Part shown: in pieces, positions 1-64,000 of the stretch | How positions within the stretch are numbered: position 1 is the stretch's first letter | Layout: each line of letters begins with the position of its first letter | Assembly (NCBI GenBank): GCA_020629835.1 | Contig: JAHDCO010000003.1 | Coordinates: forward strand, 1 to 64,000 | Origin: Granulosicoccaceae bacterium | GTDB taxonomy: Bacteria; Pseudomonadota; Gammaproteobacteria; Granulosicoccales; Granulosicoccaceae | Length of the DNA: 64,000 bases | Direction of reading: 5' to 3' | The notes under the pieces: model-generated | Told to the model about the DNA's origin: nothing | Seen by the model: the letters and a program-made list of their open reading frames with translations, nothing else | The model's database searches: none | Translations under genes and position numbers: made by a program

Positions 1-2
1 CG

Positions 3-131
3 TGGTGCACAACAAAGCGGCCTGAGCGGCTAGCCGATCACATCGATATTTACATAGATGTGTTGTGCGATCGATTAGAAAGTGATCGCAAAAAACAACG
101 CCGCCTGGCCAGCCAGTCTTTAATCCGATGA
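3..131 (+). CDS. C-terminal fragment of an unidentified protein (5' partial)
   Basis: An open frame runs in from the window edge and stops with TGA at 129-131; the other two forward frames stop within the first 35 bases. The readable tail is about 42 residues, ends in a basic helix-like stretch (RKKQRRLASQSLIR), and is followed directly by a strong hairpin, as expected for a gene end. Too little is present to name a family. It may simply be an open frame by chance, though its position before the terminator-like hairpin favours a real gene end. Confidence 0.35.
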   Translation, partial: WCTTKRPERLADHIDIYIDVLCDRLESDRKKQRRLASQSLIR

Positions 132-146
132 TTAAGGACTTAGCCA

Positions 147-164
147 GCCCCAGTCAACTGGGGC
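147..164. terminator. Hairpin between convergent genes
   Basis: GCCCCAGT at 147-154 pairs perfectly with ACTGGGGC at 157-164, separated by two bases (in practice a 6-bp stem with a small loop). It lies between the end of the partial forward gene and the stop codon of the reverse csaA-like gene, so it could serve both. There is no long T-run, only a short AT-rich tail. Confidence 0.5.
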
Positions 165-169
165 AGTTA

Positions 170-523
170 TTACATTAAGCGAGACCCATTCGGCACAGGC
201 AAATTCACCGACGTTAAAACGATGTCTCCGGCGGCGTCTGCAAACCCTGTCACCAGGCACTCGGACATGAACGGGCCGATTTGTTTTTTGGGAAAGTTCA
301 CGACCGCCACAACCTGTCGCCCGACCAGATCTTCGAGTGTGTAGTGAACGGTAATCTGAGCACTCGATTTCAGTACGCCGATATCCGGGCCAAAGTCGAT
401 GGTTAACTTGTAAGCGGGTCGCCTGGCTTCCGGGAACTCTGCAGCCTCCAGCACGGTACCCACGCGCAAATCGACTTTCTCGAATTCCTGCCAACTCAGC
501 GTGGCGTTTGTGCTTTCGCTCAC
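170..523 (-). CDS. csaA: CsaA-type tRNA-binding domain protein
   Basis: A 117-residue protein made almost entirely of the EMAP-II/Trbp111 OB-fold found in CsaA, MetRS C-termini and Arc1p. Visible hallmarks are FEKVDLRVGTV near residues 14-24, the RPAYKL segment and the SSAQIT motif, then GRQVVAVVNFPKKQIGPF and a C-terminal DIVLTSVNLPVPNG. CsaA is usually about 110 residues, so this is full length. CsaA proteins are dimeric, bind RNA, and were first described as secretion-related chaperones in Bacillus; the role in Proteobacteria is not settled. The start is a GTG, with AAGGA a short way upstream. It stands alone, convergent with the partial gene and preceded upstream by the minisatellite. Confidence 0.85.
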   Translation of the reverse strand: MSESTNATLSWQEFEKVDLRVGTVLEAAEFPEARRPAYKLTIDFGPDIGVLKSSAQITVHYTLEDLVGRQVVAVVNFPKKQIGPFMSECLVTGFADAAGDIVLTSVNLPVPNGSRLM

Positions 524-577
524 CTTATAGTTCCTTGCAATAGTTATCGGTTTGTTCGCATGAGCTGCTGTCTCAAC

Positions 578-685
578 GGGTTTTCAACCGAGGTTTCAAC
601 TGGGTTTTCAACTGGGTTTTCAACTGGGGCTCTGACTGGGTTTCCAACTGGGTTTCCAACTGGGTTTTCGACTGTGTTTCCAACC
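578..685. repeat. 12-bp tandem repeat (minisatellite), nine units
   Basis: Nine head-to-tail 12-bp units with consensus GGGTTTTCAACT (variants with CC for TC, and one diverged unit at 626-637) fill the gap between csaA and the OmpA-type lipoprotein. Because the unit is a multiple of three, it stays open on both strands (tetrapeptide GFST/GFPT forward, NPVE/NPVG reverse). Unit differences change the amino acid in both readings, which argues against selection on either peptide. The rest of the 524-908 gap holds no gene I can support; the last 40 bases before 909 are A/T-rich and end with a weak AGG ribosome-binding site. Confidence 0.85.
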
Positions 686-908
686 GGACCGTGCTGTGTT
701 TCACAGCCCGGCGGGTACAAACTCACAAAACCCCCTAGCACAGCCATTCTATCAGCCGCGTAATGCCTGCCCTGGGTTGCAGATCACAGGGTTTGCGTTG
801 AGGACAGTAACTAACCGCCGACAACGTTATCAATAGTACTCGCAGATCGCACAGCGCAATTCCAGCGCATGAGCGACACAAAAATAATAATTATAAATAG
901 GCGATGAC

Positions 909-1589
909 ATGCAACGACTCACTCTTGCCACCGTGGTGGCTGTAGCCGTGTTCGCGACGGGCTGTGCTACCAATGATCCTAACCAACGCGCCAAAACCGG
1001 GGCTGCAATCGGCGCGGTCGCTGGGGCTGTTCTGGGCCATCAAATTCACGACAAAAACGGCCGCTTTGCCGGCGCAGCTATCGGTGCGTTAACTGCTGCT
1101 GCCGTTGGCAACTACATGGATAAGCAGCAGCGTCAACTGGAACAACAACTCGCAGCGGAACGACAAAATAATGATGTTCGGCTGGTGCGCATTGATGAAG
1201 AAACTCTAAAGCTGGAGCTCGACAGTGAGTCAACGTTTGACGTGAACAGCGCTTCGGTTCGCGCAGACTTTGAGCGAAGCCTCAGCAAAGTGTCAGCGGT
1301 TATCTCTGAATACGGACAAACCGCTGTGCATGTAGTGGGTCACACCGATAGCACCGGCTCAAGCAGTTACAACCAAAAGCTTTCTGAAAAACGCGCCAGT
1401 AGCGTCGGTGCACACCTCGCTTCCGGTGGTGTGCTTCGAGATCGAATGCGACTGAGTGGACGCGGCGAAAATTTACCAGTAGCTGATAACAGCACCAGTC
1501 GCGGCCGTAGCGCCAATCGCCGAGTTGAAATTTACATCAAGCCGATTGTTGAAGGCCGTGAACATCATGCCTTTCGTTCACCGGTGTAG
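909..1589 (+). CDS. OmpA-family lipoprotein with glycine zipper (YiaD-like)
   Basis: A 226-residue envelope protein. The N-terminus is a lipoprotein signal ending in a lipobox (FATGC, Cys about residue 19). Residues about 30-72 form a glycine-zipper membrane segment (GAAIGAVAGAVLG and GAAIGALTAAAVGNYMD), followed by a short helical linker rich in Gln and then an OmpA C-terminal peptidoglycan-binding domain (about residues 95-212). The domain carries VGHTDSTGSSSYNQKLSEKRA and the closing NRRVEIYI motif. The same order occurs in E. coli YiaD. It should anchor the outer membrane to the cell wall. It is monocistronic, ending at a large hairpin shared with the convergent transporter gene. Confidence 0.9.
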   Translation: MQRLTLATVVAVAVFATGCATNDPNQRAKTGAAIGAVAGAVLGHQIHDKNGRFAGAAIGALTAAAVGNYMDKQQRQLEQQLAAERQNNDVRLVRIDEETLKLELDSESTFDVNSASVRADFERSLSKVSAVISEYGQTAVHVVGHTDSTGSSSYNQKLSEKRASSVGAHLASGGVLRDRMRLSGRGENLPVADNSTSRGRSANRRVEIYIKPIVEGREHHAFRSPV

Positions 1590-1605
1590 ATAAGCCATTA
1601 TCGTT

Positions 1606-1641
1606 AGCTGCCCCTTTGAACTCCGTTTGAATGGGGCAGCT
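1606..1641. terminator. Hairpin between convergent genes
   Basis: AGCTGCCCC (1606-1614) and GGGGCAGCT (1633-1641) form a perfect 9-bp stem around an 18-base loop. It begins 17 bases after the OmpA-type lipoprotein stop and ends 4 bases before the stop of the reverse transporter gene. No T-run follows on either strand, so it may act with Rho or as an mRNA-end stabiliser. Confidence 0.5.
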
Positions 1642-1644
1642 GGC

Positions 1645-3432
1645 TTAGCCACCGCTCAGGGGCCAGAACCACAGAATGAGCGGGACACTGATCACCACGA
1701 TCAGAATTTCAAGCGGCAACCCCATCCGCCAATAGTCGCTGAACTTATAACCGCCCGGCCCCATCACCAACGTGTTGCATTGATGACCAATAGGCGTCAA
1801 GAATGCGCACGACGCCCCTACCGCCACGGCCATTAAAAACGGGTCACTGTTAACCCCTAATGAAGTTGCCATCGCGATACCCAAAGGCGCCATGACCAGA
1901 GCCGTGGCCGCATTGTTAATAACATCTGACAACAACATGGTGACCACCAGTAGCAGCGTGATGATCCAATAGACCGCAAAACCGTCAGTCGCCTGCACTA
2001 AACTGTTCGCCACCAACTCGGTTGTACCTGTGGTGGTCAATGCATTACCCACCGGGATCATGGCGGCCAGTAACACAATCACAGGCCAATCAATATCATC
2101 GTAAATTTGTCGTGGCGACAAAATACCCGAGCCCACATAAGCACCAACCGCCATGACAAAAGCCACGGGTAATGACGTCACACCTACGATACCCAAGGCT
2201 ATGGCGGCCGCAAATATGGCAGTTGCCAGAAGCACTCGACGGCTTCGGTTCAAATCGATAGGTCGCTGCGCGAGTGGCCATAAGCCCATGTCTTGTAAGT
2301 GCTGATCAATACTGTCTACATCTCCGTTGAGCAGTAACACATCACCGGGCTTAAACGTTTGCTGACGTAAACGGCGTATGACCGATTCACCGTTTCTCGC
2401 AATGCCTACCAGCGCAACCGATCGACTGCTACGCCGGCGAATAAATTCCACACCACGACCGATTAAGACAGATTCGGTTTTAACCACACCTTCCACCATC
2501 ACATCGTTTTCAGGTGTCGGTGAATTGAAAGCCGGTGTTGCGGTCGTTTGTAATTCCAATGCGTGTTGATCTAAAAACCCTTTCAGTTCCTTTGGGTCCG
2601 CCCGTACGATTAACACATCCCCTTCAGCAACGCGATAGCTGGCTGCAACGTTGCGAGCGAAATGCCTGCGTCCGGCCACACCGATAACTTCCACATTGCT
2701 CTCTTGCAGACCATCGATCTCTCCCAGCGTCTGCCCCACCATCGGTGAGCCTTCGGGCACTTTAGCTTCGGTTAAGTAATTACCCACTTCAAACAACTGA
2801 TTGGCTGTGTTGGTTTCCAATCGTGCTTTAGGAATTAATCGCCAACCAATAAACGTAATAAACAAGCCACCTATTAATGCGATGGGCAAACCGACGGGAG
2901 CAAAGTCGAACATGCCAAAGGGTTCACCGGCTTGTTCGGCACGAATGTTGGCTACGATAATATTGGGTGGTGTACCGATCAGCGTCATCATGCCGCCAAG
3001 CAAACTACCAAACGCCAACGGCATAAGCACCAACGCGGGTGAGCGATTGCGTTCAGTGGAAGTCGATAATGCGATAGGCAGTAACAACGCTAATGCCCCT
3101 ACATTATTCATAAAAGCAGAAGCCACAGTGATAACGCCCGTCAATGCCGCAATGTGCATGATGGGGGTTTCCGTCAAGCCACTGATGCGGCTGGCTATCT
3201 CATCCACCACACCCGCGTTTTTAAGCGCTGAACTAATGATTAGCACCGCCGCAACGGTGACCACTGCCGGATGACCAAACCCTTCAAACGCTTCGGCCGG
3301 ATCTATCAGCTGCAACAAAACACACGCCACCAACGCCACCATGGCCACTAAATCATAGCGCCAGCGCCCCCAACCAAACAGAAACATGGTGAGCACTAGC
3401 ACCGCACTGATGGCAATTTGATCTGGGGTCAT
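1645..3432 (-). CDS. SLC13-family transporter with two RCK_C domains
   Basis: About 595 residues of polytopic membrane protein of the divalent anion:Na+ symporter type. The N-terminal half has repeated hydrophobic helices with the family-typical SAFMNNVGALALLLP and IGTPPNIIVANI motifs. The middle (about residues 215-375) is soluble and holds two TrkA-C/RCK_C regulatory domains (a VPEGSPMVGQTLGEI start, then GVEFIRRRSSRSVALVGI). The C-terminal half repeats the transporter motif with LLSDVINNAATALVMAPL and PIGHQCNTLVMGPGGY. Substrates in this family include dicarboxylates, sulfate and sulfonates; the sequence alone does not choose. The ATG at 3432 is preferred; a GTG at 3453 would add seven residues. 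Confidence 0.88.
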   Translation of the reverse strand: MTPDQIAISAVLVLTMFLFGWGRWRYDLVAMVALVACVLLQLIDPAEAFEGFGHPAVVTVAAVLIISSALKNAGVVDEIASRISGLTETPIMHIAALTGVITVASAFMNNVGALALLLPIALSTSTERNRSPALVLMPLAFGSLLGGMMTLIGTPPNIIVANIRAEQAGEPFGMFDFAPVGLPIALIGGLFITFIGWRLIPKARLETNTANQLFEVGNYLTEAKVPEGSPMVGQTLGEIDGLQESNVEVIGVAGRRHFARNVAASYRVAEGDVLIVRADPKELKGFLDQHALELQTTATPAFNSPTPENDVMVEGVVKTESVLIGRGVEFIRRRSSRSVALVGIARNGESVIRRLRQQTFKPGDVLLLNGDVDSIDQHLQDMGLWPLAQRPIDLNRSRRVLLATAIFAAAIALGIVGVTSLPVAFVMAVGAYVGSGILSPRQIYDDIDWPVIVLLAAMIPVGNALTTTGTTELVANSLVQATDGFAVYWIITLLLVVTMLLSDVINNAATALVMAPLGIAMATSLGVNSDPFLMAVAVGASCAFLTPIGHQCNTLVMGPGGYKFSDYWRMGLPLEILIVVISVPLILWFWPLSGG

Positions 3433-3505
3433 AGGGTTTACAGATGGTTGCACACCTTTTGCATTCTATCAGTGGATGCTGTTTGCGTTACGGTAGAGAC
3501 ACCGC

Positions 3506-4468
3506 ATGACCACAGAGGAATTTGGACCCCGACTAACCGTTGATTTGACGGTCGATGGGGTGCAGATGGGCTATCTGAAGGTGCCGCTGAGTTGCTCAGA
3601 GAGCCCGCTGCGTCAGCATCAGACGCCGCTGTGCGTGATACGAAATGGCACAGGCCCTACCGTGTGCGTGTTGTCCGGAACCGATGCAGGTTACGCTACC
3701 GGCACCACCATTTTGAATAAGTTGTTCACAGCACCTGACGCCAGTTGCATCAGCGGAACCTTAATTCTGCTGCCAGCGTTGTTCACACCACAATCAACTG
3801 TGTCACAACACGATGTACATACTAGCCGCGTCAACGAAGCCCTCGATGAGAAAATATTACAACACTGCGATGCGGTGATTGAATTGGCAAGTGCATCTCG
3901 GGGTGTTGAAGTAGCTGCGCACGCAGCGATCTGGGCTACCCAATTATCAGATAAACCATCAGGGACACACGAGGATGCGGAAGCGCTCATGGCTGCCTGC
4001 GGTGCACCTTTTAGCGTCAGGCGATTTGATCCTCCCGCAAAACACTCTGTTGCTGATTTGATGCAAAGTCGCAACGGTATTTTCTTAAGACTGGATGTCG
4101 GGCGATACAACGCCACCGATAAGTTATCTCAGTTGTTAGGTGTTTCAACAGTGCGTAACGCCTTACTGCATTTATCAGTACTGAAAGACGCTCCGTTTAC
4201 GCTTCAGGCCACGCGCATTCTGGAAGTCTCCAATCACCAACACTTCATCGCCTCAGCCAAACACGGCCTGGTGCATTGGTTTGTGGATTTAGGCGGTACG
4301 GTACATCGTGGCAATCCAATTGCCGCGATTATCAGTAACGACGACCCCTTTAATATTCCTACGATGATTGATGCGCGGATTAACGGTATTCTGCTTGCCA
4401 AGCTGGACACGGCAATTACGCAGCCTGAACAACTGCTCGCTGTTGTTGCCGATGAAGTGCCCCGCTAA
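3506..4468 (+). CDS. AstE/DoeB-fold protein lacking the zinc site (probable pseudoenzyme)
   Basis: A 320-residue member of the succinylglutamate desuccinylase/aspartoacylase branch of M14. The layout follows DoeB-type N-acetyl-diaminobutyrate deacetylases: an N-terminal segment, a core starting at VIRNGTGPTVCVLSG (about residues 44-58), and a C-terminal beta-barrel domain (about 225-320) with GLVHWFVDLGGTVHRGNPI. The metal-binding places are altered: where active members have NHGDE this protein reads TDAGYATG, and where they have DIHSGG it reads ELASASRG. All three expected zinc ligands are therefore gone. It may bind a small acyl-amino acid without hydrolysing it, or have a structural role. 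It is followed closely by a glycosyltransferase gene, probably cotranscribed. Confidence 0.7.
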   Translation: MTTEEFGPRLTVDLTVDGVQMGYLKVPLSCSESPLRQHQTPLCVIRNGTGPTVCVLSGTDAGYATGTTILNKLFTAPDASCISGTLILLPALFTPQSTVSQHDVHTSRVNEALDEKILQHCDAVIELASASRGVEVAAHAAIWATQLSDKPSGTHEDAEALMAACGAPFSVRRFDPPAKHSVADLMQSRNGIFLRLDVGRYNATDKLSQLLGVSTVRNALLHLSVLKDAPFTLQATRILEVSNHQHFIASAKHGLVHWFVDLGGTVHRGNPIAAIISNDDPFNIPTMIDARINGILLAKLDTAITQPEQLLAVVADEVPR

Positions 4469-4492
4469 CAAAGAGTGCGCTACAGTTACGCT

Positions 4493-5338
4493 ATGAGTGA
4501 TGTACCAACGATCAGTGTGATTATTCCAACGCATAACCGCGTAACCACCCTGGCTCGCGCGCTCGATTCGGTATTAGCGCAAAACTTGAAGCCACTGGAA
4601 ATCATTGTTATTGACGATGGCTCAAACGATGAAACCGGTGAGCTGTTAAAGCTAAACTATCCGCAAGTAAAGTCTTATAGACAATCTAACCATGGCGTAT
4701 CCCACGCCAGAAATCGCGGTATTGAATCCGCTCGTGGGGATTGGATAGCATTACTTGATTCCGATGACGAATGGTATCCGGGCAAACTGGCCGCACAGGT
4801 CAAAGAGCTTGAACGCTTGCCCGATCTGCGCTTATGCCATAGCGATGAACATTGGATCCGCAATGGAAAGCGTGTTAATCCAAGGCGGCGCCATACCAAA
4901 TTAGGCGGCCATATCTTCCAACACTGTTTACCGCTGTGTGCTATCTCACCCTCGGCTGCCATGATTCATCGTTCGGTGTTTACGGACATTGGTTATTTCG
5001 ATGAATCGCTACCGGCCTGTGAAGACTACGATTTTTGGTTGCGACTTACGGCACGAGAAGCCGTTGCCTATTGCGATGCTCCGCTGGTTATCAAATACGG
5101 CGGCCACAGTGATCAACTGTCTCGTCGGTTCATGGCGATGGACCGATTTCGCCTGGTGGCACTGGAGAAAATTCTGTGCGCTGATGTACTGTCCCCCGCT
5201 AACGAGGCAGCAGCCATACGAACACTTGCACAAAAATTTCAGGTGTATTCAGCCGGTGCGATGAAACGCGGTCGAACCGCAGAAGTGGCTGAATTAAGAA
5301 ATCGTTATGAACCCTGGTTGGCACGTTATACTGCATAG
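4493..5338 (+). CDS. Family 2 glycosyltransferase
   Basis: A 281-residue GT-A fold enzyme. It opens with ISVIIPTHNRVTTLARALDSV, has the nucleotide-sugar motif VIDDGSNDET, the metal-binding DSDDEW (a DxD variant) about residue 90, and CEDYDFWLRL further on as the likely acceptor/catalytic-base region. No membrane helices are seen, so it acts on the cytoplasmic side, probably in assembling a lipopolysaccharide or exopolysaccharide. A GTG at 4475 is also in frame but would add six residues; the ATG at 4493 puts the beta-strand at the usual distance from the N-terminus. It abuts the next gene (TAG followed at once by ATG). Confidence 0.85.
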   Translation: MSDVPTISVIIPTHNRVTTLARALDSVLAQNLKPLEIIVIDDGSNDETGELLKLNYPQVKSYRQSNHGVSHARNRGIESARGDWIALLDSDDEWYPGKLAAQVKELERLPDLRLCHSDEHWIRNGKRVNPRRRHTKLGGHIFQHCLPLCAISPSAAMIHRSVFTDIGYFDESLPACEDYDFWLRLTAREAVAYCDAPLVIKYGGHSDQLSRRFMAMDRFRLVALEKILCADVLSPANEAAAIRTLAQKFQVYSAGAMKRGRTAEVAELRNRYEPWLARYTA

Positions 5339-5710
5339 ATGTCAGCACTAGTTTTTAAACTCAGAAACGTTCCAGAAGACGAAGCCCAGGATGTTCGAGA
5401 GCTTCTCGAAACCAACCGTATTGAGTTTTATGAAACAACGGCTGGCAATTGGGGTATCGCGATGCCCGGGTTATGGGCCGCTGACGACGATGATGTCGAA
5501 AAAGCCAAAGCATTAATACAAGCTTACCAACGCGAACGCACTCAACAACAGCGGCTCAAATATCAGGATGCCGTAGCCCGTGGTGAATCACCTAAGTGGT
5601 ATGCGCGTTTCATTGAAAACCCCTTACCCACCATAGGAATAGTGCTGTTCTGTTTGTTCATTGTGTATGCACTATTGTCCCCATTCGTGCGGCTGGCGTT
5701 ACCTAACTAA
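5339..5710 (+). CDS. DUF6164-family small membrane protein
   Basis: A 123-residue protein with a soluble N-terminal part that resembles the DUF2007-like fold (ALVFKLRNVPEDEAQDVRELLE), an acidic stretch WAADDDDVEKAK, a basic helix, and one membrane helix near residues 96-118 (TIGIVLFCLFIVYALLSPF). Function is unknown in this family. The start codon follows the stop of the glycosyltransferase gene without a gap, so the two are almost certainly translated from one message. Confidence 0.75.
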   Translation: MSALVFKLRNVPEDEAQDVRELLETNRIEFYETTAGNWGIAMPGLWAADDDDVEKAKALIQAYQRERTQQQRLKYQDAVARGESPKWYARFIENPLPTIGIVLFCLFIVYALLSPFVRLALPN

Positions 5711-5738
5711 GCTTTACCTTTCCAAATGGTCGGTATTC

Positions 5739-5779
5739 GTGCGCGTTTAGTGGCTTAAAAGACGCATTCGTTAGCGCAC
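5739..5779. repeat. Inverted repeat after the GT2/DUF6164 operon
   Basis: GTGCGC (5739-5744) and GCGCAC (5774-5779) form a 6-bp stem around a 29-base interval shortly after the DUF6164 stop. It may mark the transcript end, but there is no T-run. The rest of the 257-base gap up to the GH16 gene shows no further feature I can support. Confidence 0.25.
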
Positions 5780-5967
5780 TGAAAACTTGTGTGTGAATGT
5801 TTCAGTGGCAGGTAATTTGACCTTGCAAAACGGTAAACCGCTTAAGTCGTTTTACACCGCTTTTTTCAGTCAGGATTCACACCCCGCTGATACCGTGCGC
5901 CCAGCATAAAGTCAGCCGGTTAAAGCCGGGCTGTTCATCTCTAATCTTTTCTAATTTTGAGTATTCA

Positions 5968-7413
5968 ATGAAACGTTTGCGTTTGTCGATTTTTCTGGGA
6001 GCTACTGTGCTCTCAACGTTTGTCCACGCTGATACGCAACCCCCATCGGTACCGAACAACGTTGAAGCTTCTGCGTTATCTGACAACAGTATCCGTGTGC
6101 ATTGGAATGCACCGTGGGATAACGTCGCAGTGACCGGCTACAACATCTATCGTGACGGTGGTTATTACACAACGGTTCGTGCAACAAATTTCATCGATAA
6201 AGGACTACAAACCGGGTCAACGCATCAATACCAAGTGGTCGCCTTTGATAGCAGCTACAACTTTTCCAGTAAGTCGCTCACAGCACAAGCAACCGCCAAC
6301 TTATCGCAAAGCATCAGTGGCGCGGTGACACCGAATACGAACGGGACAGCGACCGTACCTTCTGGCTTGAATGCCGCCACAGTCAACGGCAACGAGTTGC
6401 GCATCGAATGGCAACCAAGTGCTAATGCGATTGGTTACAACATCTATCGGGACGGTGCCTACTACACCACGGTGAATTCGGGTACGAGCTTCGTTGACCG
6501 GGTAAATTGGGGACAAAACTACACCTACACCGTCGCTTCATTCACAGCGGACAACCGTTTCTCTCTGCAAAGCGCTGGGGTAATAGGAAACACGGCCGGT
6601 GTTACCGACGATAACGTCTTTAACGATAGCAGCGCAGGTACTGACAACGTAGATTCATCTAACACCACATCAGCTGGAGCACCCGAGGGTTACCAACTCG
6701 TATTTAACGATGACTTTAGAGGCTATGCATTAGACACCAGCAAGTGGAATAGTCGATACCGCTGGGGACCGAATTGGATTATTAACGGCGAAAAGCAATA
6801 TTACGTTGACATTATTAACGAGCCTAACTTCGGACACAGCCCGTTTGAGTTTGATGGAGAGCATCTCACCATCAATGCCATACCCACTCCAGACTGGTTA
6901 AAAGATAAAGCTAACTGGCAACCCTATTTATCCGGTGCACTGACAACACACAACAAATTCACTATGCGTTACGGGTATGTCGAGATGCGAGCCAAACTAC
7001 CGCGCGGCCGCGGACTCTGGCCTGCGTTCTGGTTGCTACACAATAACGACTACGACAGACGACCCGAAATTGATGTGGTTGAGATGTTGGGTAGTCAGTC
7101 CAATCTGGTCTACCACACCTATCACCATTACGAAAACGGTCAACTAAAATCCACCCCGTCGTATGAAGCCTGGGGGCCGGATTATTCAGCTGACTTTCAC
7201 ACCTACGCGGTACGGTGGGAGCCAGGATTAATCGTTTGGTACGTGGACGGCGTAGAACGAAATCGCTATGAAAACGGCAACGTTTCGTGGGAAGACATGT
7301 ATTTACTGGTGAATTTGGCACTGGGCGGATGGTGGGCTAACGATCCGGATGGAAGCACACCCTTTCCGGCGCGGTTCACCATTGACTATATTCGAGCGTG
7401 GCAGAAACCCTGA
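5968..7413 (+). CDS. Secreted GH16 endo-beta-glucanase with two FN3 domains
   Basis: A 481-residue exported glycan hydrolase. A signal peptide ends near FVHA-DT (residue 21). Two fibronectin type III domains follow (about 24-110 and 128-210), both carrying the near-identical GYNIYRDG(G/A)YYTTV segment. A Ser/Thr/Asn-rich linker leads to a GH16 catalytic domain (about 243-481). The active-site signature EIDVVE is at residues 367-372, with E367 as nucleophile, D369 as helper and E372 as acid/base; WPAFWLL and FHTYAVRWEPG are also typical. Family knowledge points to laminarin or a related beta-1,3-glucan, fitting algal polysaccharide use, but agarase or carrageenase activity cannot be excluded by eye. 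The gene stands alone and ends at a clear terminator. Confidence 0.9.
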   Translation: MKRLRLSIFLGATVLSTFVHADTQPPSVPNNVEASALSDNSIRVHWNAPWDNVAVTGYNIYRDGGYYTTVRATNFIDKGLQTGSTHQYQVVAFDSSYNFSSKSLTAQATANLSQSISGAVTPNTNGTATVPSGLNAATVNGNELRIEWQPSANAIGYNIYRDGAYYTTVNSGTSFVDRVNWGQNYTYTVASFTADNRFSLQSAGVIGNTAGVTDDNVFNDSSAGTDNVDSSNTTSAGAPEGYQLVFNDDFRGYALDTSKWNSRYRWGPNWIINGEKQYYVDIINEPNFGHSPFEFDGEHLTINAIPTPDWLKDKANWQPYLSGALTTHNKFTMRYGYVEMRAKLPRGRGLWPAFWLLHNNDYDRRPEIDVVEMLGSQSNLVYHTYHHYENGQLKSTPSYEAWGPDYSADFHTYAVRWEPGLIVWYVDGVERNRYENGNVSWEDMYLLVNLALGGWWANDPDGSTPFPARFTIDYIRAWQKP

Positions 7414-7483
7414 ACCAGCCGCCAGTTTTACGCACTTGCCGCTAGCTAAATCTGAGACTTTCTTAAAGTCACGTTAGGAAGTG

Positions 7484-7507
7484 TGACTCGGGGCGCCGAG
7501 TCATTTT
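7484..7507 (+). terminator. Intrinsic terminator of the GH16 gene
   Basis: TGACTCGG (7484-7491) and CCGAGTCA (7496-7503) form a perfect 8-bp stem with a GGCG loop, followed by TTTT. It sits about 70 bases after the GH16 stop and before the next forward gene. Confidence 0.75.
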
Positions 7508-7557
7508 GAACGCATGGGTACACTCTTTAGCCATTAACGTGCTGAATTGGATAGCCC

Positions 7558-9030
7558 ATGCGTTTTGCATTAACAAACGGTTGGCCAGTGTCGCAAGTCG
7601 CTGACACCGTGGTAACGCTTGGGCTGGCTTTGGCCTTGACAGGCTGTGCCGCACCAACCGCAGCACCGCCTGCCGCACCGCTCACCGCACCTCAACAGGC
7701 CACGATGGCGGCCAGTTTTGAAAGTGTGGACGCCTTCAATAATATGCAGGCCAGCGATTGGCAACAGGCCCTTACCCCGCTGTTCAATCGAGCGCGTGAA
7801 GCGGTTCAAAAAGAAACCGGCACCGAGTTGTCTCACGTCAGTTTCGCAGTCGTGGATAACTCTGTTATAGAACGCGAGGTTGCCGCAGAAACCGGCCGCT
7901 TAACGCACAGCCAGTTTACTAACCGAGCGTTCGCTCAGCATTTTCTCGATAGCGTGATGTCCGGGCAGTCAGGCACTTATGCCGCGCTCTATTCAACCGC
8001 GTCCCAACAGGTCATGGTCAGCGATTCCTTGCTGAGTAGTTACATCCAATCAGTGGGCAATGATGCGAATGCAATCACCGAAGCATTGAACGCTCTGCTC
8101 ATTCACGAACTGGTACACGCAGCCGATGACACACGCTTTGGCATCCATCGTAATCGACAGCTAAATTTTCGCGCATCGTTTGCCCAGTCCGCCGTGTACG
8201 AAGGTCATGCCCAATTCGTTACTCGAAAGATCTGTCAAAGCTTTCAGTGTTTGTCGGGGCTAGGCTCACTCGATCAATTTATGTTTGGTGATCAACTTGC
8301 GCCCAATCAGATGACACAGCCTGTTCAAGCGGTAAGTCGCAATGTATTGGAGTATTCCTATGTGGAAGGCGAGCGCTTTATACAGTCGTTAGCCGCACGT
8401 GAGAACGGCGCGACCTTGTTAACCAAAGCGCTGCAAACGCCACCGCAGGATCCTATCCAAATACTCGATCCTGATAGTTACCCGAATCTGACGCGCGAAG
8501 GTCTGAATCAAACGTTGCTGGACGCAACCTCACAAATTAATCATCCCTGGGCGAAAAGCCCATGGGTACGGGTGGAAACCAGCCCGCTTAAAGGGGTGAA
8601 CCTACGCTCCGATCCGGCTCGACGTACCGCCGCTGTCGATGGCTTTACCCGCTTGATTCGCGGCATGATCGCTTTGCAGCATTACAACCAATCCGACCTC
8701 GATGCCTCGCCAATTGAAATGACATTGATGCATGCTGAAAACGCACAAACCGCAGAGATGTTCGCCGAATCACTGAGTAATAATCTGATTTTTAACAGCG
8801 GTGGATTTGTTGCCGAGGAAGTGGTGTGGCTAAACGAATCCATCCCAATAGGAGTCATCAGTGTTGATACAGCATTAGCTGATGATCGTTCTCACATCGC
8901 TATCGTGGCCGCTCATAAACAGTATGTTTTACAGCTCGTGGGGGTAGACGTAACCACCAGTCAAGCCCTGGAGTACACCCAGGCCGTACTAACACGCCTG
9001 CACGATACCACCCCAGCGGCCGGATCCTAA
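7558..9030 (+). CDS. Putative zinc metallopeptidase lipoprotein (HELVH)
   Basis: A 490-residue protein I cannot assign to a named family. The N-terminus has a lipobox (LALTGC, Cys near residue 31) and an Ala/Pro linker, so it should be lipid-anchored. HELVH lies at residues 183-187, and a downstream glutamate in VYEGHAQF (E215) is placed as a third zinc ligand would be in a gluzincin peptidase. Two Cys follow shortly after (KICQSFQCL). The C-terminal 150 residues are mixed alpha/beta without a motif I recognise. The first 15 residues before the hydrophobic core are unusually long for a signal, so translation may begin later. It is convergent with the HNH gene and has no obvious operon partner. 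Confidence 0.6.
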   Translation: MRFALTNGWPVSQVADTVVTLGLALALTGCAAPTAAPPAAPLTAPQQATMAASFESVDAFNNMQASDWQQALTPLFNRAREAVQKETGTELSHVSFAVVDNSVIEREVAAETGRLTHSQFTNRAFAQHFLDSVMSGQSGTYAALYSTASQQVMVSDSLLSSYIQSVGNDANAITEALNALLIHELVHAADDTRFGIHRNRQLNFRASFAQSAVYEGHAQFVTRKICQSFQCLSGLGSLDQFMFGDQLAPNQMTQPVQAVSRNVLEYSYVEGERFIQSLAARENGATLLTKALQTPPQDPIQILDPDSYPNLTREGLNQTLLDATSQINHPWAKSPWVRVETSPLKGVNLRSDPARRTAAVDGFTRLIRGMIALQHYNQSDLDASPIEMTLMHAENAQTAEMFAESLSNNLIFNSGGFVAEEVVWLNESIPIGVISVDTALADDRSHIAIVAAHKQYVLQLVGVDVTTSQALEYTQAVLTRLHDTTPAAGS

Positions 9031-9074
9031 AGGTTGAAGTAGCGAAGGTCGAAGCAGCCACGAACGTCAATCGT

Positions 9075-9656
9075 TCATTGAAACATCCGATGGCTGTGGC
9101 GTGAAAACCTGGGTTTTAAGAACTCCATCTGATCGGCCAGGACGTCTTTATTGGACAGATAAAAAAACTCGTATCGATTCGGCGCAAAAGGCACAGCCAG
9201 TAACTCAAGGCTGGTTTCTTCCAGCAAGCTGTTGCCCTTTCGGTTATTACAGCGTCGGCAAGCCGAAACACAGTTGGTCCAGACGTCACGACCGCCACGA
9301 GATGTTGGCACGATGTGATCACGTGATAGATCCTTTGCGCTGAACTGATCCCCGCAATACATGCAAAGGTGCTGGTCACGAGCAAACAGCAGGGAGTTCG
9401 TCAGTGTTGGGGTAAATCGGCTGTCCTCGACACGACCGTCACAGGCGATGATGCTGGGCAACTCCAACAGTGACCGATCACCTCGCTTATTGATTCCCCC
9501 CCGAACCGTGCGAAGCGTTTCTCCCAAACTCCAGATGACCTGATCCTTCGCTACGATCGTGGCAGTCTCCTGCCAAGTTAACCAAGCGATCGGAGTTCCG
9601 GCCTTATTCAAGCGCAGTACTTTCGCGTTCATCAACTTCTGTAGCGTGCTCGGCAT
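9075..9656 (-). CDS. HNH endonuclease family protein
   Basis: About 193 residues. The N-terminal part (KVLRLNKAGTPIAWLTWQ) is typical of stand-alone bacterial HNH proteins that start with a short beta domain. The nuclease core holds the zinc pair CMYCG, the DHIVPTSRGG motif with the catalytic His, the central Asn of WTNCV, and the second zinc pair CRRC followed by NNRKG. All ββα-metal residues are present. The chosen ATG at 9656 has GGAGG upstream at a long spacing; an in-frame ATA-rich extension to 9692 lacks support. Such proteins are common housekeeping-like genes of unsettled role rather than homing nucleases; no intron, intein or toxin partner is seen nearby. Confidence 0.8.
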   Translation of the reverse strand: MPSTLQKLMNAKVLRLNKAGTPIAWLTWQETATIVAKDQVIWSLGETLRTVRGGINKRGDRSLLELPSIIACDGRVEDSRFTPTLTNSLLFARDQHLCMYCGDQFSAKDLSRDHIVPTSRGGRDVWTNCVSACRRCNNRKGNSLLEETSLELLAVPFAPNRYEFFYLSNKDVLADQMEFLKPRFSRHSHRMFQ

Positions 9657-9785
9657 GTGAGCACGAATGCCTCCTGTATCTTGGTATATCACACCCTTAG
9701 GTGTTATCCAATGCGCAAGAGGTTGTCAGGGGCCTTTGCTGTAGCGCTTTAAGACCGGACCTTTGAAGTTCGAATGAACAGCGAG

Positions 9786-10736
9786 CTATGCGGCTCGGAA
9801 GCGGCGCACTAATTGGCGTGCGGCAATTTCTTTGGTGATCCACCAGTTTCGAAGTGGCATCCACGGGTCTTCTACCGGTGCCGCTGTTGGTGCTTGCACC
9901 AGATACTCAAGCGACTGGGCGACGGTATCGAACATTACGGTCGGAGAGTAGGCTGCTTCCCACGCTTCACGGGCGGCAATGCCTCGATCGAACGCTTCAC
10001 TTACGTGTTGATTGAGTAAGTCAGGGATTCCCTCAATATCTTTTTCAGGCACGAATAAAGCGAAATCCCAATCCACATGCGGAGGCGGTACCCAGTTATC
10101 AGAGATGATGACCGGCGCACGCGCCGCTTGCATGGCTTCAAAGGGCCGATAGGAGGCCGGTCCGATACCTCGAGGGCACAATACGAAGTGGCTGCGGGCC
10201 ATGGATTCAGCAAACACCAGGCCCTGTGAGTTGCGTTCCGCGGCGGTGGAGTGCCAAACGCAGAATTCAGATGTATCCCTAACCCCGAGGCTATGGTTTT
10301 GCAGGGCCGCCACGCGCTTACGCATTGGGTGGCTGTTCGAACCCACGAACGAAAACAGCCATTCGCGCTTGATCTGCCACCGATGAATCTGCGGGACGAA
10401 TCGATTGGGTGTTACCAAATAAGGAAACGCTACCTGGCGTGATTCATCGTAGCGATCGGATGGCATGGAGCAGTAGAGCCCGGGCAGCGTACACCATGGG
10501 TGGTCCAGCTCGTTGTACATAAAGCACTTTTCGGGGTACTGCTTAATCAGCGGATGCTTCAATAGCCGCTTGTACAGGTAGTCGTCAAACTGGCCGTTTT
10601 CAACAAACAGGATGATATCGGCAGCGTGGGGGTCATCACAAACTTCATGCCGTCCAACACGGTCGTTATTGGCATATGACCGTAGCGCGGCCAGCCAATC
10701 GTGCGTTGGATAAGCAGAAAGCAGGTGTATCTTCAT
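9786..10736 (-). CDS. Exostosin-family (GT47) glycosyltransferase
   Basis: A 316-residue GT-B type protein of the exostosin family. The recognisable core is FVLCPRGIGPASYRPFEAM followed by ARAPVIISDNWVPPP, which corresponds to the family's nucleotide-sugar site. The first half has the lower-conservation Rossmann domain (DIILFVENGQFDDYLYKR, and FSFVGSNSHPMRKRV). No signal peptide or membrane helix is seen, unlike eukaryotic exostosins. Bacterial members are usually found in surface-polysaccharide loci; here the gene is isolated between an HNH gene and an ABC exporter, so the acceptor is unknown. Confidence 0.8.
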   Translation of the reverse strand: MKIHLLSAYPTHDWLAALRSYANNDRVGRHEVCDDPHAADIILFVENGQFDDYLYKRLLKHPLIKQYPEKCFMYNELDHPWCTLPGLYCSMPSDRYDESRQVAFPYLVTPNRFVPQIHRWQIKREWLFSFVGSNSHPMRKRVAALQNHSLGVRDTSEFCVWHSTAAERNSQGLVFAESMARSHFVLCPRGIGPASYRPFEAMQAARAPVIISDNWVPPPHVDWDFALFVPEKDIEGIPDLLNQHVSEAFDRGIAAREAWEAAYSPTVMFDTVAQSLEYLVQAPTAAPVEDPWMPLRNWWITKEIAARQLVRRFRAA

Positions 10737-10882
10737 ACCGTGATGTACAAACCCTTAAATGTACGATGCCAAACGTTGTCGACTTCTCAGACGGTTATCG
10801 GCCAACGATCAGCACAATATAAGCGCACTTTTACCCCTGTGTTAGCCGACGGTGACCAGCCCCACAGCCCTCAACAATTAAT

Positions 10883-12742
10883 CTAAAGCTTTTCTCCTAG
10901 AAATCCACCGGATTGCCGCTTCCACAAGCGGGAATAAACCCCATTTTCGGCAATCAACTGCTCATGTGTGCCGGATTCGACAATTTTCCCCGCTTCCAGC
11001 ACCACCAGACGATCTAACGAGGCGATGGTAGACAGTCGATGCGCCACCGCTAACACCGTCTTACCGTGCATCAGCACATCAAGTTTCTGCTGAATTACCG
11101 CCTCCACGTCGGAATCCAATGCAGAAGTGGCCTCGTCCAATATAAGAATAGGTGCATTTTTTAGCATTACACGGGCAATTGCAATACGCTGCCTCTGCCC
11201 GCCAGAGAGCTTCACGCCGCGCTCTCCCACCAGCGCGTCCAGCCCGCGTCGGCCATGACTGTCTATGAGGTCTGGAATAAACGTATCCGCTGCGGCGGAC
11301 TTGGCGGCCTGCATGACAGCTTTATCATCAGAGCCCGCATTGCCGTACACGATATTGTCGCGAATGGAGCGGTGCAGAAGTGCCGTGTCCTGGGTCACCA
11401 CCCCAATCTGGCTGCGCAGGCTGTCTTGCGTTACCGCCTCAATGGGCTGGCCATCAATCCTGATCTGGCCACTATCGGGGTCATGAAACCGCATGAGTAA
11501 ATTAATCAAGGTGGATTTACCCGCACCAGAAACCCCGACAAGGCCTACTTTTTCACCCGGCTCAATCGTCAGATCACATCGCTGAATGACCGTTGGAGCC
11601 TTTTCAGAAGCTTCTTGATTATCGGTTTCGCGGTAACCGAACGACACCGCATCAAACTCAATCTTTCCCGCCGTCACGCTGAGTGCTTTGGCGGCTGGCG
11701 CATCCAGAATGCTTTGCGGTTGGGCGATGGTTTGAACGCCGTTTTGAACCACGCCCACATTTTCGAACAAGGAGGTGATGGTGCGCAAAATCCAGCCAGA
11801 CATGTGATTCAGGCGAAAGATCAGCCCATTAACCACGGCAATTTCGCCCAGGGTAATCGTGCCGTGATACCAGTACAAGACGGACAAGCCCGCCACCACC
11901 ACGATCAGGGCGGTATTGAGTACGGTGAGCGCGACGGTCATATTTAAAATCAAACGCATCATGCGCCTGAACGCATGCGTGTGGGCTTGAATACCTTCAG
12001 CCGCAAAATCGTCTTCCATATCGTGATGGGCAAACAACTTCACCGCCTGTATGTTGGTGTAGCTATCCACAATGCGACCGGTCACCACAGAACCGGCTTC
12101 TGACAATGCGGCAGATTTGGCTTTTACCGGCGGCACCATCCAGATCACCACCGCGGTATACAACAACAACCAAATCACCAGTGGCATCAACAATCCCGGA
12201 TGGATATCGATAAACATCCAAACGATACCGCTGAGGTAGATGATCATCATCCACGCACCATCGATCACGTTGACCACCGCCTCGCGCACCGCGTTTCCGG
12301 TTTGCAGGACTTTCTGAGCCACCCGCCCGGCAAAGTCATTCTGGAAAAACCCCATACTCTGCCGCAGTACATAGCGATGGTTAAGTAAGCGAGTCCGGTT
12401 CGCGATGCCAGGCGCTAAGGCTAAATTGATGGTGGCTCGTGAGGACAATAAGGCGGCCGGCCTTATGACCGCAGCAACCAACACCATGAAAACCAGCGCC
12501 GCCGCATGCTCATCAAAAAAAGTCTCAGGGTTGCCGGTGGTCATCCAATCCAGTAGCTGCCCGAGGAAACGGTAAAGCATAAGTTCGGCAACGGTGGCGA
12601 TGCCCGTGAGCACCAAGGCCAGCAGGATGACGCGCCAGACCGGCTTTAGATAATGACCAAAAAAGGCTGCTGTCCCGCTGGGAGGACGGTCCCGCCTGGG
12701 CGCGTCCATCGGGTCAATCAGCTGTTCAAAAAATCGGTACAC
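10883..12742 (-). CDS. ABC transporter, fused permease and ATPase
   Basis: A 619-residue half-transporter of the exporter type. Six membrane helices lie within about residues 35-325, followed by a nucleotide-binding domain from about 360. That domain has Walker A GVSGAGKST, the signature LSGGQRQRIAIARV, Walker B ILILDEATSALDSD and the H-loop AVAHRLST. A homodimer would be the working unit. Substrate cannot be read from sequence; relatives export lipids, peptides or drugs. It is transcribed divergently from a LysR gene across a 202-base gap, so that regulator may control it. Confidence 0.88.
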   Translation of the reverse strand: MYRFFEQLIDPMDAPRRDRPPSGTAAFFGHYLKPVWRVILLALVLTGIATVAELMLYRFLGQLLDWMTTGNPETFFDEHAAALVFMVLVAAVIRPAALLSSRATINLALAPGIANRTRLLNHRYVLRQSMGFFQNDFAGRVAQKVLQTGNAVREAVVNVIDGAWMMIIYLSGIVWMFIDIHPGLLMPLVIWLLLYTAVVIWMVPPVKAKSAALSEAGSVVTGRIVDSYTNIQAVKLFAHHDMEDDFAAEGIQAHTHAFRRMMRLILNMTVALTVLNTALIVVVAGLSVLYWYHGTITLGEIAVVNGLIFRLNHMSGWILRTITSLFENVGVVQNGVQTIAQPQSILDAPAAKALSVTAGKIEFDAVSFGYRETDNQEASEKAPTVIQRCDLTIEPGEKVGLVGVSGAGKSTLINLLMRFHDPDSGQIRIDGQPIEAVTQDSLRSQIGVVTQDTALLHRSIRDNIVYGNAGSDDKAVMQAAKSAAADTFIPDLIDSHGRRGLDALVGERGVKLSGGQRQRIAIARVMLKNAPILILDEATSALDSDVEAVIQQKLDVLMHGKTVLAVAHRLSTIASLDRLVVLEAGKIVESGTHEQLIAENGVYSRLWKRQSGGFLGEKL

Positions 12743-12944
12743 GCCGTACCTCCAAAACTGGTGGCGTAAAATTGATGAGGTGGCGAGAACGGAAGAAGAG
12801 AATAAAACCGAGGCGCCTGCCTCGTTTTACGACGAAGATGGACAAGCCAATTCGATAGTGTGACGCAAGGAATAGCAATTGTTATTTGCTTACGCGTAAT
12901 ATATGCTTGTTAACCATTTTTTTTGCATCTGAGGCACGAATCGG

Positions 12945-13856
12945 ATGGACAAGTACACCGAGATGTTGGTGTTTTCAAAAGCTGCCGATATGGGTAGCTT
13001 CTCAGCCGCTGCGCGAGAACTCGATTTAACACCGTCCGCGGTCAGTAAGCTCATTACGCGCTTAGAGGATCGATTGGGCGCGCGTTTGTTTCAACGCACC
13101 ACTCGCAAGCTCAGCCTGACGGCCGAGGGGCACGCGTTCCACGATCGCTGTGGCGCGATTCTGGATGAAATTCAGCAAGCTGAAGACGCTGTTATGGCCT
13201 TGCACGATCGCGTGACTGGCACACTTCGCGTCACCACGGTCTCGGCGTTTGCTCGTATCCAGATGATCAAACTCATGCCTGAGTTCATGGCTTTATACCC
13301 CGAGCTGCGGGTTGAGCTTGAACTGTCAGAGCGAGAGGTGGATCTGGTCGGTGAAGGTGTGGACGTGGCCATCGTGTTAAGCGACGGGTTAACCGATGAA
13401 TCATTAGTTGCTCGCCGCCTGGCCGTCAACAAGCGCATCATTTGCGCGTCTCCGGAGTATCTGGCGAAGCATGGCTCACCACGTACACCTGATGATTTGC
13501 TAGCGCAAAACTGTCTGACGCACAGCTCAATTCAGCACTTCAACGATTGGGAATTCAATACCGACAACGGCATCAAGGTCATGCGCGTGAAAGGTAACTT
13601 TCACACTAACAGCGCATCGGCTTTGCATGAAGCGGTGAAAGCGGGCATCGGTATCGCGCGTTTGGCAACGTATGTGGTGCAGCCCAGTTTGAAAGCTGGA
13701 TTGGTGGTGCCGCTGCTACAGGAACACGCGGCCGATTCGTCCACTATTCAGCTGGTGTACCCGCACCGTCGTCACCTGAGTAACAAAGTGCGAGTATTCA
13801 CCGACTTTATGGTGTCTAAATTCTCGCCGCACCCACCCTGGGAACAAAACCCTTAA
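12945..13856 (+). CDS. LysR-family transcriptional regulator
   Basis: A 303-residue LysR protein. The winged helix-turn-helix covers about residues 1-60 (MGSFSAAARELDLTPSAVSKLITRLE), followed by the linker helix and a periplasmic-binding-protein-like effector domain (about 90-295). It most resembles the CrgA/DsdC-neighbour group of LysR proteins that regulate small divergent operons. The natural divergent target is the ABC exporter gene at 12742. It ends in front of a strong hairpin. Confidence 0.9.
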   Translation: MDKYTEMLVFSKAADMGSFSAAARELDLTPSAVSKLITRLEDRLGARLFQRTTRKLSLTAEGHAFHDRCGAILDEIQQAEDAVMALHDRVTGTLRVTTVSAFARIQMIKLMPEFMALYPELRVELELSEREVDLVGEGVDVAIVLSDGLTDESLVARRLAVNKRIICASPEYLAKHGSPRTPDDLLAQNCLTHSSIQHFNDWEFNTDNGIKVMRVKGNFHTNSASALHEAVKAGIGIARLATYVVQPSLKAGLVVPLLQEHAADSSTIQLVYPHRRHLSNKVRVFTDFMVSKFSPHPPWEQNP

Positions 13857-13897
13857 CGTCGATTACCCGCTGAGTGTCGGCGGTTAGTCAACGGATT

Positions 13898-13933
13898 CAA
13901 GCCTGACGAGCGCATGATCGCTCGTTGGGCTTG
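13898..13933. terminator. Bidirectional hairpin terminator
   Basis: CAAGCC plus ACGAGCG (13898-13912) pair with CGCTCGT plus GGCTTG (13919-13933), with a two-base mismatch inside the stem and a CATGAT loop. It lies between the convergent lysR and P-II genes and can serve both, although the T-runs are poor. Confidence 0.6.
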
Positions 13934-13937
13934 TCAC

Positions 13938-14291
<354 letters not shown>

Positions 14292-14404
14292 TTAATTGAC
14301 TTAGCCATAGCCGGAAAAAAGTGGCCTTTCGCCTATACAACGCAAAACCCGTTGTGAAAGCAAGCCCCACGCCACGAATACTACCCGTTAAACAGCGCAG
14401 TCAA

Positions 14405-14437
14405 GCCCGTTTCAAGCGCCTGAGACCGCAAACGGGC
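14405..14437 (-). terminator. Possible hairpin after the M48/TerB gene
   Basis: GCCCGTTT (14405-14412) and AAACGGGC (14430-14437) form a perfect 8-bp stem with a 17-base loop, 28 bases past the stop of the reverse M48 gene. No T-run follows on the reverse strand, so termination is inferred from position only. Confidence 0.35.
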
Positions 14438-14464
14438 CGCTTGCAGGCCTAAGAACCTGATTGT

Positions 14465-15664
14465 TCAGTCTGGTTCGCAGTCCTGCGCAATGGTTTGGCT
14501 AATAAAGGTGCGAGAGATCCCCAGGCCGTCTGCGATGCCGTTTAACACGTTCTTTTCATCTACCGTGACGTGCCCTTCAGCCATCGCGATGACACAGATA
14601 TCTCGCATCACCTGCATGCACTGAATGTCCGTTGCTTGCTCCCGGGCGCGCTCTATGCGTTGAGGTAATTCTTCACGAATACGTTTGACATTGAGCTTAT
14701 CGCTAACATCGCCTTTTTCGAAAAATCGCTCAAATACCTCGATCTCGCTTTCAGAAATTCCACTGCTGGCATCAGCCACCACCAATCCGCCGGCAAACAA
14801 CAAATTGCGCATGGCAATGGCGGCATCACTTCGGGCATCGAGATAACTTGGCTCCATTAAGCTCATCAAGCGCTGCACGCCCACGTCCATCTCCTCAACC
14901 GAGGTACCTGCAGGGTCCATGAGATTCGATGCAAAAAACAACTGCAGCGCCTTGACGCGTAACGGGCTAAACGGGTGTGTCGAAAACCAATCGGCCTGGG
15001 AGCCCTCCCGGTTCGGTTCAGAATCAATGACTTCCATATCGCTGACCTGGGCCAGGAATTCTTCCAAATCGAATTTGACAAGGTCACCGGTCAAGCCCGA
15101 TGACAGCTTGAATAAAGCGCTGGCAACGCTGTATTGATCATTCGCGCAGTAGGCTCCGGCACGGTCGGCTGAGATTTCCGCATTGCGCGACCAGGCAAAT
15201 AAGCGCAGCGCCAGCTTGGGATCCGGCCGCTGGCGGCCCTTTACGAGATACCCAATCGGAATTTCGTGGTGGTTGTAGATGTGGTGCCCAAACTCGTGAC
15301 CCATAACAAACTGCAGCTCTTTGGCATTGAATCCTTCGAGCAAACTCGATGAGAACATGACAAACACCCGACCCTCTTCGGGTTTAAAACACATGGCATT
15401 AAACTGCGCGGAGTTGAAGACATAGAGCTCTAACGGCGTATCCATCGACAAGCGCTCAACGCATTCGTCCGACAGCTTATAAACATCGGGGGCCATTTTT
15501 CGGCTTAATCGCACCGAGGTTGCCAGCAATTGCCGGCGTAGGCCAGTCGAACCTTCGGCCTCCTGCTTTTCAAGCCACTCAGTGACGCGCTTAACCTCGC
15601 GCTCTTCGCTTAAGGCTTTCGCTTGTTCTAAATCGTTGCGGTAACGAAGAGCGTCAGAATTCAT
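14465..15664 (-). CDS. M48 metallopeptidase with C-terminal TerB-like domain
   Basis: A 399-residue protein with no signal peptide or membrane helix, so cytoplasmic. The peptidase core has HEFGHHIYNHH with zinc ligands H123 and H127, and the third ligand Glu in NAEISADRAGAY. The last 130 residues (from about 265) look like a TerB/DjlA-type all-helical domain: AGGLVVADASSGISESEIEVF, then the RDICVIAMAEGHVTVDEKNVL repeat typical of that fold. This pairing of a soluble M48 peptidase with a TerB-like tail is uncommon in my knowledge. Upstream is the divergent dehydrogenase gene with a 60-base gap. Confidence 0.75.
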   Translation of the reverse strand: MNSDALRYRNDLEQAKALSEEREVKRVTEWLEKQEAEGSTGLRRQLLATSVRLSRKMAPDVYKLSDECVERLSMDTPLELYVFNSAQFNAMCFKPEEGRVFVMFSSSLLEGFNAKELQFVMGHEFGHHIYNHHEIPIGYLVKGRQRPDPKLALRLFAWSRNAEISADRAGAYCANDQYSVASALFKLSSGLTGDLVKFDLEEFLAQVSDMEVIDSEPNREGSQADWFSTHPFSPLRVKALQLFFASNLMDPAGTSVEEMDVGVQRLMSLMEPSYLDARSDAAIAMRNLLFAGGLVVADASSGISESEIEVFERFFEKGDVSDKLNVKRIREELPQRIERAREQATDIQCMQVMRDICVIAMAEGHVTVDEKNVLNGIADGLGISRTFISQTIAQDCEPD

Positions 15665-15724
15665 GGATTCTCCCGTATGCTTGGCCCCATTATCTCATAG
15701 CTTAACCGTTCGGGAATGTGAGTC

Positions 15725-16528
15725 ATGCGTGTGCTGGTTGCAGGGTGTGGCGCCATGGGGTTACCCATGGCCGAAGCGTTATTGGATGCAGGTGTAGATG
15801 TTGTCGGTTTCGATATCAAGACCACCGAAGCCATCGAAGCTTCTGCCGTACCGATGATTTCATCGGTACACCATGCAAACGCTGATACCTTGTTATTGGT
15901 GGTTCGCTCCGCTAAAGACATCATGGATGTTTGCTTCGAACAACAGGCAATTTTCTCTGCCGCAAACGCATCCCAGCCTACGTCCGTTATCGTCAGTTCT
16001 ACCGTATCCAGTCAGGACGTTCTTGCGTTACGTAAGCGGCTAGACCCCGCCATTGAACTGTTAGAAGCACCTATGAGCGGTGCCCCGATTGCTGCTCAGG
16101 AGCGACGTCTATCGTTTATGTTGGCAGGCGACAATAGCGTATTGGATAAGCATCAGTTTCTGTTTGAGGCGATGGGTTCCACGTTGTTTCGCGTAGGCAA
16201 CCTCGGGCAAGGGATGTTGGTAAAAACACTAAACAATACCTTGGCTGCATGCTCAGTGCTGGTTACGCGTCGGGTACTGGCAGATGCAGAGGCCGAAGGC
16301 GTTGATACCGATCTATTGCTGAACGTATTAAACGCAAGCTCGGGAGCTACATGGTTTAGTCAGAACTTCGACAAAATAAACTGGGTTAACGAAGGTTACT
16401 CGGAGCAATCAACCATCGGTATTCTGGAAAAAGATATGCGCTGCGCATTAGCCAGCTTGAGCCGTGACGCCGATGATTTTGATAGCGCACTCATACACGC
16501 ACTGACACAACTTAAGCCCAGAAGTTAG
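15725..16528 (+). CDS. 3-hydroxyisobutyrate dehydrogenase family NAD(P)-dependent oxidoreductase
   Basis: A 267-residue beta-hydroxyacid dehydrogenase. The Rossmann domain starts with LVAGCGAMGLPMAEALLDAG, and the family substrate motif appears as LEAPMSGAPIAAQERRL (usually DAPVSGG). The catalytic lysine lies in VKTLNNTLAA, with the typical helix after it. It is slightly shorter than the usual 290 residues, lacking part of the C-terminal helices. Members reduce or oxidise 3-hydroxyisobutyrate, tartronate semialdehyde, or related compounds such as L-threonate. It overlaps the convergent EAL gene by four bases. Confidence 0.8.
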   Translation: MRVLVAGCGAMGLPMAEALLDAGVDVVGFDIKTTEAIEASAVPMISSVHHANADTLLLVVRSAKDIMDVCFEQQAIFSAANASQPTSVIVSSTVSSQDVLALRKRLDPAIELLEAPMSGAPIAAQERRLSFMLAGDNSVLDKHQFLFEAMGSTLFRVGNLGQGMLVKTLNNTLAACSVLVTRRVLADAEAEGVDTDLLLNVLNASSGATWFSQNFDKINWVNEGYSEQSTIGILEKDMRCALASLSRDADDFDSALIHALTQLKPRS

Positions 16529-17709
16529 TCCACTAACTCGGCCAGTAGTGCTGATTCCAAGCGCTGAAGGTGTGCAACGATTTCGGTGGTGTATTGATCC
16601 ACCAATTGCAAACGATCGCCGTGCGCACGGCTGGGCTTGTCGGAAATTAACTCTCTTTGCAGCGCGGTACCCGCATCGCTCAGTTTCTTCAACGGTGCTT
16701 CCACTGCACGAAAAGACTCGTGATAATTGAGTAGTTGCCCGATGCCGTAATACCACTGAGCAGCACTAAAGCCCTGGTCAGAACCGGAAAGGCGAAAGTC
16801 CGTTATAGACGGTGCAACCTGCCCGTCTCCCAGCGCAGAGCACACCGCAATATCCACCAAGGATTTTCGATAACGCAGAACGTTAAACAAAGCTTGATGG
16901 ATGCAGCCTATTTGTGAGCTTGGAAAGTTAGGGTCTTCTTTAACGAAATCCACAAACTGATTCAGCGGTAGCGGTTTGCTGATGTAAAAGCCCTGTGCCT
17001 CTTCACAGCCAGTGGCAATCAATATGTTGTATTGCTCAAGGCTTTCCACACCTTCAGCAATGGATGTCATGCCCAATTCACGTGCCATCGCTACGGCCGA
17101 CCTTACTGTGTTGAGATTTTGCGAAGACGTCGTCATACGCCGAACCACGCCCTGATCGAGTTTCAGGGCACTAAACGGCATTTGGCTTAAGCGATCAATT
17201 GACGAATAGCCGGTGCCAAAATCATCCATTAATACTTTGATGCCCATACTGGCAAGTTCACCCAATTCATCAAGCACCACATCAAAATTCTCCATCACCA
17301 CACTTTCGGTGATCTCGATCTGCAACTCATGGGCACGTATAGAGCCACCGCTTAAGTAACTGTTTATGCGGGAACTGATGGTGTGACTGGTAAGGTCATT
17401 GGGCGCAACATTTAACGATAGCGCAAGGTCCGGTGCGCAGCGGCGCACTTGCGCACAGGCTGCTACTACATCATCAAGAAACCGCACGGTCATGTCGTGC
17501 AGTAAGCCACCTGCTTCGGCTTGCGGCAGAAATACGCTGGGCGATAACACACGGCTGTGCGGGTCATTCCACCGCACCAGGGCTTCTGCACCCACGACAT
17601 TCCCGCTCAACAAACAGACTTTGGGCTGGTAATACATGACCAGCTCATCGCGCTCCATCGCGGTCGCTATTTGTGCCGCCGTAGGCGATTGTGTACGCGG
17701 GTTAACCAT
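16525..17709 (-). CDS. EAL-domain cyclic di-GMP phosphodiesterase
   Basis: A 394-residue protein with an EAL domain across about residues 15-255 and no GGDEF, PAS or membrane segment. The catalytic set looks complete: EALVRW (EAL), the Asn of SLNVAP, Glu of EITES, DDFGTGYSS, the Lys of ALKLDQ, AEGVES, and the Gln of EEAQGFYISKP. It should hydrolyse c-di-GMP to pGpG. The C-terminal 130 residues are helical and without a recognised motif, and may be a sensory or dimerisation part. It lies just downstream of the DUF349 gene (12 bases) on the same strand, so they may share a transcript. Confidence 0.88.
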   Translation of the reverse strand: MVNPRTQSPTAAQIATAMERDELVMYYQPKVCLLSGNVVGAEALVRWNDPHSRVLSPSVFLPQAEAGGLLHDMTVRFLDDVVAACAQVRRCAPDLALSLNVAPNDLTSHTISSRINSYLSGGSIRAHELQIEITESVVMENFDVVLDELGELASMGIKVLMDDFGTGYSSIDRLSQMPFSALKLDQGVVRRMTTSSQNLNTVRSAVAMARELGMTSIAEGVESLEQYNILIATGCEEAQGFYISKPLPLNQFVDFVKEDPNFPSSQIGCIHQALFNVLRYRKSLVDIAVCSALGDGQVAPSITDFRLSGSDQGFSAAQWYYGIGQLLNYHESFRAVEAPLKKLSDAGTALQRELISDKPSRAHGDRLQLVDQYTTEIVAHLQRLESALLAELVD

Positions 17710-17721
17710 GGGTCATCGGGC

Positions 17722-20625
17722 TTAGCCCTTCATGGCCTTTAGATACCGCGAATTTAAAGAATCTCGCTTATCCTGTGGGGCAGGCGCCATCGATAACCAT
17801 TCGCGTTCCAGCGCTTTCAGTTCGGTTTTCTTATCCGAGACCGCAGAAGCGGTCATACCTTGCTGCAAATTGGCTAACTGGAATTGCATACGCAGCGCTT
17901 TGTCTTCAGCGGGCGTATCTACGCCGGCTGCCACTTCCATTTTTATTAACAGCTCACGCCGGGCACTTTCAGTTTCCGCGTAGTTGTACTGAGTAGAAGC
18001 ATTGATGTGGGCGACTGCAGCGTCACGACGAGCCGTCAGCGGTGCTACCCAATCTTTTGGCAAAGCCACATCGGTGGCATCCCAGGCATCCAGCGTCTCT
18101 TCAACCAACGTGCCGGTCATCATTTCCGGCATCTCTACCGCATCTTCAAGCTGCTCGCACAAGCCAACCAAACGTTTCACTTCTTCAAAAACCTGTTGGC
18201 GCTTCTGACGACTTTTCGTTTCCTGACGTTTGTTGTTAGCATCTAAGGCCGCTCTAAAATCCCGAACCAAAAACTTCTTATCGCGTTCTGGAAATTCAGC
18301 CAGGTTATTAAATTCTGTCGTCAGCGCTTGAAGCGTTGCATCATCGGCATCACCGGTTTTTGCGTGTTGCTTAAGCGTTTTTATAATGTCTTTAGCTCGA
18401 AAGACGTGCCCCATGCTGGCTTTGTATTTCTCTCGCTCAGCGTCTTTAATGGTTTTAAAGATAATGCGGCACTGAGCGTTGAACTGTTCCCACAGTTCCT
18501 GGTCTTCTTTACGCCGGGTGATACCCACCGCCTTCCAATTGCTTTGCAGGCTGCGCGCCTGGTTAGCCGCATGCTGGTTTATCTCACCACTTGCGAGCTT
18601 GGTGACTTTTTCAATTAAATCTTTCTTGATTGCCGCATTGGCATCGTGTTGTTCGGTGAGCTTTGCCTCAACCGGCTTTAACAATTGTGTGAAACGCTCT
18701 TCCAGTTTTCGATCAGGCTTTCGATCGGTAACGCGGTTACGGCTCCAATCCCGTTTGGCGTTATTTACAATACGTTGAACCGCTTTCCAGTCCACCGCTT
18801 CTGCATCAAAATCGATGTCAGCCAGCGACTTATCCAGGGCATCGCAGATGGTTTTTTTGTTCTCAATTTTTGCTTGCCGCTCTTTTTGTTTCTCTTCAAA
18901 AAAGGCTTTGCAAGGTTCATAGGCGGTGTCACCTGCGGTCTTAAAACGACTCCACAGATCATTGGAAGCACGACTAACGCCTAAGGCTTTCCACTCGTTC
19001 TGCAATGTACGCACTGCCTTGGCTAACGCATCAGGTGCGAGCTCCTGAGCCGGTAAGGCTTCCATTTTTTCGCACAGCGCTTCCAGCTTCGGCCGGGCAG
19101 CGAAGTCCTGCCAGTCGGCCATGGTGTTCAGCTCACCCTCAGCGCGCGACAGCTTGTCAGCAAAAACCGCTTTTTCAGCGGCTTCCATGGCATTGATCTT
19201 CTTTTGTAAGCGGCGGAACATGCTGCTGGCTGGGCCCCACTTACCCTCTTTAACTATGCCGGTGAGTGCCGAAAACTGTCGATGCGTGGCTTTCACTCGA
19301 TCATCGGATTCCTGTTTGGCTTTACCCAGTCGATTTTTCAGCGCGGCTAAGTGTTCGCCAAGTTGCTCAACGTAGCCGAGGCCAGTTAAGTCAATGCCCG
19401 CTAAGTGCTGCTGCACATCAGTCAGTACTTCCACACGACGGATACGGTTAGTGACCGCACTCACTCGTGCGGTTTGCGTCTCAAACGGCGGATCGAACAT
19501 GACCGAAACCGCTTCGGCATGCGCTAACAAACGCGTGCCTGGCTCGCTTGCGGATAACTGTTCAGCTGGCAGTGAGGTTCGAGTGCTGGCAACCGCTGCG
19601 GCCAGACCCTCGAGGCTCTCTACCGCTAAGCCGGTTTTAATCGCCTTAACGCAATCATCATCAGGCACTACGGGGACTGTAGGCTTCGCCTGTGAATCAG
19701 CACTCTTGTCGGCTCCGTGGTCAGCTCCCTGGTCAGCACTTGATTCGGTGGCGGCGCTGACTGATGGATCCGCAGAACCCGTGGTGGAATTGCCATCAGC
19801 GTTTTCACCTGGTGCATCAGCGGTGGCAGATGCAGCCTGTTCCGCTTTTAGTTCGGCTTCCTTGATTAACGCGTTAACCGTAGCAACGTCGGCATCAAAC
19901 GACGACTGCAAAGCTTGCGTGAATTCAGCATCAATGCCAGACCATTTTGCGGTCAGTGCATCTAAGCGACCATTGGTTTGCGGTGACCAAACACTACCTG
20001 CCAGGGATTTCAGCGACGCGGCGGTGTCATTTGCGGCATGTCGGGCAGCAATCACGGCGGCTTCTTGTTCGGCCAGAGCATCCAGGCGCTGCTGTATGTG
20101 TTTCGCCACCTCTTTGTCGCGCGATCGGCTTGCCGTCAACGCTGCACGTAAACTGTCGTGGCTGACCAGTTTCTCTGCCGCTGCGAGTCGGGTATCGTGA
20201 AATTTCGATGTTTGAACGACGCGAACCAGAACCGCTTCGTTGTTGACTTTTGCTAACGCCCGTAAGCGTGGCTCCGCTGCCGATGCGGAGGTTGCTATAA
20301 CTTCACACGCGGCTTCATTGGCGTTAACCAGAAATGCATCAAGAGCCGAAGCGTCCACGTGATTGCTGACCAATTCAGCAAGACGGGTGGTGGCCGCAGT
20401 TGCTAGCGCTGGATCGTCCGCGGACAGCAACGTCTGATTAAGCTTAGACAGGCTGGTGATTTTCCCAAGACTCGCTACACGAACCGCAAGCGATTCGTCA
20501 TTGTCTACCAACCCTTCCAGTAAGCTTTGATGCTCTGAATTATCAGCATCAAATTCTTGAACGGCTTCTAACCGTACCGCTTCATCTTTATGCAAGTGAC
20601 GGTCTGACTTTAAAAAATTTTTCAC
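17722..20625 (-). CDS. Large DUF349-domain coiled-coil protein
   Basis: A 967-residue, mostly helical, cytoplasmic protein. Residues about 1-215 look like HEAT-type helical repeats. An Ala/Ser/Asp/Gly-rich low-complexity linker (about 265-320) separates these from a long C-terminal half with several DUF349 repeats. These show the spaced aromatic and basic pattern typical of the domain, for example LQNEWKALGVSR, RIVNNAKRDWSRNR and SLQSNWKAVGITRRKEDQELWEQF. The function of DUF349 proteins is not established. It is the first gene of the pair with the EAL phosphodiesterase. Composition does not differ from its neighbours. Confidence 0.8.
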   Translation of the reverse strand: MKNFLKSDRHLHKDEAVRLEAVQEFDADNSEHQSLLEGLVDNDESLAVRVASLGKITSLSKLNQTLLSADDPALATAATTRLAELVSNHVDASALDAFLVNANEAACEVIATSASAAEPRLRALAKVNNEAVLVRVVQTSKFHDTRLAAAEKLVSHDSLRAALTASRSRDKEVAKHIQQRLDALAEQEAAVIAARHAANDTAASLKSLAGSVWSPQTNGRLDALTAKWSGIDAEFTQALQSSFDADVATVNALIKEAELKAEQAASATADAPGENADGNSTTGSADPSVSAATESSADQGADHGADKSADSQAKPTVPVVPDDDCVKAIKTGLAVESLEGLAAAVASTRTSLPAEQLSASEPGTRLLAHAEAVSVMFDPPFETQTARVSAVTNRIRRVEVLTDVQQHLAGIDLTGLGYVEQLGEHLAALKNRLGKAKQESDDRVKATHRQFSALTGIVKEGKWGPASSMFRRLQKKINAMEAAEKAVFADKLSRAEGELNTMADWQDFAARPKLEALCEKMEALPAQELAPDALAKAVRTLQNEWKALGVSRASNDLWSRFKTAGDTAYEPCKAFFEEKQKERQAKIENKKTICDALDKSLADIDFDAEAVDWKAVQRIVNNAKRDWSRNRVTDRKPDRKLEERFTQLLKPVEAKLTEQHDANAAIKKDLIEKVTKLASGEINQHAANQARSLQSNWKAVGITRRKEDQELWEQFNAQCRIIFKTIKDAEREKYKASMGHVFRAKDIIKTLKQHAKTGDADDATLQALTTEFNNLAEFPERDKKFLVRDFRAALDANNKRQETKSRQKRQQVFEEVKRLVGLCEQLEDAVEMPEMMTGTLVEETLDAWDATDVALPKDWVAPLTARRDAAVAHINASTQYNYAETESARRELLIKMEVAAGVDTPAEDKALRMQFQLANLQQGMTASAVSDKKTELKALEREWLSMAPAPQDKRDSLNSRYLKAMKG

Positions 20626-20661
20626 ACGTAATCCGGCTCACCTAGGCAGTAGGTGGTTTCG

Positions 20662-22821
20662 TTAATGACGAAGTATACCAACTGAGTCTTGCCTGCCAAA
20701 GATCCAAATCCCCAGCAATAGCATTACCCAAAACCCATTCAGCGCACCCACTTTGACCGGGGCGGATTGTTGATCGAACTCCGGGGTAACTTCAGGTGAT
20801 TCGCCGCCCGTTGGTGGTTCAACCGGCTCCTGGGGTTCCAGAGGTTCCTTGGGCAATTCAGTGTCAACCGGCGGAGTTACCGTTTGCGCCAAAAACTGAG
20901 TCGTAAACTGGTACGACGTACGCTCGCTTGCTCTCTGCGATAAGTACCAAAGCCCCGCAGTGGGTACCGTAAACTCACAAACGAATTGCCCATCGATTAA
21001 CTGCGGCTCACACTCGGCCGACAGATCCGCATTCGCACCCGTCGCTGTAATGGGTGTTGCGCCAAAGTAAATAGACAACGTATCAGCGCGGCTCATGGCC
21101 ACCTGTAAGCGACCCGGTTGCAACGCGTACTCAAACGATTCCGCCGTGTTTGCCGCCAGCTCATGACGAACGGGCTCACCGACTTGGGGGTTTGGGTGTC
21201 CGATTCGAATGGTTGCACCGATTGAGGGCACACCCTCATCGTTTACCGCAAACAGCAGGTAATGCCCGGGCGGTGTCGTGTAACGCGATGTGGGAAAGCG
21301 TAGCGATAAGGAACCGGCAAAACGTTCGAATTCCACCGGCACTAACCGCTGTTCCTGGTTTTGCGAATGCGTTACCGAGCTCAACTTGATTAAGTGCACA
21401 CGCTCAATGGTATCCGCATCAGAAACACCGACAACGACGCGCTGAGAGTAATTTGCCTGCTCAGGCACGAAGGATAAACGCGGCCGCTCAGCCAGCGAAC
21501 CATCGGCTGCAAACAGATAGGGTGGCGAATAAATTTCTGCGTTCATTTCTTCATAACCGATGGCATAACAGTCACCGCATATCCCGCCACCCGCAGACAG
21601 AATTCGTCCATCGGGTAGTAACATCGCCACCGAGTGATACTGGCGTTCTACAAACATGGGGTTCATGACATCCCAACGTTCGGTATTTGGGTCCCAACGT
21701 TCCACCACCTTCGTACCGCCGGTGGTACTGACAAAACGCTCGTTGTCAGTAATGCCGCCGCTAGCCAGGACACTACCGTCAGCCATGATGGTGAGGTCGT
21801 GTTGACGACGGCCCACGGTTAGTGGACTGGTATCACGGGTTTGTTGAGTCGCAGTTGCGATGACCACGGATGAGGCCGTCGCCTCGCCTCCTCCGGCAAC
21901 CAATATCTGGCCCACATCAAACATCGCGTAACTGCCATAGTCTCGCAAGTCGATGTCATCCCGGCGAGGACCTGCACGAAATTCGCCACTGCCTTGTGTA
22001 TCAATGACCGATACAGAATTACCCGGCCCAAACGTTAAAACATCCCCTTCAGGTGTGGCCTGTAACCATTGGTAGTCTTCCAGGTTCGGCGAAGGGTTAC
22101 GTATCGGTAGCGGCCGCCAGGTTTGATCAAACTGAAAAACCTCTCCGGCAGGGGTGGGTAGATATCCGCCTCCAAAGGTCAGCATCTCACCATTTCCAAG
22201 TGCGGCCACCGATGAATACCAACGGGGTGCCTGCATGTCAGGGGCACGTCGCCAGGTGTTGGTTTCGGGGTCGTAAATGTTGGTGTTCGACAGTGGGCCG
22301 TTGGCTCCAGCACGGCCGCTGTCACCACCGGCGAACAATACGCGTCCGTCCCACAAATGCGCCGACCCAGCGCAAAATAAATCGGTATCCGTATCGTTGT
22401 TAGTGGCCACGTGCTCGTTAGTAATCGGGTCCCACAAGGTCACGCGCGTTGTGTAGTTATCCGTTGTGTGCGGGTCATCATCAGCGTCATCCGGTGTGGC
22501 ATCCCACGCTAAGACTTTTCCATTGGGTAATAGTGCCGCATGCACCGCGACAAGAGGCCAGGGTTGTACCTCAGACCACAGGCCGCCCTGCGCGGGAGAG
22601 ACCACAGGCGTAGCTAATCTTTTTTGATTGCCGGCATTCGATCGTTCACTCGATGGGGCCTGTAACCCACCGGTTACCGCCGAGTGCGGCGTAGCGTGCT
22701 CATTACCATGTGGAAGTGCGGCTAAAGGCATCCACAGTATTAACGCTGAAAACAGCCAGGTTACCGAACGCGCAACGTTACCGAGGGCTTGATAAGGGAT
22801 TGTCATCTCGCCAGTATGCAC
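20662..22821 (-). CDS. Copper-radical oxidase of the galactose/glyoxal oxidase family, membrane-anchored
   Basis: A 719-residue exported protein with a signal peptide (hydrophobic core about residues 18-36), a seven-bladed Kelch propeller (about 80-430) and a C-terminal DUF1929 domain. The residues expected for a copper-radical site are in order: C150 (DLFCAG) and Y202 (RWYSS) for the Cys-Tyr cofactor, Y395-H396 (RQYHS), and H520 (PPGHYLL). A Pro/Glu-rich spacer and a final hydrophobic helix (GFWVMLLLGIWIFG) with a short basic end suggest a cell-surface or inner-membrane anchor. Such enzymes oxidise aldehydes or primary alcohols and release H2O2. The true start is either this GTG or the ATG at 22803. 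Confidence 0.85.
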   Translation of the reverse strand: MHTGEMTIPYQALGNVARSVTWLFSALILWMPLAALPHGNEHATPHSAVTGGLQAPSSERSNAGNQKRLATPVVSPAQGGLWSEVQPWPLVAVHAALLPNGKVLAWDATPDDADDDPHTTDNYTTRVTLWDPITNEHVATNNDTDTDLFCAGSAHLWDGRVLFAGGDSGRAGANGPLSNTNIYDPETNTWRRAPDMQAPRWYSSVAALGNGEMLTFGGGYLPTPAGEVFQFDQTWRPLPIRNPSPNLEDYQWLQATPEGDVLTFGPGNSVSVIDTQGSGEFRAGPRRDDIDLRDYGSYAMFDVGQILVAGGGEATASSVVIATATQQTRDTSPLTVGRRQHDLTIMADGSVLASGGITDNERFVSTTGGTKVVERWDPNTERWDVMNPMFVERQYHSVAMLLPDGRILSAGGGICGDCYAIGYEEMNAEIYSPPYLFAADGSLAERPRLSFVPEQANYSQRVVVGVSDADTIERVHLIKLSSVTHSQNQEQRLVPVEFERFAGSLSLRFPTSRYTTPPGHYLLFAVNDEGVPSIGATIRIGHPNPQVGEPVRHELAANTAESFEYALQPGRLQVAMSRADTLSIYFGATPITATGANADLSAECEPQLIDGQFVCEFTVPTAGLWYLSQRASERTSYQFTTQFLAQTVTPPVDTELPKEPLEPQEPVEPPTGGESPEVTPEFDQQSAPVKVGALNGFWVMLLLGIWIFGRQDSVGILRH

Positions 22822-22989
22822 CTTGAACCACCCTTTTTACGTGTAATTTAAAGCAACGTTAGCCAGTTCGCATTCAGCTTGCCGATTCGTTCAAGTGTCT
22901 ACGAGATACCGCGACATAAGTCCCAGCTGAAGCCGATACCTGCAGCACGTACCGAACATCGATTAATCCCCTATCTGGTGCCCGACTTT

Positions 22990-23916
22990 ATGAGTTCTGT
23001 TTCACCTTTGCCCCAGTCTATCCAACCCAGCGTGTCATTGGTTTTGGATGAACTGGACGGTGTCTTGTTTGGTAAGCGCCATCAATGCGAATTAGCACTA
23101 ACCTGTCTGCTGTCCCGAGGCCATTTACTCATCGAAGATGTTCCAGGGGTAGGCAAAACTACGCTGGCCCGAGCACTCGGCCAGTTGCTCGGTTTGGACT
23201 GGAAACGTGTTCAATTCACCAACGATCTCCTGCCGGCCGATGTCGTGGGCGTGTCTATCTTCAACACCGACCAGCAACAGTTTCAGTTCAAGCCAGGGCC
23301 TGTGTTTACACAACTACTACTGGCTGACGAAATAAATCGCGCACCGGCAAAAGCCCAAAGCGCACTGCTTGAGGCCATGGAAGAACGACAGGTTACGGTA
23401 GATGGTGAAACGCATAGCCTGCCCCTGCCGTTCTTTGTTATCGCCACCCAAAACCCCGGGGAACAACGGGGCGTTTTTGGTTTACCCGAATCTCAGTTGG
23501 ACCGGTTCTTAATGGGCTTGTCTTTAGGTTACCCGGACGCTGGCCAGGAAAGAGCGCTGTTAGCGCAGGGCGATACCCGAGCTCAGGTGGAGTCTCTTAA
23601 AACCCGCGTAGATCTCAGTACATTGCAAAGCTGGATGGATGCTGTGGATGAAGTGCACATTGCTGACGAGGTTTTAGCTTACTTGCACGACCTTGTTTTA
23701 GCGACTCGCAACGAATCGACAGGGCTTAGCCCACGCGCCGCATTGGGCTTAGTGCGGGCGGCTCGAGCTTACGCCTTTGTTAAAAACCGAAATCATGTAT
23801 TACCTGATGACGTGCAAGCTGTGTTCGCACCGGTTGCTGGCCACAGACTCACCGGTTCTGTGTCAGCCGGTGCACGCGCCGCGGATGCTCTTATTCGATC
23901 CATTTCCGCGCCCTAG
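22990..23916 (+). CDS. MoxR-family AAA+ ATPase
   Basis: A 308-residue AAA_3 ATPase. Walker A is EDVPGVGKTTLARAL, Walker B LLLADEINRAPAK, sensor 1 sits in VIATQNPGEQRGVF, and the C-terminal lid includes STGLSPRAALGLVRAAR. The ATG at 22990 matches the usual MoxR start (37 extra residues from 22879 are rich in basic and Pro residues and unlike the family). It heads a three-gene operon with DUF58 and TgpA-type transglutaminase. MoxR proteins act as chaperone-like ATPases for partner proteins, here probably the DUF58 protein. Confidence 0.9.
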   Translation: MSSVSPLPQSIQPSVSLVLDELDGVLFGKRHQCELALTCLLSRGHLLIEDVPGVGKTTLARALGQLLGLDWKRVQFTNDLLPADVVGVSIFNTDQQQFQFKPGPVFTQLLLADEINRAPAKAQSALLEAMEERQVTVDGETHSLPLPFFVIATQNPGEQRGVFGLPESQLDRFLMGLSLGYPDAGQERALLAQGDTRAQVESLKTRVDLSTLQSWMDAVDEVHIADEVLAYLHDLVLATRNESTGLSPRAALGLVRAARAYAFVKNRNHVLPDDVQAVFAPVAGHRLTGSVSAGARAADALIRSISAP

Positions 23917-23927
23917 GCAATCAACGC

Positions 23928-24917
23928 GTGATCAACGCCAAACCGCTTCTGCCCAACGGGTTATCTCAGCGCATCTTTCGTACACGCGCTGAAGATCGCT
24001 TTCCGCTGGGCATTGAACACCAGCGCATTTACATCGTGCCATCACAACGGGGCTTTGCGTTCCTGCTGGCATTAGCCATTTGCCTGGTTGCCTCTATCAA
24101 CTATCAGTTGAATCTAGGTTATGCCTTGAGTTTTTTGCTATCCGGCTTATTCATTGCCAGTTTGTTGCATACCTATCGAAACCTGGCTGGGCTATCGTTG
24201 GAAAAACTGGTTGCGGCTAATGTGGATTGTGGCGATACCGCTCAATTCATTTTGCAGCTGCACAATTCAAGCAATGAAGATCGTATTGGTATTGAGGTAC
24301 GCTACAACGGCGGCCGAGTTGTCACCGATGTACCGGCGCAGCAAAAAACAGGCATTTGTTTACCGGTTCAAACCCACCAACGGGGCTACCAGTCGATTGG
24401 TCGCATAACACTCAGTAGTCAGTACCCCATCGGCTTGTGGTCAACCTGGAGTTACTGCCACGCACCGGCTGCTGTGCTGGTTTACCCAAAAGCGGAAAAC
24501 AACCCACCGCCGATACCCTTCACAAACGTGGATGACTCTGCACCGAATTCCGCCGTCAATAATGAAGGTGATGTTGCCAGTTTGCGCGAATACCAGCCCG
24601 GTGATCCACTGACTCGCGTGGCCTGGAAGCAAGCGGCACGAAGCGGCAAACTGCAAGTAAGAGAACTAGAAACAGCCAGCACGGCCGGCACCATTGAGCT
24701 GGCTTTGCCGGATACAAATCTTAGCGATACTGAATCGCAGTTATCCAGACTGTATGCCTGGGTGAAACGTGCGCATCAAAGCGGGTCGGTCTTCACGTTG
24801 CGAGTGGGCCATACGCAGTTCGGGCCAAGTAAAGGTCCTGAGCACTACAAGGCCTGTATAAATGCATTGGCAGTGCACGCGTTACCGAACCACCCAGAAA
24901 CCCTCTTGAACGAGTAA
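23928..24917 (+). CDS. DUF58-domain membrane protein
   Basis: A 329-residue protein that starts at GTG 11 bases after the moxR stop. Two adjacent N-terminal helices (about residues 40-80, FAFLLALAICLVASINYQ and LGYALSFLLSGLFIA) anchor a large domain. It has the DUF58 hallmark SLREYQPGDPLTRVAWKQAAR, followed by GKLQVREL. DUF58 proteins have a von Willebrand A-like fold and are regular partners of MoxR. The gene precedes tgpA by seven bases. Confidence 0.85.
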   Translation: MINAKPLLPNGLSQRIFRTRAEDRFPLGIEHQRIYIVPSQRGFAFLLALAICLVASINYQLNLGYALSFLLSGLFIASLLHTYRNLAGLSLEKLVAANVDCGDTAQFILQLHNSSNEDRIGIEVRYNGGRVVTDVPAQQKTGICLPVQTHQRGYQSIGRITLSSQYPIGLWSTWSYCHAPAAVLVYPKAENNPPPIPFTNVDDSAPNSAVNNEGDVASLREYQPGDPLTRVAWKQAARSGKLQVRELETASTAGTIELALPDTNLSDTESQLSRLYAWVKRAHQSGSVFTLRVGHTQFGPSKGPEHYKACINALAVHALPNHPETLLNE

Positions 24918-24924
24918 AGCGACT

Positions 24925-27003
24925 ATGCGTTTGCCTAAACTTGTTCTAAAGACCTCCAACACATCGCTGGTGATGGAATCCACCAGCTTAATCGCGTTAG
25001 CATCGTTGTTACTGCTTGTGCAATTACCCCATATATTGAACCTTCCGATATGGGTAAGCCTTGCCGGAAGTGCGTTGATTGGTTTACGGGTGTACGCGCT
25101 CAAAACACCCCACAACCCCAACTGGCATTGGGTTTTTTCAACCGCCAGTATCACCACGCTCGCGATCCTTGGAGCCTTGTGCATAAAGCTACACTACGGC
25201 TATTTTCTCGGCCGTGACCCATGTGTGGCTTTTTTGTTTCTACTGGTGTCTTTGAAGTTTGCCGAGTACCGGCGAAGCGCTGATGCTACGTTGCTACTGG
25301 GTTTGTCGTGCATCTTGCTGCTCACCCAGTATTTCTATTCGCAGTCGATGGTGTCCGCAATCGTCACGCTACCGGCGGTGTTCGCCTTAGGCCATGCCTT
25401 GGCTGTCTTAAGAGACCCAACCCACCCGTTGGCGCGGAAGCCACAGTTAAAACTGGTCGGTAAGTTACTGCTGCAAGGTTTACCCATCGCAGCAGCATTG
25501 TTTATTTTATTTCCAAGACCACCAAGCCCCTTGTGGTCGTTACCCAATGATGCCGCCGGGCAAACCGGCTTAAGCGATACCATGCGACCCGGCGACATTG
25601 GCAACCTGTCCCAATCAGACGAGGTTGCCTTTCGAGTGGAATTTAACGGCCCGCCACCTGCGCAAAGTGATCGCTACTGGCGAGGCCCGATACTCACGCA
25701 GTTCGATGGCTATACGTGGAGTCCGGATTCACGCCAACTAGAATCCTATCCAGCCTCTGAAGTACCCGGTGCGTTGGAATATACCGTTATGCTTCAACCG
25801 CATAACCAACGATGGCTATTTGCCCTGGATCAGCCGGTATCAATTCCTGAAGCTAACGGTCAACCAGCACCTCCCAGTTCGAAAAGCCAGTACGCCTCGC
25901 TGAGTGTGACTGGACAACTGAAAGCACGTAAACCCATTACCCGCCTAACCCGTTATACCCAGCGTTCGACCGTTAGCGATCAGTTTCGCCCCGCCGTAGG
26001 GCCGAACCGAAGCGAGCTTGCTTATCCTTCCAACATGCCAAGGACCGTGGAGTTGGTTAATTCCATTAAAGCTGAATCCGATTCGCCATTGGATTTTGTT
26101 CAAAAGGTCATGCAACGCTTTAATCAACTGGAGTACTACTACACCTTGCAACCGGGTTTGTTGGGTGATGCACCCGTAGATGAATTTTTATTTGATACGC
26201 GGCGCGGCTTCTGTGAACACTATGCATCAGCATTTACGCTCATGATGCGCGCAGCCGGCTTACCGGCACGTGTAGTAACCGGCTACCTGGGCGGTGAGAT
26301 GAATGACGATTACATGATCGTGCGGCAATCGGATGCCCATGCGTGGTCAGAAGTGTTCATTGACGGCATGTGGCGGCGTTACGATCCGACGTCAGCCATT
26401 GCACCAAGTCGAGTTGAACAAGGCTTGCGTAACGCGCTGAATCAAACCAGCGAGGATGCATTCTCAACACTGAACCGTTTCTCATGGGGAAGCCGACTGG
26501 GTTTAGCGTGGGACTCTATCAACCACGATTGGCAACGATGGGTGGTTGATTTTAATAATCGCTCTCAGGCATCCCTGTATGAAAGGTTTGGATTACCTGC
26601 GTTAGCACTCTGGCAGGTTACCGCGCTAATACTAGGCGTCATTGCTCTCTGGTGTTTGTGGGTACTTAAAACTCCTTTAAGCCAGTTCACGCGTCGGTTG
26701 CCGTTACCGGATAAGCTTTGGCAGCAGTTCGAACAACGCTTGAAACTACACAACATAGAACGGGAAAGGCATGAATCCCCCCAAGCGTTTGTTGAACGAG
26801 CGTGTCGAGAACTGCCTCACTGCCGTGCCCAGATATCGGCTGTGGCAGACCCTTTGTTGTTACTGCGTTTTGCGCAACTGACTGAACAGGAAAAAGAAAA
26901 ATACGTAAGCCAAATTAAAGGCGAGCTGAAACGCTTACGAAAGGCATTGGCAGAGAAGCCTCGTTATTCCGCTTCCAATACGCCAACGCGTTCTTCACTT
27001 TGA
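24925..27003 (+). CDS. tgpA: TgpA-type membrane transglutaminase (DUF3488/DUF4129)
   Basis: A 692-residue polytopic protein. Several N-terminal helices (within about 20-200) make up DUF3488, followed by a periplasmic transglutaminase-like domain with the catalytic Cys in RRGFCEHYASAF (near residue 430), His in SDAHAWSEV and Asp in RRYDPTSA. A further helix (near 560) precedes a cytoplasmic DUF4129-like tail. Pseudomonas aeruginosa TgpA is essential and thought to work on the cell envelope. Its 3' end overlaps the convergent MipA gene by 40 bases. Confidence 0.9.
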   Translation: MRLPKLVLKTSNTSLVMESTSLIALASLLLLVQLPHILNLPIWVSLAGSALIGLRVYALKTPHNPNWHWVFSTASITTLAILGALCIKLHYGYFLGRDPCVAFLFLLVSLKFAEYRRSADATLLLGLSCILLLTQYFYSQSMVSAIVTLPAVFALGHALAVLRDPTHPLARKPQLKLVGKLLLQGLPIAAALFILFPRPPSPLWSLPNDAAGQTGLSDTMRPGDIGNLSQSDEVAFRVEFNGPPPAQSDRYWRGPILTQFDGYTWSPDSRQLESYPASEVPGALEYTVMLQPHNQRWLFALDQPVSIPEANGQPAPPSSKSQYASLSVTGQLKARKPITRLTRYTQRSTVSDQFRPAVGPNRSELAYPSNMPRTVELVNSIKAESDSPLDFVQKVMQRFNQLEYYYTLQPGLLGDAPVDEFLFDTRRGFCEHYASAFTLMMRAAGLPARVVTGYLGGEMNDDYMIVRQSDAHAWSEVFIDGMWRRYDPTSAIAPSRVEQGLRNALNQTSEDAFSTLNRFSWGSRLGLAWDSINHDWQRWVVDFNNRSQASLYERFGLPALALWQVTALILGVIALWCLWVLKTPLSQFTRRLPLPDKLWQQFEQRLKLHNIERERHESPQAFVERACRELPHCRAQISAVADPLLLLRFAQLTEQEKEKYVSQIKGELKRLRKALAEKPRYSASNTPTRSSL

Positions 27004-27860
27004 GCAATGGTCCATACCAGGCCAACCGCCGCTGACGTTGACCAAAGTGCTCTGTGTAATGGACTGTCACGATTTGCTGCGAGGTGGTAAAAGCCGGTTT
27101 GTGTTCCGATAAACAGCCTGACCCGTTTAGGTAAGGCAAGGGCTATCCCAATACTCGCGCGTACATCAATTAAGCCCCCACGCGCGTCATAGGATGGGCG
27201 CACCGGCGTGACAAATTCCGGATCGACTTGATAAAAATAATCATTTAGCCGCTCACTTGCCGCGCGCAGGCCAAGACCTGCCGATAAGGCAAGTCGCCGC
27301 TGGCCGGCGAGGTTTTGCACTCGCCCGGCGACGCTGGATTCAAACACCAGACCGCGGCCTTTTGCTGAAGCAAAATCGGTGGAGATAACGCCCCGCAGCT
27401 TCGTGCTCCAGTCCACGCGGTAGCGCTGGCCGCTGGGTGATTCACGATCAATCACTCTCACTATCAACTGCGGCCCGAGTTCAATCAGAAAATCCAGATC
27501 CTCCATGCCGGCCCTGGCGGTATTACCTTCTGTCGAAGCGTTTAGAGAGGCTGCAACCGACCAGTCAAGCTTTAATCGCGGTTCCTCGATTGCCACTGCG
27601 CTGATACCACCCCCGCCAACCCGAAAACGTTTGCTGCGGTAAATGAAAAAGGGCAAACCGAATTGCCGGCGATTGGTATCAAGCGAGCCTGGATAATCAA
27701 ATCCGCTGAACGCTCCGAGCCCAACACCGATTTCCCATTGCGGCCGTCCCTGCAGCTGATCAGGCTCATCAGCCTCTTGCGCCTGGGCCAAGCCAGCAGT
27801 AAGGAGAAACCCGACTGCTGCTGCCACTTTGACGAAGGCTAATGAAGATATAAATCGCAT
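26964..27860 (-). CDS. MipA/OmpV-family outer-membrane protein
   Basis: A 298-residue beta-barrel with a signal peptide ending near AGLAQA-QE (about residue 28). The family pattern is visible in WEIGVGLGAFSGFDYPGS, LPFFIYRSKRFRVGGGGI and a final aromatic strand. Members act as scaffolds for peptidoglycan synthases or in osmotic and antibiotic tolerance. It is transcribed on its own and its 3' end overlaps tgpA in the opposite direction. Confidence 0.85.
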   Translation of the reverse strand: MRFISSLAFVKVAAAVGFLLTAGLAQAQEADEPDQLQGRPQWEIGVGLGAFSGFDYPGSLDTNRRQFGLPFFIYRSKRFRVGGGGISAVAIEEPRLKLDWSVAASLNASTEGNTARAGMEDLDFLIELGPQLIVRVIDRESPSGQRYRVDWSTKLRGVISTDFASAKGRGLVFESSVAGRVQNLAGQRRLALSAGLGLRAASERLNDYFYQVDPEFVTPVRPSYDARGGLIDVRASIGIALALPKRVRLFIGTQTGFYHLAANRDSPLHRALWSTSAAVGLVWTIAQSEERVGVLEAE

Positions 27861-27915
27861 CGATTGTTCCTAACACCGCTACACTGCGACGAAGTATTCC
27901 GGCTAAGCTTTTTGA

Positions 27916-28842
27916 ATGTTCATACAACAACAACCCATCGACCGTCAGGACCATCTTCGTAAAGACGACGCTGCAGTCGCAGCACTCTGGCACGATCCCA
28001 AAGCCCGTGTGCTACCCATACACAAAGGGGCCTGCCCCGTTAATTTTGATCAGGATGTGCTTAGCTTAGCTGCTTTTCCGGTACAAGCCCCCTGGCAAGT
28101 CAGCCATGCAATTTATTTGGGTACCGACGGCCAAACACCCTGGTTCACCATTGCGATAGACGATGACCAGGCCAGTAACCTGACTTTGCCTGCCGACACC
28201 GAATTCACCGATTTACGCAAAGTGGGTATGCGCATCAACGCGGACGACGGAGCGCTTCTCACCTATGCAAAGGGGCTGTGTTTTTGGCACGAAAACACGA
28301 CACACTGCAGCCGTTGCGGTAGCCAGCTTAAAAACATTCAGGCAGGCCACACGAAGCGTTGTGTGAACGAGGCCTGCGGCCACATGGTGTTCCCACGAAC
28401 TGACCCTGCTGTCATCATGCTGGTAACACACACAGATAGCGATGGCGTCGAGCGTTGCTTGCTCGGCCGCAGCCCCGGCTGGCCTGCCGGGATGTACTCC
28501 ACGTTAGCGGGATTCGTAGAATGCGGTGAATCCCTCGAGCAAGCCGTTGCCAGAGAAGTCTTTGAGGAAGCCGGGGTACGAGTCAATCACGTTCAATACA
28601 TCACGTCCCAGCCCTGGCCTTTCCCTCGCTCCATCATGCTCGGGTTTAAAGCCGAGGCCATCACCACGGAACTGGCGTTAGATACACATGAGATTGAAGA
28701 CGCGCAATGGTTTACCCGTGCGCAAGTTCAGGCCTTCGGTACCTGGGGAGACCCGGCTTACGACTACCAAATGCCAAGAACGGATTCGATCGCTTTTTAT
28801 TTACTGAGCCTGTGGCTCAATGGCAGCCACACCACCGGATAA
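27916..28842 (+). CDS. nudC: NAD(+) diphosphatase / NAD-cap decapping enzyme NudC
   Basis: A 308-residue Nudix hydrolase. It has the zinc-ribbon cysteines CSRC and CVNEAC (about residues 132-155), the Nudix box GFVECGESLEQAVAREVFEE(AG), and the NudC-specific SQPWPFPRS motif after it. It converts NADH/NAD to NMN plus AMP and removes NAD caps from RNA. It has a slightly longer N-terminal domain than E. coli NudC (257 residues), as in many Pseudomonas-like forms. The 3' end overlaps the convergent M48 gene by 42 bases. Confidence 0.93.
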   Translation: MFIQQQPIDRQDHLRKDDAAVAALWHDPKARVLPIHKGACPVNFDQDVLSLAAFPVQAPWQVSHAIYLGTDGQTPWFTIAIDDDQASNLTLPADTEFTDLRKVGMRINADDGALLTYAKGLCFWHENTTHCSRCGSQLKNIQAGHTKRCVNEACGHMVFPRTDPAVIMLVTHTDSDGVERCLLGRSPGWPAGMYSTLAGFVECGESLEQAVAREVFEEAGVRVNHVQYITSQPWPFPRSIMLGFKAEAITTELALDTHEIEDAQWFTRAQVQAFGTWGDPAYDYQMPRTDSIAFYLLSLWLNGSHTTG

Positions 28843-29682
28843 CGCTGCAGGCTTCGGTGTAAGCTCACCCGACAGCAACCATTCGTTTTCACGCGCAAGC
28901 ATTTGAATGGCAGCGATCCGATCGTCATTCATTGGGTGCGTGCTAAGAAACTCATCCGCCCAGGACTCACGGCCCGGGTCTTTGGCACTTTCACGAACGA
29001 GTGCGCGGAATAATTCGTCAGCCCCGTTGATATGACCATACATCCGATGAACGGCATCAATGGCCACCGTATCGGCACGGGTTTCCATGCCTCGGGTAAA
29101 CGATGCGGTACCCAGTTGCGTTGAAAAACGGGTAATTTCATCAATCGCGCCCCCGGTAACCCAGCTTAGTAATACCTGAGCACTGACAGCGCCTCCGAAA
29201 CCGGAGATGGGATCGCGGTGCACCACGTGCGCAATCTCATGGGCCATAACCATCGAGAGCGCGTTCTCGTGCGGTAACCGTTCTATTAAGCCTCGATAAA
29301 AAAATACATGCCCGCCCAAGGTTGCAAACGCATTGATGACATCGTCATCGATGTAATGCACGGTTATGCTCATATCCTCTGGGATGTCCATATGCAGCAT
29401 CACCCGCTGCGCCAACTCATTTAGCGCAACCGTGGCTTCAACCACATCAACGGGCGCAGTGCCCGATTCGCCAAGCGGTGATTCGCTAAATCCAAGAGAC
29501 GCGACTTTCTGTTCGACGGAAAACGGAATCCAACGCGCTACCCAACCGCCTGCAAAGCTGAAGATCGCAAACAACAGCAGCACCAACACCAGAGCGGCCA
29601 CCGTTAGCTTTACAGCACGCAAAATGGCGCTTTCCTGCGTCACATTGATGCCTTCGGTGGGTTGACGGTTTTCGTAGTGCAT
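28801..29682 (-). CDS. M48 membrane-anchored metallopeptidase
   Basis: A 293-residue protein with one N-terminal membrane helix (about residues 24-46) and a zinc peptidase domain. HEIAH lies at 148-152, followed by VVHRDPI, and the third ligand is the Glu of GMETRADTVAID. The domain should face the periplasm, as in BepA/LoiP-type quality-control peptidases, but the lack of TPR repeats sets it nearer to YcaL/LoiP. It lies 25 bases upstream, in transcription order, of the larger YbjQ gene's end, but on the same strand and downstream of it, so the three genes 30487 to 28801 may form one transcript. Confidence 0.85.
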   Translation of the reverse strand: MHYENRQPTEGINVTQESAILRAVKLTVAALVLVLLLFAIFSFAGGWVARWIPFSVEQKVASLGFSESPLGESGTAPVDVVEATVALNELAQRVMLHMDIPEDMSITVHYIDDDVINAFATLGGHVFFYRGLIERLPHENALSMVMAHEIAHVVHRDPISGFGGAVSAQVLLSWVTGGAIDEITRFSTQLGTASFTRGMETRADTVAIDAVHRMYGHINGADELFRALVRESAKDPGRESWADEFLSTHPMNDDRIAAIQMLARENEWLLSGELTPKPAALSGGVAAIEPQAQ

Positions 29683-29706
29683 GACGGTATAACAGCTGCG
29701 GTTGTG

Positions 29707-30171
29707 TTACGCCTTCGCGGTAAGCATGGGCTTGGGTATTAACGCTGTGCCGTAAGCCAGTACCTCGATGGCCCCCTTGCCGGTCTGCTGGATTGTGGCC
29801 GTGTGATATTTCACATTGAAAACCAGATCCGCATTCACCGCATCAGCAGATTCCTTCATGCGCAACAGCGCTTCGCGGCGACCACGATCCAATAATGATT
29901 CGAAGGGGGTCACACGTCCACCAAAAATATTAATCAACCCTGAAAGGAATGTTTTAAAGTAGTCCGAGGCGATGACCACGTTCCCGGTTACCAGCAGCTG
30001 TTGGTAGTTTGGAACTCCCTCTCCGGACGGTGGGTATCGACTGGCAACGGCCGGTAACCTGTTGAGCTGCTGCTCACGTTTGATGATGGATTTTAAATGT
30101 CGGGTTTCTGCAATCTTGCCGAATATCATTCCGGTCAACAGCAAGACCACAAAAACAATAAAACTACCCAT
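29707..30171 (-). CDS. YbjQ/DUF74-like protein with N-terminal membrane helix
   Basis: About 154 residues. It starts with a hydrophobic helix (MGSFIVFVVLLLTGMIFGK), then a linker, and a heavy-metal-binding (YbjQ, DUF74) domain with IFGGRVTPFESLLDRGRREAL and a NADLVFNVKYHT strand. The ATG at 30171 overlaps the stop of the preceding ybjQ gene by eight bases, which supports translational coupling; a longer frame to 30219 would force a 56-base overlap. The domain forms pentameric rings in solved family members; function is unknown. Confidence 0.75.
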   Translation of the reverse strand: MGSFIVFVVLLLTGMIFGKIAETRHLKSIIKREQQLNRLPAVASRYPPSGEGVPNYQQLLVTGNVVIASDYFKTFLSGLINIFGGRVTPFESLLDRGRREALLRMKESADAVNADLVFNVKYHTATIQQTGKGAIEVLAYGTALIPKPMLTAKA

Positions 30172-30487
30172 GATCAGCCAGCTCCACGGCGGTGCCGTAC
30201 ACAAATATTTCTGCCGCACCGGCGGTGATGCTCGAGGTACTGAATCTTACGTTAAGCACCGCATCAGCCCCAATGGAGCGCGCTTGCTCAATCATTCGTT
30301 CAGTGGCCTCCACGCGGGAATCCTGAAGCAGTTCGGTGTAACCAACCAACTCTCCACCGAATATATTTTTCAACCCTGCCATGACATCACGACCTACGTG
30401 CTTCGATCGGACCGAACTGCCCTGAACCAAACCGATATGCCTGGTCACTTTTTGATCGGGTAAAAATTCTAGGTTAGAAATTATCAT
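30164..30487 (-). CDS. YbjQ-family protein (DUF74)
   Basis: A 107-residue soluble YbjQ protein. Visible hallmarks are GLVQGSSVRSKHVGRDVMAGL, FGGELVGYTELL and the SIGADAVLNVRF strand. Its sequence has the same domain as the next gene but without the membrane helix, so the pair looks like a tandem duplication with one anchored copy. The Met at 30487 is chosen because MIISN matches the family start; five extra residues to 30502 are possible. Confidence 0.82.
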   Translation of the reverse strand: MIISNLEFLPDQKVTRHIGLVQGSSVRSKHVGRDVMAGLKNIFGGELVGYTELLQDSRVEATERMIEQARSIGADAVLNVRFSTSSITAGAAEIFVYGTAVELADHG

Positions 30488-30588
30488 GCTGGGTTTATCC
30501 AAGAACCAAGATGGCCATAAGTGTAGGGTTAAACAGCGTAGGGTTAGACTAATCGTTCTATGTTAAATAACACGTGTGTAACCGCATC

Positions 30589-31440
30589 ATGGCAATAACT
30601 TGTCTGGTCACCGCCATGACCGCAGAATCCAAGCCTTTAATAGAAGCCTTCCAGCTTAAGCCGGTGCCCCAACGCGGTTTGAGCGCCTGGGTGGGCAATG
30701 AGGTTTGCTTACTCCAAACCGGTATGGGCGCACAACGTGCCGCTGCCCGCCTGGAAACCTTGATGTCCATACTCACGGGTATCGACGCGTTTATCAATAT
30801 CGGAATCGCCGGTGGTGACCGACCCATCGGGCAGGTTTTATTGGCTAGCAGTGTTCACGATCACACCACCGGGCGTCGCTGGTACCCTCATTTGCCGCCA
30901 CTGCCAACCACAGCCTTAGCAACCGACCCGGCAAACCCATCAGTGACACAGGAATACTGCGAAGTAGTCAGCGTAGCAGAGCCTTCTTCTGAATACCGCA
31001 AGGATTGTGTTTTTGACATGGAAGCGGCGGCCGTTTTACAGGCGGCCACCCAGTACACCGATTTATCGCGAATACAGTGCGTAAAGGTGGTGTCCGACAA
31101 CCCCCAACACCCCATCGATGACTTCTCAGTAAAAAACGTGGGCCCCTGGATGCGCAGCACGATACCCACCGTGCAAATGTTGATCGATTGGTTAGCGTCG
31201 CAAGAATATAAAAACACCACTGATACCTTCAAAACCCAGGTTCATCGCCTGGTTACCCACATCACCGAACTGTGCCACCACAGCGCGACAGAAACTCACC
31301 AACTTCGCAGGCTGCTGGAACGTTATCTGGCCATGTACGGCGATTTACCCAGCATTGAAGCCTTAGGCAATCTTGATAGCAGCAAACGGTTACTGAAACA
31401 CTTAGATGATCAATTACTAAGCTACCCAGTCAATTATTGA
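30589..31440 (+). CDS. Nucleoside phosphorylase/nucleosidase-like protein
   Basis: A 283-residue protein whose first 195 residues have the MTA/SAH nucleosidase and purine-nucleoside phosphorylase fold. Visible parts are CLVTAMTAESKPLIEAF, LLQTGMGAQRAAARL, INIGIAGG, the purine-site FDMEAAAVLQAA and VKVVSDNP. The catalytic Asp normally about 20 residues later may be D in SDNPQHPIDDF. The remaining 85 residues are helical and specific to this group. It is followed by an SPL-like radical SAM gene 13 bases on and a Nudix gene, so a role in damaged-nucleoside handling is an inference. A GTG near 30574 is an alternative start. Confidence 0.7.
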   Translation: MAITCLVTAMTAESKPLIEAFQLKPVPQRGLSAWVGNEVCLLQTGMGAQRAAARLETLMSILTGIDAFINIGIAGGDRPIGQVLLASSVHDHTTGRRWYPHLPPLPTTALATDPANPSVTQEYCEVVSVAEPSSEYRKDCVFDMEAAAVLQAATQYTDLSRIQCVKVVSDNPQHPIDDFSVKNVGPWMRSTIPTVQMLIDWLASQEYKNTTDTFKTQVHRLVTHITELCHHSATETHQLRRLLERYLAMYGDLPSIEALGNLDSSKRLLKHLDDQLLSYPVNY

Positions 31441-31453
31441 TACTCTAGGCCTG

Positions 31454-32539
31454 ATGATTAGTACGCTTTATATAGAACGAGAAATTGCCGAGCACCCGCG
31501 AACCCAGGCGATTGTGCAGCGCTTTCCGAAGTCCAGGCAAATTTCAATTGATCGCTATGGCGATGTGTTCAACCAGCCAGCCCAGGACTTTCGACAGCAA
31601 AAACAGGCACCGGCCTTAATCCTTGCCAAAAAGCACGGCCGAAGAGTTTTACCCACGCCGCCGGGCTATCACATTGGTGGCTCCAGGAACTACTACTTTT
31701 CTCACATGCTTAATTGCGTATACGACTGCCGTTACTGCTTCTTACAAGGCATGTATCGTTCGGGTAATTACGTCGTCTTTGCTAATTTTGATGATTTTTT
31801 CTCGGATATACGAGCCACCTGCGAAGAAGATACCCAGACACCCAGCTGGTTTTTTTCAGGGTATGACTGTGACTCCTTAGCACTAAACCCCGTCACCGCC
31901 TTTACTGATGAAGCGTTAAATGAATTTGAGCGCTTACCGAACGCCCGGCTGGAACTCAGAACAAAAAGCACACAGATCCGTTCCCTGTTAAAGCGATCGC
32001 CGGTCAGTAACGTTGTGGTGGCCTACAGCCTGTCACCCAGTGCCATCGCAGAAGCGCATGAGCACAAAACCCCTTCCTTAGAGAAACGTTTACAAGCGCT
32101 ACAGGAGTTACAACAAGCAGGATGGACAATCGGTTTGCGATTCGATCCCATACTGGCTGCGGATAACATGCAAACGTTATACGGTGATTTATTCAGACAA
32201 ACGTTTTCTGCACTCGACGTTGACAGTATTCACTCGGTTAGCCTGGGGCCGTTTCGTCTTCCAAAGCCTTTTTATAAGCGCATGATACGTTTATATCCTG
32301 AATCGCAACTGCTTGCGCAACCCATGAATACCAAAACCGCTATGGTGGGCTACCCAGCTAATGCAGAGCAGGATATGCTGGGGTTCTGTCAACAGGAAAT
32401 CCTTAAGTACATACAGCCACACCAGTTTTTTCCGTGTGTGTCCATCACCAATCCAGTTCAAGCGGTTGATAGCTCGGTCACATCCGCAACGACTGAACCT
32501 GCCTTAAGCGCATCGCTACAACAAGAACCGCTTTCATGA
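31454..32539 (+). CDS. Spore photoproduct lyase-family radical SAM protein
   Basis: A 361-residue radical SAM enzyme. The Fe-S motif is CVYDCRYC (C88, C92, C95), as in SPL proteins. FFSGYDCDSLAL follows, with C139 at the position where B. subtilis SPL has its catalytic cysteine C141; this equivalence is by eye. Further hallmarks are LELRTKST and GLRFDPIL. SPL repairs 5-thyminyl-5,6-dihydrothymine in spore DNA; homologues in non-sporulating Proteobacteria are of unknown substrate. The stop overlaps the Nudix gene start by four bases. Confidence 0.8.
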   Translation: MISTLYIEREIAEHPRTQAIVQRFPKSRQISIDRYGDVFNQPAQDFRQQKQAPALILAKKHGRRVLPTPPGYHIGGSRNYYFSHMLNCVYDCRYCFLQGMYRSGNYVVFANFDDFFSDIRATCEEDTQTPSWFFSGYDCDSLALNPVTAFTDEALNEFERLPNARLELRTKSTQIRSLLKRSPVSNVVVAYSLSPSAIAEAHEHKTPSLEKRLQALQELQQAGWTIGLRFDPILAADNMQTLYGDLFRQTFSALDVDSIHSVSLGPFRLPKPFYKRMIRLYPESQLLAQPMNTKTAMVGYPANAEQDMLGFCQQEILKYIQPHQFFPCVSITNPVQAVDSSVTSATTEPALSASLQQEPLS

Positions 32540-33177
32540 CGCTGGCTGATGATTTCCCAGTAGAGGTATTTAGCGATGAAGGCCTGTTCAAAAACAGTGA
32601 CACGCCATCGGCATCAGCCTATAAGGCGGCTGCTGTTTTAATGCCTCTGGTACGTGTAAAGGATGAATGGCATTTTTTATATATCGTAAGAGCGACAAAC
32701 CCAAACGACAGACACAGCGGACAGGTTGCGTTTCCCGGTGGCCGCGCTGATGAAACCGATAGCTCACTAGAGGAAACCGCATTAAGAGAGACACACGAAG
32801 AGATCGGCGTGCCGCGTGATCAAATCCAACTCATCGGTACCTTATCGCCTTACATCACGGTGAGTGACTACGCCGTAACACCAGTAGTAGCGGTGATGCA
32901 ATGGCCGCAAACGCTCACACTACAAACCAACGAAGTTGCCAGAACCTTAACCTTGCCGTTAATGTGGCTCAGTCAGCGCAAAAATTTCACGCTTCGAGCA
33001 CGCGATACTATCGACCCACTGGCAAACAGCCGTCACCCGGTCATTGTGTACAGCGAAGAAGATAACGCGGTACTCTGGGGTGCAACCGCACGAATGACGC
33101 TGAACGCTTTAAAGGCGTTTTCCGACGGCCAACTCAGTGTGACACCCGCGGTGGACGCACCGATTCGTTTCGGTTAG
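32536..33177 (+). CDS. Nudix CoA pyrophosphatase-like hydrolase
   Basis: A 213-residue Nudix protein of the NudL/CoAse kind. The CoA-type signature HSGQVAFPGGRAD overlaps the start of the Nudix box, whose core is EETALRETHEEIGV. The LSPYITVSDYAVTPVVAV stretch after it is also typical of CoAse. It would cut CoA to 4'-phosphopantetheine and 3',5'-ADP. It is translationally coupled to the SPL-like gene by an ATGA overlap. Confidence 0.85.
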   Translation: MTLADDFPVEVFSDEGLFKNSDTPSASAYKAAAVLMPLVRVKDEWHFLYIVRATNPNDRHSGQVAFPGGRADETDSSLEETALRETHEEIGVPRDQIQLIGTLSPYITVSDYAVTPVVAVMQWPQTLTLQTNEVARTLTLPLMWLSQRKNFTLRARDTIDPLANSRHPVIVYSEEDNAVLWGATARMTLNALKAFSDGQLSVTPAVDAPIRFG

Positions 33178-33248
33178 CGTCAATCGTGGGCCACCTACAT
33201 GCCATGTGCTAAATCGCACACCGGATTAAGGAGCTAACCTTAAACGCT

Positions 33249-34415
33249 CTACGACGTCAGGGTTTTTATGGCCGCCAGCATCCGATCTATGCCCTTACCC
33301 AGGGTTTCCCTTGGGCAAGCAAAATTCAGACGTATAAAACCCGCATGATCAAACTGCGCACCATCGGATAAACCCACACCGTGTTGTTCAAAGAACTCTG
33401 CTGCGTTATCCACCGGTAAATTGGTAGCGTCTATCCACGCCAAGTAGGTGGCATCCAACGGGTGAACATGAAGTTCGGACACATCCGCAAAACGCTCCAC
33501 CAAATACTGATAGTTTGCCCATAGATATTCATTGGCCGCAGCACGCCAGGTGCCACCGTGTAGATAGGCTGCTTCGGTCGCGACATAAGCCAACGGCGGT
33601 ACGGGCGGTACGGTCGATTGCACGGCAGCCTTAAATGCCTCCCGACGAGTCGGATCAGGAATGATGGCGTAGGAACAATTCAAACCGGCAAGATTCCACG
33701 TTTTACTCGCACTCATCAACGTAACGGTTCTATCGTGAAGTTGCGGAACAGCCGCCGCCGTGGGGTAATGTCTGGCTTCAGGATTTAACACCAGATCACA
33801 ATGGATTTCATCAGAGACAACCGTAACATCGTAAGTGTTGGCTAATTGCATCATGGTATTCAGCTCATCGCGTGTGAATACGGTGCCCGAGGGGTTGTGC
33901 GGTGAGCACAGCATGATTGCCCCGACACCACCGGCTTTCAGACGTTCCTCCAGCGTTACAAAATTCCATGTCCAGCGATGGTCATTCCCACACTGCAATG
34001 GCAAACGCTCGATGTGATGATGTGGTTCGTGTGAATCAAAGAAGTGATGATAAATCGGTGGGTTTACAATTAAGGCCTCGCCCGGTTGTGCAAACGCCCG
34101 ACAGCTCGCGGCCAGTCCGCAAACAACACCGGGCAGCCAAACGAGCCAGTCAGCTTCCACTTCCCACTGATATTCATCCTGCAAAAACCCTCTTACCGCA
34201 TCACTCAATCCGTCGGACGGTAGCGTGTAACCCAGAATCGGGTGTTTCATTCGCTCAAGCAGAGCAGCCTGAATGGGTTCTGCAATAGCAAAGTCCATAT
34301 CAGCCACCCAAAAGGGCAACACATCTTGATTCTTGTACTTATCCCACTTCATGGCATCGGTGCCGGCACGGGATATCACAGCGTCAAAGGCGCTGAGTGG
34401 GACTGACTTGGACAT
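33249..34415 (-). CDS. patB: PatB/MalY-type PLP-dependent C-S lyase
   Basis: A 388-residue fold-type I aminotransferase-like enzyme. The start MSKSVPLSAFDAVISRAGTDAMKWDKY and VLPFWVADMDFAIAEPI are typical of PatB/MalY. The PLP lysine is in SASKTWNLAGL, with SDEIHCDLV before it and the phosphate-binding Arg in NFACPRE. Members cleave cystathionine, cysteine and other thioethers; some repress transcription (MalY). The gene is the last in a line of reverse genes but separate from the pilin operon, 34 bases upstream of it. Confidence 0.88.
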   Translation of the reverse strand: MSKSVPLSAFDAVISRAGTDAMKWDKYKNQDVLPFWVADMDFAIAEPIQAALLERMKHPILGYTLPSDGLSDAVRGFLQDEYQWEVEADWLVWLPGVVCGLAASCRAFAQPGEALIVNPPIYHHFFDSHEPHHHIERLPLQCGNDHRWTWNFVTLEERLKAGGVGAIMLCSPHNPSGTVFTRDELNTMMQLANTYDVTVVSDEIHCDLVLNPEARHYPTAAAVPQLHDRTVTLMSASKTWNLAGLNCSYAIIPDPTRREAFKAAVQSTVPPVPPLAYVATEAAYLHGGTWRAAANEYLWANYQYLVERFADVSELHVHPLDATYLAWIDATNLPVDNAAEFFEQHGVGLSDGAQFDHAGFIRLNFACPRETLGKGIDRMLAAIKTLTS

Positions 34416-34449
34416 AGCTAATTTGGGTAGGTGATTTAACCCGTGTAGC

Positions 34450-34863
34450 TTACCAGCACTCGATACCGCCTTCTGAACCTTTAACGCCGGAAGAGTTCAG
34501 AGTAAACGCACCACACTCCGCATCGTTGGCTTGCGCCCCGCCGGCCACAGGCGTGGCAAACAGCACATAGCTTGTTGGCGTGGGGTTAGCAACGGTAATT
34601 TGATAATAGCCTTCGTCACTGATCAACGGATCCGCTGGATAACCCATTTCAACCATGCTTGTGGCATAGCGATTTTGTTCCGACATAAAACGCTGTTGTT
34701 CGCCGGCAATTTCTGTAAGCGATGTAATGGCATCCACCCGGCGTGTGTCGGTCATGAAGTTCATGAAATTGGGTACCGCTATCGCTGCAACGATACCGAG
34801 GATTACCACCGCGATCATCACCTCAATTAAGGTGAAACCCTTTTGATTTTTTAAGCTACTCAT
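34450..34863 (-). CDS. pilE: PilE-like type IV minor pilin
   Basis: A 137-residue type IV prepilin with a short leader (MSSLKNQKG) and the cleavage motif G-FTLIEVMIAVVILGI, with Glu5 present. After the spine helix comes the family-typical RRVDAITSLTEIAGEQQRF and a C-terminal disulfide-loop pair (AECGAF and GIECW). It is the last gene of the minor-pilin operon, at the place held by pilE in Pseudomonas. Confidence 0.85.
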   Translation of the reverse strand: MSSLKNQKGFTLIEVMIAVVILGIVAAIAVPNFMNFMTDTRRVDAITSLTEIAGEQQRFMSEQNRYATSMVEMGYPADPLISDEGYYQITVANPTPTSYVLFATPVAGGAQANDAECGAFTLNSSGVKGSEGGIECW

Positions 34864-34871
34864 TGGTGTTC

Positions 34872-35444
34872 CTAAGGAATTGGGGTAACGCAGTTACCTG
34901 TGCGACGGGTTTCAGGTCTTGCCAGACTGGCGCGCTGCACATGATCAGATCGTGCGTTCGTGTTTTCGATTTCCGCGGTACCGTTTACATCAAACGTCAT
35001 GGCCACGGTACGAGGCCGCGACAGGTCGCCAGATAATTCAGTGCCCACCGAAATAGCACGTTCACCACAGTATTGGATGGACACTGCAGAATTAATGTCC
35101 AGGCTCACGCCTCGGTCATTCGTTTGGTCGAAACTCGCTGATAACAAGGCTTCAAAGCCAGGGGGGAAAACCGGATCCGGGTCGTTGAACTGCGCGGGCG
35201 GCACATTCACAATGCTGTTAATGATGAGGTCGCGATCCACCAACACCGAATTGATTGCAGACTCTGCGGCTTCAAACGAGGCAGATTTCTGCTGTGAGTT
35301 ACTGGTGATTTGCTCCTGAAAACGCGTGGACGTCAGAGTGGCAACGCCGAGAATCGTTAGTGCCAGCAGCAAGATCAAACTGATGGCTAAAGCCACCCCG
35401 TGTTCACGTTGCCCCTGCTTGCGTTGTTGGATCACGTTTCGCAT
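34872..35444 (-). CDS. pilX: PilX-like minor pilin
   Basis: A 190-residue protein with a basic leader (MRNVIQQRKQGQREHG) and the sequence VALAISLILLLALTILGVA. It lacks Glu5, which is normal for PilX. The segment RFQEQITSNSQQKSASFEAAES is the characteristic second half of the N-terminal helix in PilX. It lies between pilW and pilE; PilX normally sits before pilY1, which is missing here. Confidence 0.82.
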   Translation of the reverse strand: MRNVIQQRKQGQREHGVALAISLILLLALTILGVATLTSTRFQEQITSNSQQKSASFEAAESAINSVLVDRDLIINSIVNVPPAQFNDPDPVFPPGFEALLSASFDQTNDRGVSLDINSAVSIQYCGERAISVGTELSGDLSRPRTVAMTFDVNGTAEIENTNARSDHVQRASLARPETRRTGNCVTPIP

Positions 35445-35453
35445 GTCATCTGC

Positions 35454-36155
35454 TCATAACCGGTTACGAAGCAACACCGTGCTGCCGAATACATGCCGCG
35501 CAAAACGATCGTTTCTGTTCTCAACAGCGTCTAACACAACGAACTGCTCTGACATATTGCGCGTGCGAATCGGTGTACCCGAATTCACTAAAATGGCAAA
35601 ACGAATACCTACGATTTGACGTGGCGGTATGTCCGCGCGATAGCTTTCATAACTATCGGGTACCGCGTCATCATCGGTATCTAACCCGTACAGCACCCGA
35701 AACGCTTCCACGCCTTCAACAATCGGCATGGGTGTCGCGCCCGGGCCGCTGCCTTGGCAGGTAATGGTGTCATTTGCCGCATTATGCGCGTACGTATTTT
35801 CTGCGTATCCTGCGATCGGTGACGCTGTGGTATCGATTCCGTTGCAATCAAAACCACTGCGCATGACCACCGTGATGGCGTTATTTGAGCTTTGCGTTAA
35901 ATCAACCGGATCAATTCGTAAATCCGGTGAATAGCCAGCTAGTCGAAAACCACGTTGTAAAACCGATACCCCGTAGCGTCCATTTTCCTGCATGGTTTGC
36001 AAGCCACGCGTAAATTTTGCTGACCGGTTTGCTCCCACATACATATTCACAACCGCAGAGACAACGACCAAGCCGAGGATAAGCGCAATCATCATCTCAA
36101 CCAGCGTATAACCGCGTTGCTTCTTCGCTGTACCGTTGGTGGACGATCGAATCAC
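35454..36155 (-). CDS. pilW: PilW-like minor pilin
   Basis: A 233-residue prepilin. The leader is MIRSSTNGTAKKQRG and the mature part begins YTLVEMMIALILGLVVVS. The family segment MQENGRYGVSVLQRGFRLAGY follows. C-terminal residues match PilW (ILVNSGTPIRTRNMSEQ). Its start overlaps the pilV stop by four bases, showing coupling. Minor pilins prime assembly of the type IVa pilus tip. Confidence 0.85.
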   Translation of the reverse strand: MIRSSTNGTAKKQRGYTLVEMMIALILGLVVVSAVVNMYVGANRSAKFTRGLQTMQENGRYGVSVLQRGFRLAGYSPDLRIDPVDLTQSSNNAITVVMRSGFDCNGIDTTASPIAGYAENTYAHNAANDTITCQGSGPGATPMPIVEGVEAFRVLYGLDTDDDAVPDSYESYRADIPPRQIVGIRFAILVNSGTPIRTRNMSEQFVVLDAVENRNDRFARHVFGSTVLLRNRL

Positions 36156-36721
36156 GGACGCATCCTTAACTGTACCCGGCGCATCACGGTGTCGTTCATA
36201 TCCGACGTGGTACGCTGCCCTTCAGTCCATGAAACGTTTATTGTGTAGGTAGAAGCGGATGTACAGGGAGCCGCGTCACACGTCACCACTAGCTGCCCAT
36301 TGGGTAACGACCCCACAACACCATCATCGGCTACACCACCACCCCAGTCACCACACGCAACGTTTGCAAGATCAAACATAGCTAACTCGGCTGCAGTGCA
36401 CGATTGAGCCGTCCCCGTCACACTTGCCTGACAATAAGGTACCGGGGCTGCGTTGCAATTGAGGTCATCCGAATTGAAACCATCAAAAAGAAAGGAATCA
36501 ATCGCCGGTCGGTTGGTTCGCATGCGCGTTGCCATGGTTTCGGCGTATAGCAATGCTTTTGCGCGATTGTATGCACCAGTGCTTTGCTGCATACCGGTCA
36601 ACTGCAAGCTAGCCATTCCCAGTACACCAAGGGACACGACCACCAGTGCGACTAAGACCTCGACCACGCCAACACCGTTCTGGTGAGACGTCCGGGCAAA
36701 CTTGATACAACGCGGTTGCAT
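36152..36721 (-). CDS. pilV: PilV-like minor pilin
   Basis: About 189 residues. The leader ends HQNG and the mature chain begins VGVVEVLVALVVVSLGVLG; a Val replaces the usual Phe at +1 but Glu5 is kept. GMASLQLTGMQQSTGAYNRAKA is the PilV family continuation. The Met at 36721 (MQPRC) is chosen because it begins eight bases after the fimT stop; the longer frame to 36793 would overlap fimT by 65 bases. Confidence 0.82.
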   Translation of the reverse strand: MQPRCIKFARTSHQNGVGVVEVLVALVVVSLGVLGMASLQLTGMQQSTGAYNRAKALLYAETMATRMRTNRPAIDSFLFDGFNSDDLNCNAAPVPYCQASVTGTAQSCTAAELAMFDLANVACGDWGGGVADDGVVGSLPNGQLVVTCDAAPCTSASTYTINVSWTEGQRTTSDMNDTVMRRVQLRMRP

Positions 36722-36728
36722 GCCGGTG

Positions 36729-37295
36729 TTAGTCAATCGTTGATACTCGGCCAGTTGCCGATACCTGGACCGTACGAGACTCAGTACCGTCACCGTAGCG
36801 TATGCCTATCGATCCCGATAACGGAATGCCCGCAGGATTTGTGCTGCCGCCACCATCATCGAAATACACTTGATTCTGGAACACCGCATCGGGTGTGATG
36901 GTAAATCCTGCACCCCGGTCTTCAACCGCCATCACAACGTCTTCGGCTGCATCACGGCTGCCGTTTTCGTTATCGTCTACATACGCTATCCAGCCGCCAA
37001 CATAACCGCTTCCCGCGTTACACGCTGCATTAGCTGACAACGGATTTGAGCTGGTGCAAACGCCGGCCGGTAACGCGCGCTTTATGGCTTCAGAGCGTGC
37101 GGTCTGAAGGCTGAATACCAGTGTATTGGTGGTGGCTGTCAGCCGGTTGCCCGTCATTAACCCCTGGAACGAAGGCACAGCCACCGATAAAAGCAGAGCG
37201 CCCACAACTAACGTGATCAGAAGCTCAACAAAAGAAAAACCCTGTTGCTTGTGATCGACCCTAGCGTTGCGTAGTTGCAGCCTTTCAGCTCGCAT
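36729..37295 (-). CDS. fimT: FimT/FimU-type (GspH) minor pseudopilin
   Basis: A 188-residue GspH/FimT-family prepilin, first gene of the minor-pilin operon. The leader ends HKQQG and the mature chain starts FSFVELLITLVVGALLLSVA. Then SFQGLMTGNRLTATTNTLV and LQTARSEAIKRA follow as in FimT/FimU. The C-terminal domain has the short DDGGGS and IRYGDGTESRTVQVS strands. Only one fimT/fimU copy is present, where Pseudomonas has both. The 285 bases upstream, between it and gor, hold no gene I can support; one short inverted repeat (GCGGTT/AACCGC, 37500-37523) is seen. Confidence 0.83.
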   Translation of the reverse strand: MRAERLQLRNARVDHKQQGFSFVELLITLVVGALLLSVAVPSFQGLMTGNRLTATTNTLVFSLQTARSEAIKRALPAGVCTSSNPLSANAACNAGSGYVGGWIAYVDDNENGSRDAAEDVVMAVEDRGAGFTITPDAVFQNQVYFDDGGGSTNPAGIPLSGSIGIRYGDGTESRTVQVSATGRVSTID

Positions 37296-37580
37296 GCGCC
37301 CTAACCCGTTTAATCGTTGTGTGACAATGCGATTAACGGCCGGGCTGGCGCACTATTGAGAGGCAGTAAGCCAGCTTTCCTACAGTTGCACACACCGGTT
37401 GCGAGCCTTTATTTTTAAGTCTGTGAGCAACAGAACGCAATAGCTAGGAAACGCCGCACAGTCCGTGTTGAATCTGGTGCAGCAATCACACAGCAGTTGG
37501 CGGTTTCATCACACATCAACCGCTGTTGTGAATCGCATCACGAAACGGACTTAAGGCCTGTTCTAAAGGGTCGTATGGAA

Positions 37581-38933
37581 CTAGCGGAGCGTTACCAGCT
37601 CCTCACCGCTGGTGGGATGAATCGCCACGGTATCGTCAAAATCGGACTTTGTAGCGCCCATGCGGATGGCGACAGCAAAACCCTGCAACATCTCATCAGA
37701 GTCACGACCAATCATATGACACCCCACGATTCGCTCGTCCTGACCTGTCACAATTAATTTCATGGCTGTCTTGGTTTTGTGTTCGGTAAAGGCGGCGTAC
37801 ATGGGGGTAAATTGTGTGTTGTATACCTTCACCTCGTCTCCGTATTGCTCTTTCGCTTCGGCTTCAGTCAAACCCACTGTGCCGATGGGCGGATGACTGA
37901 ACACGACTGTTGCGATGGTGTTGTAATCCATTTTGCGGCCCGTTTGTCCATTGAAAATTCGATCTGACAACCGTCTGCCCGCAGCAATGGCCACGGGTGT
38001 CAATTCCGCCTGACCGGTAACATCCCCTAACGCATAGATACTTGGTACCGATGTTGTCTGCCATTCGTCCACCGGAATGTAACCGCGTTCGTCGGTCGCG
38101 ATACCGACACTTTCCAAGCCCAGGGCATCGGTGGCAGGCTTTCTACCAATGGCCATAATGACACTGCTGTAGGGCCCGATAGTTTCACCACTTTCGCTGG
38201 TGGCATACAAACCATCATCACGCTTTTCAATGCTTGCCGTTGTAAAGCGTTTTTGCACATCAACGCCATCGTTTTCCATCGCTTGCATTAACTGGCCAGA
38301 GAGCATGTCGTCGAAGCCGCGCAGGAATGAGTCGTGACGAATCGCCAAGGTGGTTGGTGTGCCCAATGCCTGCAACAACCCCGCAAGCTCCACGGCGATA
38401 TAACCCGCCCCAACAACTAACGCCGATTCAGGTTGTTCTTTCAATTCAAAAAAACCATCGGAGTTAATGCAATGCTCTATTCCCGGCACATCGGGCATTA
38501 CCGGTGAGCCACCTGGTGCAAGGATGATGCGTTCCGCAGTAACTTCTCGCTGGCCATCGATGGAAACCGTGTTAGGGCCTACAAGCTTTGCGTGCCCGTG
38601 GGTAAAATCCACGGTGTTTTTCCCAAGATAGTGCTCGTAGGCTTTATTAATGTTCTTGATATAGAACTCACGCTTCTCAACAAACTCACCCCAGTCAAAT
38701 TGCGTACTGGCTTCGGGGAAACCGTAATCCCCGGCATCTTGTAATGCGTGAGACACACCCGCGGCATACCACATGGCTTTTTTGGGTACGCAACCTCGGT
38801 TTACACACGTTCCACCTAACACCGGATCACGTTCGATCAACAAACACTTCGCTCCGTACATACCAGCACGATTGAGCGTAGCAATACCGCCACTTCCGCC
38901 GCCAATAGAGATTAAATCGTAATCGAAAGTCAT
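37581..38933 (-). CDS. gor: Glutathione-disulfide reductase
   Basis: A 450-residue class I pyridine nucleotide-disulfide oxidoreductase. It opens with the FAD motif [16 protein letters not shown], followed by the redox pair [18 protein letters not shown] specificity is suggested by [11 protein letters not shown] and two arginines in [12 protein letters not shown]. The C-terminal [11 protein letters not shown] supplies the catalytic His-Glu. It reduces GSSG to GSH. The Met at 38933 (MTFDYDL) is the family start; 13 extra residues from 38972 are unlikely. Confidence 0.92.
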
Positions 38934-38991
38934 AATCGTTCTCTGGTGAAACAAACCCGTTAATATACGCAAACAGTCCGACAGAACCTAA

Positions 38992-39885
38992 GTGCTCTTG
39001 AACACGGCTCAACTCAGACAGAAATGGCCCCACCTGGTTATCTTAACCAGAATCAATCGGCCCATCGGAATCTTATTGCTGCTTTGGCCCACACTGTGGG
39101 CACTCTGGTTGGCAGCCGATGGCCTGCCTGATTTAAAAGTGCTACTGATTTTTATTGCTGGCACGGTGTTAACGCGTTCAGCCGGTTGCGCCATTAATGA
39201 CTACGCCGACCGACATTGGGATGGACAGGTAGACCGAACTGAGAACCGCCCGCTAGCCACCAAAGCCCTGACGCCAAACGATGCACTGGCCACCACAGCG
39301 GTGTTAATGCTCGTGGCGTTTGTGCTTGTTTTATTTACAAACACCTACACCATTCAGCTTTCATTCGTAGCGCTGTTCTTAGCCGTGCTCTACCCGTTCA
39401 CCAAGCGAATCACGCATTGGCCGCAACTGTTTCTAGGACTGGCGTTTGCCTGGGCAGTTCCCATGGCGTTTGCAGCACAAACCGGAACAACACCCTCAAC
39501 CGCCTGGATCGTGTTCCTGGCGGCCGTCATCTGGGCTTTGGCCTACGACACCTTATATGCCATCGTTGACCGTAAAGACGATGTCGTTGTTGGCATTAAG
39601 TCAACCGCCATATTATTCGGTCGTTATGATTTGTGGTTAGTGGGTGTGGCACAAACGCTCATGGTGTGTTTAATGCTTATCGCCGGGCATTCTCATGGGC
39701 GCGGTGGTTTTTTCTTTCTTGGACTTGTGGCCGCCGCTTTACTCATCGCAAAACAATTACACGACTGCCGCGACAGAGATCCAGCCGCGTGTTTTCAAGC
39801 TTTTCTAAATAATCACTATGTGGGGATGTTGATTTTCATCGGTTTGTTTCTCGACTACCTCGTATTCCCGGCCACCACCGCATGA
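38992..39885 (+). CDS. ubiA: 4-hydroxybenzoate octaprenyltransferase UbiA
   Basis: A 297-residue membrane prenyltransferase. The first prenyl-diphosphate motif is NDYADRHWDGQVDRT with ENRPLA after it, the second is YDTLYAIVDRKDDVVVGIKS. About eight helices span the rest, with RPIGILLLLWPTLWALW near the start. It starts at a GTG, with no chorismate lyase (ubiC) next to it. It attaches the polyprenyl chain in ubiquinone synthesis. The stop overlaps the next gene by four bases. Confidence 0.93.
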   Translation: MLLNTAQLRQKWPHLVILTRINRPIGILLLLWPTLWALWLAADGLPDLKVLLIFIAGTVLTRSAGCAINDYADRHWDGQVDRTENRPLATKALTPNDALATTAVLMLVAFVLVLFTNTYTIQLSFVALFLAVLYPFTKRITHWPQLFLGLAFAWAVPMAFAAQTGTTPSTAWIVFLAAVIWALAYDTLYAIVDRKDDVVVGIKSTAILFGRYDLWLVGVAQTLMVCLMLIAGHSHGRGGFFFLGLVAAALLIAKQLHDCRDRDPAACFQAFLNNHYVGMLIFIGLFLDYLVFPATTA

Positions 39886-41615
39886 ACCAGGCGATCAAAA
39901 CGCTGCTGGTGCGCTATGAACAGCTGCTGAACGCAACCGATTCGCCTGAACCGGACTGGGTGAACCATTACAACGATCTGCGTTTGGTAGATGCCTGCCA
40001 GGATAAAATCCTGCTGAATTCCACCCAGCCTGACCACCCCTTTCAGTTAGGTATTGTTGGCCCCACACAGGCAGGTAAAAGTACGTTGGTTAACGTACTC
40101 ACTGACTACGACGCTGCGGGTGTCAGCGCCCGCGCGGGATACACCGTGCATGCCCAGGGTTTTGGTGTGAACTTAGAAGAACACCAATTACAACCTATTG
40201 CTTCCGTGTTGGAGCCGATGGTAAGAGTTAGCCCGGAGGCGTTACGTCGTGAAACGCTTAATACCTATCTACTCGAACCGATTCAAGCTGGCAATGCAGC
40301 CTTGATTGAACAGGCCGTGGTCTGGGACTCGCCCGATTTTGATTCCATTGAAGCGCATGGTTATCGAGGTGCTGTATTAGATACACTGGCGCTATCGGAT
40401 GCGCTTATTCTAGTGGTTAGTAAAGATAAGTACGGTGATCGATCAGTATGGGACATGCTGCGTTTGATGTTGCCATTGGACAAACCCATCACGGTTCTGA
40501 TCAATAAACTCAACGAGCACGATAAATCCACCGTGCTGACCTCTTTCGAACAACGCTTTAACGAAACGTTTCCAAATGAATCTCCGGTTTCACTGGTGGC
40601 GTTACCTTACACAGAAAACCAGCGGCCTTTCACCCCAACGGAACTGCAGCGGTTAGCAGAAGCCGTGCAGCATTCTGAACACCAGCATGAACGACATCGC
40701 CTTCAGCCTGCTGTCACGCGTTTCATCGATCAGCATTGGGATCGCTGGATCAAGCCGGCGATTCATGAACAATCGGCGGAACAACTCTGGCAAGCTTCGG
40801 TAAACAAAGCCATAGACAATGCGTTTGAGCAATATCAGCTGCGTTACTTAAACGACGAGTCTCGTAACGATACATTCAATCGAGCGTTAGCCGAGTTGCT
40901 GACGTTACTGGAGATTCCCGGCATCGCCGCCACACTCCAAAAAACACGCGAGGTGGTGACCTGGCCGGTAAGAACCTTGTTCGGTTTCGGTGTTAACGCC
41001 ATCAGGGCAAAAACGCAACAAGCACCACCTGCGGACATTGAACAGGATGTGCTTAATAGCTTACGCGCGCACGTCATCACAGAACTACAGGGCGTAGCCC
41101 TGGACGCCCAGCAAGAGTACCCGGAGCAAAACCGTTGGTGGCAAGCTTTAAGTCAGGAACTTAGAAACAATCGAGACGCAATTTCTGAAGAATTTGAAGG
41201 CTCCACACTCGCCTATCAGCAAGCGTTTGAACCACGAATTGAAGAAGCAGCGGCCAAGTTATATCAGCAGTTGGAAAAACAACCGGCGCTACTGAATTCG
41301 TTGCGTGCCGCGCGAGTGACAGGAGATGCAGCCGCAGTGGCTTTGGCGGTTAAATCCGGCGGACTGGCTGCAACTGATTTACTGGTTGCACCGGCTATGC
41401 TGTCGGTCACCACCTTGCTAACCGAATCAGCACTTGGGCGCTACATGAATAGTGTTAAAGCAGAACTGAAGCGGGAACAAGGTGCCGTTGTTCATTCCGA
41501 TATATTTCAAGGCGTGTTGGGCGCAGCGCTTCTGTCTGCACCCAACACGATGGATCGTAGCCAGCTATTGGGAATCGATCCTGCGTCGTTAGACGTTCCC
41601 GCCTCATCCCACTAG
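39882..41615 (+). CDS. Dynamin-like GTPase, first of a pair
   Basis: A 577-residue P-loop GTPase. Walker A/G1 is GPTQAGKST (residues 60-68). The G3 region reads VWDSPDFDSIE (147-157), replacing DxxG by an acidic PDFDS motif, and G4 is INKLNEHD, a variant of NKxD. The middle is a long helical region. Near residues 485-530 a hydrophobic stretch (AAVALAVKSGGLAATDLLVAPAM, two segments) could insert in a membrane. The architecture fits dynamin/GBP-like bacterial proteins. It is coupled to ubiA by an ATGA overlap, and a second GTPase with the same G3 motif lies 600 bases downstream. Confidence 0.7.
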   Translation: MNQAIKTLLVRYEQLLNATDSPEPDWVNHYNDLRLVDACQDKILLNSTQPDHPFQLGIVGPTQAGKSTLVNVLTDYDAAGVSARAGYTVHAQGFGVNLEEHQLQPIASVLEPMVRVSPEALRRETLNTYLLEPIQAGNAALIEQAVVWDSPDFDSIEAHGYRGAVLDTLALSDALILVVSKDKYGDRSVWDMLRLMLPLDKPITVLINKLNEHDKSTVLTSFEQRFNETFPNESPVSLVALPYTENQRPFTPTELQRLAEAVQHSEHQHERHRLQPAVTRFIDQHWDRWIKPAIHEQSAEQLWQASVNKAIDNAFEQYQLRYLNDESRNDTFNRALAELLTLLEIPGIAATLQKTREVVTWPVRTLFGFGVNAIRAKTQQAPPADIEQDVLNSLRAHVITELQGVALDAQQEYPEQNRWWQALSQELRNNRDAISEEFEGSTLAYQQAFEPRIEEAAAKLYQQLEKQPALLNSLRAARVTGDAAAVALAVKSGGLAATDLLVAPAMLSVTTLLTESALGRYMNSVKAELKREQGAVVHSDIFQGVLGAALLSAPNTMDRSQLLGIDPASLDVPASSH

Positions 41616-41626
41616 CTACACATTCC

Positions 41627-41654
41627 TTAACGCAAAAATCCGTTAACGCAAAAA
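41627..41654. repeat. 12-bp direct repeat after the first GTPase gene
   Basis: TTAACGCAAAAA occurs at 41627-41638 and again at 41643-41654, between the GTPase stop and the end of the reverse peroxiredoxin gene. It may be a replication-slippage product; no function is evident. Confidence 0.5.
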
Positions 41655-41655
41655 C

Positions 41656-42141
41656 TTAAGCTAAGCCTTCCAAAACAGACTCAGCTGAGGATACGGTAGC
41701 TTGCGACGCATTATCTTCAACCGCCATTGACGCAACGACGCCGTTATCCACCACCATGGCAAAACGATGGCAACGAATGCCTAACCCATGCGCACTTAAA
41801 TCCAGTGCAAGTCCAGCGGCGTTAGTAAATTCCGAGTTACCGTCAGCTAATAGGTCAACCGAATCACCAACGTGCAGGCTCTTTCCCCACGCATCCATTA
41901 CAAAAAAATCAGCCACGGAAACACAGGCAACAGCTGCAACACCTTTACCTGCTAACTCTTTTTGTGCCTGAACATAACCCGGCAGGTGTGTTTCTGAACA
42001 CGTGGGAGTGAATGCACCAGGAACACCAAACAGGACAACTTTTCGGTCGGCACAGTATTCACTGAGTTTTACATCGGCAGGACCGTCAGCGGTCATCTGT
42101 TTCAACGTAACGTCTGGGATGGTGTCGCCTACTTTAATCAT
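41656..42141 (-). CDS. Prx5-type peroxiredoxin
   Basis: A 161-residue thioredoxin-fold peroxidase. The peroxidatic cysteine is in GAFTPTCSETHLPGY (near residue 48). It carries the Prx5 motifs SVADFFVMDAWGKSL and the Arg in IRCHRFAMVVDNGVV. Family members reduce H2O2 and organic peroxides with glutathione/glutaredoxin; a gor gene is only 3 kb away. It lies on the reverse strand between the two GTPase genes. Confidence 0.9.
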   Translation of the reverse strand: MIKVGDTIPDVTLKQMTADGPADVKLSEYCADRKVVLFGVPGAFTPTCSETHLPGYVQAQKELAGKGVAAVACVSVADFFVMDAWGKSLHVGDSVDLLADGNSEFTNAAGLALDLSAHGLGIRCHRFAMVVDNGVVASMAVEDNASQATVSSAESVLEGLA

Positions 42142-42230
42142 GAATTATCTCTTTGGTTAAGTGGATGTAATTGGTTGATGACTAAGTGTACGTTAGCGCA
42201 ACCGTTTCAGTCGTGGTCTAATTCAATCCC

Positions 42231-43892
42231 ATGACTGATCTCATCAGCAGTTCGCAGACTGCCTTAGCCAACTGGACCTCTAAAGCCATCAATGCGGGTT
42301 GGCTGGCACCGGATGCCTTAACGCATATCACCGCACTGAATAGCGCAACGCCCGGGCAACTTTTCACAGGCCCCGAGCGCCCCTTGGTTGTTGGGTTTTT
42401 CGGTGGCACGGGCGTGGGTAAAAGCTCGTTAATGAATCGCCTGGCAGGTGAGCCTATTGCCCGAGCCAGCGCCGAGCGTCCTACGTCTACCGCCATTACG
42501 GCCTACTGGCACAGTTCAGTGCGGGTTGACCGCCTGCCCAGCGATTTTCCGTTGGAGAAATTAAAAACCGTTACCCACGACAACGCCAGCTACGCCTCCG
42601 TACTGTGGCTGGATATGCCCGATTTCGATAGCGTAGAAAGCTCTCACCGACAGCTGGTTGAGCAATGGCTGCCCTACATAGATGTCCTGGTGTATGTCGT
42701 TAGCCCCGAGCGTTATCGTGATGATGAAGGATGGCGCCTGTTGTTGGAACATGGTCATCGCCACGCCTGGTTATTTGTGATTAACCATTGGGACCGAGGC
42801 GATCCGATCCAGCGCGATGATTTTCTGAGCTTGCTGAGTCAAGCCGGGCTGTCGGACCCGATGGTGTTTTGCACTGACTGCAATCCACACAAACCTGCAG
42901 TAAAGGATGACTTCAACGAATTTGACCAAACCATACGCTCGTTAGCTGACCAGCAATTCATTGGCGAATTGGAAAAGCTCGGTGTGTTCCAGCGTTTGGG
43001 AGAAATCAGGAAAACCGCTTCCGGTCTTGAACAGGCGTTGGGTGATTCCGAGCTCATCAACCGTTGGCAAACGCTGTGGCAAACTCGCTGGGCACAACAC
43101 AGCGATGAACTCACCCAAGCGATTGAGTGGCAAATACCGAACCTGGCGGAGCACTACGCCGACAACGGTCAGGCTTTTTGGTCAGCATGGTTGCCCGGTT
43201 TCATAAAACCCGCTGCGCTAACGAATACTGCGCCATCCACTTCGGACGAACAAACAACAAAAGACCCGCAGCTGCTCGATGACGTCGCGCTGCAACGCCT
43301 GGACGATGGCGTGGCGGCCTTTGTTCAGGATGCGCGAACGGAGCAGGTTCATACCGACGCCCTGGCCGCTATCGTGGCCAGACGCCGAGCCGATCTACCT
43401 GCGCGCCTGGTGCAAACGGTAAATCAATCGCTGCAAGCATCCCTGCAAGTGCCCGGCGAAGCCTGGCAGCGCGCTTTGCATAAAGGTCTTGGTTTGGCTG
43501 CCACCTTACTGCCCATGGCCACTTTAGGGTGGGCCGGGTACAAGCTCATTGCGGGCTTTGCAGAAGGCGGCGCTAACGCCGGTGACTATTTAGGGGTTAA
43601 CTTTGCGGTGCACACCGCCATGTTGACCGCCGTGGCCTGGGGCGTGCCGACTTTGTTATCACATAAAACCAAACCATCGCGCAGCAAGGCCGCCGCCCGC
43701 GGGCTCAGAAAAGGCTTGGATCAGGCGCTGCTAGAAACCGAACATCATATTGCCGAGGGAATCGAGCAGGCCGGGCAAACTCGAAACGCTTTATTAACTG
43801 AACTTCAGCAGGTGCATGCAGCAGGAGTTAACCAGCTGGACAGGCCCGATATATCGGACGCGGTCAAGCGTCTGCTGATTGATGCCCGGTAA
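42231..43892 (+). CDS. Dynamin-like GTPase, second of a pair
   Basis: A 553-residue P-loop GTPase. G1 is GGTGVGKSS (residues 58-66), the Thr-rich switch I segment is RPTSTAITAYW, G3 is WLDMPDFDSVE (126-136) and G4 reads VINHWDRGD instead of NKxD. A long helical region follows, then two hydrophobic helices (about 420-480, LAATLLPMATLGWAGYKLI and FAVHTAMLTAVAWGVP) and a basic helical tail. The G3 sequence PDFDS(I/V)E is shared with the GTPase at 39882, which suggests an old duplication and a heteromeric pair. The 3' end overlaps the convergent comF gene by 29 bases. Confidence 0.7.
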   Translation: MTDLISSSQTALANWTSKAINAGWLAPDALTHITALNSATPGQLFTGPERPLVVGFFGGTGVGKSSLMNRLAGEPIARASAERPTSTAITAYWHSSVRVDRLPSDFPLEKLKTVTHDNASYASVLWLDMPDFDSVESSHRQLVEQWLPYIDVLVYVVSPERYRDDEGWRLLLEHGHRHAWLFVINHWDRGDPIQRDDFLSLLSQAGLSDPMVFCTDCNPHKPAVKDDFNEFDQTIRSLADQQFIGELEKLGVFQRLGEIRKTASGLEQALGDSELINRWQTLWQTRWAQHSDELTQAIEWQIPNLAEHYADNGQAFWSAWLPGFIKPAALTNTAPSTSDEQTTKDPQLLDDVALQRLDDGVAAFVQDARTEQVHTDALAAIVARRRADLPARLVQTVNQSLQASLQVPGEAWQRALHKGLGLAATLLPMATLGWAGYKLIAGFAEGGANAGDYLGVNFAVHTAMLTAVAWGVPTLLSHKTKPSRSKAAARGLRKGLDQALLETEHHIAEGIEQAGQTRNALLTELQQVHAAGVNQLDRPDISDAVKRLLIDAR

Positions 43893-44595
43893 CGTCTAAC
43901 GCTCTGGCGACCGACCAAAAGCTCACAGACTCTGCCCCCTGATCGGATAATTCGGTTTGAATTTCCAAACTGGTAGCACCGCTGGTCATCACATCATCCA
44001 CCAGAGCAATCCGCTTACCGCAAACACCCTGCTCTGCCGAGAATGCACCCAGCAAAGCAAATCGCCTTTCCACAGGCGATAGGCCAGCCAGTGCGGGCGT
44101 GTCTGCATGCCGCCACAGCATCCGATCACTCCAGGGGACATTAAGCTGCTTTGAACACACCTCAGCCAGATCCGCCGCTTGGTTGAAGCCGCGTGCTTTA
44201 CGCCGTGGCCAAGCTAATGGCACGGGAACTATGAGATCAATGGCCTCAGCGCCACCCTGCTGCTTGACCGCCTCGGCAAGCAGCTGCCCGAGAGCTCGGC
44301 CAATCGAACGGCTTTCCTGGTATTTAAATCGTTTGAGCAGTGCATCGACCGGAAATGCATATTCAAAGATGGCCAGTCGCTGGTCAAACCCGTCCTCAAC
44401 ATGGGAACAGCCACGGCAACTCGAGGCATACGCCGAACCACAGACCAAACAACTCATCGGCGAAATCCACGGCAAGATTGACAAACATCCTGCACACAAT
44501 GCGGGTTCAAGCGAACAGTGCCTCTTGCAAATGATGCAACGGTAATTGACGAAGTTTTGACACTGAACGGCTGTTTTAGCCAGTTTTTTCAACAT
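43864..44595 (-). CDS. comF: ComF-family phosphoribosyltransferase-like protein
   Basis: A 243-residue protein. The N-terminal zinc-finger part has spaced Cys pairs (CIICKRHC, CAGC, CLVCG, CRGC). The C-terminal type I PRTase domain has VPVPLAWPRRKARGFNQA and the PRPP-loop IALVDDVMTSGAT. ComF is needed for natural transformation in Haemophilus and others; no other competence gene is in the window except the type IV minor pilins. It overlaps the second GTPase at its 3' end. Confidence 0.9.
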   Translation of the reverse strand: MLKKLAKTAVQCQNFVNYRCIICKRHCSLEPALCAGCLSILPWISPMSCLVCGSAYASSCRGCSHVEDGFDQRLAIFEYAFPVDALLKRFKYQESRSIGRALGQLLAEAVKQQGGAEAIDLIVPVPLAWPRRKARGFNQAADLAEVCSKQLNVPWSDRMLWRHADTPALAGLSPVERRFALLGAFSAEQGVCGKRIALVDDVMTSGATSLEIQTELSDQGAESVSFWSVARALDVTGHQSADA

Positions 44596-44707
44596 ACCCG
44601 CTCCTTGGGTGTGGTAAATCCTGTCTTCTCGACTACCTTACTAGGTTAGAGCGGCGTGTTTTCAGGGTCGCTTGTTGTTTTTTTCACACAGGTAAGCGTT
44701 GATTGGG

Positions 44708-44736
44708 TTTACAATCTGCGAAATTAACGCTATACA
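44708..44736 (+). promoter_or_regulatory. Sigma-70-type promoter for the OmpA pair
   Basis: TTTACA at 44708-44713 and TATACA at 44731-44736 are separated by exactly 17 bases, a close match to the consensus spacing and sequence. The start point would be near 44743, leaving an untranslated leader of about 185 bases before the first ompA-type gene. Confidence 0.65.
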
Positions 44737-44742
44737 TGACAA

Positions 44743-44927
44743 AAATACAACAAGTGTGTCGTCCCCGTCTGTTGTTTGGACTGAGACTACGCTGTGTAGA
44801 TGGATCAGGTGAGAGTCCGTCCGATCACGTCGATCGGGCATTCGGGGGCGCTGAGTCGCGCAATCGAGCCCTCGTCCCGTTTTTAATTTGACCTAATGTT
44901 TAAGCAACATTTTTGTGGGAGCCCTAC
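44743..44927 (+). other. Long structured 5' leader of the first OmpA-type gene
   Basis: The gap 44596-44912 holds a promoter and then this leader. Two stems are visible: CCGATC/GATCGG (44821-44826 with 44832-44837) and GGGGGC/GCCCTC (44844-44849 with 44868-44873, one G-U pair). The leader ends with GGGAG at 44917-44921 six bases before the ATG. I do not recognise a riboswitch class. Long leaders of ompA-type messages often serve mRNA stability or small-RNA control, which would be the simplest reading. Confidence 0.4.
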
Positions 44928-45581
44928 ATGAACAAAACTTTATTGACGCTGAGCTCGGCAGCGATCCTGCTCGCCGCCAGTGGTACCACGTTAGCGCATG
45001 ACGCTGACGGCACGATCGAAGCCCCTGCCGGTTCAGGCAACATCACCGTAGGCGGCAACGCTCTACGCACAGGCATTGATACCTGCATTCGTTCAGGCAC
45101 TTGGTCTGAAGACAACCAAATCAACGCCTGTGAAGGTATTGAAGAAACCGTAGCCGAGCCAGAGCCTGAAGCTGAGCCAGAACCAGCTCCTGAGCCAGAG
45201 CCAGCCCCTAAAGAGCCAACCATTACCATGGCGACTTTGGGCGGTGAAGCCTTGTTCGCTACCGACTCTCACGAGCTGAATGCAGCAGGCGAAGGCGCAT
45301 TGACTGCATTGGTTGCGCGTTTAAGCAACTTCCAGGAAGTAGAGGCCATTTCGGTTATGGGCCACACGGATTCAACCGGGTCCGAGGACTACAACCAAGC
45401 GCTGTCTGAGCGTCGCGCCGCAACAGTTGCTGCGTTCTTAGAAGCTGCTTACCCAGGTGTTGCCATCACCAGCGCGGGTGCCGGCGAATCTAGTCCAGTT
45501 GATTCGAACGACACAGCGGCAGGCCGACAAGCCAACCGACGTGTGGAAATCGAAGTGACTGCAAAAAGCATCTCTGAGTAA
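44928..45581 (+). CDS. OmpA-family outer-membrane protein, copy 1
   Basis: A 217-residue protein with a signal peptide ending at TTLA-HD (about residue 24). A short domain with the two-cysteine motif CIRSGTWSEDNQINACEG (about 51-68) follows, related to the CxRTGxW...C motif known from other OmpA-like proteins. Next is a Pro-Glu repeat hinge (about 75-100), then an OmpA C-terminal peptidoglycan-binding domain with MGHTDSTGSEDYNQALSERRA and NRRVEIEV. The ATG is fixed by the GGGAG ribosome-binding site. It has its own promoter and terminator and is followed by a close paralogue. Confidence 0.9.
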   Translation: MNKTLLTLSSAAILLAASGTTLAHDADGTIEAPAGSGNITVGGNALRTGIDTCIRSGTWSEDNQINACEGIEETVAEPEPEAEPEPAPEPEPAPKEPTITMATLGGEALFATDSHELNAAGEGALTALVARLSNFQEVEAISVMGHTDSTGSEDYNQALSERRAATVAAFLEAAYPGVAITSAGAGESSPVDSNDTAAGRQANRRVEIEVTAKSISE

Positions 45582-45608
45582 GATTTACGTAATACCTCAG
45601 TACAAGAA

Positions 45609-45635
45609 GGCCCGGGATCCCGGGCCTTTTTTTTT
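45609..45635 (+). terminator. Strong intrinsic terminator after OmpA copy 1
   Basis: GGCCCGGG (45609-45616) and CCCGGGCC (45619-45626) form a perfect 8-bp GC stem around AT, followed by nine T. It lies 27 bases after the stop and separates the two paralogues transcriptionally. Confidence 0.95.
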
Positions 45636-45715
45636 GTTGTAAAAAAGTCGTACAATACCCAAGCCGCGATCTGATGAGTGGCCCTTTTTATAGAGTTAAC
45701 CCTGGAGCAAACACC

Positions 45716-46354
45716 ATGCTTATTCGTTCTACCATGTTTGGCGCCAGCCTTCTGATCGCAGCAGGCAGTGCACTAGCCCACGCCGACAACATCGCCGCAG
45801 AAGGCGGTGGCTACCTTCAAAGCGGCGGCAATGTCATCACAACCGGCCTGGACGGTTGCTTACGTTCTGGCACTTGGTCAGAAGATGGACAAATCAATGC
45901 TTGTGAAGGCATCGAGGAAGTAGCAGAAGAAGTTGTTGAAGAAGCCGAGGTTGCTGAAGTTGAAGAAACCCCAGCAGCACCTAAGAGTGAAATTAAACTG
46001 GCCACTCGCAGCAAGAATGCTTTCTTCCTGTACGACTCTGCCGAGCTGACACCAGCCGGTGAACGACTGGTAAACAGTCTGTTGAGCGAGCTAGCAACAT
46101 TTGAAAGTGTTGATGCAATCACTGTCGTAGGCCACACAGATAGCCGTGGTTCCGACAGCTACAACCAAGCGCTATCAGAGCGTCGTGCGCAAGCGGTTGC
46201 TGACCTGTTAAGTGCGAGCTACCCTGACGCTGACGTTACAGCCACAGGTATGGGTGAATCTGATCCTATCGGCGACAACGACACCAATGCGGGCCGTTTG
46301 TTGAACCGCCGTGTTGAAGTCACCGTTGCCGGTTCTCGCATGGTGATGAACTAA
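45716..46354 (+). CDS. OmpA-family outer-membrane protein, copy 2
   Basis: A 212-residue paralogue of the gene before it. The signal peptide ends near SALA-HA. The cysteine motif is CLRSGTWSEDGQINACEG, the hinge is Glu/Val-rich (EEVAEEVVEEAEVAEVEE) instead of Pro/Glu-rich, and the OmpA domain has VGHTDSRGSDSYNQALSERRA and NRRVEVTV. The ATG at 45716 has GGAG eight bases upstream. A possible -10 TACAAT is seen at 45651, but no good -35, so its own promoter is not proved. It ends at a separate terminator. Confidence 0.88.
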   Translation: MLIRSTMFGASLLIAAGSALAHADNIAAEGGGYLQSGGNVITTGLDGCLRSGTWSEDGQINACEGIEEVAEEVVEEAEVAEVEETPAAPKSEIKLATRSKNAFFLYDSAELTPAGERLVNSLLSELATFESVDAITVVGHTDSRGSDSYNQALSERRAQAVADLLSASYPDADVTATGMGESDPIGDNDTNAGRLLNRRVEVTVAGSRMVMN

Positions 46355-46417
46355 GTACTTGTCATAGCAAAGGCTGAACGGCGGCTTTAGCCAACCCGTT
46401 CAGTCTTGCCAGACCCA

Positions 46418-46450
46418 AGCCAGCGCCTCCCACAGCGCTGGCTTTTTTTT
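46418..46450 (+). terminator. Strong intrinsic terminator after OmpA copy 2
   Basis: AGCCAGCGC (46418-46426) pairs with GCGCTGGCT (46435-46443) over 9 bp with an 8-base loop, and the T-run continues to 46450. It also stands before the end of the convergent formyltransferase gene. Confidence 0.93.
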
Positions 46451-46460
46451 GCCCTCAGGA

Positions 46461-47207
46461 TTACGAACTCTCCGCTTCACCCAGAAAGCACGCCACGTCT
46501 TTCAGCTCATCCGCGTTTAGTTGCTGTGCTTCAGGTAATTGCCGCCAGTTGGTGCGTGCGCCATTCGGAGCAGATGGTAAGTCTGTTACCGCTTCCTGCA
46601 CTGCAGGGGTGATACCTCCGGCTTGTAACAATTTCACAGTGTCCGAGATCGCCTCAAACCCGTGAACAACATTTAGCAAATGTGAAAGCTCTTTCTCAGA
46701 TACATAGCGTGGTCGCTTTACCCGCACTTGTTTAAATATTGGCCCCGCATCAATGGTGTCGCTTAAGCCGTGCACCGTGACACCCGTATCTTCCACGGCG
46801 TGCAGTACCTGCCAGAAGAGCGGGTCGCCACCCCGAAACGCAGGCAGTAACGAGTTGTGTAGATTGATCGCGCCGTACTGAAGTGAATTTAGGTATCGGG
46901 TTGGCACGATCGGGCATCGATAGGTGATAACTAAATCAGCCGATACGTCTTTCAATACGCTTTGAATGACCGACTTATTCGCTCGATCAACGCGAAAATA
47001 CTGCATGCGATGTGTTTTACAGTAGTCATTCAGACTCTCAAAACGCGAGGGGAATACCAAGCTTAAAGCGCTCCTAACGACCGATTTAAGCTTTCTTTGC
47101 AGTGACCAGCTATCTACGTCTATAACCGCACAGGGACTTCCCGATAACTCGTGAAATCGACGCGATAGATCATCAATGCCTGAGGTGATTAGTACGATCT
47201 TCATCAT
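46461..47207 (-). CDS. Formyltransferase-family protein
   Basis: A 248-residue protein with the methionyl-tRNA/GART formyltransferase fold. The catalytic Asn-His pair is in INLHNSLLPAFRGG (N115, H117), and the Asp is D153 in SDTIDAGPIF. The fold start KIVLITSG is usual. It is shorter than Fmt (about 310) and lacks its tRNA-binding C-terminal domain, so a small-molecule acceptor such as an amino sugar is likelier. The gene is alone, convergent with the OmpA pair. Confidence 0.8.
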   Translation of the reverse strand: MMKIVLITSGIDDLSRRFHELSGSPCAVIDVDSWSLQRKLKSVVRSALSLVFPSRFESLNDYCKTHRMQYFRVDRANKSVIQSVLKDVSADLVITYRCPIVPTRYLNSLQYGAINLHNSLLPAFRGGDPLFWQVLHAVEDTGVTVHGLSDTIDAGPIFKQVRVKRPRYVSEKELSHLLNVVHGFEAISDTVKLLQAGGITPAVQEAVTDLPSAPNGARTNWRQLPEAQQLNADELKDVACFLGEAESS

Positions 47208-47310
47208 TCGTACTGTAGCTTATGCCAGGCGATTCAGACAGGAAATGCAACACTGTGGTGGGATCAAACAAGCCACACGGAGACAGCATTTAATTAGGGG
47301 GCGTGCGGCA

Positions 47311-47355
47311 AAAAAACGCAGCATCGCTACCGGTTCTCCTGATAGCGATGCTGCG
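47311..47355 (-). terminator. Intrinsic terminator of the YfaZ gene
   Basis: CGCAGCATCGCTA (47317-47329) and TAGCGATGCTGCG (47343-47355) form a perfect 13-bp stem. Reading the reverse strand, the stem is followed by six T (the A-run at 47311-47316). It lies 26 bases past the yfaZ-like stop. Confidence 0.93.
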
Positions 47356-47380
47356 GCTCTAAAACGTGCGTATGGCCCGC

Positions 47381-48070
47381 TTAGCTGCTCAGATTCCAAC
47401 GAATCCCTAAGTGGACACGCTTGTCCAGCTCGCGATCACCTGGGCGCGTATCAAACTGCAGGAACCGCAGTCCAACAAAACCCTCGATGTTGTTGGTCAG
47501 TTTCAAACTCGTGCGCACGTTCCAATCAATAATACGATCCGACTGACCGAAGGTAAAAATGTCAGGTGCGTAGCTTATTTCGCCACTGAACACCAACGGC
47601 AGCTGACGAACCGGCAGTGCGTATGACGCCTCGATGGCGGCTGCCACACCCACCACATCAAAATTCTCTGTACCTAACAAACCGGCGTAAAGCTTGGTTC
47701 CAAAAGACAGTGACAACCCAGGCAGGAACTCAGGTTGCGCGTCATACATGATGCCACCGGTGATGACGTTATCGCGTTGTTCATTGAATAAGAAGCCGAT
47801 ACTGGTACGGCTGTTTTTTAAATCAAAAGCCGGCCCCATGCGACGGTAAGTCAGCTCAGCGGTTTTATCACTGGCGTAAAGCTGCATAGAGCGCAAAGCG
47901 GCTGCACCATCTTCGGCCAACAAGCTGTGGTTTTCTGAAGCAACCACCGGTTGCAATTCTGTGGTGTCCGGCTGCAGAGCCAGATCGATATCGTCTGGGT
48001 CGCCACCTGCGTAAGCAAGTGTGGGCGCCACCAACACAGTGGCTAGGGTAAGGGTGGAAAAAAATCGCAT
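47381..48070 (-). CDS. YfaZ-family outer-membrane protein
   Basis: A 229-residue beta-barrel precursor. The signal peptide ends near TLAYA-GG. The barrel has amphipathic strands, for example RTSIGFLFNEQRDNVITGGIMYDAQ in part and GLSLSFGTKLYAGLL, and a terminal aromatic strand HLGIRWNLSS. YfaZ function is unknown. The Met at 48070 begins the usual short signal; two codons further upstream are possible. It ends at a strong terminator. Confidence 0.78.
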   Translation of the reverse strand: MRFFSTLTLATVLVAPTLAYAGGDPDDIDLALQPDTTELQPVVASENHSLLAEDGAAALRSMQLYASDKTAELTYRRMGPAFDLKNSRTSIGFLFNEQRDNVITGGIMYDAQPEFLPGLSLSFGTKLYAGLLGTENFDVVGVAAAIEASYALPVRQLPLVFSGEISYAPDIFTFGQSDRIIDWNVRTSLKLTNNIEGFVGLRFLQFDTRPGDRELDKRVHLGIRWNLSS

Positions 48071-48205
48071 TGTCATGTTCTCAGTTTTATTTACAAAAAG
48101 TCCCAGTTCGTTGATTGATCTTCTAATACCGCTGCGTCAATCTGCGTGTTGGGGGCTACTTTACCGAGAACTTATTAATAAATATAGTTATAAAATGTTT
48201 AACAA

Positions 48206-48228
48206 ATGATAAATTATATTTATCATTA
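48206..48228. promoter_or_regulatory. AT-rich inverted repeat in the yfaZ/lysR gap
   Basis: AATGATAAA (48206-48214) and TTTATCATT (48220-48228) are a perfect 9-bp inverted repeat with a five-base centre. It sits in a very AT-rich part of the 322-base gap 48077-48398, upstream of yfaZ and after the end of the HdfR-like gene (both reverse). It could be a protein-binding site or a weak terminator; nothing else is seen in this gap. Confidence 0.45.
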
Positions 48229-48398
48229 TTTTACAAAGTTTGCATCGGCTAGTAAGCTGTAGAAGCGTATAGCGTTATCCAATTAACACACACACTTACC
48301 GCTTGAATTATCAAGGAAAACTGCCGTTTTCTGGTGTTTAATTGCAATTTTTACTATCGCAATACATCATGCAAACCAGCGTGGCTGCACTATGTTGC

Positions 48399-49277
48399 CT
48401 AAGTCTTTTTCCGGCGTGCTGGACGCTTGGGTAAAGACACGCGAAATTTAAATTCGCCAATCACTTCAGCGATAAGATCAGCACGTTCTGTGCGCACCGG
48501 GTGAATGGCGTATACGGTGCGTTCTATCGGCTTTGCGCCCCTCACCAGGAACAACTCACCTTGTTTTATTTCGTCTGTTATTTCGCGGCTCGATAAGTAA
48601 GCTGCGCCACCGAATTCCAGGATGAAGTCCATCGCCACTTTGGCATTTGCAATGCGTAACGGCGGTTCCTGCGCATCCGGGTATAAACGCCTGTGTTGTA
48701 GCGCAGCACTCAGCCCCCAATCAACTTGCACGTACCCTTGCTGTAACGCATCCTCCACCGAACTGTATGCTTCACTGGAGACCAACACTAACGCCAGCTT
48801 CGCCACTTCAACGATTTCCAACATATCGAGTTGCGGAGGTTCCATGATGAACCCCAAATCCAGCTGACCATCCAATAGCCGCCGAACCAGAGTCTCCGGG
48901 GTATGCGACTCCAGAATAAGCGCAAGATCGGGAAAGGTACGGTGAACATCATGAACCCACTCTTGCATCCCAGCATCCCAAACTCGAAAGGTACCGCCAA
49001 CGGCCAGTTGAGATTGTGATTGACCCAACGACACGTCGTGCCTGGCCTTTCGCCATTCAGCGATCAGGCGTTCGGCATAGCGTTTAAATCTGTGGCCTTC
49101 TGGAGTAAGGTCTATCTGACGTTTTTGCCGAATAAAAAGCGGTACACCAAGCGTTTCTTCGAGCAGTTTTATGCGAGAACTCACCGCTGCTTGAGTAATA
49201 AACAATTCATCAGCGGCTTTTCGAAAATGCCGTAAACGCTCTACTTCCAAAAATGTTCGTAGTAACTCAATGTCCAC
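48399..49277 (-). CDS. HdfR-like LysR-family regulator
   Basis: About 292 residues. The DNA-binding part reads DIELLRTFLEVERLRHFRKAADELFITQAAVSSRI, close to E. coli HdfR, which represses flhDC. The effector domain spans about 90-290, and the C-terminal tail is basic (KRPARRKKT). The start is taken as the GTG at 49277 because VDIELL aligns with the HdfR N-terminus; an upstream frame to 49340 includes a CWW-type segment unlike the family. Its divergent neighbour is the truncated PAP2 gene. Confidence 0.82.
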   Translation of the reverse strand: MDIELLRTFLEVERLRHFRKAADELFITQAAVSSRIKLLEETLGVPLFIRQKRQIDLTPEGHRFKRYAERLIAEWRKARHDVSLGQSQSQLAVGGTFRVWDAGMQEWVHDVHRTFPDLALILESHTPETLVRRLLDGQLDLGFIMEPPQLDMLEIVEVAKLALVLVSSEAYSSVEDALQQGYVQVDWGLSAALQHRRLYPDAQEPPLRIANAKVAMDFILEFGGAAYLSSREITDEIKQGELFLVRGAKPIERTVYAIHPVRTERADLIAEVIGEFKFRVSLPKRPARRKKT

Positions 49278-49409
49278 TCGATCACTCGGCTTCAAAGGTT
49301 CGGGATACAACTGTCCGCACGGACAATAACACCACCACACCGATTCTGTGTCATGAAAGCTTCATGAAATGGACACAGCGCTGTCACATAAATCCTCAAT
49401 AGTCACTGC

Positions 49410-49793
49410 ATGAATCTTGCGCAACGGCTTACCCAGCTTGACGTTTGGCTTTTGTACTGGACGGTGCTTCAGCGACAGTATCGACCTGTTATGGTTTTCG
49501 CTCGGTGTGCGTCTCGATCTGGAGACGGTTACCTGCAGGTACTGTTCATCGTTTGGTTTGCAACAAGGCCAAATACGTCTGGCCAAACCATCGCTATCTG
49601 GCTTATCGGTGTATTTGCTGCCGAGCGCTGCGTATATTTTTTCCTGAAAAACAGTTTAAAGCGTCAGCGCCCTCCCGCTGCGTTGCCCTCGTTTGAAGCG
49701 GTAATTCAAGCGTCTGATAAATTCAGTTTCCCCTCTGGCCACACCTCACCCGCGCTCGTTGTATGGCAAAGGCATTTAAGCGACTCGACGTAA
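49410..49793 (+). pseudogene. PAP2-family phosphatase, 3'-truncated
   Basis: A 127-residue frame that matches the first half of a lipid-phosphate phosphatase of the PAP2 type. Motif 1 is visible as KNSLKRQRP and motif 2 as PSGHT (near residue 112). Motif 3 (SRxxxxxH), without which the enzyme cannot work, is absent: after PSGHTSP the frame passes into sequence of the next gene read in another frame (ALVVWQRHLSDST) and stops. This is best explained by a deletion that removed the 3' half. Residual folding or function is unlikely. Confidence 0.75.
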
Positions 49794-50767
49794 ACGTGGA
49801 TTACCTGTTCAGCGGTCGGCCCTTTAACCGCTATTTCGATATGGACGTATTCGGGAATGCTCGCTATTTTCACGGCTTAACTTTCGCCACAAAGAATGAC
49901 AAGATCAGTTACGTATCTACGCTTCGCAAAGCTCACCTTGCGCGGTTCATAAAAGAAGTACAGAGCCTGGATATCAGCGGCTATGATTTAGTAATCAGTG
50001 ATTTTGAACCCATCACCGCCTGGCGTTCGCGCTTTAGCCAAATACCTTCTTTGGGTATTGGTCATCAATACGCCTTTCACCAGGGTGCGCCCTGGCCAAA
50101 GTACAACTGGGTGGGCAAAGCAGTCCTTAGCGGGTTTGCCCCCGTCAAGCGAGCTATCGGTGTGCACTGGCACCATTTCAATGGCACCGTAGTACCGCCG
50201 ATCATTGACGTTGATTTAACGCATCGACCAAACCCAAAACCCTTTGCTTTAGTTTATTTGCCTTTTCACGATGCCGTATCGGCTGCCTATACGTTACAGA
50301 CCATGCGACACACAAACTTTGTGTTTTACTCACCCTCACACAAAGTCATTAGCAAACAAAACAACATCACGTTAAAACCGCTATCAACCACAAGTTTCCG
50401 ACAGGACTTACAAGCTTGTACGTGGTTAATATCCAGTTGCGGATTTGGCTTGGTATCTGAAGCGTTGCATTTAGGCATACCGATACTAAGTATCCCGTTG
50501 AAGGGCCAAGGGGAACAATTGGCCAATGCGATAGCTTTGGAGCAACTGGGTTATGCCGAGCGTTATCAGAGTTTTAGTCGGGAAAACGTAGAAGCCTTTT
50601 TAGACAATCATCCCATTGAAGCTGAACCAGACTTGCCCCCGATGCAGTACCCGAATGTAGCGGATGCACTGGCACGCTACTGCGCCGAAGGCGCACAAGC
50701 AAATCCACAAGCTCTGGTGGAATCGCTCTGGCAAAAAGAACCGGTGCCCGATCAAAAAGCGGCTTAA
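49763..50767 (+). CDS. MJ1255/VC2487-type glycosyltransferase, N-terminally truncated
   Basis: A 334-residue GT-B protein of the MJ1255 family, marked by VDYLFSGRP, GLTFATKND, DLVISDFEP and LGIGHQYAF. Its C-terminal half has SSCGFGLVSEALHLGIPIL for sugar-nucleotide binding. Family members start with a strand and a glycine-rich GNGH loop about 20 residues before the MAKAF helix seen here. In frame upstream of the ATG one can still read HLTRARC, the end of that loop region, but no start codon, and a TAA follows at 49718. The gene therefore appears to have lost its true start; the Met at 49763 is internal to the family alignment. It overlaps the PAP2 remnant by 31 bases. Confidence 0.75.
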   Translation: MAKAFKRLDVNVDYLFSGRPFNRYFDMDVFGNARYFHGLTFATKNDKISYVSTLRKAHLARFIKEVQSLDISGYDLVISDFEPITAWRSRFSQIPSLGIGHQYAFHQGAPWPKYNWVGKAVLSGFAPVKRAIGVHWHHFNGTVVPPIIDVDLTHRPNPKPFALVYLPFHDAVSAAYTLQTMRHTNFVFYSPSHKVISKQNNITLKPLSTTSFRQDLQACTWLISSCGFGLVSEALHLGIPILSIPLKGQGEQLANAIALEQLGYAERYQSFSRENVEAFLDNHPIEAEPDLPPMQYPNVADALARYCAEGAQANPQALVESLWQKEPVPDQKAA

Positions 50768-50806
50768 GTCTTAGTTTTAATTTTTTATTTTAATAGTGCA
50801 TTAAAT

Positions 50807-51568
50807 TTATTCATTGGGTCCGTCGTACGTCCATCGGTAGCCCGGTGGCGTCGGCCCTTTGTTTCTGCCACCTTGTTGTTGTTGCTCCCAGGCATGAGCC
50901 AAAATACCCACTGACCGGCTTAAGCAAAACAATCCTCTGGCCAGTGGCGCTTCGAAACCCAACGAGGCATAAATAACGGCCGTTGCTCCGTCAATATTCA
51001 TCGGTACAGGCTTTCCAGCCTGTTCAGATAACCTGGACTCGATGGCTTCACCGATATCGACATAGGTGTTATCACACACAGACTTATCGGTGGCGCGAAC
51101 CAACTCCATAAGCCGTGGTGCCCTGGGGTCAGTCGGTTTATGGTAACGGTGCCCATACCCTGGTAAATACCGACTACGCTGCTGCCACATCGTCATAGCC
51201 TCTGGTACGCCGTGGTGCTCGGCAAGTAGGAACAATTCAATCGCCTGCTCACCCGCCCCACCGTGAACATCATCGAGTAGATTCACAGCGCTACTCATGG
51301 CTTGATTTAAAGATGCACCACAGGTCATCGCCATGCGAGCTGTAGCAATGCTGGGTGCTTGTGGACCATGGTCCACAGCGGCAACAAGCGCGTGTTCAAA
51401 CAACGCGGCTTGCTCATCGCTCGGCAGGGTACCGCGCAGCATTAGCCAAATCATTTGAGCAAAGCTCACGTTACCAATTAACTGCTGAATGGGTTTCCCA
51501 CGGATATCAATACGACCGGGCTCCATATCTATGATGGCTGTGCGCCACCAGTCAGAAACGTCGTTCAT
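50807..51568 (-). CDS. Citryl-CoA lyase-like (citrate synthase family) protein
   Basis: A 253-residue, short citrate synthase-fold protein. The catalytic residues are all visible: His in DDVHGGAGE, His in GYGHRYHKPTDPRAP, and Asp in NIDGATAVIYASLGF. Full citrate synthases are 370-430 residues; the short form is the one known as citryl-CoA lyase in Hydrogenobacter. It is coupled to a class III CoA-transferase by a four-base overlap, so it probably cleaves a CoA-activated hydroxy-acid, releasing acetyl-CoA. The substrate need not be citrate. Confidence 0.78.
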   Translation of the reverse strand: MNDVSDWWRTAIIDMEPGRIDIRGKPIQQLIGNVSFAQMIWLMLRGTLPSDEQAALFEHALVAAVDHGPQAPSIATARMAMTCGASLNQAMSSAVNLLDDVHGGAGEQAIELFLLAEHHGVPEAMTMWQQRSRYLPGYGHRYHKPTDPRAPRLMELVRATDKSVCDNTYVDIGEAIESRLSEQAGKPVPMNIDGATAVIYASLGFEAPLARGLFCLSRSVGILAHAWEQQQQGGRNKGPTPPGYRWTYDGPNE

Positions 51569-52755
51569 AGTGCACCCTCGTTGCGAAAGGCTTCGATTTC
51601 TGAATCGCTGTAGCCCAAGTCGTAAAGTACTTTATCCGTGTCAGCGGCCAACTCTGGCGGGCCAGAGGCCACCGTTAATGCATCGCCGTTCATTTGTATT
51701 CCTGTTCTGAGGGTTTGCACGCTGCGCCCATCGTCCAGAGTGAAGTCTGACAGCTGATCTCTGTGACGAAATTGCGGCTGCTCTAACGCTTCTTGAACAC
51801 TGAGAACCTGACCCGCTGGTACACCCAGCGCGTTTAATTCTTTTTGCCACACGGCTGCAGGACGACTGCGTAAGACGTCCTCTAATGCAACGTTTAGAGC
51901 CAAACGATTCGCTTTTCGATCATCGCGTGTTTTAAAACGCGTATCGGTTTTCAGTTCCGATAGGCCGAGATGGTCAGCTAAAATTTCCCATTGCTCTTGC
52001 TTGTTCGCCGCGATATTTAACAGGCCATCCTGACACCGAAACGCACCAGAGGGCGCTGAAGTCAGATTTTCATTGCCCGCCGCCACGGGTACTGTTTTCC
52101 CTATCAATAAATTAGACACAGCCCAGCCCATGGTCGCCAACAGCGAATCCAGCATAGCCACATCAATGAACGACCCACGCTTCGGTGCGTTTAGCGCAGC
52201 ACAGATAGCCATAGCCGCAGTTAACCCCCCTACCGTATCGGCCACCGGCCAACCGGCTCTTAGTGGCGCGCTGGTTTCATCCCCGGTAATCGACATCACG
52301 CCAGACAAGCCTTGAATGATTTGATCGTACGCGGGCCGTCCACTTAATGGCCCGGTTTGCCCAAAACCAGAAATTGCGCAATAGATAAGGGTTGGGGATT
52401 CCTCGCGTAATTTGTCGTAATCCAACCCGAGTCGAGTCATCACACCGGGGCGAAAATTTTCAACAACAACGTCTGCTTTAGCAACAAGCTGTTTGAAGAT
52501 TCGTTTACCCGAAGGGTTTTTGAGATTCAGTGCAACCGATTGTTTACCCGGGTTCTGCGCAAGAAACGACACACCCATGTTCTTTTCAGATAGAGCTTGA
52601 TCAACACCTAACTGCCTGGCTAAATCCCCTCGCCCCGGTGCTTCAATTTTTATAACCTCTGCACCCAGGTGCGCCAATTGATGGCAGCAAAACGGGCCGG
52701 CCAGCACGTTAGTTAAATCTAGTACTGTGATACCGGATAACGGTTTTGTTGTCAT
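51565..52755 (-). CDS. CaiB/BaiF-family (class III) CoA-transferase
   Basis: A 396-residue intertwined-dimer CoA-transferase. It opens PLSGITVLDLTNVLAGPFCCHQLAHLGA in part, with VIKIEAPGRGD and VENFRPGVM following as in the family. The catalytic Asp is in VADTVGGLTAA (near residue 170). It transfers CoA between carboxylic acids. It is the first gene of the two-gene unit and provides the CoA ester for the lyase. No third pathway gene is visible. Confidence 0.85.
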   Translation of the reverse strand: MTTKPLSGITVLDLTNVLAGPFCCHQLAHLGAEVIKIEAPGRGDLARQLGVDQALSEKNMGVSFLAQNPGKQSVALNLKNPSGKRIFKQLVAKADVVVENFRPGVMTRLGLDYDKLREESPTLIYCAISGFGQTGPLSGRPAYDQIIQGLSGVMSITGDETSAPLRAGWPVADTVGGLTAAMAICAALNAPKRGSFIDVAMLDSLLATMGWAVSNLLIGKTVPVAAGNENLTSAPSGAFRCQDGLLNIAANKQEQWEILADHLGLSELKTDTRFKTRDDRKANRLALNVALEDVLRSRPAAVWQKELNALGVPAGQVLSVQEALEQPQFRHRDQLSDFTLDDGRSVQTLRTGIQMNGDALTVASGPPELAADTDKVLYDLGYSDSEIEAFRNEGAL

Positions 52756-52839
52756 ACGTATTCCAATGTTTTCTAATCTCGGTGTTGGCTAACACGCTTG
52801 GTGTTTTGCATAGAGGGGACCACCAACCCCATTAACTTC

Positions 52840-52852
52840 GGTAGTAACTACC
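52840..52852. promoter_or_regulatory. Short palindrome upstream of the CoA-transferase gene
   Basis: GGTAGT-A-ACTACC at 52840-52852 is a perfect palindrome about 85 bases before the CoA-transferase start, in the divergent gap with the FAS1 gene; a half-site GTAGTTACC recurs some 40 bases on. It may be an operator. The gap is otherwise empty. Confidence 0.35.
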
Positions 52853-53039
52853 TTTCATTCGACATCTACCTAACCGTATGAATAGTACTGTAGTTACCGA
52901 TTTAGCTGCGTTCTGCGAGCCAACTCGGTGTTCCCAATATTTGGTCACTTCCCACTACATCACAATAGTTATTAACAATTAATGAAACTCTAAAACGGTC
53001 GTTCAGTATTAGTAACACCCGAAACAGATACTCCAAAGA

Positions 53040-55181
53040 ATGATCAATGTACCCAAAACTTCATACCTCAAAACACCAGGCCGTCTGCACTTAATAAACA
53101 CTGATAGTATCGCTTTTTTCCCTAGGCAAAAAACTCGATTAATCAATCTATTAATCGTATTGACGTTTACGCTAACGGGCTGTGGAGGGGGAGGAGCAAG
53201 TCCAGAAACAAGCGGCACAAACAATTCTACTGAAGTACCAACTCAACTGGCCAGCGCCAATCCATTCGCTGTGATCGAAGGCAATAGCGCAGTCCCTATT
53301 GGAGATATCGAAAGCGTCTCGGATCTAATTGATCGAGACCCACGCCTCACAGGGCTTAAATGGATTTTAGACGAGTCTGAAGAAGCCCAGGGTCTACGAC
53401 GCTCTGGCACCCAGTACACTTTGATAGCGCCTTCAAACAAAGCCTTTTCACCCTACAGTGCACGTCAGTTGGAGAGGATGAAAAATCAAGAACACAGTTT
53501 GACAAGTTTTCTTGATTATCATTTTCTCGATAATTTGTTTTTTACTGGTTCAGAAGATGGCGAGCAAGGCCCCAACGTTCAAGGGTCAATTTTAACCTCA
53601 TCGACATCCGATGGCGTATTGCATCTACATCACAAAGGCAACGTATATCCCGTCAGTGACACTTATGTTTTCGACGATGCCGTTGTTTACATCATTGATG
53701 ACTTGTTTGGTACATACGGCCTGTTTGACCCCGACCCAGGCAGCATCGCAGACAGCCTGACACAGCAATTCGGTGGCAATGTTTTCAGCAACGCGCTAAG
53801 TGTAACTAAGTGGCATGGGTTGCTGGGTAATTCAGAAAGTTCATGGACTGTATTTCTGCCGGATTATTCAGCGGCATACGCGGTCTACAATTTTGCATCC
53901 GCCCGACACGAATATGGGCAGGCAGTGCTCGGTGACGATACGCCCCGCGCGATACACTTTAAAAACTTCATTGAAGATCATTTGGTAGCGCATACCCGAC
54001 ATGAGGATACCCTACTTGATCCAGGCACCCTGACAACAGTTTCTGGAGTACCCATTGATATTGCATTCAACAGCACTCACTTGACCGCCAATAATCACGA
54101 TATTCTGGATACAAGCCCTATAGAATTTACAAACGGCTCGGTTTATAAGGTTCGTACACCGCTAATATCCAAACAGAACTCAGCCGAACCGGAGCTTACA
54201 AAAACGCTTTACCAAACCTTAGCGAATCTAGCTGCAAGGACAAACGACGATCAGGATTTCAACCTAACAGCTGCGCATCTATTCCAAAAGATTATTGAAA
54301 GTACAGGTCAAATTGACCGTTACGATGACCCCAGTGAGCGACTGACGTTGTTTTTGCCAAAACCAAAAGTTGTCCCGTTCACCGACAATGTCATTAGGTT
54401 ATACGCCGCAACAGGAGAATGGGGTAATTGCCATTATCCGTCTGCCTTGGCAAGTTTTGTTGTCCAATCAGAAAACCCGGATTTCGAACTTATTCCGGAT
54501 GTTTTTCCAAACGAATTATCCGCATTGGACTATTTGCACGCCCATACGTTGGCCGGTGCGGATGAAGTGTTTTTTGGCAGTTCGATCTTTGACGAACCAA
54601 AACTCACACTTGCAGGAGAGACGCTGGATTCTACTTCCATTCTTTCAGTCTACGAGCATAATTCAAGTTGGTCACTTACTGAGAAAGCGTTGCGTTCCTC
54701 GCTATTTGAACATATTGCGTCTCCGTCTAACGGGACTATCTACACCATTAACTCAGAAATAAAAACATCACAGCTTACTGCTGCGGATGATGTGTGTAGC
54801 GAATCTGGCTTTAACCTGAGAGAGTCTACTGCAGCGAAAATCACCCGAGCGGGTCACACCGATTTCATGATGGCGCTTGTACGAGCAAACGAAGGTGATT
54901 CACTAGATTCAGGCGCTGCGTTTGTAACGTTCATTCCAACCAACGATGCGCTTTCAGCGCGAGCCGTGGACACGTTCACGTACCAAGAGGCTAAGGACTT
55001 CGTTGAATCACACACAACGACCAACACTACGTTATGGCCCGGCACCATTCGCTCAAGGAATCACTCTGAGTATTCGGTCACTATGGATAGCGCAGGCAAT
55101 GCAAGCGTTAACGGGATCCCCGCAACCCCACTGGACGCTAGCATGCCCAATCTATATATACTCAACAGCGCACTAGATTAA
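53040..55181 (+). CDS. FAS1 (fasciclin)-domain lipoprotein
   Basis: A 713-residue exported protein. A long basic N-region is followed by a hydrophobic core ending in the lipobox TLTGC (Cys near residue 48) and GGGG. Four FAS1-type units can be counted from the recurrent TxFxPxxxA motif: YTLIAPSNKAF, WTVFLPDYSAAY, LTLFLPKPKVV and VTFIPTNDALSARA. The second and third are diverged. FAS1 domains mediate adhesion in other bacteria. The gene stands alone, with a stem-loop after it, and is divergent from the CoA-transferase pair. Confidence 0.8.
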   Translation: MINVPKTSYLKTPGRLHLINTDSIAFFPRQKTRLINLLIVLTFTLTGCGGGGASPETSGTNNSTEVPTQLASANPFAVIEGNSAVPIGDIESVSDLIDRDPRLTGLKWILDESEEAQGLRRSGTQYTLIAPSNKAFSPYSARQLERMKNQEHSLTSFLDYHFLDNLFFTGSEDGEQGPNVQGSILTSSTSDGVLHLHHKGNVYPVSDTYVFDDAVVYIIDDLFGTYGLFDPDPGSIADSLTQQFGGNVFSNALSVTKWHGLLGNSESSWTVFLPDYSAAYAVYNFASARHEYGQAVLGDDTPRAIHFKNFIEDHLVAHTRHEDTLLDPGTLTTVSGVPIDIAFNSTHLTANNHDILDTSPIEFTNGSVYKVRTPLISKQNSAEPELTKTLYQTLANLAARTNDDQDFNLTAAHLFQKIIESTGQIDRYDDPSERLTLFLPKPKVVPFTDNVIRLYAATGEWGNCHYPSALASFVVQSENPDFELIPDVFPNELSALDYLHAHTLAGADEVFFGSSIFDEPKLTLAGETLDSTSILSVYEHNSSWSLTEKALRSSLFEHIASPSNGTIYTINSEIKTSQLTAADDVCSESGFNLRESTAAKITRAGHTDFMMALVRANEGDSLDSGAAFVTFIPTNDALSARAVDTFTYQEAKDFVESHTTTNTTLWPGTIRSRNHSEYSVTMDSAGNASVNGIPATPLDASMPNLYILNSALD

Positions 55182-55242
55182 CGAGACCTCGATACTGCAC
55201 GCTTTCCAGAATACGCGGTAGCAATTGATGACCAAGCCAGAT

Positions 55243-55287
55243 CGTGGGTTTGATGCCTCAGACGTAGCAGTCCCGCATCAACCCACG
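55243..55287 (+). terminator. Hairpin after the FAS1 gene
   Basis: CGTGGGTTTGATGC (55243-55256) pairs with GCATCAACCCACG (55275-55287) over 13 bp with one bulged T and an 18-base loop. There is no T-run, so it may need Rho or act in mRNA protection. It lies between two convergent genes. Confidence 0.5.
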
Positions 55288-55399
55288 CTCTGTCAGTAAA
55301 ATTCAGGCGCTTTTCCAGTCATCAAATAACCGAGCACCGAATACCGACTGGCGTTGAAGGTTGTTATCCACACGAATAAAAATTTAACTATGCTGGATT

Positions 55400-56455
55400 T
55401 TAGAACGACGCTGATTCGTCCCTAAGCAGCTTGTTAATTAATGATTGCAATTCCGCGCCTCGATAAAAATCGGGACCAGCTTCACCCTTATTCTGAATTG
55501 CATTCACGAAGCGATGGTAGTTTGAGGGTACTTCCGGGCAATCGATTTCTTCCCAAATCGCGTCCTTCAAGTTATCACCTATACACACATTGAGACGGCT
55601 CTCGTTATTTTCAAATAACACTTCCATTCCACCTTCGTCGCCATACAAACGCAGTCGAAGATCGTTGTGATGACCGCTAGCAAAGCGAGTTGCAGCGATG
55701 GTACCCAGCGCTCCATTTGATAACTGCGCGCACATGACAAAACTATCATTTGCATCAAGGCTGTACTTTCCAATCTGGTTTTTGGGCGACGTTGATGGCA
55801 TTTTATCGAACGTGTGCATTTTCGATGATACATTCACTGGCATCTGACCCATAACGAATGTTGCAAAGTCGATTATGTGAATACCAACATCCCCCAATAC
55901 CCCATTGGATCCGTGCTCCGTGGACAACCGCCATAGCCATTGAGGACTCGATTTCCAGTCACCCCACGCCGATTGAGTCAACCAGCTTTGCAAATAGGAC
56001 GCTTCAAAATGTCGAATGTTTCCAATCTCTCCGCTACTCACCAATTGCGCAGCCTTTTGTACCGCAGGCACCGCACGATAAGTAAGATTTAGTAAGTGAA
56101 TGATATCCTCGTGGTTGGCTTTATCCGCCAACTCTTTTGCTTGCTGGTAGGAAAGAGCCAATGGCTTTTCACATAGCACGTGTTTATGTGCTTCAATGAG
56201 CGGTAGAGTTGTAGGGTAATGGGCGCTATCAGGCGTTACATTGGATACGGCATCAAACTTCCCCCAGTCAATGGCGTCCTCTACGGATGTAAACTCATTT
56301 TTAATGGAGTTTCTTTCGCAGAATTCGCCCAGTTGATTTTTGTTCGTATCCACAGCTCCAACAATCAGTGCATCGTTAATAGTCCGATAGGCGTCTGCAT
56401 GACTTTGAGCCATATGACCCGTACCTACAATTAGGATTCTTACCAGTTCAGACAT
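55400..56455 (-). CDS. Gfo/Idh/MocA-family oxidoreductase
   Basis: A 351-residue sugar or inositol dehydrogenase-like protein. The Rossmann start is RILIVGTGHMAQSHADAY and the family motif is VLCEKPLALSYQQA. The second domain begins near residue 125 and includes GGMEVLFENN. It oxidises a ketose, inositol or related polyol with NAD(P). It is the last gene of a three-gene reverse operon with thuA and a solute-binding protein; it shares one base with thuA. Confidence 0.88.
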   Translation of the reverse strand: MSELVRILIVGTGHMAQSHADAYRTINDALIVGAVDTNKNQLGEFCERNSIKNEFTSVEDAIDWGKFDAVSNVTPDSAHYPTTLPLIEAHKHVLCEKPLALSYQQAKELADKANHEDIIHLLNLTYRAVPAVQKAAQLVSSGEIGNIRHFEASYLQSWLTQSAWGDWKSSPQWLWRLSTEHGSNGVLGDVGIHIIDFATFVMGQMPVNVSSKMHTFDKMPSTSPKNQIGKYSLDANDSFVMCAQLSNGALGTIAATRFASGHHNDLRLRLYGDEGGMEVLFENNESRLNVCIGDNLKDAIWEEIDCPEVPSNYHRFVNAIQNKGEAGPDFYRGAELQSLINKLLRDESASF

Positions 56456-57270
56456 TATTTAAACCCTAGATCACCGTCAGCATGCAATTTGGCACCACGC
56501 TCTGTAAGCGGCTCAAGGGAATCTTGTACGCTTCGATTTGGCGCATCATTAACGGTAGATATTCTCTGTTTGTCGTTTTTGGCCCAACGAACCGCATTTC
56601 TCAGCACAAGCTGAACGTTCGCATCATGATAAGTAGGGTAGGTTTCATGGCCCGGCCGAAAGTAGAAAACATTTCCGGCACCACGCTTGTACGTTAATCC
56701 AGATCGAAACACTTCCCCACCTTGAAACCAACTAATAAATACAGTTTCAAGCGGCTCTGGCACCGAGAACGGTTCTCCATACATCTCTTCGTATTCCAAT
56801 TCAAAATACGCAGGCAGCCCTTTTACAATCGGATGGTTTTTACTGGTAACCCATAATCGTTCACGTTCCCCGGCTTCACGCCAGGTGAGATTGCACGCCG
56901 TTCCCATTAATTGTTTAAAAACCTTTGAGAAGTGTGCTGAGTGCAGTAATATCAATCCCATACCTGCCCATACATGCTCAACAACCCGTTGGACAACCAC
57001 ATCATCTACATCAGAGTGTGCCGCATGTGCCCACCATATAAGTACATCGGTGTCTGCTAACCGAGCCTGTGTCAAACCATGTTCCGGCTCCTGCAAGGTT
57101 GCGGTTGTAGCTGAAATATCATCGGCTTGATTCAATGCTTCTGCGATACAGCCATGCATCCCTTTCGGATAGAGATCAGCAACGATTTTATTCGTACGCT
57201 CATGAACATTCTCGCCCCACACGATGGTCTTAATAGTCACTTCTAAATTCCTGGGATAATTTATTTTCAT
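56455..57270 (-). CDS. ThuA-like protein
   Basis: A 271-residue protein of the ThuA (class I glutamine amidotransferase-like) fold. Visible parts are [48 protein letters not shown] and [16 protein letters not shown]. ThuA of Sinorhizobium takes part in trehalose use through 3-keto sugars, with ThuB as a Gfo/Idh/MocA partner, which matches the neighbour here. A GTG at 57240 with AGGAA upstream may be the true start, giving 261 residues. Confidence 0.82.
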
Positions 57271-57345
57271 ATCACATGCGCTCTGGAAGATGTCCAGAGC
57301 GCATGGGTTGCGTTAAACATACCTATAGATTAATACACCGAACAG

Positions 57346-58698
57346 CTACTTCATTGCGGCCCAACTTCTCTGAATATCCGCAGCAACTTCCGAAGCGGAC
57401 TTCCCGCTAGCGTAGTCCACCATTCCGCTCCAAAATGTACCCGCACCCACTGCGCCCGGCATAAGATCAGAACCATCAAACCGAAACGTCGTGGCATTAG
57501 TCAAAACATCACCTTGCTTACGCAATGTTTCACTGTGATAGGTGTTGGGATTAACGCCTTTGTGTGGCGTTAAAAAACCTTGCGTTTCAATCGACATCCA
57601 AATTTCATGGGCAAACGGCGTTTTAAGAAACTCGATAAAGCCGCGAGCAGCATCACTGTCTTTTGTAATCGATACCAATGTACCCGCCCCGAGCACAGGG
57701 TTTCCAAATGATTTTTCCGCATAAGCTGGGAAATAAAAGAAATCAGCATCTTCACCAACCACAGTATTTTCAGGAAAAAACGCTGGAATAAAAGACGCCT
57801 GACGATGCATGTAACACTGTGGAGGGTTAGTGAATAAACCTTTGGGGCTGTCCCGAAAATCGGTTGACGCTACAGCCCTGGCCCCACCCGCAACAGTGTC
57901 ATCATTGAGAATAAAGGTACCAAACTCTTCAATGGCAGCCACAATACGTGGGTCATTAAATGGGATTTCATTTTTTACCCACTGGTCATACACATCGGCA
58001 GGTTGCGTTCGTAGCAACAGGTCTTCAACCCAGTCGGTAGCTGGCCAACCGGTTGCGCCTCCGGAACCTAATCCGATACACCACGGTGTCCCTCCATCCG
58101 AAACTATTTGCTCAGTAAGGGCTTTGAGCTCCTCCATTGACTCAGGAACGTCATAACCTGCATCAGTAAAATTTTCAGGTACGTACCAGACGAGTGATTT
58201 AACGTTTACGTTGTAAGAAAAGCTATAAAAACCTTCTATACCCTCACACCTTCCAAGCGATACCCAAGACGATCCCGCTGCATAGTTATCGGCCATCCAC
58301 TGTTCTGTCTCATCGCCTAACGGCGCTAAAAGATTTCGGGCTGCAAGATCACATGCCAAGCCGGGCTGAGGAAATACTGCAAGGTTCGGCGCGGAACCGG
58401 CTTCTGTGTCGATAACGATTTGTTGTTCGAAACTATCAGACCCATTTTGAATGACCAATGCACCGGTAGCCGATTCGAAATAAGCCAAAACGGCCTCTGC
58501 TGCTGCTGCATCCGGACCCAACCACGGTGATGCAATGGTGAGTTTCTGCCCTTCATAATCGTGGGCATAAGCAAACGCCTCGTAACTCTCCCAATTAAAT
58601 TCGCCCTCGCCGAGCGGCACGATAAAGTCAGTTTCAGCAACTACACCGTGACACGCCATCATCATCACGACGACTGCAGTGGATGTTAGTTTTCTCAT
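57346..58698 (-). CDS. AglE-like extracellular solute-binding protein (sugar ABC transporter)
   Basis: A 450-residue periplasmic binding protein. The signal peptide ends near GVVA-ET. The mature protein begins with EGEFNWESYEAFA and includes PWLGPDAAAAEA, GFYSFSYNVNVKSLVWY and GLGSGGATGWPATDW, as in AglE-type alpha-glucoside binding proteins of rhizobia. The Met at 58698 is fixed by the ribosome site GGAGGG four bases before it. No permease or ATPase gene follows: after it come thuA and the oxidoreductase only, so the rest of the importer must be elsewhere. Confidence 0.85.
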   Translation of the reverse strand: MRKLTSTAVVVMMMACHGVVAETDFIVPLGEGEFNWESYEAFAYAHDYEGQKLTIASPWLGPDAAAAEAVLAYFESATGALVIQNGSDSFEQQIVIDTEAGSAPNLAVFPQPGLACDLAARNLLAPLGDETEQWMADNYAAGSSWVSLGRCEGIEGFYSFSYNVNVKSLVWYVPENFTDAGYDVPESMEELKALTEQIVSDGGTPWCIGLGSGGATGWPATDWVEDLLLRTQPADVYDQWVKNEIPFNDPRIVAAIEEFGTFILNDDTVAGGARAVASTDFRDSPKGLFTNPPQCYMHRQASFIPAFFPENTVVGEDADFFYFPAYAEKSFGNPVLGAGTLVSITKDSDAARGFIEFLKTPFAHEIWMSIETQGFLTPHKGVNPNTYHSETLRKQGDVLTNATTFRFDGSDLMPGAVGAGTFWSGMVDYASGKSASEVAADIQRSWAAMK

Positions 58699-58807
58699 GC
58701 TTATTTCCCTCCGTTTAAGTGGTACCACGGTTGATCTGTGGCAGGTACAGGCGGAGGATGTTAGCCAAGCCAATTCAATTAATGAAATACGTTTTTTCGT
58801 GATTAAT

Positions 58808-58822
58808 ATAGATTTTATCTAT
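58808..58822. promoter_or_regulatory. LysR-type operator in the divergent gap
   Basis: ATAGAT-TTT-ATCTAT at 58808-58822 is a perfect palindrome with the T-N11-A form expected of a LysR-type binding site (T58809, A58821). It lies 13 bases before the LysR start and within the 137-base gap to the solute-binding protein gene, so it probably serves autoregulation and control of the sugar operon. Confidence 0.6.
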
Positions 58823-58835
58823 ACTATGATCGGCT

Positions 58836-59780
58836 ATGGATAGACGCCTTCGACAATTCCTCGCGGTTGCAGAAACCGGTAATGTCTCCGCGGCCGCAGA
58901 ATCTCTTCATGTCTCGCAGCCTACAATTTCGGTGAATTTACGCCGGCTTGAAGAGGAACACGGAGTAACGTTGTTAAAACGAAGCTCACGTGGAGTGCAG
59001 CTCACTGACTTCGGTAAAGTACTTTACAACCACGTTAAAGTCATGGCGCGGCTTGATGATCAAGCAACTGCTGAAATCCAAAACCTTAAAGCATCTCGAC
59101 AAAAAGCACTACGAATCGGTACCGGGTTTGCCTGGTGGTCTATTTTTGTTCGCGATATTCTCAAACGCGACCAGGAAAACCAGGCAGGACGCTCTCTGCA
59201 TGTAGATGTTTGCAGTAGCCTTGACGGTCTCAGAAACCTATTATCTGGCGACATTGCCTGTTTTATCGGTACTAAGGTCGCTCGACTCAATGACAATTTG
59301 GGCTTTGAGTTTGAGCATTTATTCTCAGTTAAAGATGCGTTTTTCGTAAGAGAAAATCATCCGCTTTGTAAAAAAGGCGTCACGCTTGAAGACCTTGCAG
59401 ATTATCCAAAATTAGACGTTGCACCATTGATCAACCGTCATCTTGGCATTGTAGAGCGTGATGATTTTAACCCAACTCACACATCTCGCAAACTTAACTA
59501 TCCTGGCGTGTTTACAACAAATTCTATAACCGCAGGCATAGACATACTTCAAGATAGCAACACAGTCCTGACATACCCAATTGCATGCGAACAGATTTTT
59601 CTCAAACACGGTATCGTCATGCTTGATTTGATCGATGACGAAGCTCAAAAAATTAAGATAGGCATCTACCGTCTCACTGACAAAGAACCAGACCAGCAAC
59701 TCATTCAACTGATTGACACAATCCGTGAGTCGGTAGACAAACTTACCCGCGATGGGAGTGGTATTTACTTCGCTCCGTAA
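58836..59780 (+). CDS. LysR-family regulator of the sugar operon
   Basis: A 314-residue LysR protein. The DNA-binding part reads RRLRQFLAVAETGNVSAAAESL and HVSQPTISVNLRRLEEEHG. The effector domain has the usual two-lobe pattern (LRIGTGFAWWSIFVRDIL). It is divergent from the AglE-like gene and its likely operator is in the gap between them. It ends about 170 bases before the IS3 remnant. Confidence 0.9.
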   Translation: MDRRLRQFLAVAETGNVSAAAESLHVSQPTISVNLRRLEEEHGVTLLKRSSRGVQLTDFGKVLYNHVKVMARLDDQATAEIQNLKASRQKALRIGTGFAWWSIFVRDILKRDQENQAGRSLHVDVCSSLDGLRNLLSGDIACFIGTKVARLNDNLGFEFEHLFSVKDAFFVRENHPLCKKGVTLEDLADYPKLDVAPLINRHLGIVERDDFNPTHTSRKLNYPGVFTTNSITAGIDILQDSNTVLTYPIACEQIFLKHGIVMLDLIDDEAQKIKIGIYRLTDKEPDQQLIQLIDTIRESVDKLTRDGSGIYFAP

Positions 59781-59948
59781 TTCTAAACAGCGCTTTTTAG
59801 GCCTGTAATAACTGACCTTACCCATGCATAAAGTGCCACTACAAGGAATTGATTCCCAGTTATTTTTATTACAGGCTTTATAGCGATCTAAGCATCCATG
59901 TTCTGGTCATAAAAAAATCATGAAAAGCTTGTCGACAGGCGGCAGTCG

Positions 59949-60248
59949 TTGTGCATGCCCAATAAAGTCAACGAGTGCTTGCCAATGGATTTCATATCGG
60001 ATCAACTTGGCAACGGGAGACGATTTCGAGTGCTCAATATAATCGATGATTTCTCCAGGGAGTTAGTTGGCCGGTTGGTAGATTTCTCAATATCAGATAG
60101 CCTAGTCGCACGCTTTCTGGACCAGTTAGCTGAGACTCGTCATTTACCTAAAACTATTGTTTGCGATAAAGGTAAAAAACTTACCAGTAAGGCGATGTAT
60201 TTTTGGCAGAAGGATACCGGCGTTAAGCTAGGGTTACCCAATGATTGA
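59949..60248 (+). pseudogene. IS3-family transposase remnant (integrase core fragment)
   Basis: About 99 codons aligning with the N-terminal half of the rve integrase domain of IS3-type OrfB: MDFISDQLGNGRRFRVLNIIDDFSRE is nearly intact, followed by RFLDQLAETRHLPKTIVCD. The next conserved part is altered (KGKKLTSKAM where active copies have NGPEFTSKAM), and after GVKLG the sequence ends, without the last catalytic Glu. The two residual Asp of the DDE triad are there, but no terminal repeats or OrfA are visible. The element is dead. Confidence 0.85.
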
Positions 60249-60282
60249 ATGGGCAAGCACCCTCTATCTATTTATCTCACGA

Positions 60283-61176
60283 TCAACCCAATTTAACGAT
60301 CTGTTCTTTCCAATCAAACTTACACACAATATTGAACAAATCCATTGCATAACCAGGAAACTGAGAATGCTCTCGTAAAAGAGCATACACCGGTCTTTTC
60401 GCCGTTAGTCCTGCTATTGGCCTGAAACTAAGATCAGATGGTAAGAGGTGTACGACCTGCTGCGGAAGCACCGTCACCCAGTTCGCCGTGCGCACCATAC
60501 CGATTAGCGACATGGTGTTGTGTACAGTCACTAAAGCGCTAGACACAATTTCCTGAAACTCCGAGCAATCGATTAACTCACACAGTTCATTTCGAACAAA
60601 CCCTGAAGAGACTACCTCTGAAATATGTGGATCATCCACTTGTCGCGCCAGAGGATTGTTTGGTGAACAAACCAGACCGAAGCGATCTTCAAATAGTAAG
60701 TGCTGCTGAATGCCATTAAGAGCGTGGTGTCCTGATGCTATGCCGATATCTGCATGATTCTGTATAAGCGCGTTAATAACTTGTTGCGTATCCGTATCTC
60801 TAAGCTCAACTTTAATACCTGGATATAGATTGTTTAACTGATCAATCGCTGATGGAAAGACAAGTCCGGAAACTGAGGGCACCGATACAATTCGTATTAA
60901 CCCCTTTGGTGAGGAGGCAGTCGTTTCTATTGCCCGAATGGTGTTGTCATAGTCTCGTAACTGTTGCTGAGCCAATTCAAACACCTGTGTACCCAGTGGC
61001 GTAAGCCGATTTTTCCGATCAGTTTCAAATAGCCTCTGACCAAGATGCTCTTCGAGCTGTTTGAGGCTCATCGATAACGCAGACTGTGTTCGAGATAGCC
61101 GCACAGCTGCTTCTGCCAAATTACCGGTCTGCACCACCGTGCTGAAACAACGCAGCATTTCCATTTTAATCGTCAT
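60283..61176 (-). CDS. LysR-family regulator next to the aldehyde dehydrogenase operon
   Basis: A 297-residue LysR protein. DNA-binding part: MEMLRCFSTVVQTGNLAEAAVRLS followed by RTQSALSMSLKQLEEHLGQRLF. The effector domain spans about 90-290. The Met at 61176 (MTIKMEM) or the one at 61164 is the true start; a frame to 61287 adds a segment unlike the family. It is divergent from the aldehyde dehydrogenase gene across a 93-base gap and so its probable regulator. Confidence 0.88.
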   Translation of the reverse strand: MTIKMEMLRCFSTVVQTGNLAEAAVRLSRTQSALSMSLKQLEEHLGQRLFETDRKNRLTPLGTQVFELAQQQLRDYDNTIRAIETTASSPKGLIRIVSVPSVSGLVFPSAIDQLNNLYPGIKVELRDTDTQQVINALIQNHADIGIASGHHALNGIQQHLLFEDRFGLVCSPNNPLARQVDDPHISEVVSSGFVRNELCELIDCSEFQEIVSSALVTVHNTMSLIGMVRTANWVTVLPQQVVHLLPSDLSFRPIAGLTAKRPVYALLREHSQFPGYAMDLFNIVCKFDWKEQIVKLG

Positions 61177-61181
61177 TTCAT

Positions 61182-61205
61182 TTATTCTGAAATTTGCTTC
61201 AATAA
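61182..61205. promoter_or_regulatory. Inverted repeat in the lysR/aldehyde dehydrogenase gap
   Basis: TTATT (61182-61186) and AATAA (61201-61205) are an inverted repeat around a 14-base centre, in a divergent promoter region where a LysR site is expected. It is short and weakly supported. Confidence 0.3.
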
Positions 61206-61269
61206 TATTAGTTTGACTGATATGCGGCCAAAAGTACATGCTTCCCCTAAGATGATCAGAAGAAACGCA

Positions 61270-62721
61270 ATGCTTCAGAACAACCACAACCTGATTGCTG
61301 GCGAATGGTTAGCTGGCGAATCAGTGATTGAAAATCGAAACCCATCTGATCTATCCGATTTGATCGGTGAATATGCGCAAGCCAGCTCTGAACAGCTCCA
61401 GCAAACGCTCACGCAAGCTCGAATGGCACAAGTTGAGTGGGCGGCCTACTCAATAGAGCGCAAACAATCCGTGCTGATGGCCATCGGCAACGCATTAATG
61501 GCCAACGCAGAAGATCTGGGCACGCTGTTGAGTCGTGAAGAGGGCAAGCCACTGGTAGAGGGTAAAGGCGAAGTGTTTCGCGCAGGTCAGTTCTTCACGT
61601 ATTACGCAGCAGAATGCTTACGACAAATCGGCGAAAACGCTGATAGCGTCAGAGCCGGTGTAGAAATTGACGTGCGTCGAGAACCAGTCGGTGTGGTTGC
61701 TGTTGTATCCCCATGGAATTTCCCTACCGCAACTGCCTCTTGGAAAATTGCACCAGCGCTGTGTTATGGCAATGCGGTGATATGGAAACCGGCGAACTTA
61801 ACTCCAGCATCCGCAGTGGCGCTAACAAATATTATTGCTCAACAAGACATTCCTAAAGGGCTGTTCTCTCTTGTAATGGGCTCAGGCAGCATCATAGGCA
61901 ATGAATTGGTTAACAGCCCATTAGTCGATGCCATATCTTTTACAGGGTCCCTGCCGGTCGGAAAACAAATTGCTTCAGCGGCCATTGAAAACTTAACCCG
62001 CGTGCAAATGGAAATGGGTTCAAAGAATGCACTTGTGGTCATGGACGATGCGGAGCTTGATCTTGCCGTCACTAATGCCGTTGGTGGCGCATTTGGCGGC
62101 AGCGGGCAAAAGTGCACGGCGTCTTCCCGACTTATCGTCCATGAATCTATCCATGACGCTTTTGTAGAAAAACTTATCGAAAAGACAACCGCAATGAAAG
62201 TTGGCCACGCCTTACATGAAGGAACGCAAATTGGCCCAGTCGTCAGCGAACAACAGCTAAACGAAAATCTAGCTTATGTTGAGCTAGGTAAAAGTGAAGG
62301 TGCAGAACTGGCTTGTGGCGGTGTCAGACTGGACACTCAACATGATGGATTTTATATGTCACCGGGAGTTTTTCTAAAGACCTCAAATCAAATGCGTATA
62401 AACCAGGAAGAAATGTTTGCCCCTCTGGCATCAGTAATTAAAGTGAGTGATTATGAAGAATCACTTGCAATGGTGAACGATACACACTTTGGTTTAACAT
62501 CAGGCATTATTACGCGGAATCTTGCGCGCGCAACCCATTTTCGGCGCAATGCTAGAACTGGTGTTGTAACGGTCAACCTTCCCACCGCCGGTACCGATTA
62601 TCACGTGCCTTTTGGTGGTCGTGGTGACAGCTCATACGGGCCTCGCGAGCAGGGTAAATCGGCCGCTGAGTTTTATACGGTAGTCAAAACAGCCTACATT
62701 AACGCCGGCATTCCAGGCTAA
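61270..62721 (+). CDS. NAD(P)-dependent aldehyde dehydrogenase
   Basis: A 483-residue aldehyde dehydrogenase. It begins HNLIAGEWLAGES as in the semialdehyde dehydrogenases. The Asn of SPWNFPTATASWKIAPAL, the Glu of MEMGSKNA, and the catalytic C282 of GSGQKCTASSR are in place. By eye it is nearest to alpha-ketoglutarate-semialdehyde and related dehydrogenases. The chosen ATG at 61270 matches the family start. The stop and the next start share one base (TAATG), so the M19-like gene is cotranscribed. Confidence 0.88.
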   Translation: MLQNNHNLIAGEWLAGESVIENRNPSDLSDLIGEYAQASSEQLQQTLTQARMAQVEWAAYSIERKQSVLMAIGNALMANAEDLGTLLSREEGKPLVEGKGEVFRAGQFFTYYAAECLRQIGENADSVRAGVEIDVRREPVGVVAVVSPWNFPTATASWKIAPALCYGNAVIWKPANLTPASAVALTNIIAQQDIPKGLFSLVMGSGSIIGNELVNSPLVDAISFTGSLPVGKQIASAAIENLTRVQMEMGSKNALVVMDDAELDLAVTNAVGGAFGGSGQKCTASSRLIVHESIHDAFVEKLIEKTTAMKVGHALHEGTQIGPVVSEQQLNENLAYVELGKSEGAELACGGVRLDTQHDGFYMSPGVFLKTSNQMRINQEEMFAPLASVIKVSDYEESLAMVNDTHFGLTSGIITRNLARATHFRRNARTGVVTVNLPTAGTDYHVPFGGRGDSSYGPREQGKSAAEFYTVVKTAYINAGIPG

Positions 62722-63695
62722 TGCGCATCGACTGCCTTCAATATGCTAATTGGTCGGAGAAAATCTTTCGGCAGATGCGCGAAGGTGGTCTAGACGCTAT
62801 TCATGTGACTATTGCGTATCACGAGAATTTCCGGGAAACCGTACTTAACTTTGAACAATGGAATGGCTGGTTTGAACAGTTTCCCCATCTTATTACGAAA
62901 GGTTTGACTACCGCTGATATTGATCTAGCACGAAAAACAAACCGCACGGCTATTTTCTTTGGCTTTCAGAACCCAAGTCCAATTGAAGACGATATCGGAC
63001 TGGTCGAAATTGTTCATACATTGGGTGCTCGCTTTATGCAGCTAACCTACAACAATCAGTCTCTACTGGCCACCGGTTGTTATGAACACAACGACACCGG
63101 TATTACACGCATGGGCAAACAGGTCATAAAGGAGATGAATAGAGTTGGGCTTGTTGTTGACATGAGTCACTCGGCAGACAAATCAACGATTGAAGCTGCA
63201 GAATTCTCATGCAGGCCCATTGTTATTTCACATGCAAATCCACATCAGTGGTTTCCCGCATTGCGTAACAAAAAGAATTCCGTTATTCAGGCGGTGGTAG
63301 AGCACGGAGGCATGATCGGTTTCTCACTATATCCCCACCATTTAAAAGACAAATCCGAATGCAGCTTAGCGAGTTTTTGCGAAATGATTGCAAGAGCTGC
63401 TGAACAATATGGTACACAGAACATTGGAATCGGCTCTGATCTCTGTCAAGACCAGCCCGATAGTATTGTTGAATGGATGCGAGTTGGACGGTGGACCAAG
63501 GAAGTCGACTACGGTGAGGGCTCCAAAGACCAACCAGGTTTTCCAGCGATGCCGAAATGGTTTCGAGACAATCGTGATTTCAACAATTTAGAAGAAGGTT
63601 TGGGTGCAGCAGGATTTAACAAAACTGAGATCGACAATATTCTCGGTATGAACTGGTATCACTTTTATAATAATAATTTTGGTCCGATCCAATAA
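62721..63695 (+). CDS. M19 membrane dipeptidase-like protein with altered metal site
   Basis: A 324-residue TIM-barrel protein of the renal-dipeptidase group. The region LGARFMQLTYNNQSLLATGC and the two histidines in VVDMSHSAD and VISHANPHQ match family positions. However, the N-terminal His-x-Asp pair is missing (the sequence begins MRIDCLQYANWSEK) and the bridging Glu is replaced in GFQNPSPIE. A similar variant occurs beside the dimethylglycine genes of Pseudomonas (PA5396), so this is probably a distinct subfamily. It lies between an aldehyde dehydrogenase and a protein of unknown function. Confidence 0.72.
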   Translation: MRIDCLQYANWSEKIFRQMREGGLDAIHVTIAYHENFRETVLNFEQWNGWFEQFPHLITKGLTTADIDLARKTNRTAIFFGFQNPSPIEDDIGLVEIVHTLGARFMQLTYNNQSLLATGCYEHNDTGITRMGKQVIKEMNRVGLVVDMSHSADKSTIEAAEFSCRPIVISHANPHQWFPALRNKKNSVIQAVVEHGGMIGFSLYPHHLKDKSECSLASFCEMIARAAEQYGTQNIGIGSDLCQDQPDSIVEWMRVGRWTKEVDYGEGSKDQPGFPAMPKWFRDNRDFNNLEEGLGAAGFNKTEIDNILGMNWYHFYNNNFGPIQ

Positions 63696-64000
63696 TGGCC
63701 GCGTCTCCTGCTAGCGTTACGCGTCGCAAGCCTGAGGAAATCATGCGGCTTGAAAGGCTGGGCTCCATGCACCAGTCTAGACTTAGCTTTATGCGAATAT
63801 TGCTGCGCAATTTAGCTACGGAGAAATGGCAAATACATCAAACCCTTTTCGATATTGATCAAAGCGGTGTTGGTCGAGCGGTTTACACCTGCCAAGGTCC
63901 TAAACGGTCATATTCGTTAATCGCATTCGCACATGAAATTCCGGCAGAAAAACGTTCAGATCGCGTGATCGCGGAGGCATGGGATGCGACCTTTTGCTTA
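63695..64000 (+). CDS. Uncharacterised protein (3' partial)
   Basis: An open frame of 102 codons starts at the ATG that shares its A with the M19-like stop (TAATG) and runs to the window edge. The readable part is MAASPASVTRRKPEEIMR, LERLGSMHQSRLSFMRILLR, then FDIDQSGVGRAVYTCQGPKR, YSLIAFAHEIPAEKRSDRVI and AEAWDATFCL. The regular amphipathic start and lack of stops, plus the coupling, make it a real gene. I do not recognise the family. Confidence 0.7.
   Translation, partial: MAASPASVTRRKPEEIMRLERLGSMHQSRLSFMRILLRNLATEKWQIHQTLFDIDQSGVGRAVYTCQGPKRSYSLIAFAHEIPAEKRSDRVIAEAWDATFCL

Follow-up and report, generated by a model that had tools for sequence, protein, structure and literature searches.

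Described systems

The futalosine pathway contains MqnE, whose radical SAM adenosylation forms a C–C bond, and the base is then removed by MqnB or MTAN. The side chain of hopanoids is made by HpnH, HpnG, an unknown reductase and HpnI. The accessible part of the report on this route (PMC12583986) describes a radical SAM adenosylation, removal of adenine by an enzyme of the phosphorylase superfamily, conversion of ribosylhopane to the tetrol and action of a glycosyltransferase, which are the same four enzyme classes as in the pathway proposed here. In arsenosugar synthesis, the radical SAM enzyme ArsS adenosylates arsenic (PMC12159101, accessible text) and is accompanied by the glycosyltransferase TIGR04283. 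SPL recycles its SAM through a Cys/Tyr relay that returns the radical to 5'-deoxyadenosine. According to the accessible sections of PMC3742179, no recycling is expected in Bacillus SPL C141A and Y99F, where 5'-deoxyadenosine then equals the SP repaired. SPL relatives outside spore formers are usually annotated as DNA repair proteins.

Genes of the locus

The window is the whole stretch of 64,000 nucleotides that was analysed. Its features are listed in Table 1. Three ORFs on the same strand, for a nucleosidase (NUC), an SPL-like radical SAM protein and a Nudix hydrolase, are separated by 13 bases and then joined by a 4-base ATGA overlap, and the coordinates agree with the preliminary description of this DNA.

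Table 1. Coordinates of the features in the window
Feature	Position	Strand	Remarks
GT2, family-2 glycosyltransferase	4475-5338	+	Orthologue of the gene upstream of NUC in relatives
NUC, nucleosidase	30589-31440	+	283 aa; alternative GTG start at 30574 gives 288 aa
NUC C-terminal helical extension	31207-31437	+	Residues 207-283; probably a movable domain
SPL-like radical SAM protein, type A	31454-32539	+	361 aa
CVYDCRYC, [4Fe-4S] motif C88-C92-C95	31715-31738	+	Residues 88-95; Y94 corresponds to Geobacillus Y96
Phe96	31739-31741	+	At the place of relay Tyr98 (Geobacillus) / Tyr99 (Bacillus) in sequence alignments
SGYDCDSLA motif	31856-31882	+	Y137 at the place of Geobacillus Cys140, C139 at the place of Ser142
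SPL-like C-terminal tail	32441-32536	+	Residues 330-361; largely disordered
Nudix hydrolase (NudL/CoA-pyrophosphatase-like)	32536-33177	+	213 aa; incidental neighbour, outside the system

The three ORFs had been read as one operon. The genes are there, and the Nudix gene does not belong to the unit. It adjoins the SPL-like gene in 4 of 58 loci, all from the window's closest clade, and in 3 of 80 named loci, which were picked by the motifs YDCRYCFL and SGYDCDSL. In seven of seven relatives (L062-L068), it stands behind an SDR gene and a gene that looks by eye like an acetyltransferase. The long-range synteny inside Granulosicoccaceae fully explains this adjacency, which is specific to one lineage. 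Its protein scored 46.5 bits with PF00293 in Pfam and 107.4 bits with the NCBIfam model of NudL (NF007980), under the cut-off of 134. Because it adjoined the SPL-like gene in no clade but that of the window, it was ruled out as a pathway partner.

The preliminary description overlooked two other genes, SDR and GT2, the latter inside the same window, about 25 kb from the NUC/SPL-like pair. The GT2 protein scored 413 bits with the GT2 profile, 440.8 bits with A4 and 117 bits with PF00535. With TIGR04283 it reached 68.3 bits, under the cut-off of 182, and other GT2 models scored higher. Arsenosugar synthesis thus has radical SAM adenosylation and the GT2 family in common with this system; unlike there, the TIGR04283 cut-off was missed and no arsenic gene was recognised beside the SPL-like loci. 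The SDR is lost from the window's clade. No orthologue was found in the window's genome at E <= 1e-50 (the best of 27 matches had 29% identity), and no reductase was recognised by eye beside the SPL-like gene in any of the 13 genomes inspected out of the 16 of type A that lack the SDR. In three SDR-less type A genomes, the downstream protein looks by eye like a solute symporter.

Distribution and gene order

The SPL-like protein was found in 50 of 276 gammaproteobacterial genomes, NUC (>= 137 bits) in 45, GT2 (E <= 1e-60) in 46 and SDR (E <= 1e-50) in 30. Above these cut-offs, NUC, GT2 and SDR had zero matches outside the 50 SPL-like genomes among the 276 searched, as counted without correction for phylogeny. 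The limits for GT2 and SDR were fixed ahead of the searches, and that for NUC was chosen after the gap between 137.7 and 38.9 bits had been seen. The association of the four genes spans 27 family labels, and NUC was found solely together with the SPL-like gene (45/45 genomes). SDR is missing from 20 of the 50 genomes, the window's included, and GT2 from 4.

NUC lies directly upstream of the SPL-like gene in 52 of 58 loci (best-scoring loci only, 30 per search, window included). The neighbours do not vary randomly, and the pairing of a nucleosidase with an SPL-like protein outside spore formers, which had been noticed in the window, holds over the 27 family labels even where the genes are unlinked. 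The frequent order is GT2-nucleosidase-SPL-like-SDR, and unlinked arrangements also occur. Three subtypes of the SPL-like protein were distinguished. Type A, to which the window belongs, counts 38 genomes, including the window's own and G275, where the gene is a fragment at a contig end. Its adjacencies were 32/36 for NUC-SPL, 22/22 for SPL-SDR and 21/32 for GT2-NUC. Those of type C were 8/9 for GT2-NUC, 6/8 for NUC-SDR and 0/9 for NUC-SPL, so that NUC and SPL-like genes stand apart in four genomes of type A and nine of type C. Type B carries a fusion of the nucleosidase with GT2 and, instead of the SDR, an aldo/keto reductase (AKR). The families occur together and in many genomes keep the same order, and domains are exchanged or fused among them.

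The SPL-like protein

The SPL-like protein scored 63.9 bits with PF20903 (SPL; cut-off 27) and 86.6 bits with TIGR04070, below the equivalog cut-off of 400. It is 47-77% identical to full-length orthologues of other genomes, and this identity, together with NUC upstream, shows that the observation is not due to chance. Its model matched Geobacillus SPL (4fhg) with Z 31.7 and an rmsd of 2.6 over 317 residues; the top non-SPL structure reached Z 14.4 and MqnE only 12.9. It also belongs to a different radical SAM family from HpnH, as no HpnH model was among its NCBIfam matches at E <= 0.1, and no hopanoid gene was recognised beside the SPL-like loci. The CVYDCRYC motif had been correctly identified, and its three cysteines and Y94 are kept in 58/58 type A loci. 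Residues 332-360 have pLDDT < 50, and most relatives stop near residue 330.

Compared with Geobacillus SplB (4FHC-4FHG), the protein has the whole-length fold, the CxxxCxxC motif and the counterpart of Y96 in common. However, the two are only 17% identical, the SPL-like protein is partnered with GT2, NUC and SDR, and its host is not known as a spore former. The catalytic residues also differ. In two alignments read by eye, one by phmmer and one with the family profile, Tyr137 stood opposite the catalytic Cys140 and Cys139 opposite Ser142, two residues on. The preliminary description had put C139 at the place of the catalytic cysteine; residue 139 is a cysteine, but in these alignments it does not stand at that place, which has no Cys. 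In type A loci, Y137 is kept in 57/58, and D138 and D140 in 58/58. Position 96 is Phe in 57/58 and Tyr in one, and across types A to C the position of relay Tyr98 is Phe or Ser. Because Tyr137 and Phe96 occupy the places of Cys140 and Tyr98, recycling of SAM by the SPL-like enzyme appears unlikely from these alignments.

The nucleosidase

NUC scored 53.7 bits with PF01048, and its model had a pLDDT of 91.8. Residues 1-206 matched MTAN, the best of the PDB matches, with Z 23.1 and an rmsd of 2.1 over 193 residues, and futalosine hydrolase of H. pylori with Z 22.6, a point in common with the futalosine pathway. The structure matches (VIA-align) span residues 1-206 only. The catalytic residues of MTAN are Glu12, Met173-Glu174 and Asp197 (E. 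coli numbering). Their counterparts E13, M144-E145 and D170 are invariant in 36 NUC sequences. Two genomes, G084 and G294, have a NUC whose nucleosidase part is degenerate and lacks these residues, with the extension retained, which means that NUC catalysis is dispensable there. NUC stayed under the NCBIfam cut-offs for MTA/SAH nucleosidase (NF004079, 22.1 bits against 169), futalosine hydrolase (TIGR03664, 34.6 against 124.7) and HpnG (TIGR03468, 28.5 against 187.1). TIGR03664 was the top NCBIfam match in 4/5 NUC members, far under its cut-off. Compared with MtnN/Pfs, NUC shares the fold and the catalytic E, M-E and D, but its core is shorter, a helical domain is added and the gene is tied to the SPL-like gene.

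The extension was present in all type A NUC proteins measured (tail of 104-158 aa after the SD motif) and absent from 9/9 of type C (32-51 aa). In an hhalign comparison it was similar to the N-domain of the SPL-like proteins of type C (P 2.4e-4, against 0.054 for the best among 96 controls). Judging from the profiles, the helical domain of type A NUC thus probably sits on the radical SAM partner in type C. No such extension was seen by eye in the SPL-like or fusion proteins of type B.

Proposed pathway

By analogy with the described systems, we tentatively believe that a pathway of four enzymes found in Gammaproteobacteria, namely GT2, NUC, SPL-like enzyme and carbonyl reductase, is present in the window in reduced form. 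The SPL-like enzyme appears to be without the relay that re-forms SAM, so SAM would be spent. The most likely use of the 5'-deoxyadenosyl radical would be its addition to an unsaturated acceptor. NUC would then cleave adenine off the adduct and expose the ribose C1 carbonyl, which would be reduced by the SDR, or by the AKR in type B, and GT2 would glycosylate the polyol or ribosyl group so formed. Whichever of NUC and the SPL-like protein bears it, the helical extension may join both proteins for hand-over. Since the SDR is lost in the window's clade, the reduction step there would be absent or taken by another enzyme. It is possible, though more doubtful, that this is an undescribed biosynthetic pathway, in which an SPL-fold protein without its radical-return relay is an adenosyl transferase, and a captive nucleosidase, a reductase and GT2 convert the adduct to a ribityl or ribosyl product that is glycosylated; such a route would run alongside those to hopanoid side chains and arsenosugars and have no dependence on them. 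No publication on this gene set was found in a literature search that was largely without subscription journals. With their ties to nucleosidase and glycosyltransferase, and in many cases to a reductase as well, the three SPL-like subtypes give a testable pathway with defined gene sets, which may lead to a novel metabolite or lipid. It would also show a SAM-recycling repair enzyme turning into a SAM-spending biosynthetic one.

Several observations count against the proposed pathway. SDR and GT2 are lacking in 20 and 4 of the 50 genomes, NUC misses the HpnG, futalosine hydrolase and MTAN cut-offs, the SPL-like protein is not of the HpnH family, the nucleosidase half is degenerate in G084 and G294, and C139 is a possible hydrogen donor.

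Alternative explanations

NUC could instead dispose of a by-product. The SPL-like enzyme would abstract hydrogen, NUC would cleave the released 5'-deoxyadenosine locally and relieve inhibition, and GT2 and SDR would act on the real product. The accessible text of PMC8102628 states that 5'-deoxyadenosine inhibits radical SAM enzymes, and, in line with the Bacillus SPL work (PMC3742179), the loss of the relay predicts its release. We considered such a disposal because canonical MTAN was above the cut-off in only 1 of the 50 SPL-like genomes and NUC has the MTAN fold. It is weakened by MtnP, which was detected in 40 of the 50 genomes (241-297 bits; 26 above the MtnP cut-off) and which is reported to cleave 5'-deoxyadenosine in S. 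elongatus. In type C, NUC pairs with GT2 and SDR and not with SPL, and in type B it is fused to GT2. NUC is also bound to one radical enzyme, although, to our knowledge, other radical SAM enzymes are present everywhere. Overall, we regard disposal as unlikely.

The reading nearest to the preliminary description is repair or modification of nucleic acids, where the SPL-like enzyme would act on a DNA or RNA base, NUC would remove the modified base or nucleoside, and GT2 and SDR would decorate or salvage. The SPL fold is kept over the whole length, SplB-like proteins elsewhere adjoin DNA-repair genes (PMC3765255, accessible part), and the gene preceding type B SPL has a sub-threshold ParB_N match (15-16 bits). 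However, other residues stand in place of the SPL relay, the partners are enzymes of sugar chemistry, and no DNA-repair gene, nor partners of the ImuB-C or DUF4130 type, were recognised among the annotated recurrent neighbour clusters. Processing of a damaged base, as first suggested, is still possible, and it is now less likely than biosynthesis; we would give the nucleic-acid role rather little weight.

It is improbable, in our judgement, that C139 is the true hydrogen donor two residues on, with type A enzymes acting on another substrate and recycling SAM. C139 is kept in 57/58 type A loci and Y94 in all of them. The SPL of Clostridium acetobutylicum is reported to use a Cys at another place, so C139 could yet serve in this way. 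The 80 named loci are no test of this residue, because they were picked by the SGYDCDSL motif itself. Against a donor role, type C, with the same partners, has Ser at this position, the type B motif contains no Cys, one type A genome (G103) has Ala139, yet NUC, GT2 and SDR are kept, and the place of Tyr98 is Phe or Ser in every type.

A chance neighbourhood through conserved synteny with no functional link is very improbable: synteny is strong over long ranges within Granulosicoccaceae, but the genes co-occur unlinked, fuse and exchange a domain over the 27 family labels. In one draw of 397 genomes at the level of the phylum, there were two strong GT2 matches, both in Gammaproteobacteria, and seven at 174-203 bits that were judged to be paralogues; the genomes listed were mostly of that class. 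Methylomonas, Methylobacter and Granulosicoccus were among the hosts of the motif-selected named loci.

Gene organization and neighbourhood

The preliminary description had taken a nucleosidase (NUC), a radical SAM relative of spore photoproduct lyase (SPL-like) and a Nudix hydrolase as one operon. The three open reading frames were found where it placed them, separated by 13 bases and then overlapping at ATGA. Judged by its named relatives, the window falls within or close to Granulosicoccaceae. None of the three proteins reached a curated NCBIfam cut-off. The best matches were futalosine hydrolase for NUC (34.6 bits; cut-off 124.7), SPL for the SPL-like protein (86.6; 400) and CoA pyrophosphatase for the Nudix protein (107.4; 134). 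A second Nudix gene, nudC, lies nearby, and a tandem YbjQ-family pair is divergent from NUC; YbjQ-family genes adjoin NUC in most Granulosicoccaceae loci.

Features of the window and of related loci
Feature	Location	Strand	Family or score
NUC	30589-31440	+	PF01048
SPL-like radical SAM	31454-32539	+	PF20903
Nudix	32536-33177	+	PF00293
GT2 orthologue	4475-5338		413 bits
DUF6164 gene	5339-5710	+	
Exostosin domain protein	9786-10736	-	GT47
NAD(+) diphosphatase NudC	27916-28842	+	above its cut-off
YbjQ-family pair	29707-30219; 30164-30502	-	
DSP-phosphatase-like	L080 3735-4193	+	PF22741, 41 bits
Gene upstream of type B SPL	L150 4952-5962	-	ParB_N, sub-threshold
Gene upstream of type B SPL	L152 4538-5500	-	ParB_N, sub-threshold
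Degenerate NUC upstream of SPL	L161 2896-3555		
Degenerate NUC upstream of SPL	L164 2941-3903		
Degenerate NUC upstream of SPL	L116 1126-1788		
Canonical MTAN	G000:C114:29674-30417		

In the 58 best-scoring genome loci, NUC was immediately upstream of the SPL-like gene in 52 (tblastn), a short-chain dehydrogenase (SDR) gene was downstream in 40 (profile search), and a Nudix gene adjoined in 4. Among 80 motif-selected named loci, SDR was present in 64, absent in 14, and in 2 the sequence ended too early; NUC was detected upstream in 45, and the loci without detected NUC were mostly, by record title, Methylococcales carrying SPL-SDR but no NUC. Seven Granulosicoccaceae (L062-L068) have the order SPL-SDR-acetyltransferase-like-Nudix, with one extra ORF in some. 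The window's clade lacks the genes between SPL and Nudix, and therefore its Nudix gene is directly next to SPL; no SDR orthologue was found on searching the window's genome. A family-2 glycosyltransferase (GT2) gene recurred upstream of NUC in 15/80 named loci and in 14/34 loci of a further set, two of them the same place. GT2 is the fourth member of the gene set. The window's GT2 is immediately followed by a DUF6164 gene, and a GT47 protein is encoded further on. A DSP-phosphatase-like gene separates GT2 and NUC in five loci (L080, L083, L096, L098 and L099).

Co-occurrence and subtypes

Searches for the four proteins used one set of 276 genomes of Gammaproteobacteria, each with a completeness of 90% or more. 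The SPL-like protein occurred in 50 genomes under 27 family labels (38 type A, the window's subtype; 3 type B; 9 type C). NUC matches at E ≤ 1e-3 were found in 61 genomes, 45 at ≥137 bits and the remaining 16 at ≤39; all of the 45 carry the SPL-like protein, as does every genome with GT2 at E ≤ 1e-60 (46) or SDR at E ≤ 1e-50 (30). Fisher P values, uncorrected for relatedness, were 1.6e-46, 3.5e-48 and 3.8e-27 for NUC, GT2 and SDR, respectively. Of the 50 SPL-like genomes, all three of type B lacked NUC at these thresholds, as did G084 and G294; GT2 was missing from G095, G213, G255 and G301, and SDR from 20. Because NUC and SPL are non-adjacent in 4/36 type A and 9/9 type C genomes, the association is not merely co-inheritance of a single operon.

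At the motif position, type B (G102, G217 and G305) has WELGDSLALEP or a close variant and type C has GQ[SA]SDSL, both without Cys. Type A NUC, the four unlinked copies included, extends 104-158 residues beyond its SD motif, and type C NUC 32-51 (9/9). Type C SPL-like proteins carry an additional N-terminal domain, which matched the type A NUC tail in hhalign (probability 43%, P 2.4e-4; best of 96 control windows, P 0.054), suggesting that a single domain has shifted from one of these proteins to the other. The type C order is GT2-NUC-SDR (GT2-NUC adjoining in 8/9, NUC-SDR in 6/8). The type B GT2 (PF00535, 113-121 bits) carries at its N-terminus a fused NUC-like domain, whose PF01048 score of 22-23 bits falls short of the cut-off (25.1); by eye the L240 fusion retains DMEA and SD. 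As an aldo/keto reductase follows SPL in 3/3 type B loci (169-188 bits in the two scanned), SDR appears to be replaced there by a second class of carbonyl reductase. A gene with a sub-threshold ParB_N match lies upstream of type B SPL in 3/3 loci.

Fold and catalytic residues

Over residues 1-206 only, the NUC model (pLDDT 91.8) matched MTAN with Z 23.1 and, with Z 22.6, the futalosine hydrolase of H. pylori; E13, M144-E145 and D170 were invariant among 36 sequences. G084 and G294 have a NUC with a degenerate catalytic half and a retained C-terminal extension, which counts against the nucleosidase reading; L116 is alike, and L161, L164 and L116 carry such a gene upstream of SPL.

CVYDCRYC occupies residues 88-95 of the SPL-like protein and position 139 is Cys, as first described. 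Residues were placed column-wise by reading a phmmer alignment to Geobacillus SPL and a 22-member family profile alignment. Both put Tyr137, not Cys139, at the SPL catalytic Cys (FEAACTSD); Cys139 aligns with the SPL Ser two residues beyond, and Asp140 with the SPL Asp. The preliminary description had found something real, but misplaced both boundary and catalytic residue. In type A, Cys139, Tyr137 and Phe96 were each conserved in 57/58 loci and Tyr94 in 58/58. In Bacillus SPL, C141 is reported as hydrogen donor, Y99 with Y97 returns the radical to re-form SAM, and C141A or Y99F breaks this chain (PMC3742179, PMC5368176). Since the C. acetobutylicum SPL is reported to have its Cys at a different position (PMC5368176), Cys139 may possibly be a catalytic Cys at a shifted place. 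SPL structures aligned with the AlphaFold model (pLDDT 86.4) across 316-318 residues, with Z scores of 31.4-31.7; the best non-SPL match among those listed had Z 14.4. As modelled and aligned, the protein is an SPL fold without the SPL relay.

Proposed pathway

In arsenosugar synthesis, the radical SAM enzyme ArsS is reported to adenosylate arsenic (PMC12159101), and the gene set may follow the same logic. The SPL-like enzyme would spend SAM and form an adenosyl adduct, NUC would strip adenine from it, the reductase would then reduce the product and GT2 would glycosylate it. Because the relay is lost and the nucleosidase is captive beside a reductase and GT2, this is our best guess, though a tentative one. 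Gene presence, gene association, fold and residues were observed; SAM expenditure and each later step of the chemistry are inferred. No description of the gene set was found in the literature searched, most subscription journals being outside its scope.

NUC could instead meet a general need for 5'-deoxyadenosine disposal, as canonical MTAN exceeded its cut-off in 1/50 SPL-like genomes, the window's own. This is a weak reason, since MTA phosphorylase, reported to cleave 5'-deoxyadenosine in S. elongatus (PMC8102628), is present at 241-297 bits in 40/50 (26 above its cut-off), and types B and C pair NUC with GT2 and SDR, not with the radical enzyme. The contig carrying the canonical MTAN of the window's genome also bears an MtnP-like gene.

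Follow-up and report, generated by a model that had tools for sequence, protein, structure and literature searches.

The PAP2-MJ1255 gene pair and the locus in the window

The closest described arrangement is the gammaproteobacterial pair formed by a gene for a PAP2-superfamily phosphatase (PF01569) and a gene for a glycosyltransferase of the MJ1255/VC2487 family (TIGR00661). In the PAP2 superfamily, the third sequence motif carries a histidine which is essential to catalysis. The GxGNGH loop of the MJ1255-type transferases corresponds to the glycine-rich loop found in MurG and other GT-B enzymes, and GT-B enzymes require their first strand and this loop. In the literature we searched, VC2487 is named once, as a putative glycosyltransferase which has a ChIP peak of ChiS upstream, and no functional paper on an MJ1255-family transferase or on the pair was found there.

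We analysed a window of 64,000 nucleotides, which is part of a 167-kb contig (JAHDCO010000003.1) in the 4.34-Mb draft genome of a marine gammaproteobacterium of the genus Granulosicoccus (149 contigs, 97% complete, 0.6% contaminated). The locus in the window has the order and the strand of the gammaproteobacterial pair, PAP2 motifs 1 and 2, and the body of the transferase from the histidine of GNGH onwards; unlike that pair, it is without about 300 bp across the border of the two genes, so that both proteins are truncated. In our reading, to which we give a probability of about 0.85 from the sequence comparisons reported here, a recent deletion of about 300 bp broke the PAP2 gene and the MJ1255-type glycosyltransferase gene which follows it, and both products are very probably inactive.

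Two truncated frames and their junction

The whole PAP2 frame (49410-49793, 127 aa) matches PF01569 at positions 3-62 of 130 (E 2.4e-7), and a search of solved structures with it returned PgpB/LpxE-type enzymes. Its remnant carries motif 1 (KxxxxxxRP) as KNSLKRQRP and motif 2 (PSGH) as PSGHTS. In alignment, the likeness to intact PAP2 proteins ends at GHTS, and the stop of the frame comes 14 codons further on. Motif 3 (S-R-x5-H), which is kept by 75 of 78 intact PAP2 proteins (from the best 80 of 129 scan matches plus one added locus), is missing from the window. Since the motif 3 histidine is essential to catalysis, the remnant should be dead: having lost this motif and the last membrane segments, it has very probably no activity left.

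The glycosyltransferase frame stays free of stops over 1 kb, and is matched by TIGR00661 (MJ1255) at positions 21-315 of 321 (E 8e-58) and by PF13528 at positions 31-322 of 322. With a match starting at position 21, the TIGR00661 score is 196.1 bits against an NCBIfam cut-off of 195.9. The remnant is about 42% identical to intact proteins of the same genus. Homology begins at the histidine codon 49742-49744, 7 codons ahead of the ATG at 49763, which is the sole ordinary start codon in the first part of this frame. The N-terminal strand and the GNGH loop are missing, only the histidine and what follows it being kept, while GNGH is found in all 81 homologues (the best 80 of 129 matches plus one). 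By analogy with MurG-type GT-B enzymes, the loss of the first strand and of the glycine-rich loop should abolish activity, and the enzyme is very probably inactive. When solved structures were searched with the transferase, the matches, to other glycosyltransferases in the C-terminal half, were all insignificant. In annotation, neither of the two truncated frames should pass for a working enzyme.

The earlier note on this DNA had described a PAP2 frame with motifs 1 and 2 which switches to an MJ1255-type frame, and had claimed that the phosphatase lost its third motif and the transferase its start and its GNGH loop. The frame positions and the two family matches confirm the switch, and the comparison with intact homologues bears out both losses.

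Table 1. Positions of the two remnants and of their junction in the window
Feature	Position	Strand	Basis or remark
PAP2-superfamily phosphatase remnant, N-terminal two thirds	49410..49748	+	PF01569; 44-49% identity to intact same-genus PAP2
Deletion junction CACCTC(A)	49742..49748	+	Fits the PAP2 (..H-T-S) and glycosyltransferase (H-L-T..) readings; frame arithmetic
Out-of-frame PAP2 tail PALVVWQRHLSDST, then TAA	49749..49793	+	Glycosyltransferase DNA; other frame reads TRAR..MAKAF
MJ1255/VC2487-family GT-B glycosyltransferase remnant, GNGH His to stop	49742..50767	+	TIGR00661, PF13528
Longest ATG-started frame, truncated glycosyltransferase, 334 aa	49763..50767	+	Start at about homologue residue 25

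At the junction, the PAP2 reading is GGC CAC ACC TCA and the transferase reading is CAC CTC ACC. The PAP2 histidine codon lies at 49740-49742, and hence only 2 bp separate it from the histidine codon of the transferase. The two frames differ and overlap by 31 bases, without any in-frame fusion protein; the word "fusing" used in the earlier note needs correcting in this respect. We rejected GGCCAC as a shared sequence. It suits PAP2 only: the transferase frame reads TGG CCA CAC (..W-P-H..) at this place, where GGN CAC would be needed. The microhomology formerly proposed, GGCCAC followed by ACC, is therefore out of register for the transferase, while CACCTC(A) fits both genes. These 6-7 bp are probably the bases shared at the junction. 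As the nearest homologues are only 41-49% identical, we infer the microhomology, its exact length and the sequence which preceded the deletion.

Deletions between short repeats, of the slippage type and independent of RecA, are known in E. coli (PMC5426353). In such deletions, what lies between a pair of short direct repeats is lost and one copy is left, as would be the case here; unlike in that work, the repeat of the window comes from protein alignments and not from an undeleted parent. A direct repeat of 6-7 bp is compatible with such an event. The deletion would have taken place between two copies of CACCTC or CACCTCA, by replication slippage or by another RecA-independent event, and would have removed the end of the PAP2 gene, a short gap and the start of the next gene, that of the MJ1255-type glycosyltransferase. 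Since both enzymes are very probably inactive, the function of the pair would be lost in the lineage of the window.

Two observations were made further along the window. A protein with a citrate-synthase-like C-terminal domain (253 aa) overlaps a CoA-transferase family III gene at 50807-52755; the former has no strong match in the other 26 genomes of the genus. At 53040-55181, a protein of 713 aa has two matches to fasciclin domains and may be a surface adhesin.

Intact pairs, size of the loss and kinship

The same-genus comparison covered 27 sampled Granulosicoccus genomes, that of the window included. In four of them, intact PAP2 and transferase genes are adjacent, with order and strand as in the window; these relatives have the undeleted arrangement, which the earlier note had advised to look for in sister strains. 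In these four pairs, 61 PAP2 residues follow GHTS, the gap measures 36-71 bp, and the transferase has 16 residues ahead of the histidine of GNGH. The two histidines lie 279-314 bp apart, compared with 2 bp in the window. The window thus lacks about 277-312 bp, corresponding to about 60 C-terminal PAP2 residues (motif 3 among them), the gap between the genes and some 16 residues at the N-terminus of the glycosyltransferase. This agrees with the single deletion of a few hundred bases formerly proposed.

We also carried out a wide alignment-based scan of genome contigs and kept the best 80 of 129 matches (loci L022-L101), which come from many gammaproteobacterial families. Three of these 80 loci are same-genus Granulosicoccus; the fourth Granulosicoccus locus was added, making 81 transferases. 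Among these 81 loci (best 80 of 129, plus one), PAP2 lies directly upstream of the transferase in 78, and the distance from the PAP2 histidine to the GNGH histidine is 221-406 bp in the 77 pairs where it is measurable. With its 2 bp and its missing GNGH, the window departs from them by far more than chance would give. When the loci were examined, no PAP2 was detected beside the transferase in Gilliamella (L048, L068) and in one other MAG (L096). The earlier note had named homologues with this fused arrangement and a start at MAKAF as a finding which would refute its reading, and none of the 81 (again the best 80 of 129 and one more) has the fused arrangement or a MAKAF-like start. No truncated locus was seen in the alignment-based scan (best 80 of 129), and the contig scan with a single protein as query found nothing. 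As the patterns of the scan correspond to sequence past the downstream end of the deletion, it would not have missed fused relatives on that account. The genus, family and order searches (the last two covering one and the same set of 48 genomes) gave no relative with the junction of the window and only the four intact Granulosicoccus pairs. The junction is known from one assembled genome.

In maximum-likelihood trees, the transferase of the window is sister to that of Granulosicoccus (UFBoot/aLRT 99/94, with long branches and a warning from the tool), and its PAP2 is sister to the Granulosicoccus PAP2 (100/96). Because both trees give the Granulosicoccus pair as sister, the two remnants belong together, and a single inherited pair is the best reading of them. 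Their identity to the Granulosicoccus pair is 41-49%, whereas the LysR gene beside them shares up to 81% with its orthologues in the genus, which suggests an old split or a separate acquisition of the pair. When we compared empty sites, the LysR orthologue was flanked by other neighbours in two relatives. The pair occurs in 5 of the 27 Granulosicoccus genomes, always with both genes, and the other 22 are without it.

Strong decay of the remnants was not seen, their conservation being equal to that of intact kin. The transferase of the window keeps 61 of 69 conserved residues against 62-63 of 70 in intact kin, and for PAP2 the count is 17 of 18 in both. The transferase departs at two residues, one invariant in the 81 others and one conserved in 80 of these (best 80 of 129, plus one), but other intact proteins show such departures too. 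In the tree, the branch on the side of the window is no longer than that of its sister. As the conservation equals that of intact kin and the branch is not longer, the deletion looks recent by that measure, or else is not fixed.

Competing readings and meaning of the deletion

The same good preservation of the frames would be expected if the living strain were intact, the segment having been dropped by the assembler or the junction taken from a chimeric or minority read. The draft state of the genome, in 149 contigs, and the occurrence of the junction in one genome only point the same way. Nevertheless, at most 6-7 bp are shared, which is far below the k-mers of assemblers, so that a collapse of repeats has no substrate; moreover, neither the missing segment nor a second copy, another PAP2 or a matching glycosyltransferase is present elsewhere in the genome assembly. 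We regard such an assembly or binning artefact as unlikely, and favour a real deletion which is either fixed or common in the population sampled. The comparisons show the missing segment, its approximate size and the intact pair in relatives, whereas the mechanism of the deletion, the loss of activity, its recency and its reality in the living population are what we infer.

One may also imagine that the shortened glycosyltransferase, with MAKAF as its start, is working and selected, being translated by coupling from the overlapping PAP2 remnant. The open frame of 334 aa, the conserved residues retained at the level of intact kin and the overlap of the two frames speak for this; yet every one of the 81 homologues (best 80 of 129, plus one) has the GNGH loop, none of them starts at the MAKAF position, GT-B enzymes in general need what has been removed, and no Shine-Dalgarno-like sequence was seen by eye ahead of the ATG at 49763. 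This makes a working protein very improbable. Slightly less credible still is a shortened enzyme which, without its N-terminal loop, would keep its activity or have a changed one, the PAP2 remnant acting as a leader peptide to which its translation is coupled.

As we read it, the event is an ordinary case of pseudogenisation by a small deletion. It belongs to routine gene decay and its main import is for annotation. The genes for a PAP2 phosphatase and an MJ1255-type glycosyltransferase are conserved as neighbours in many families of Gammaproteobacteria, and most of the sampled Granulosicoccus genomes lack both together. This suggests a common pathway for the two enzymes, dispensable as a whole. 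The pair may be of more interest than the event which broke it here.
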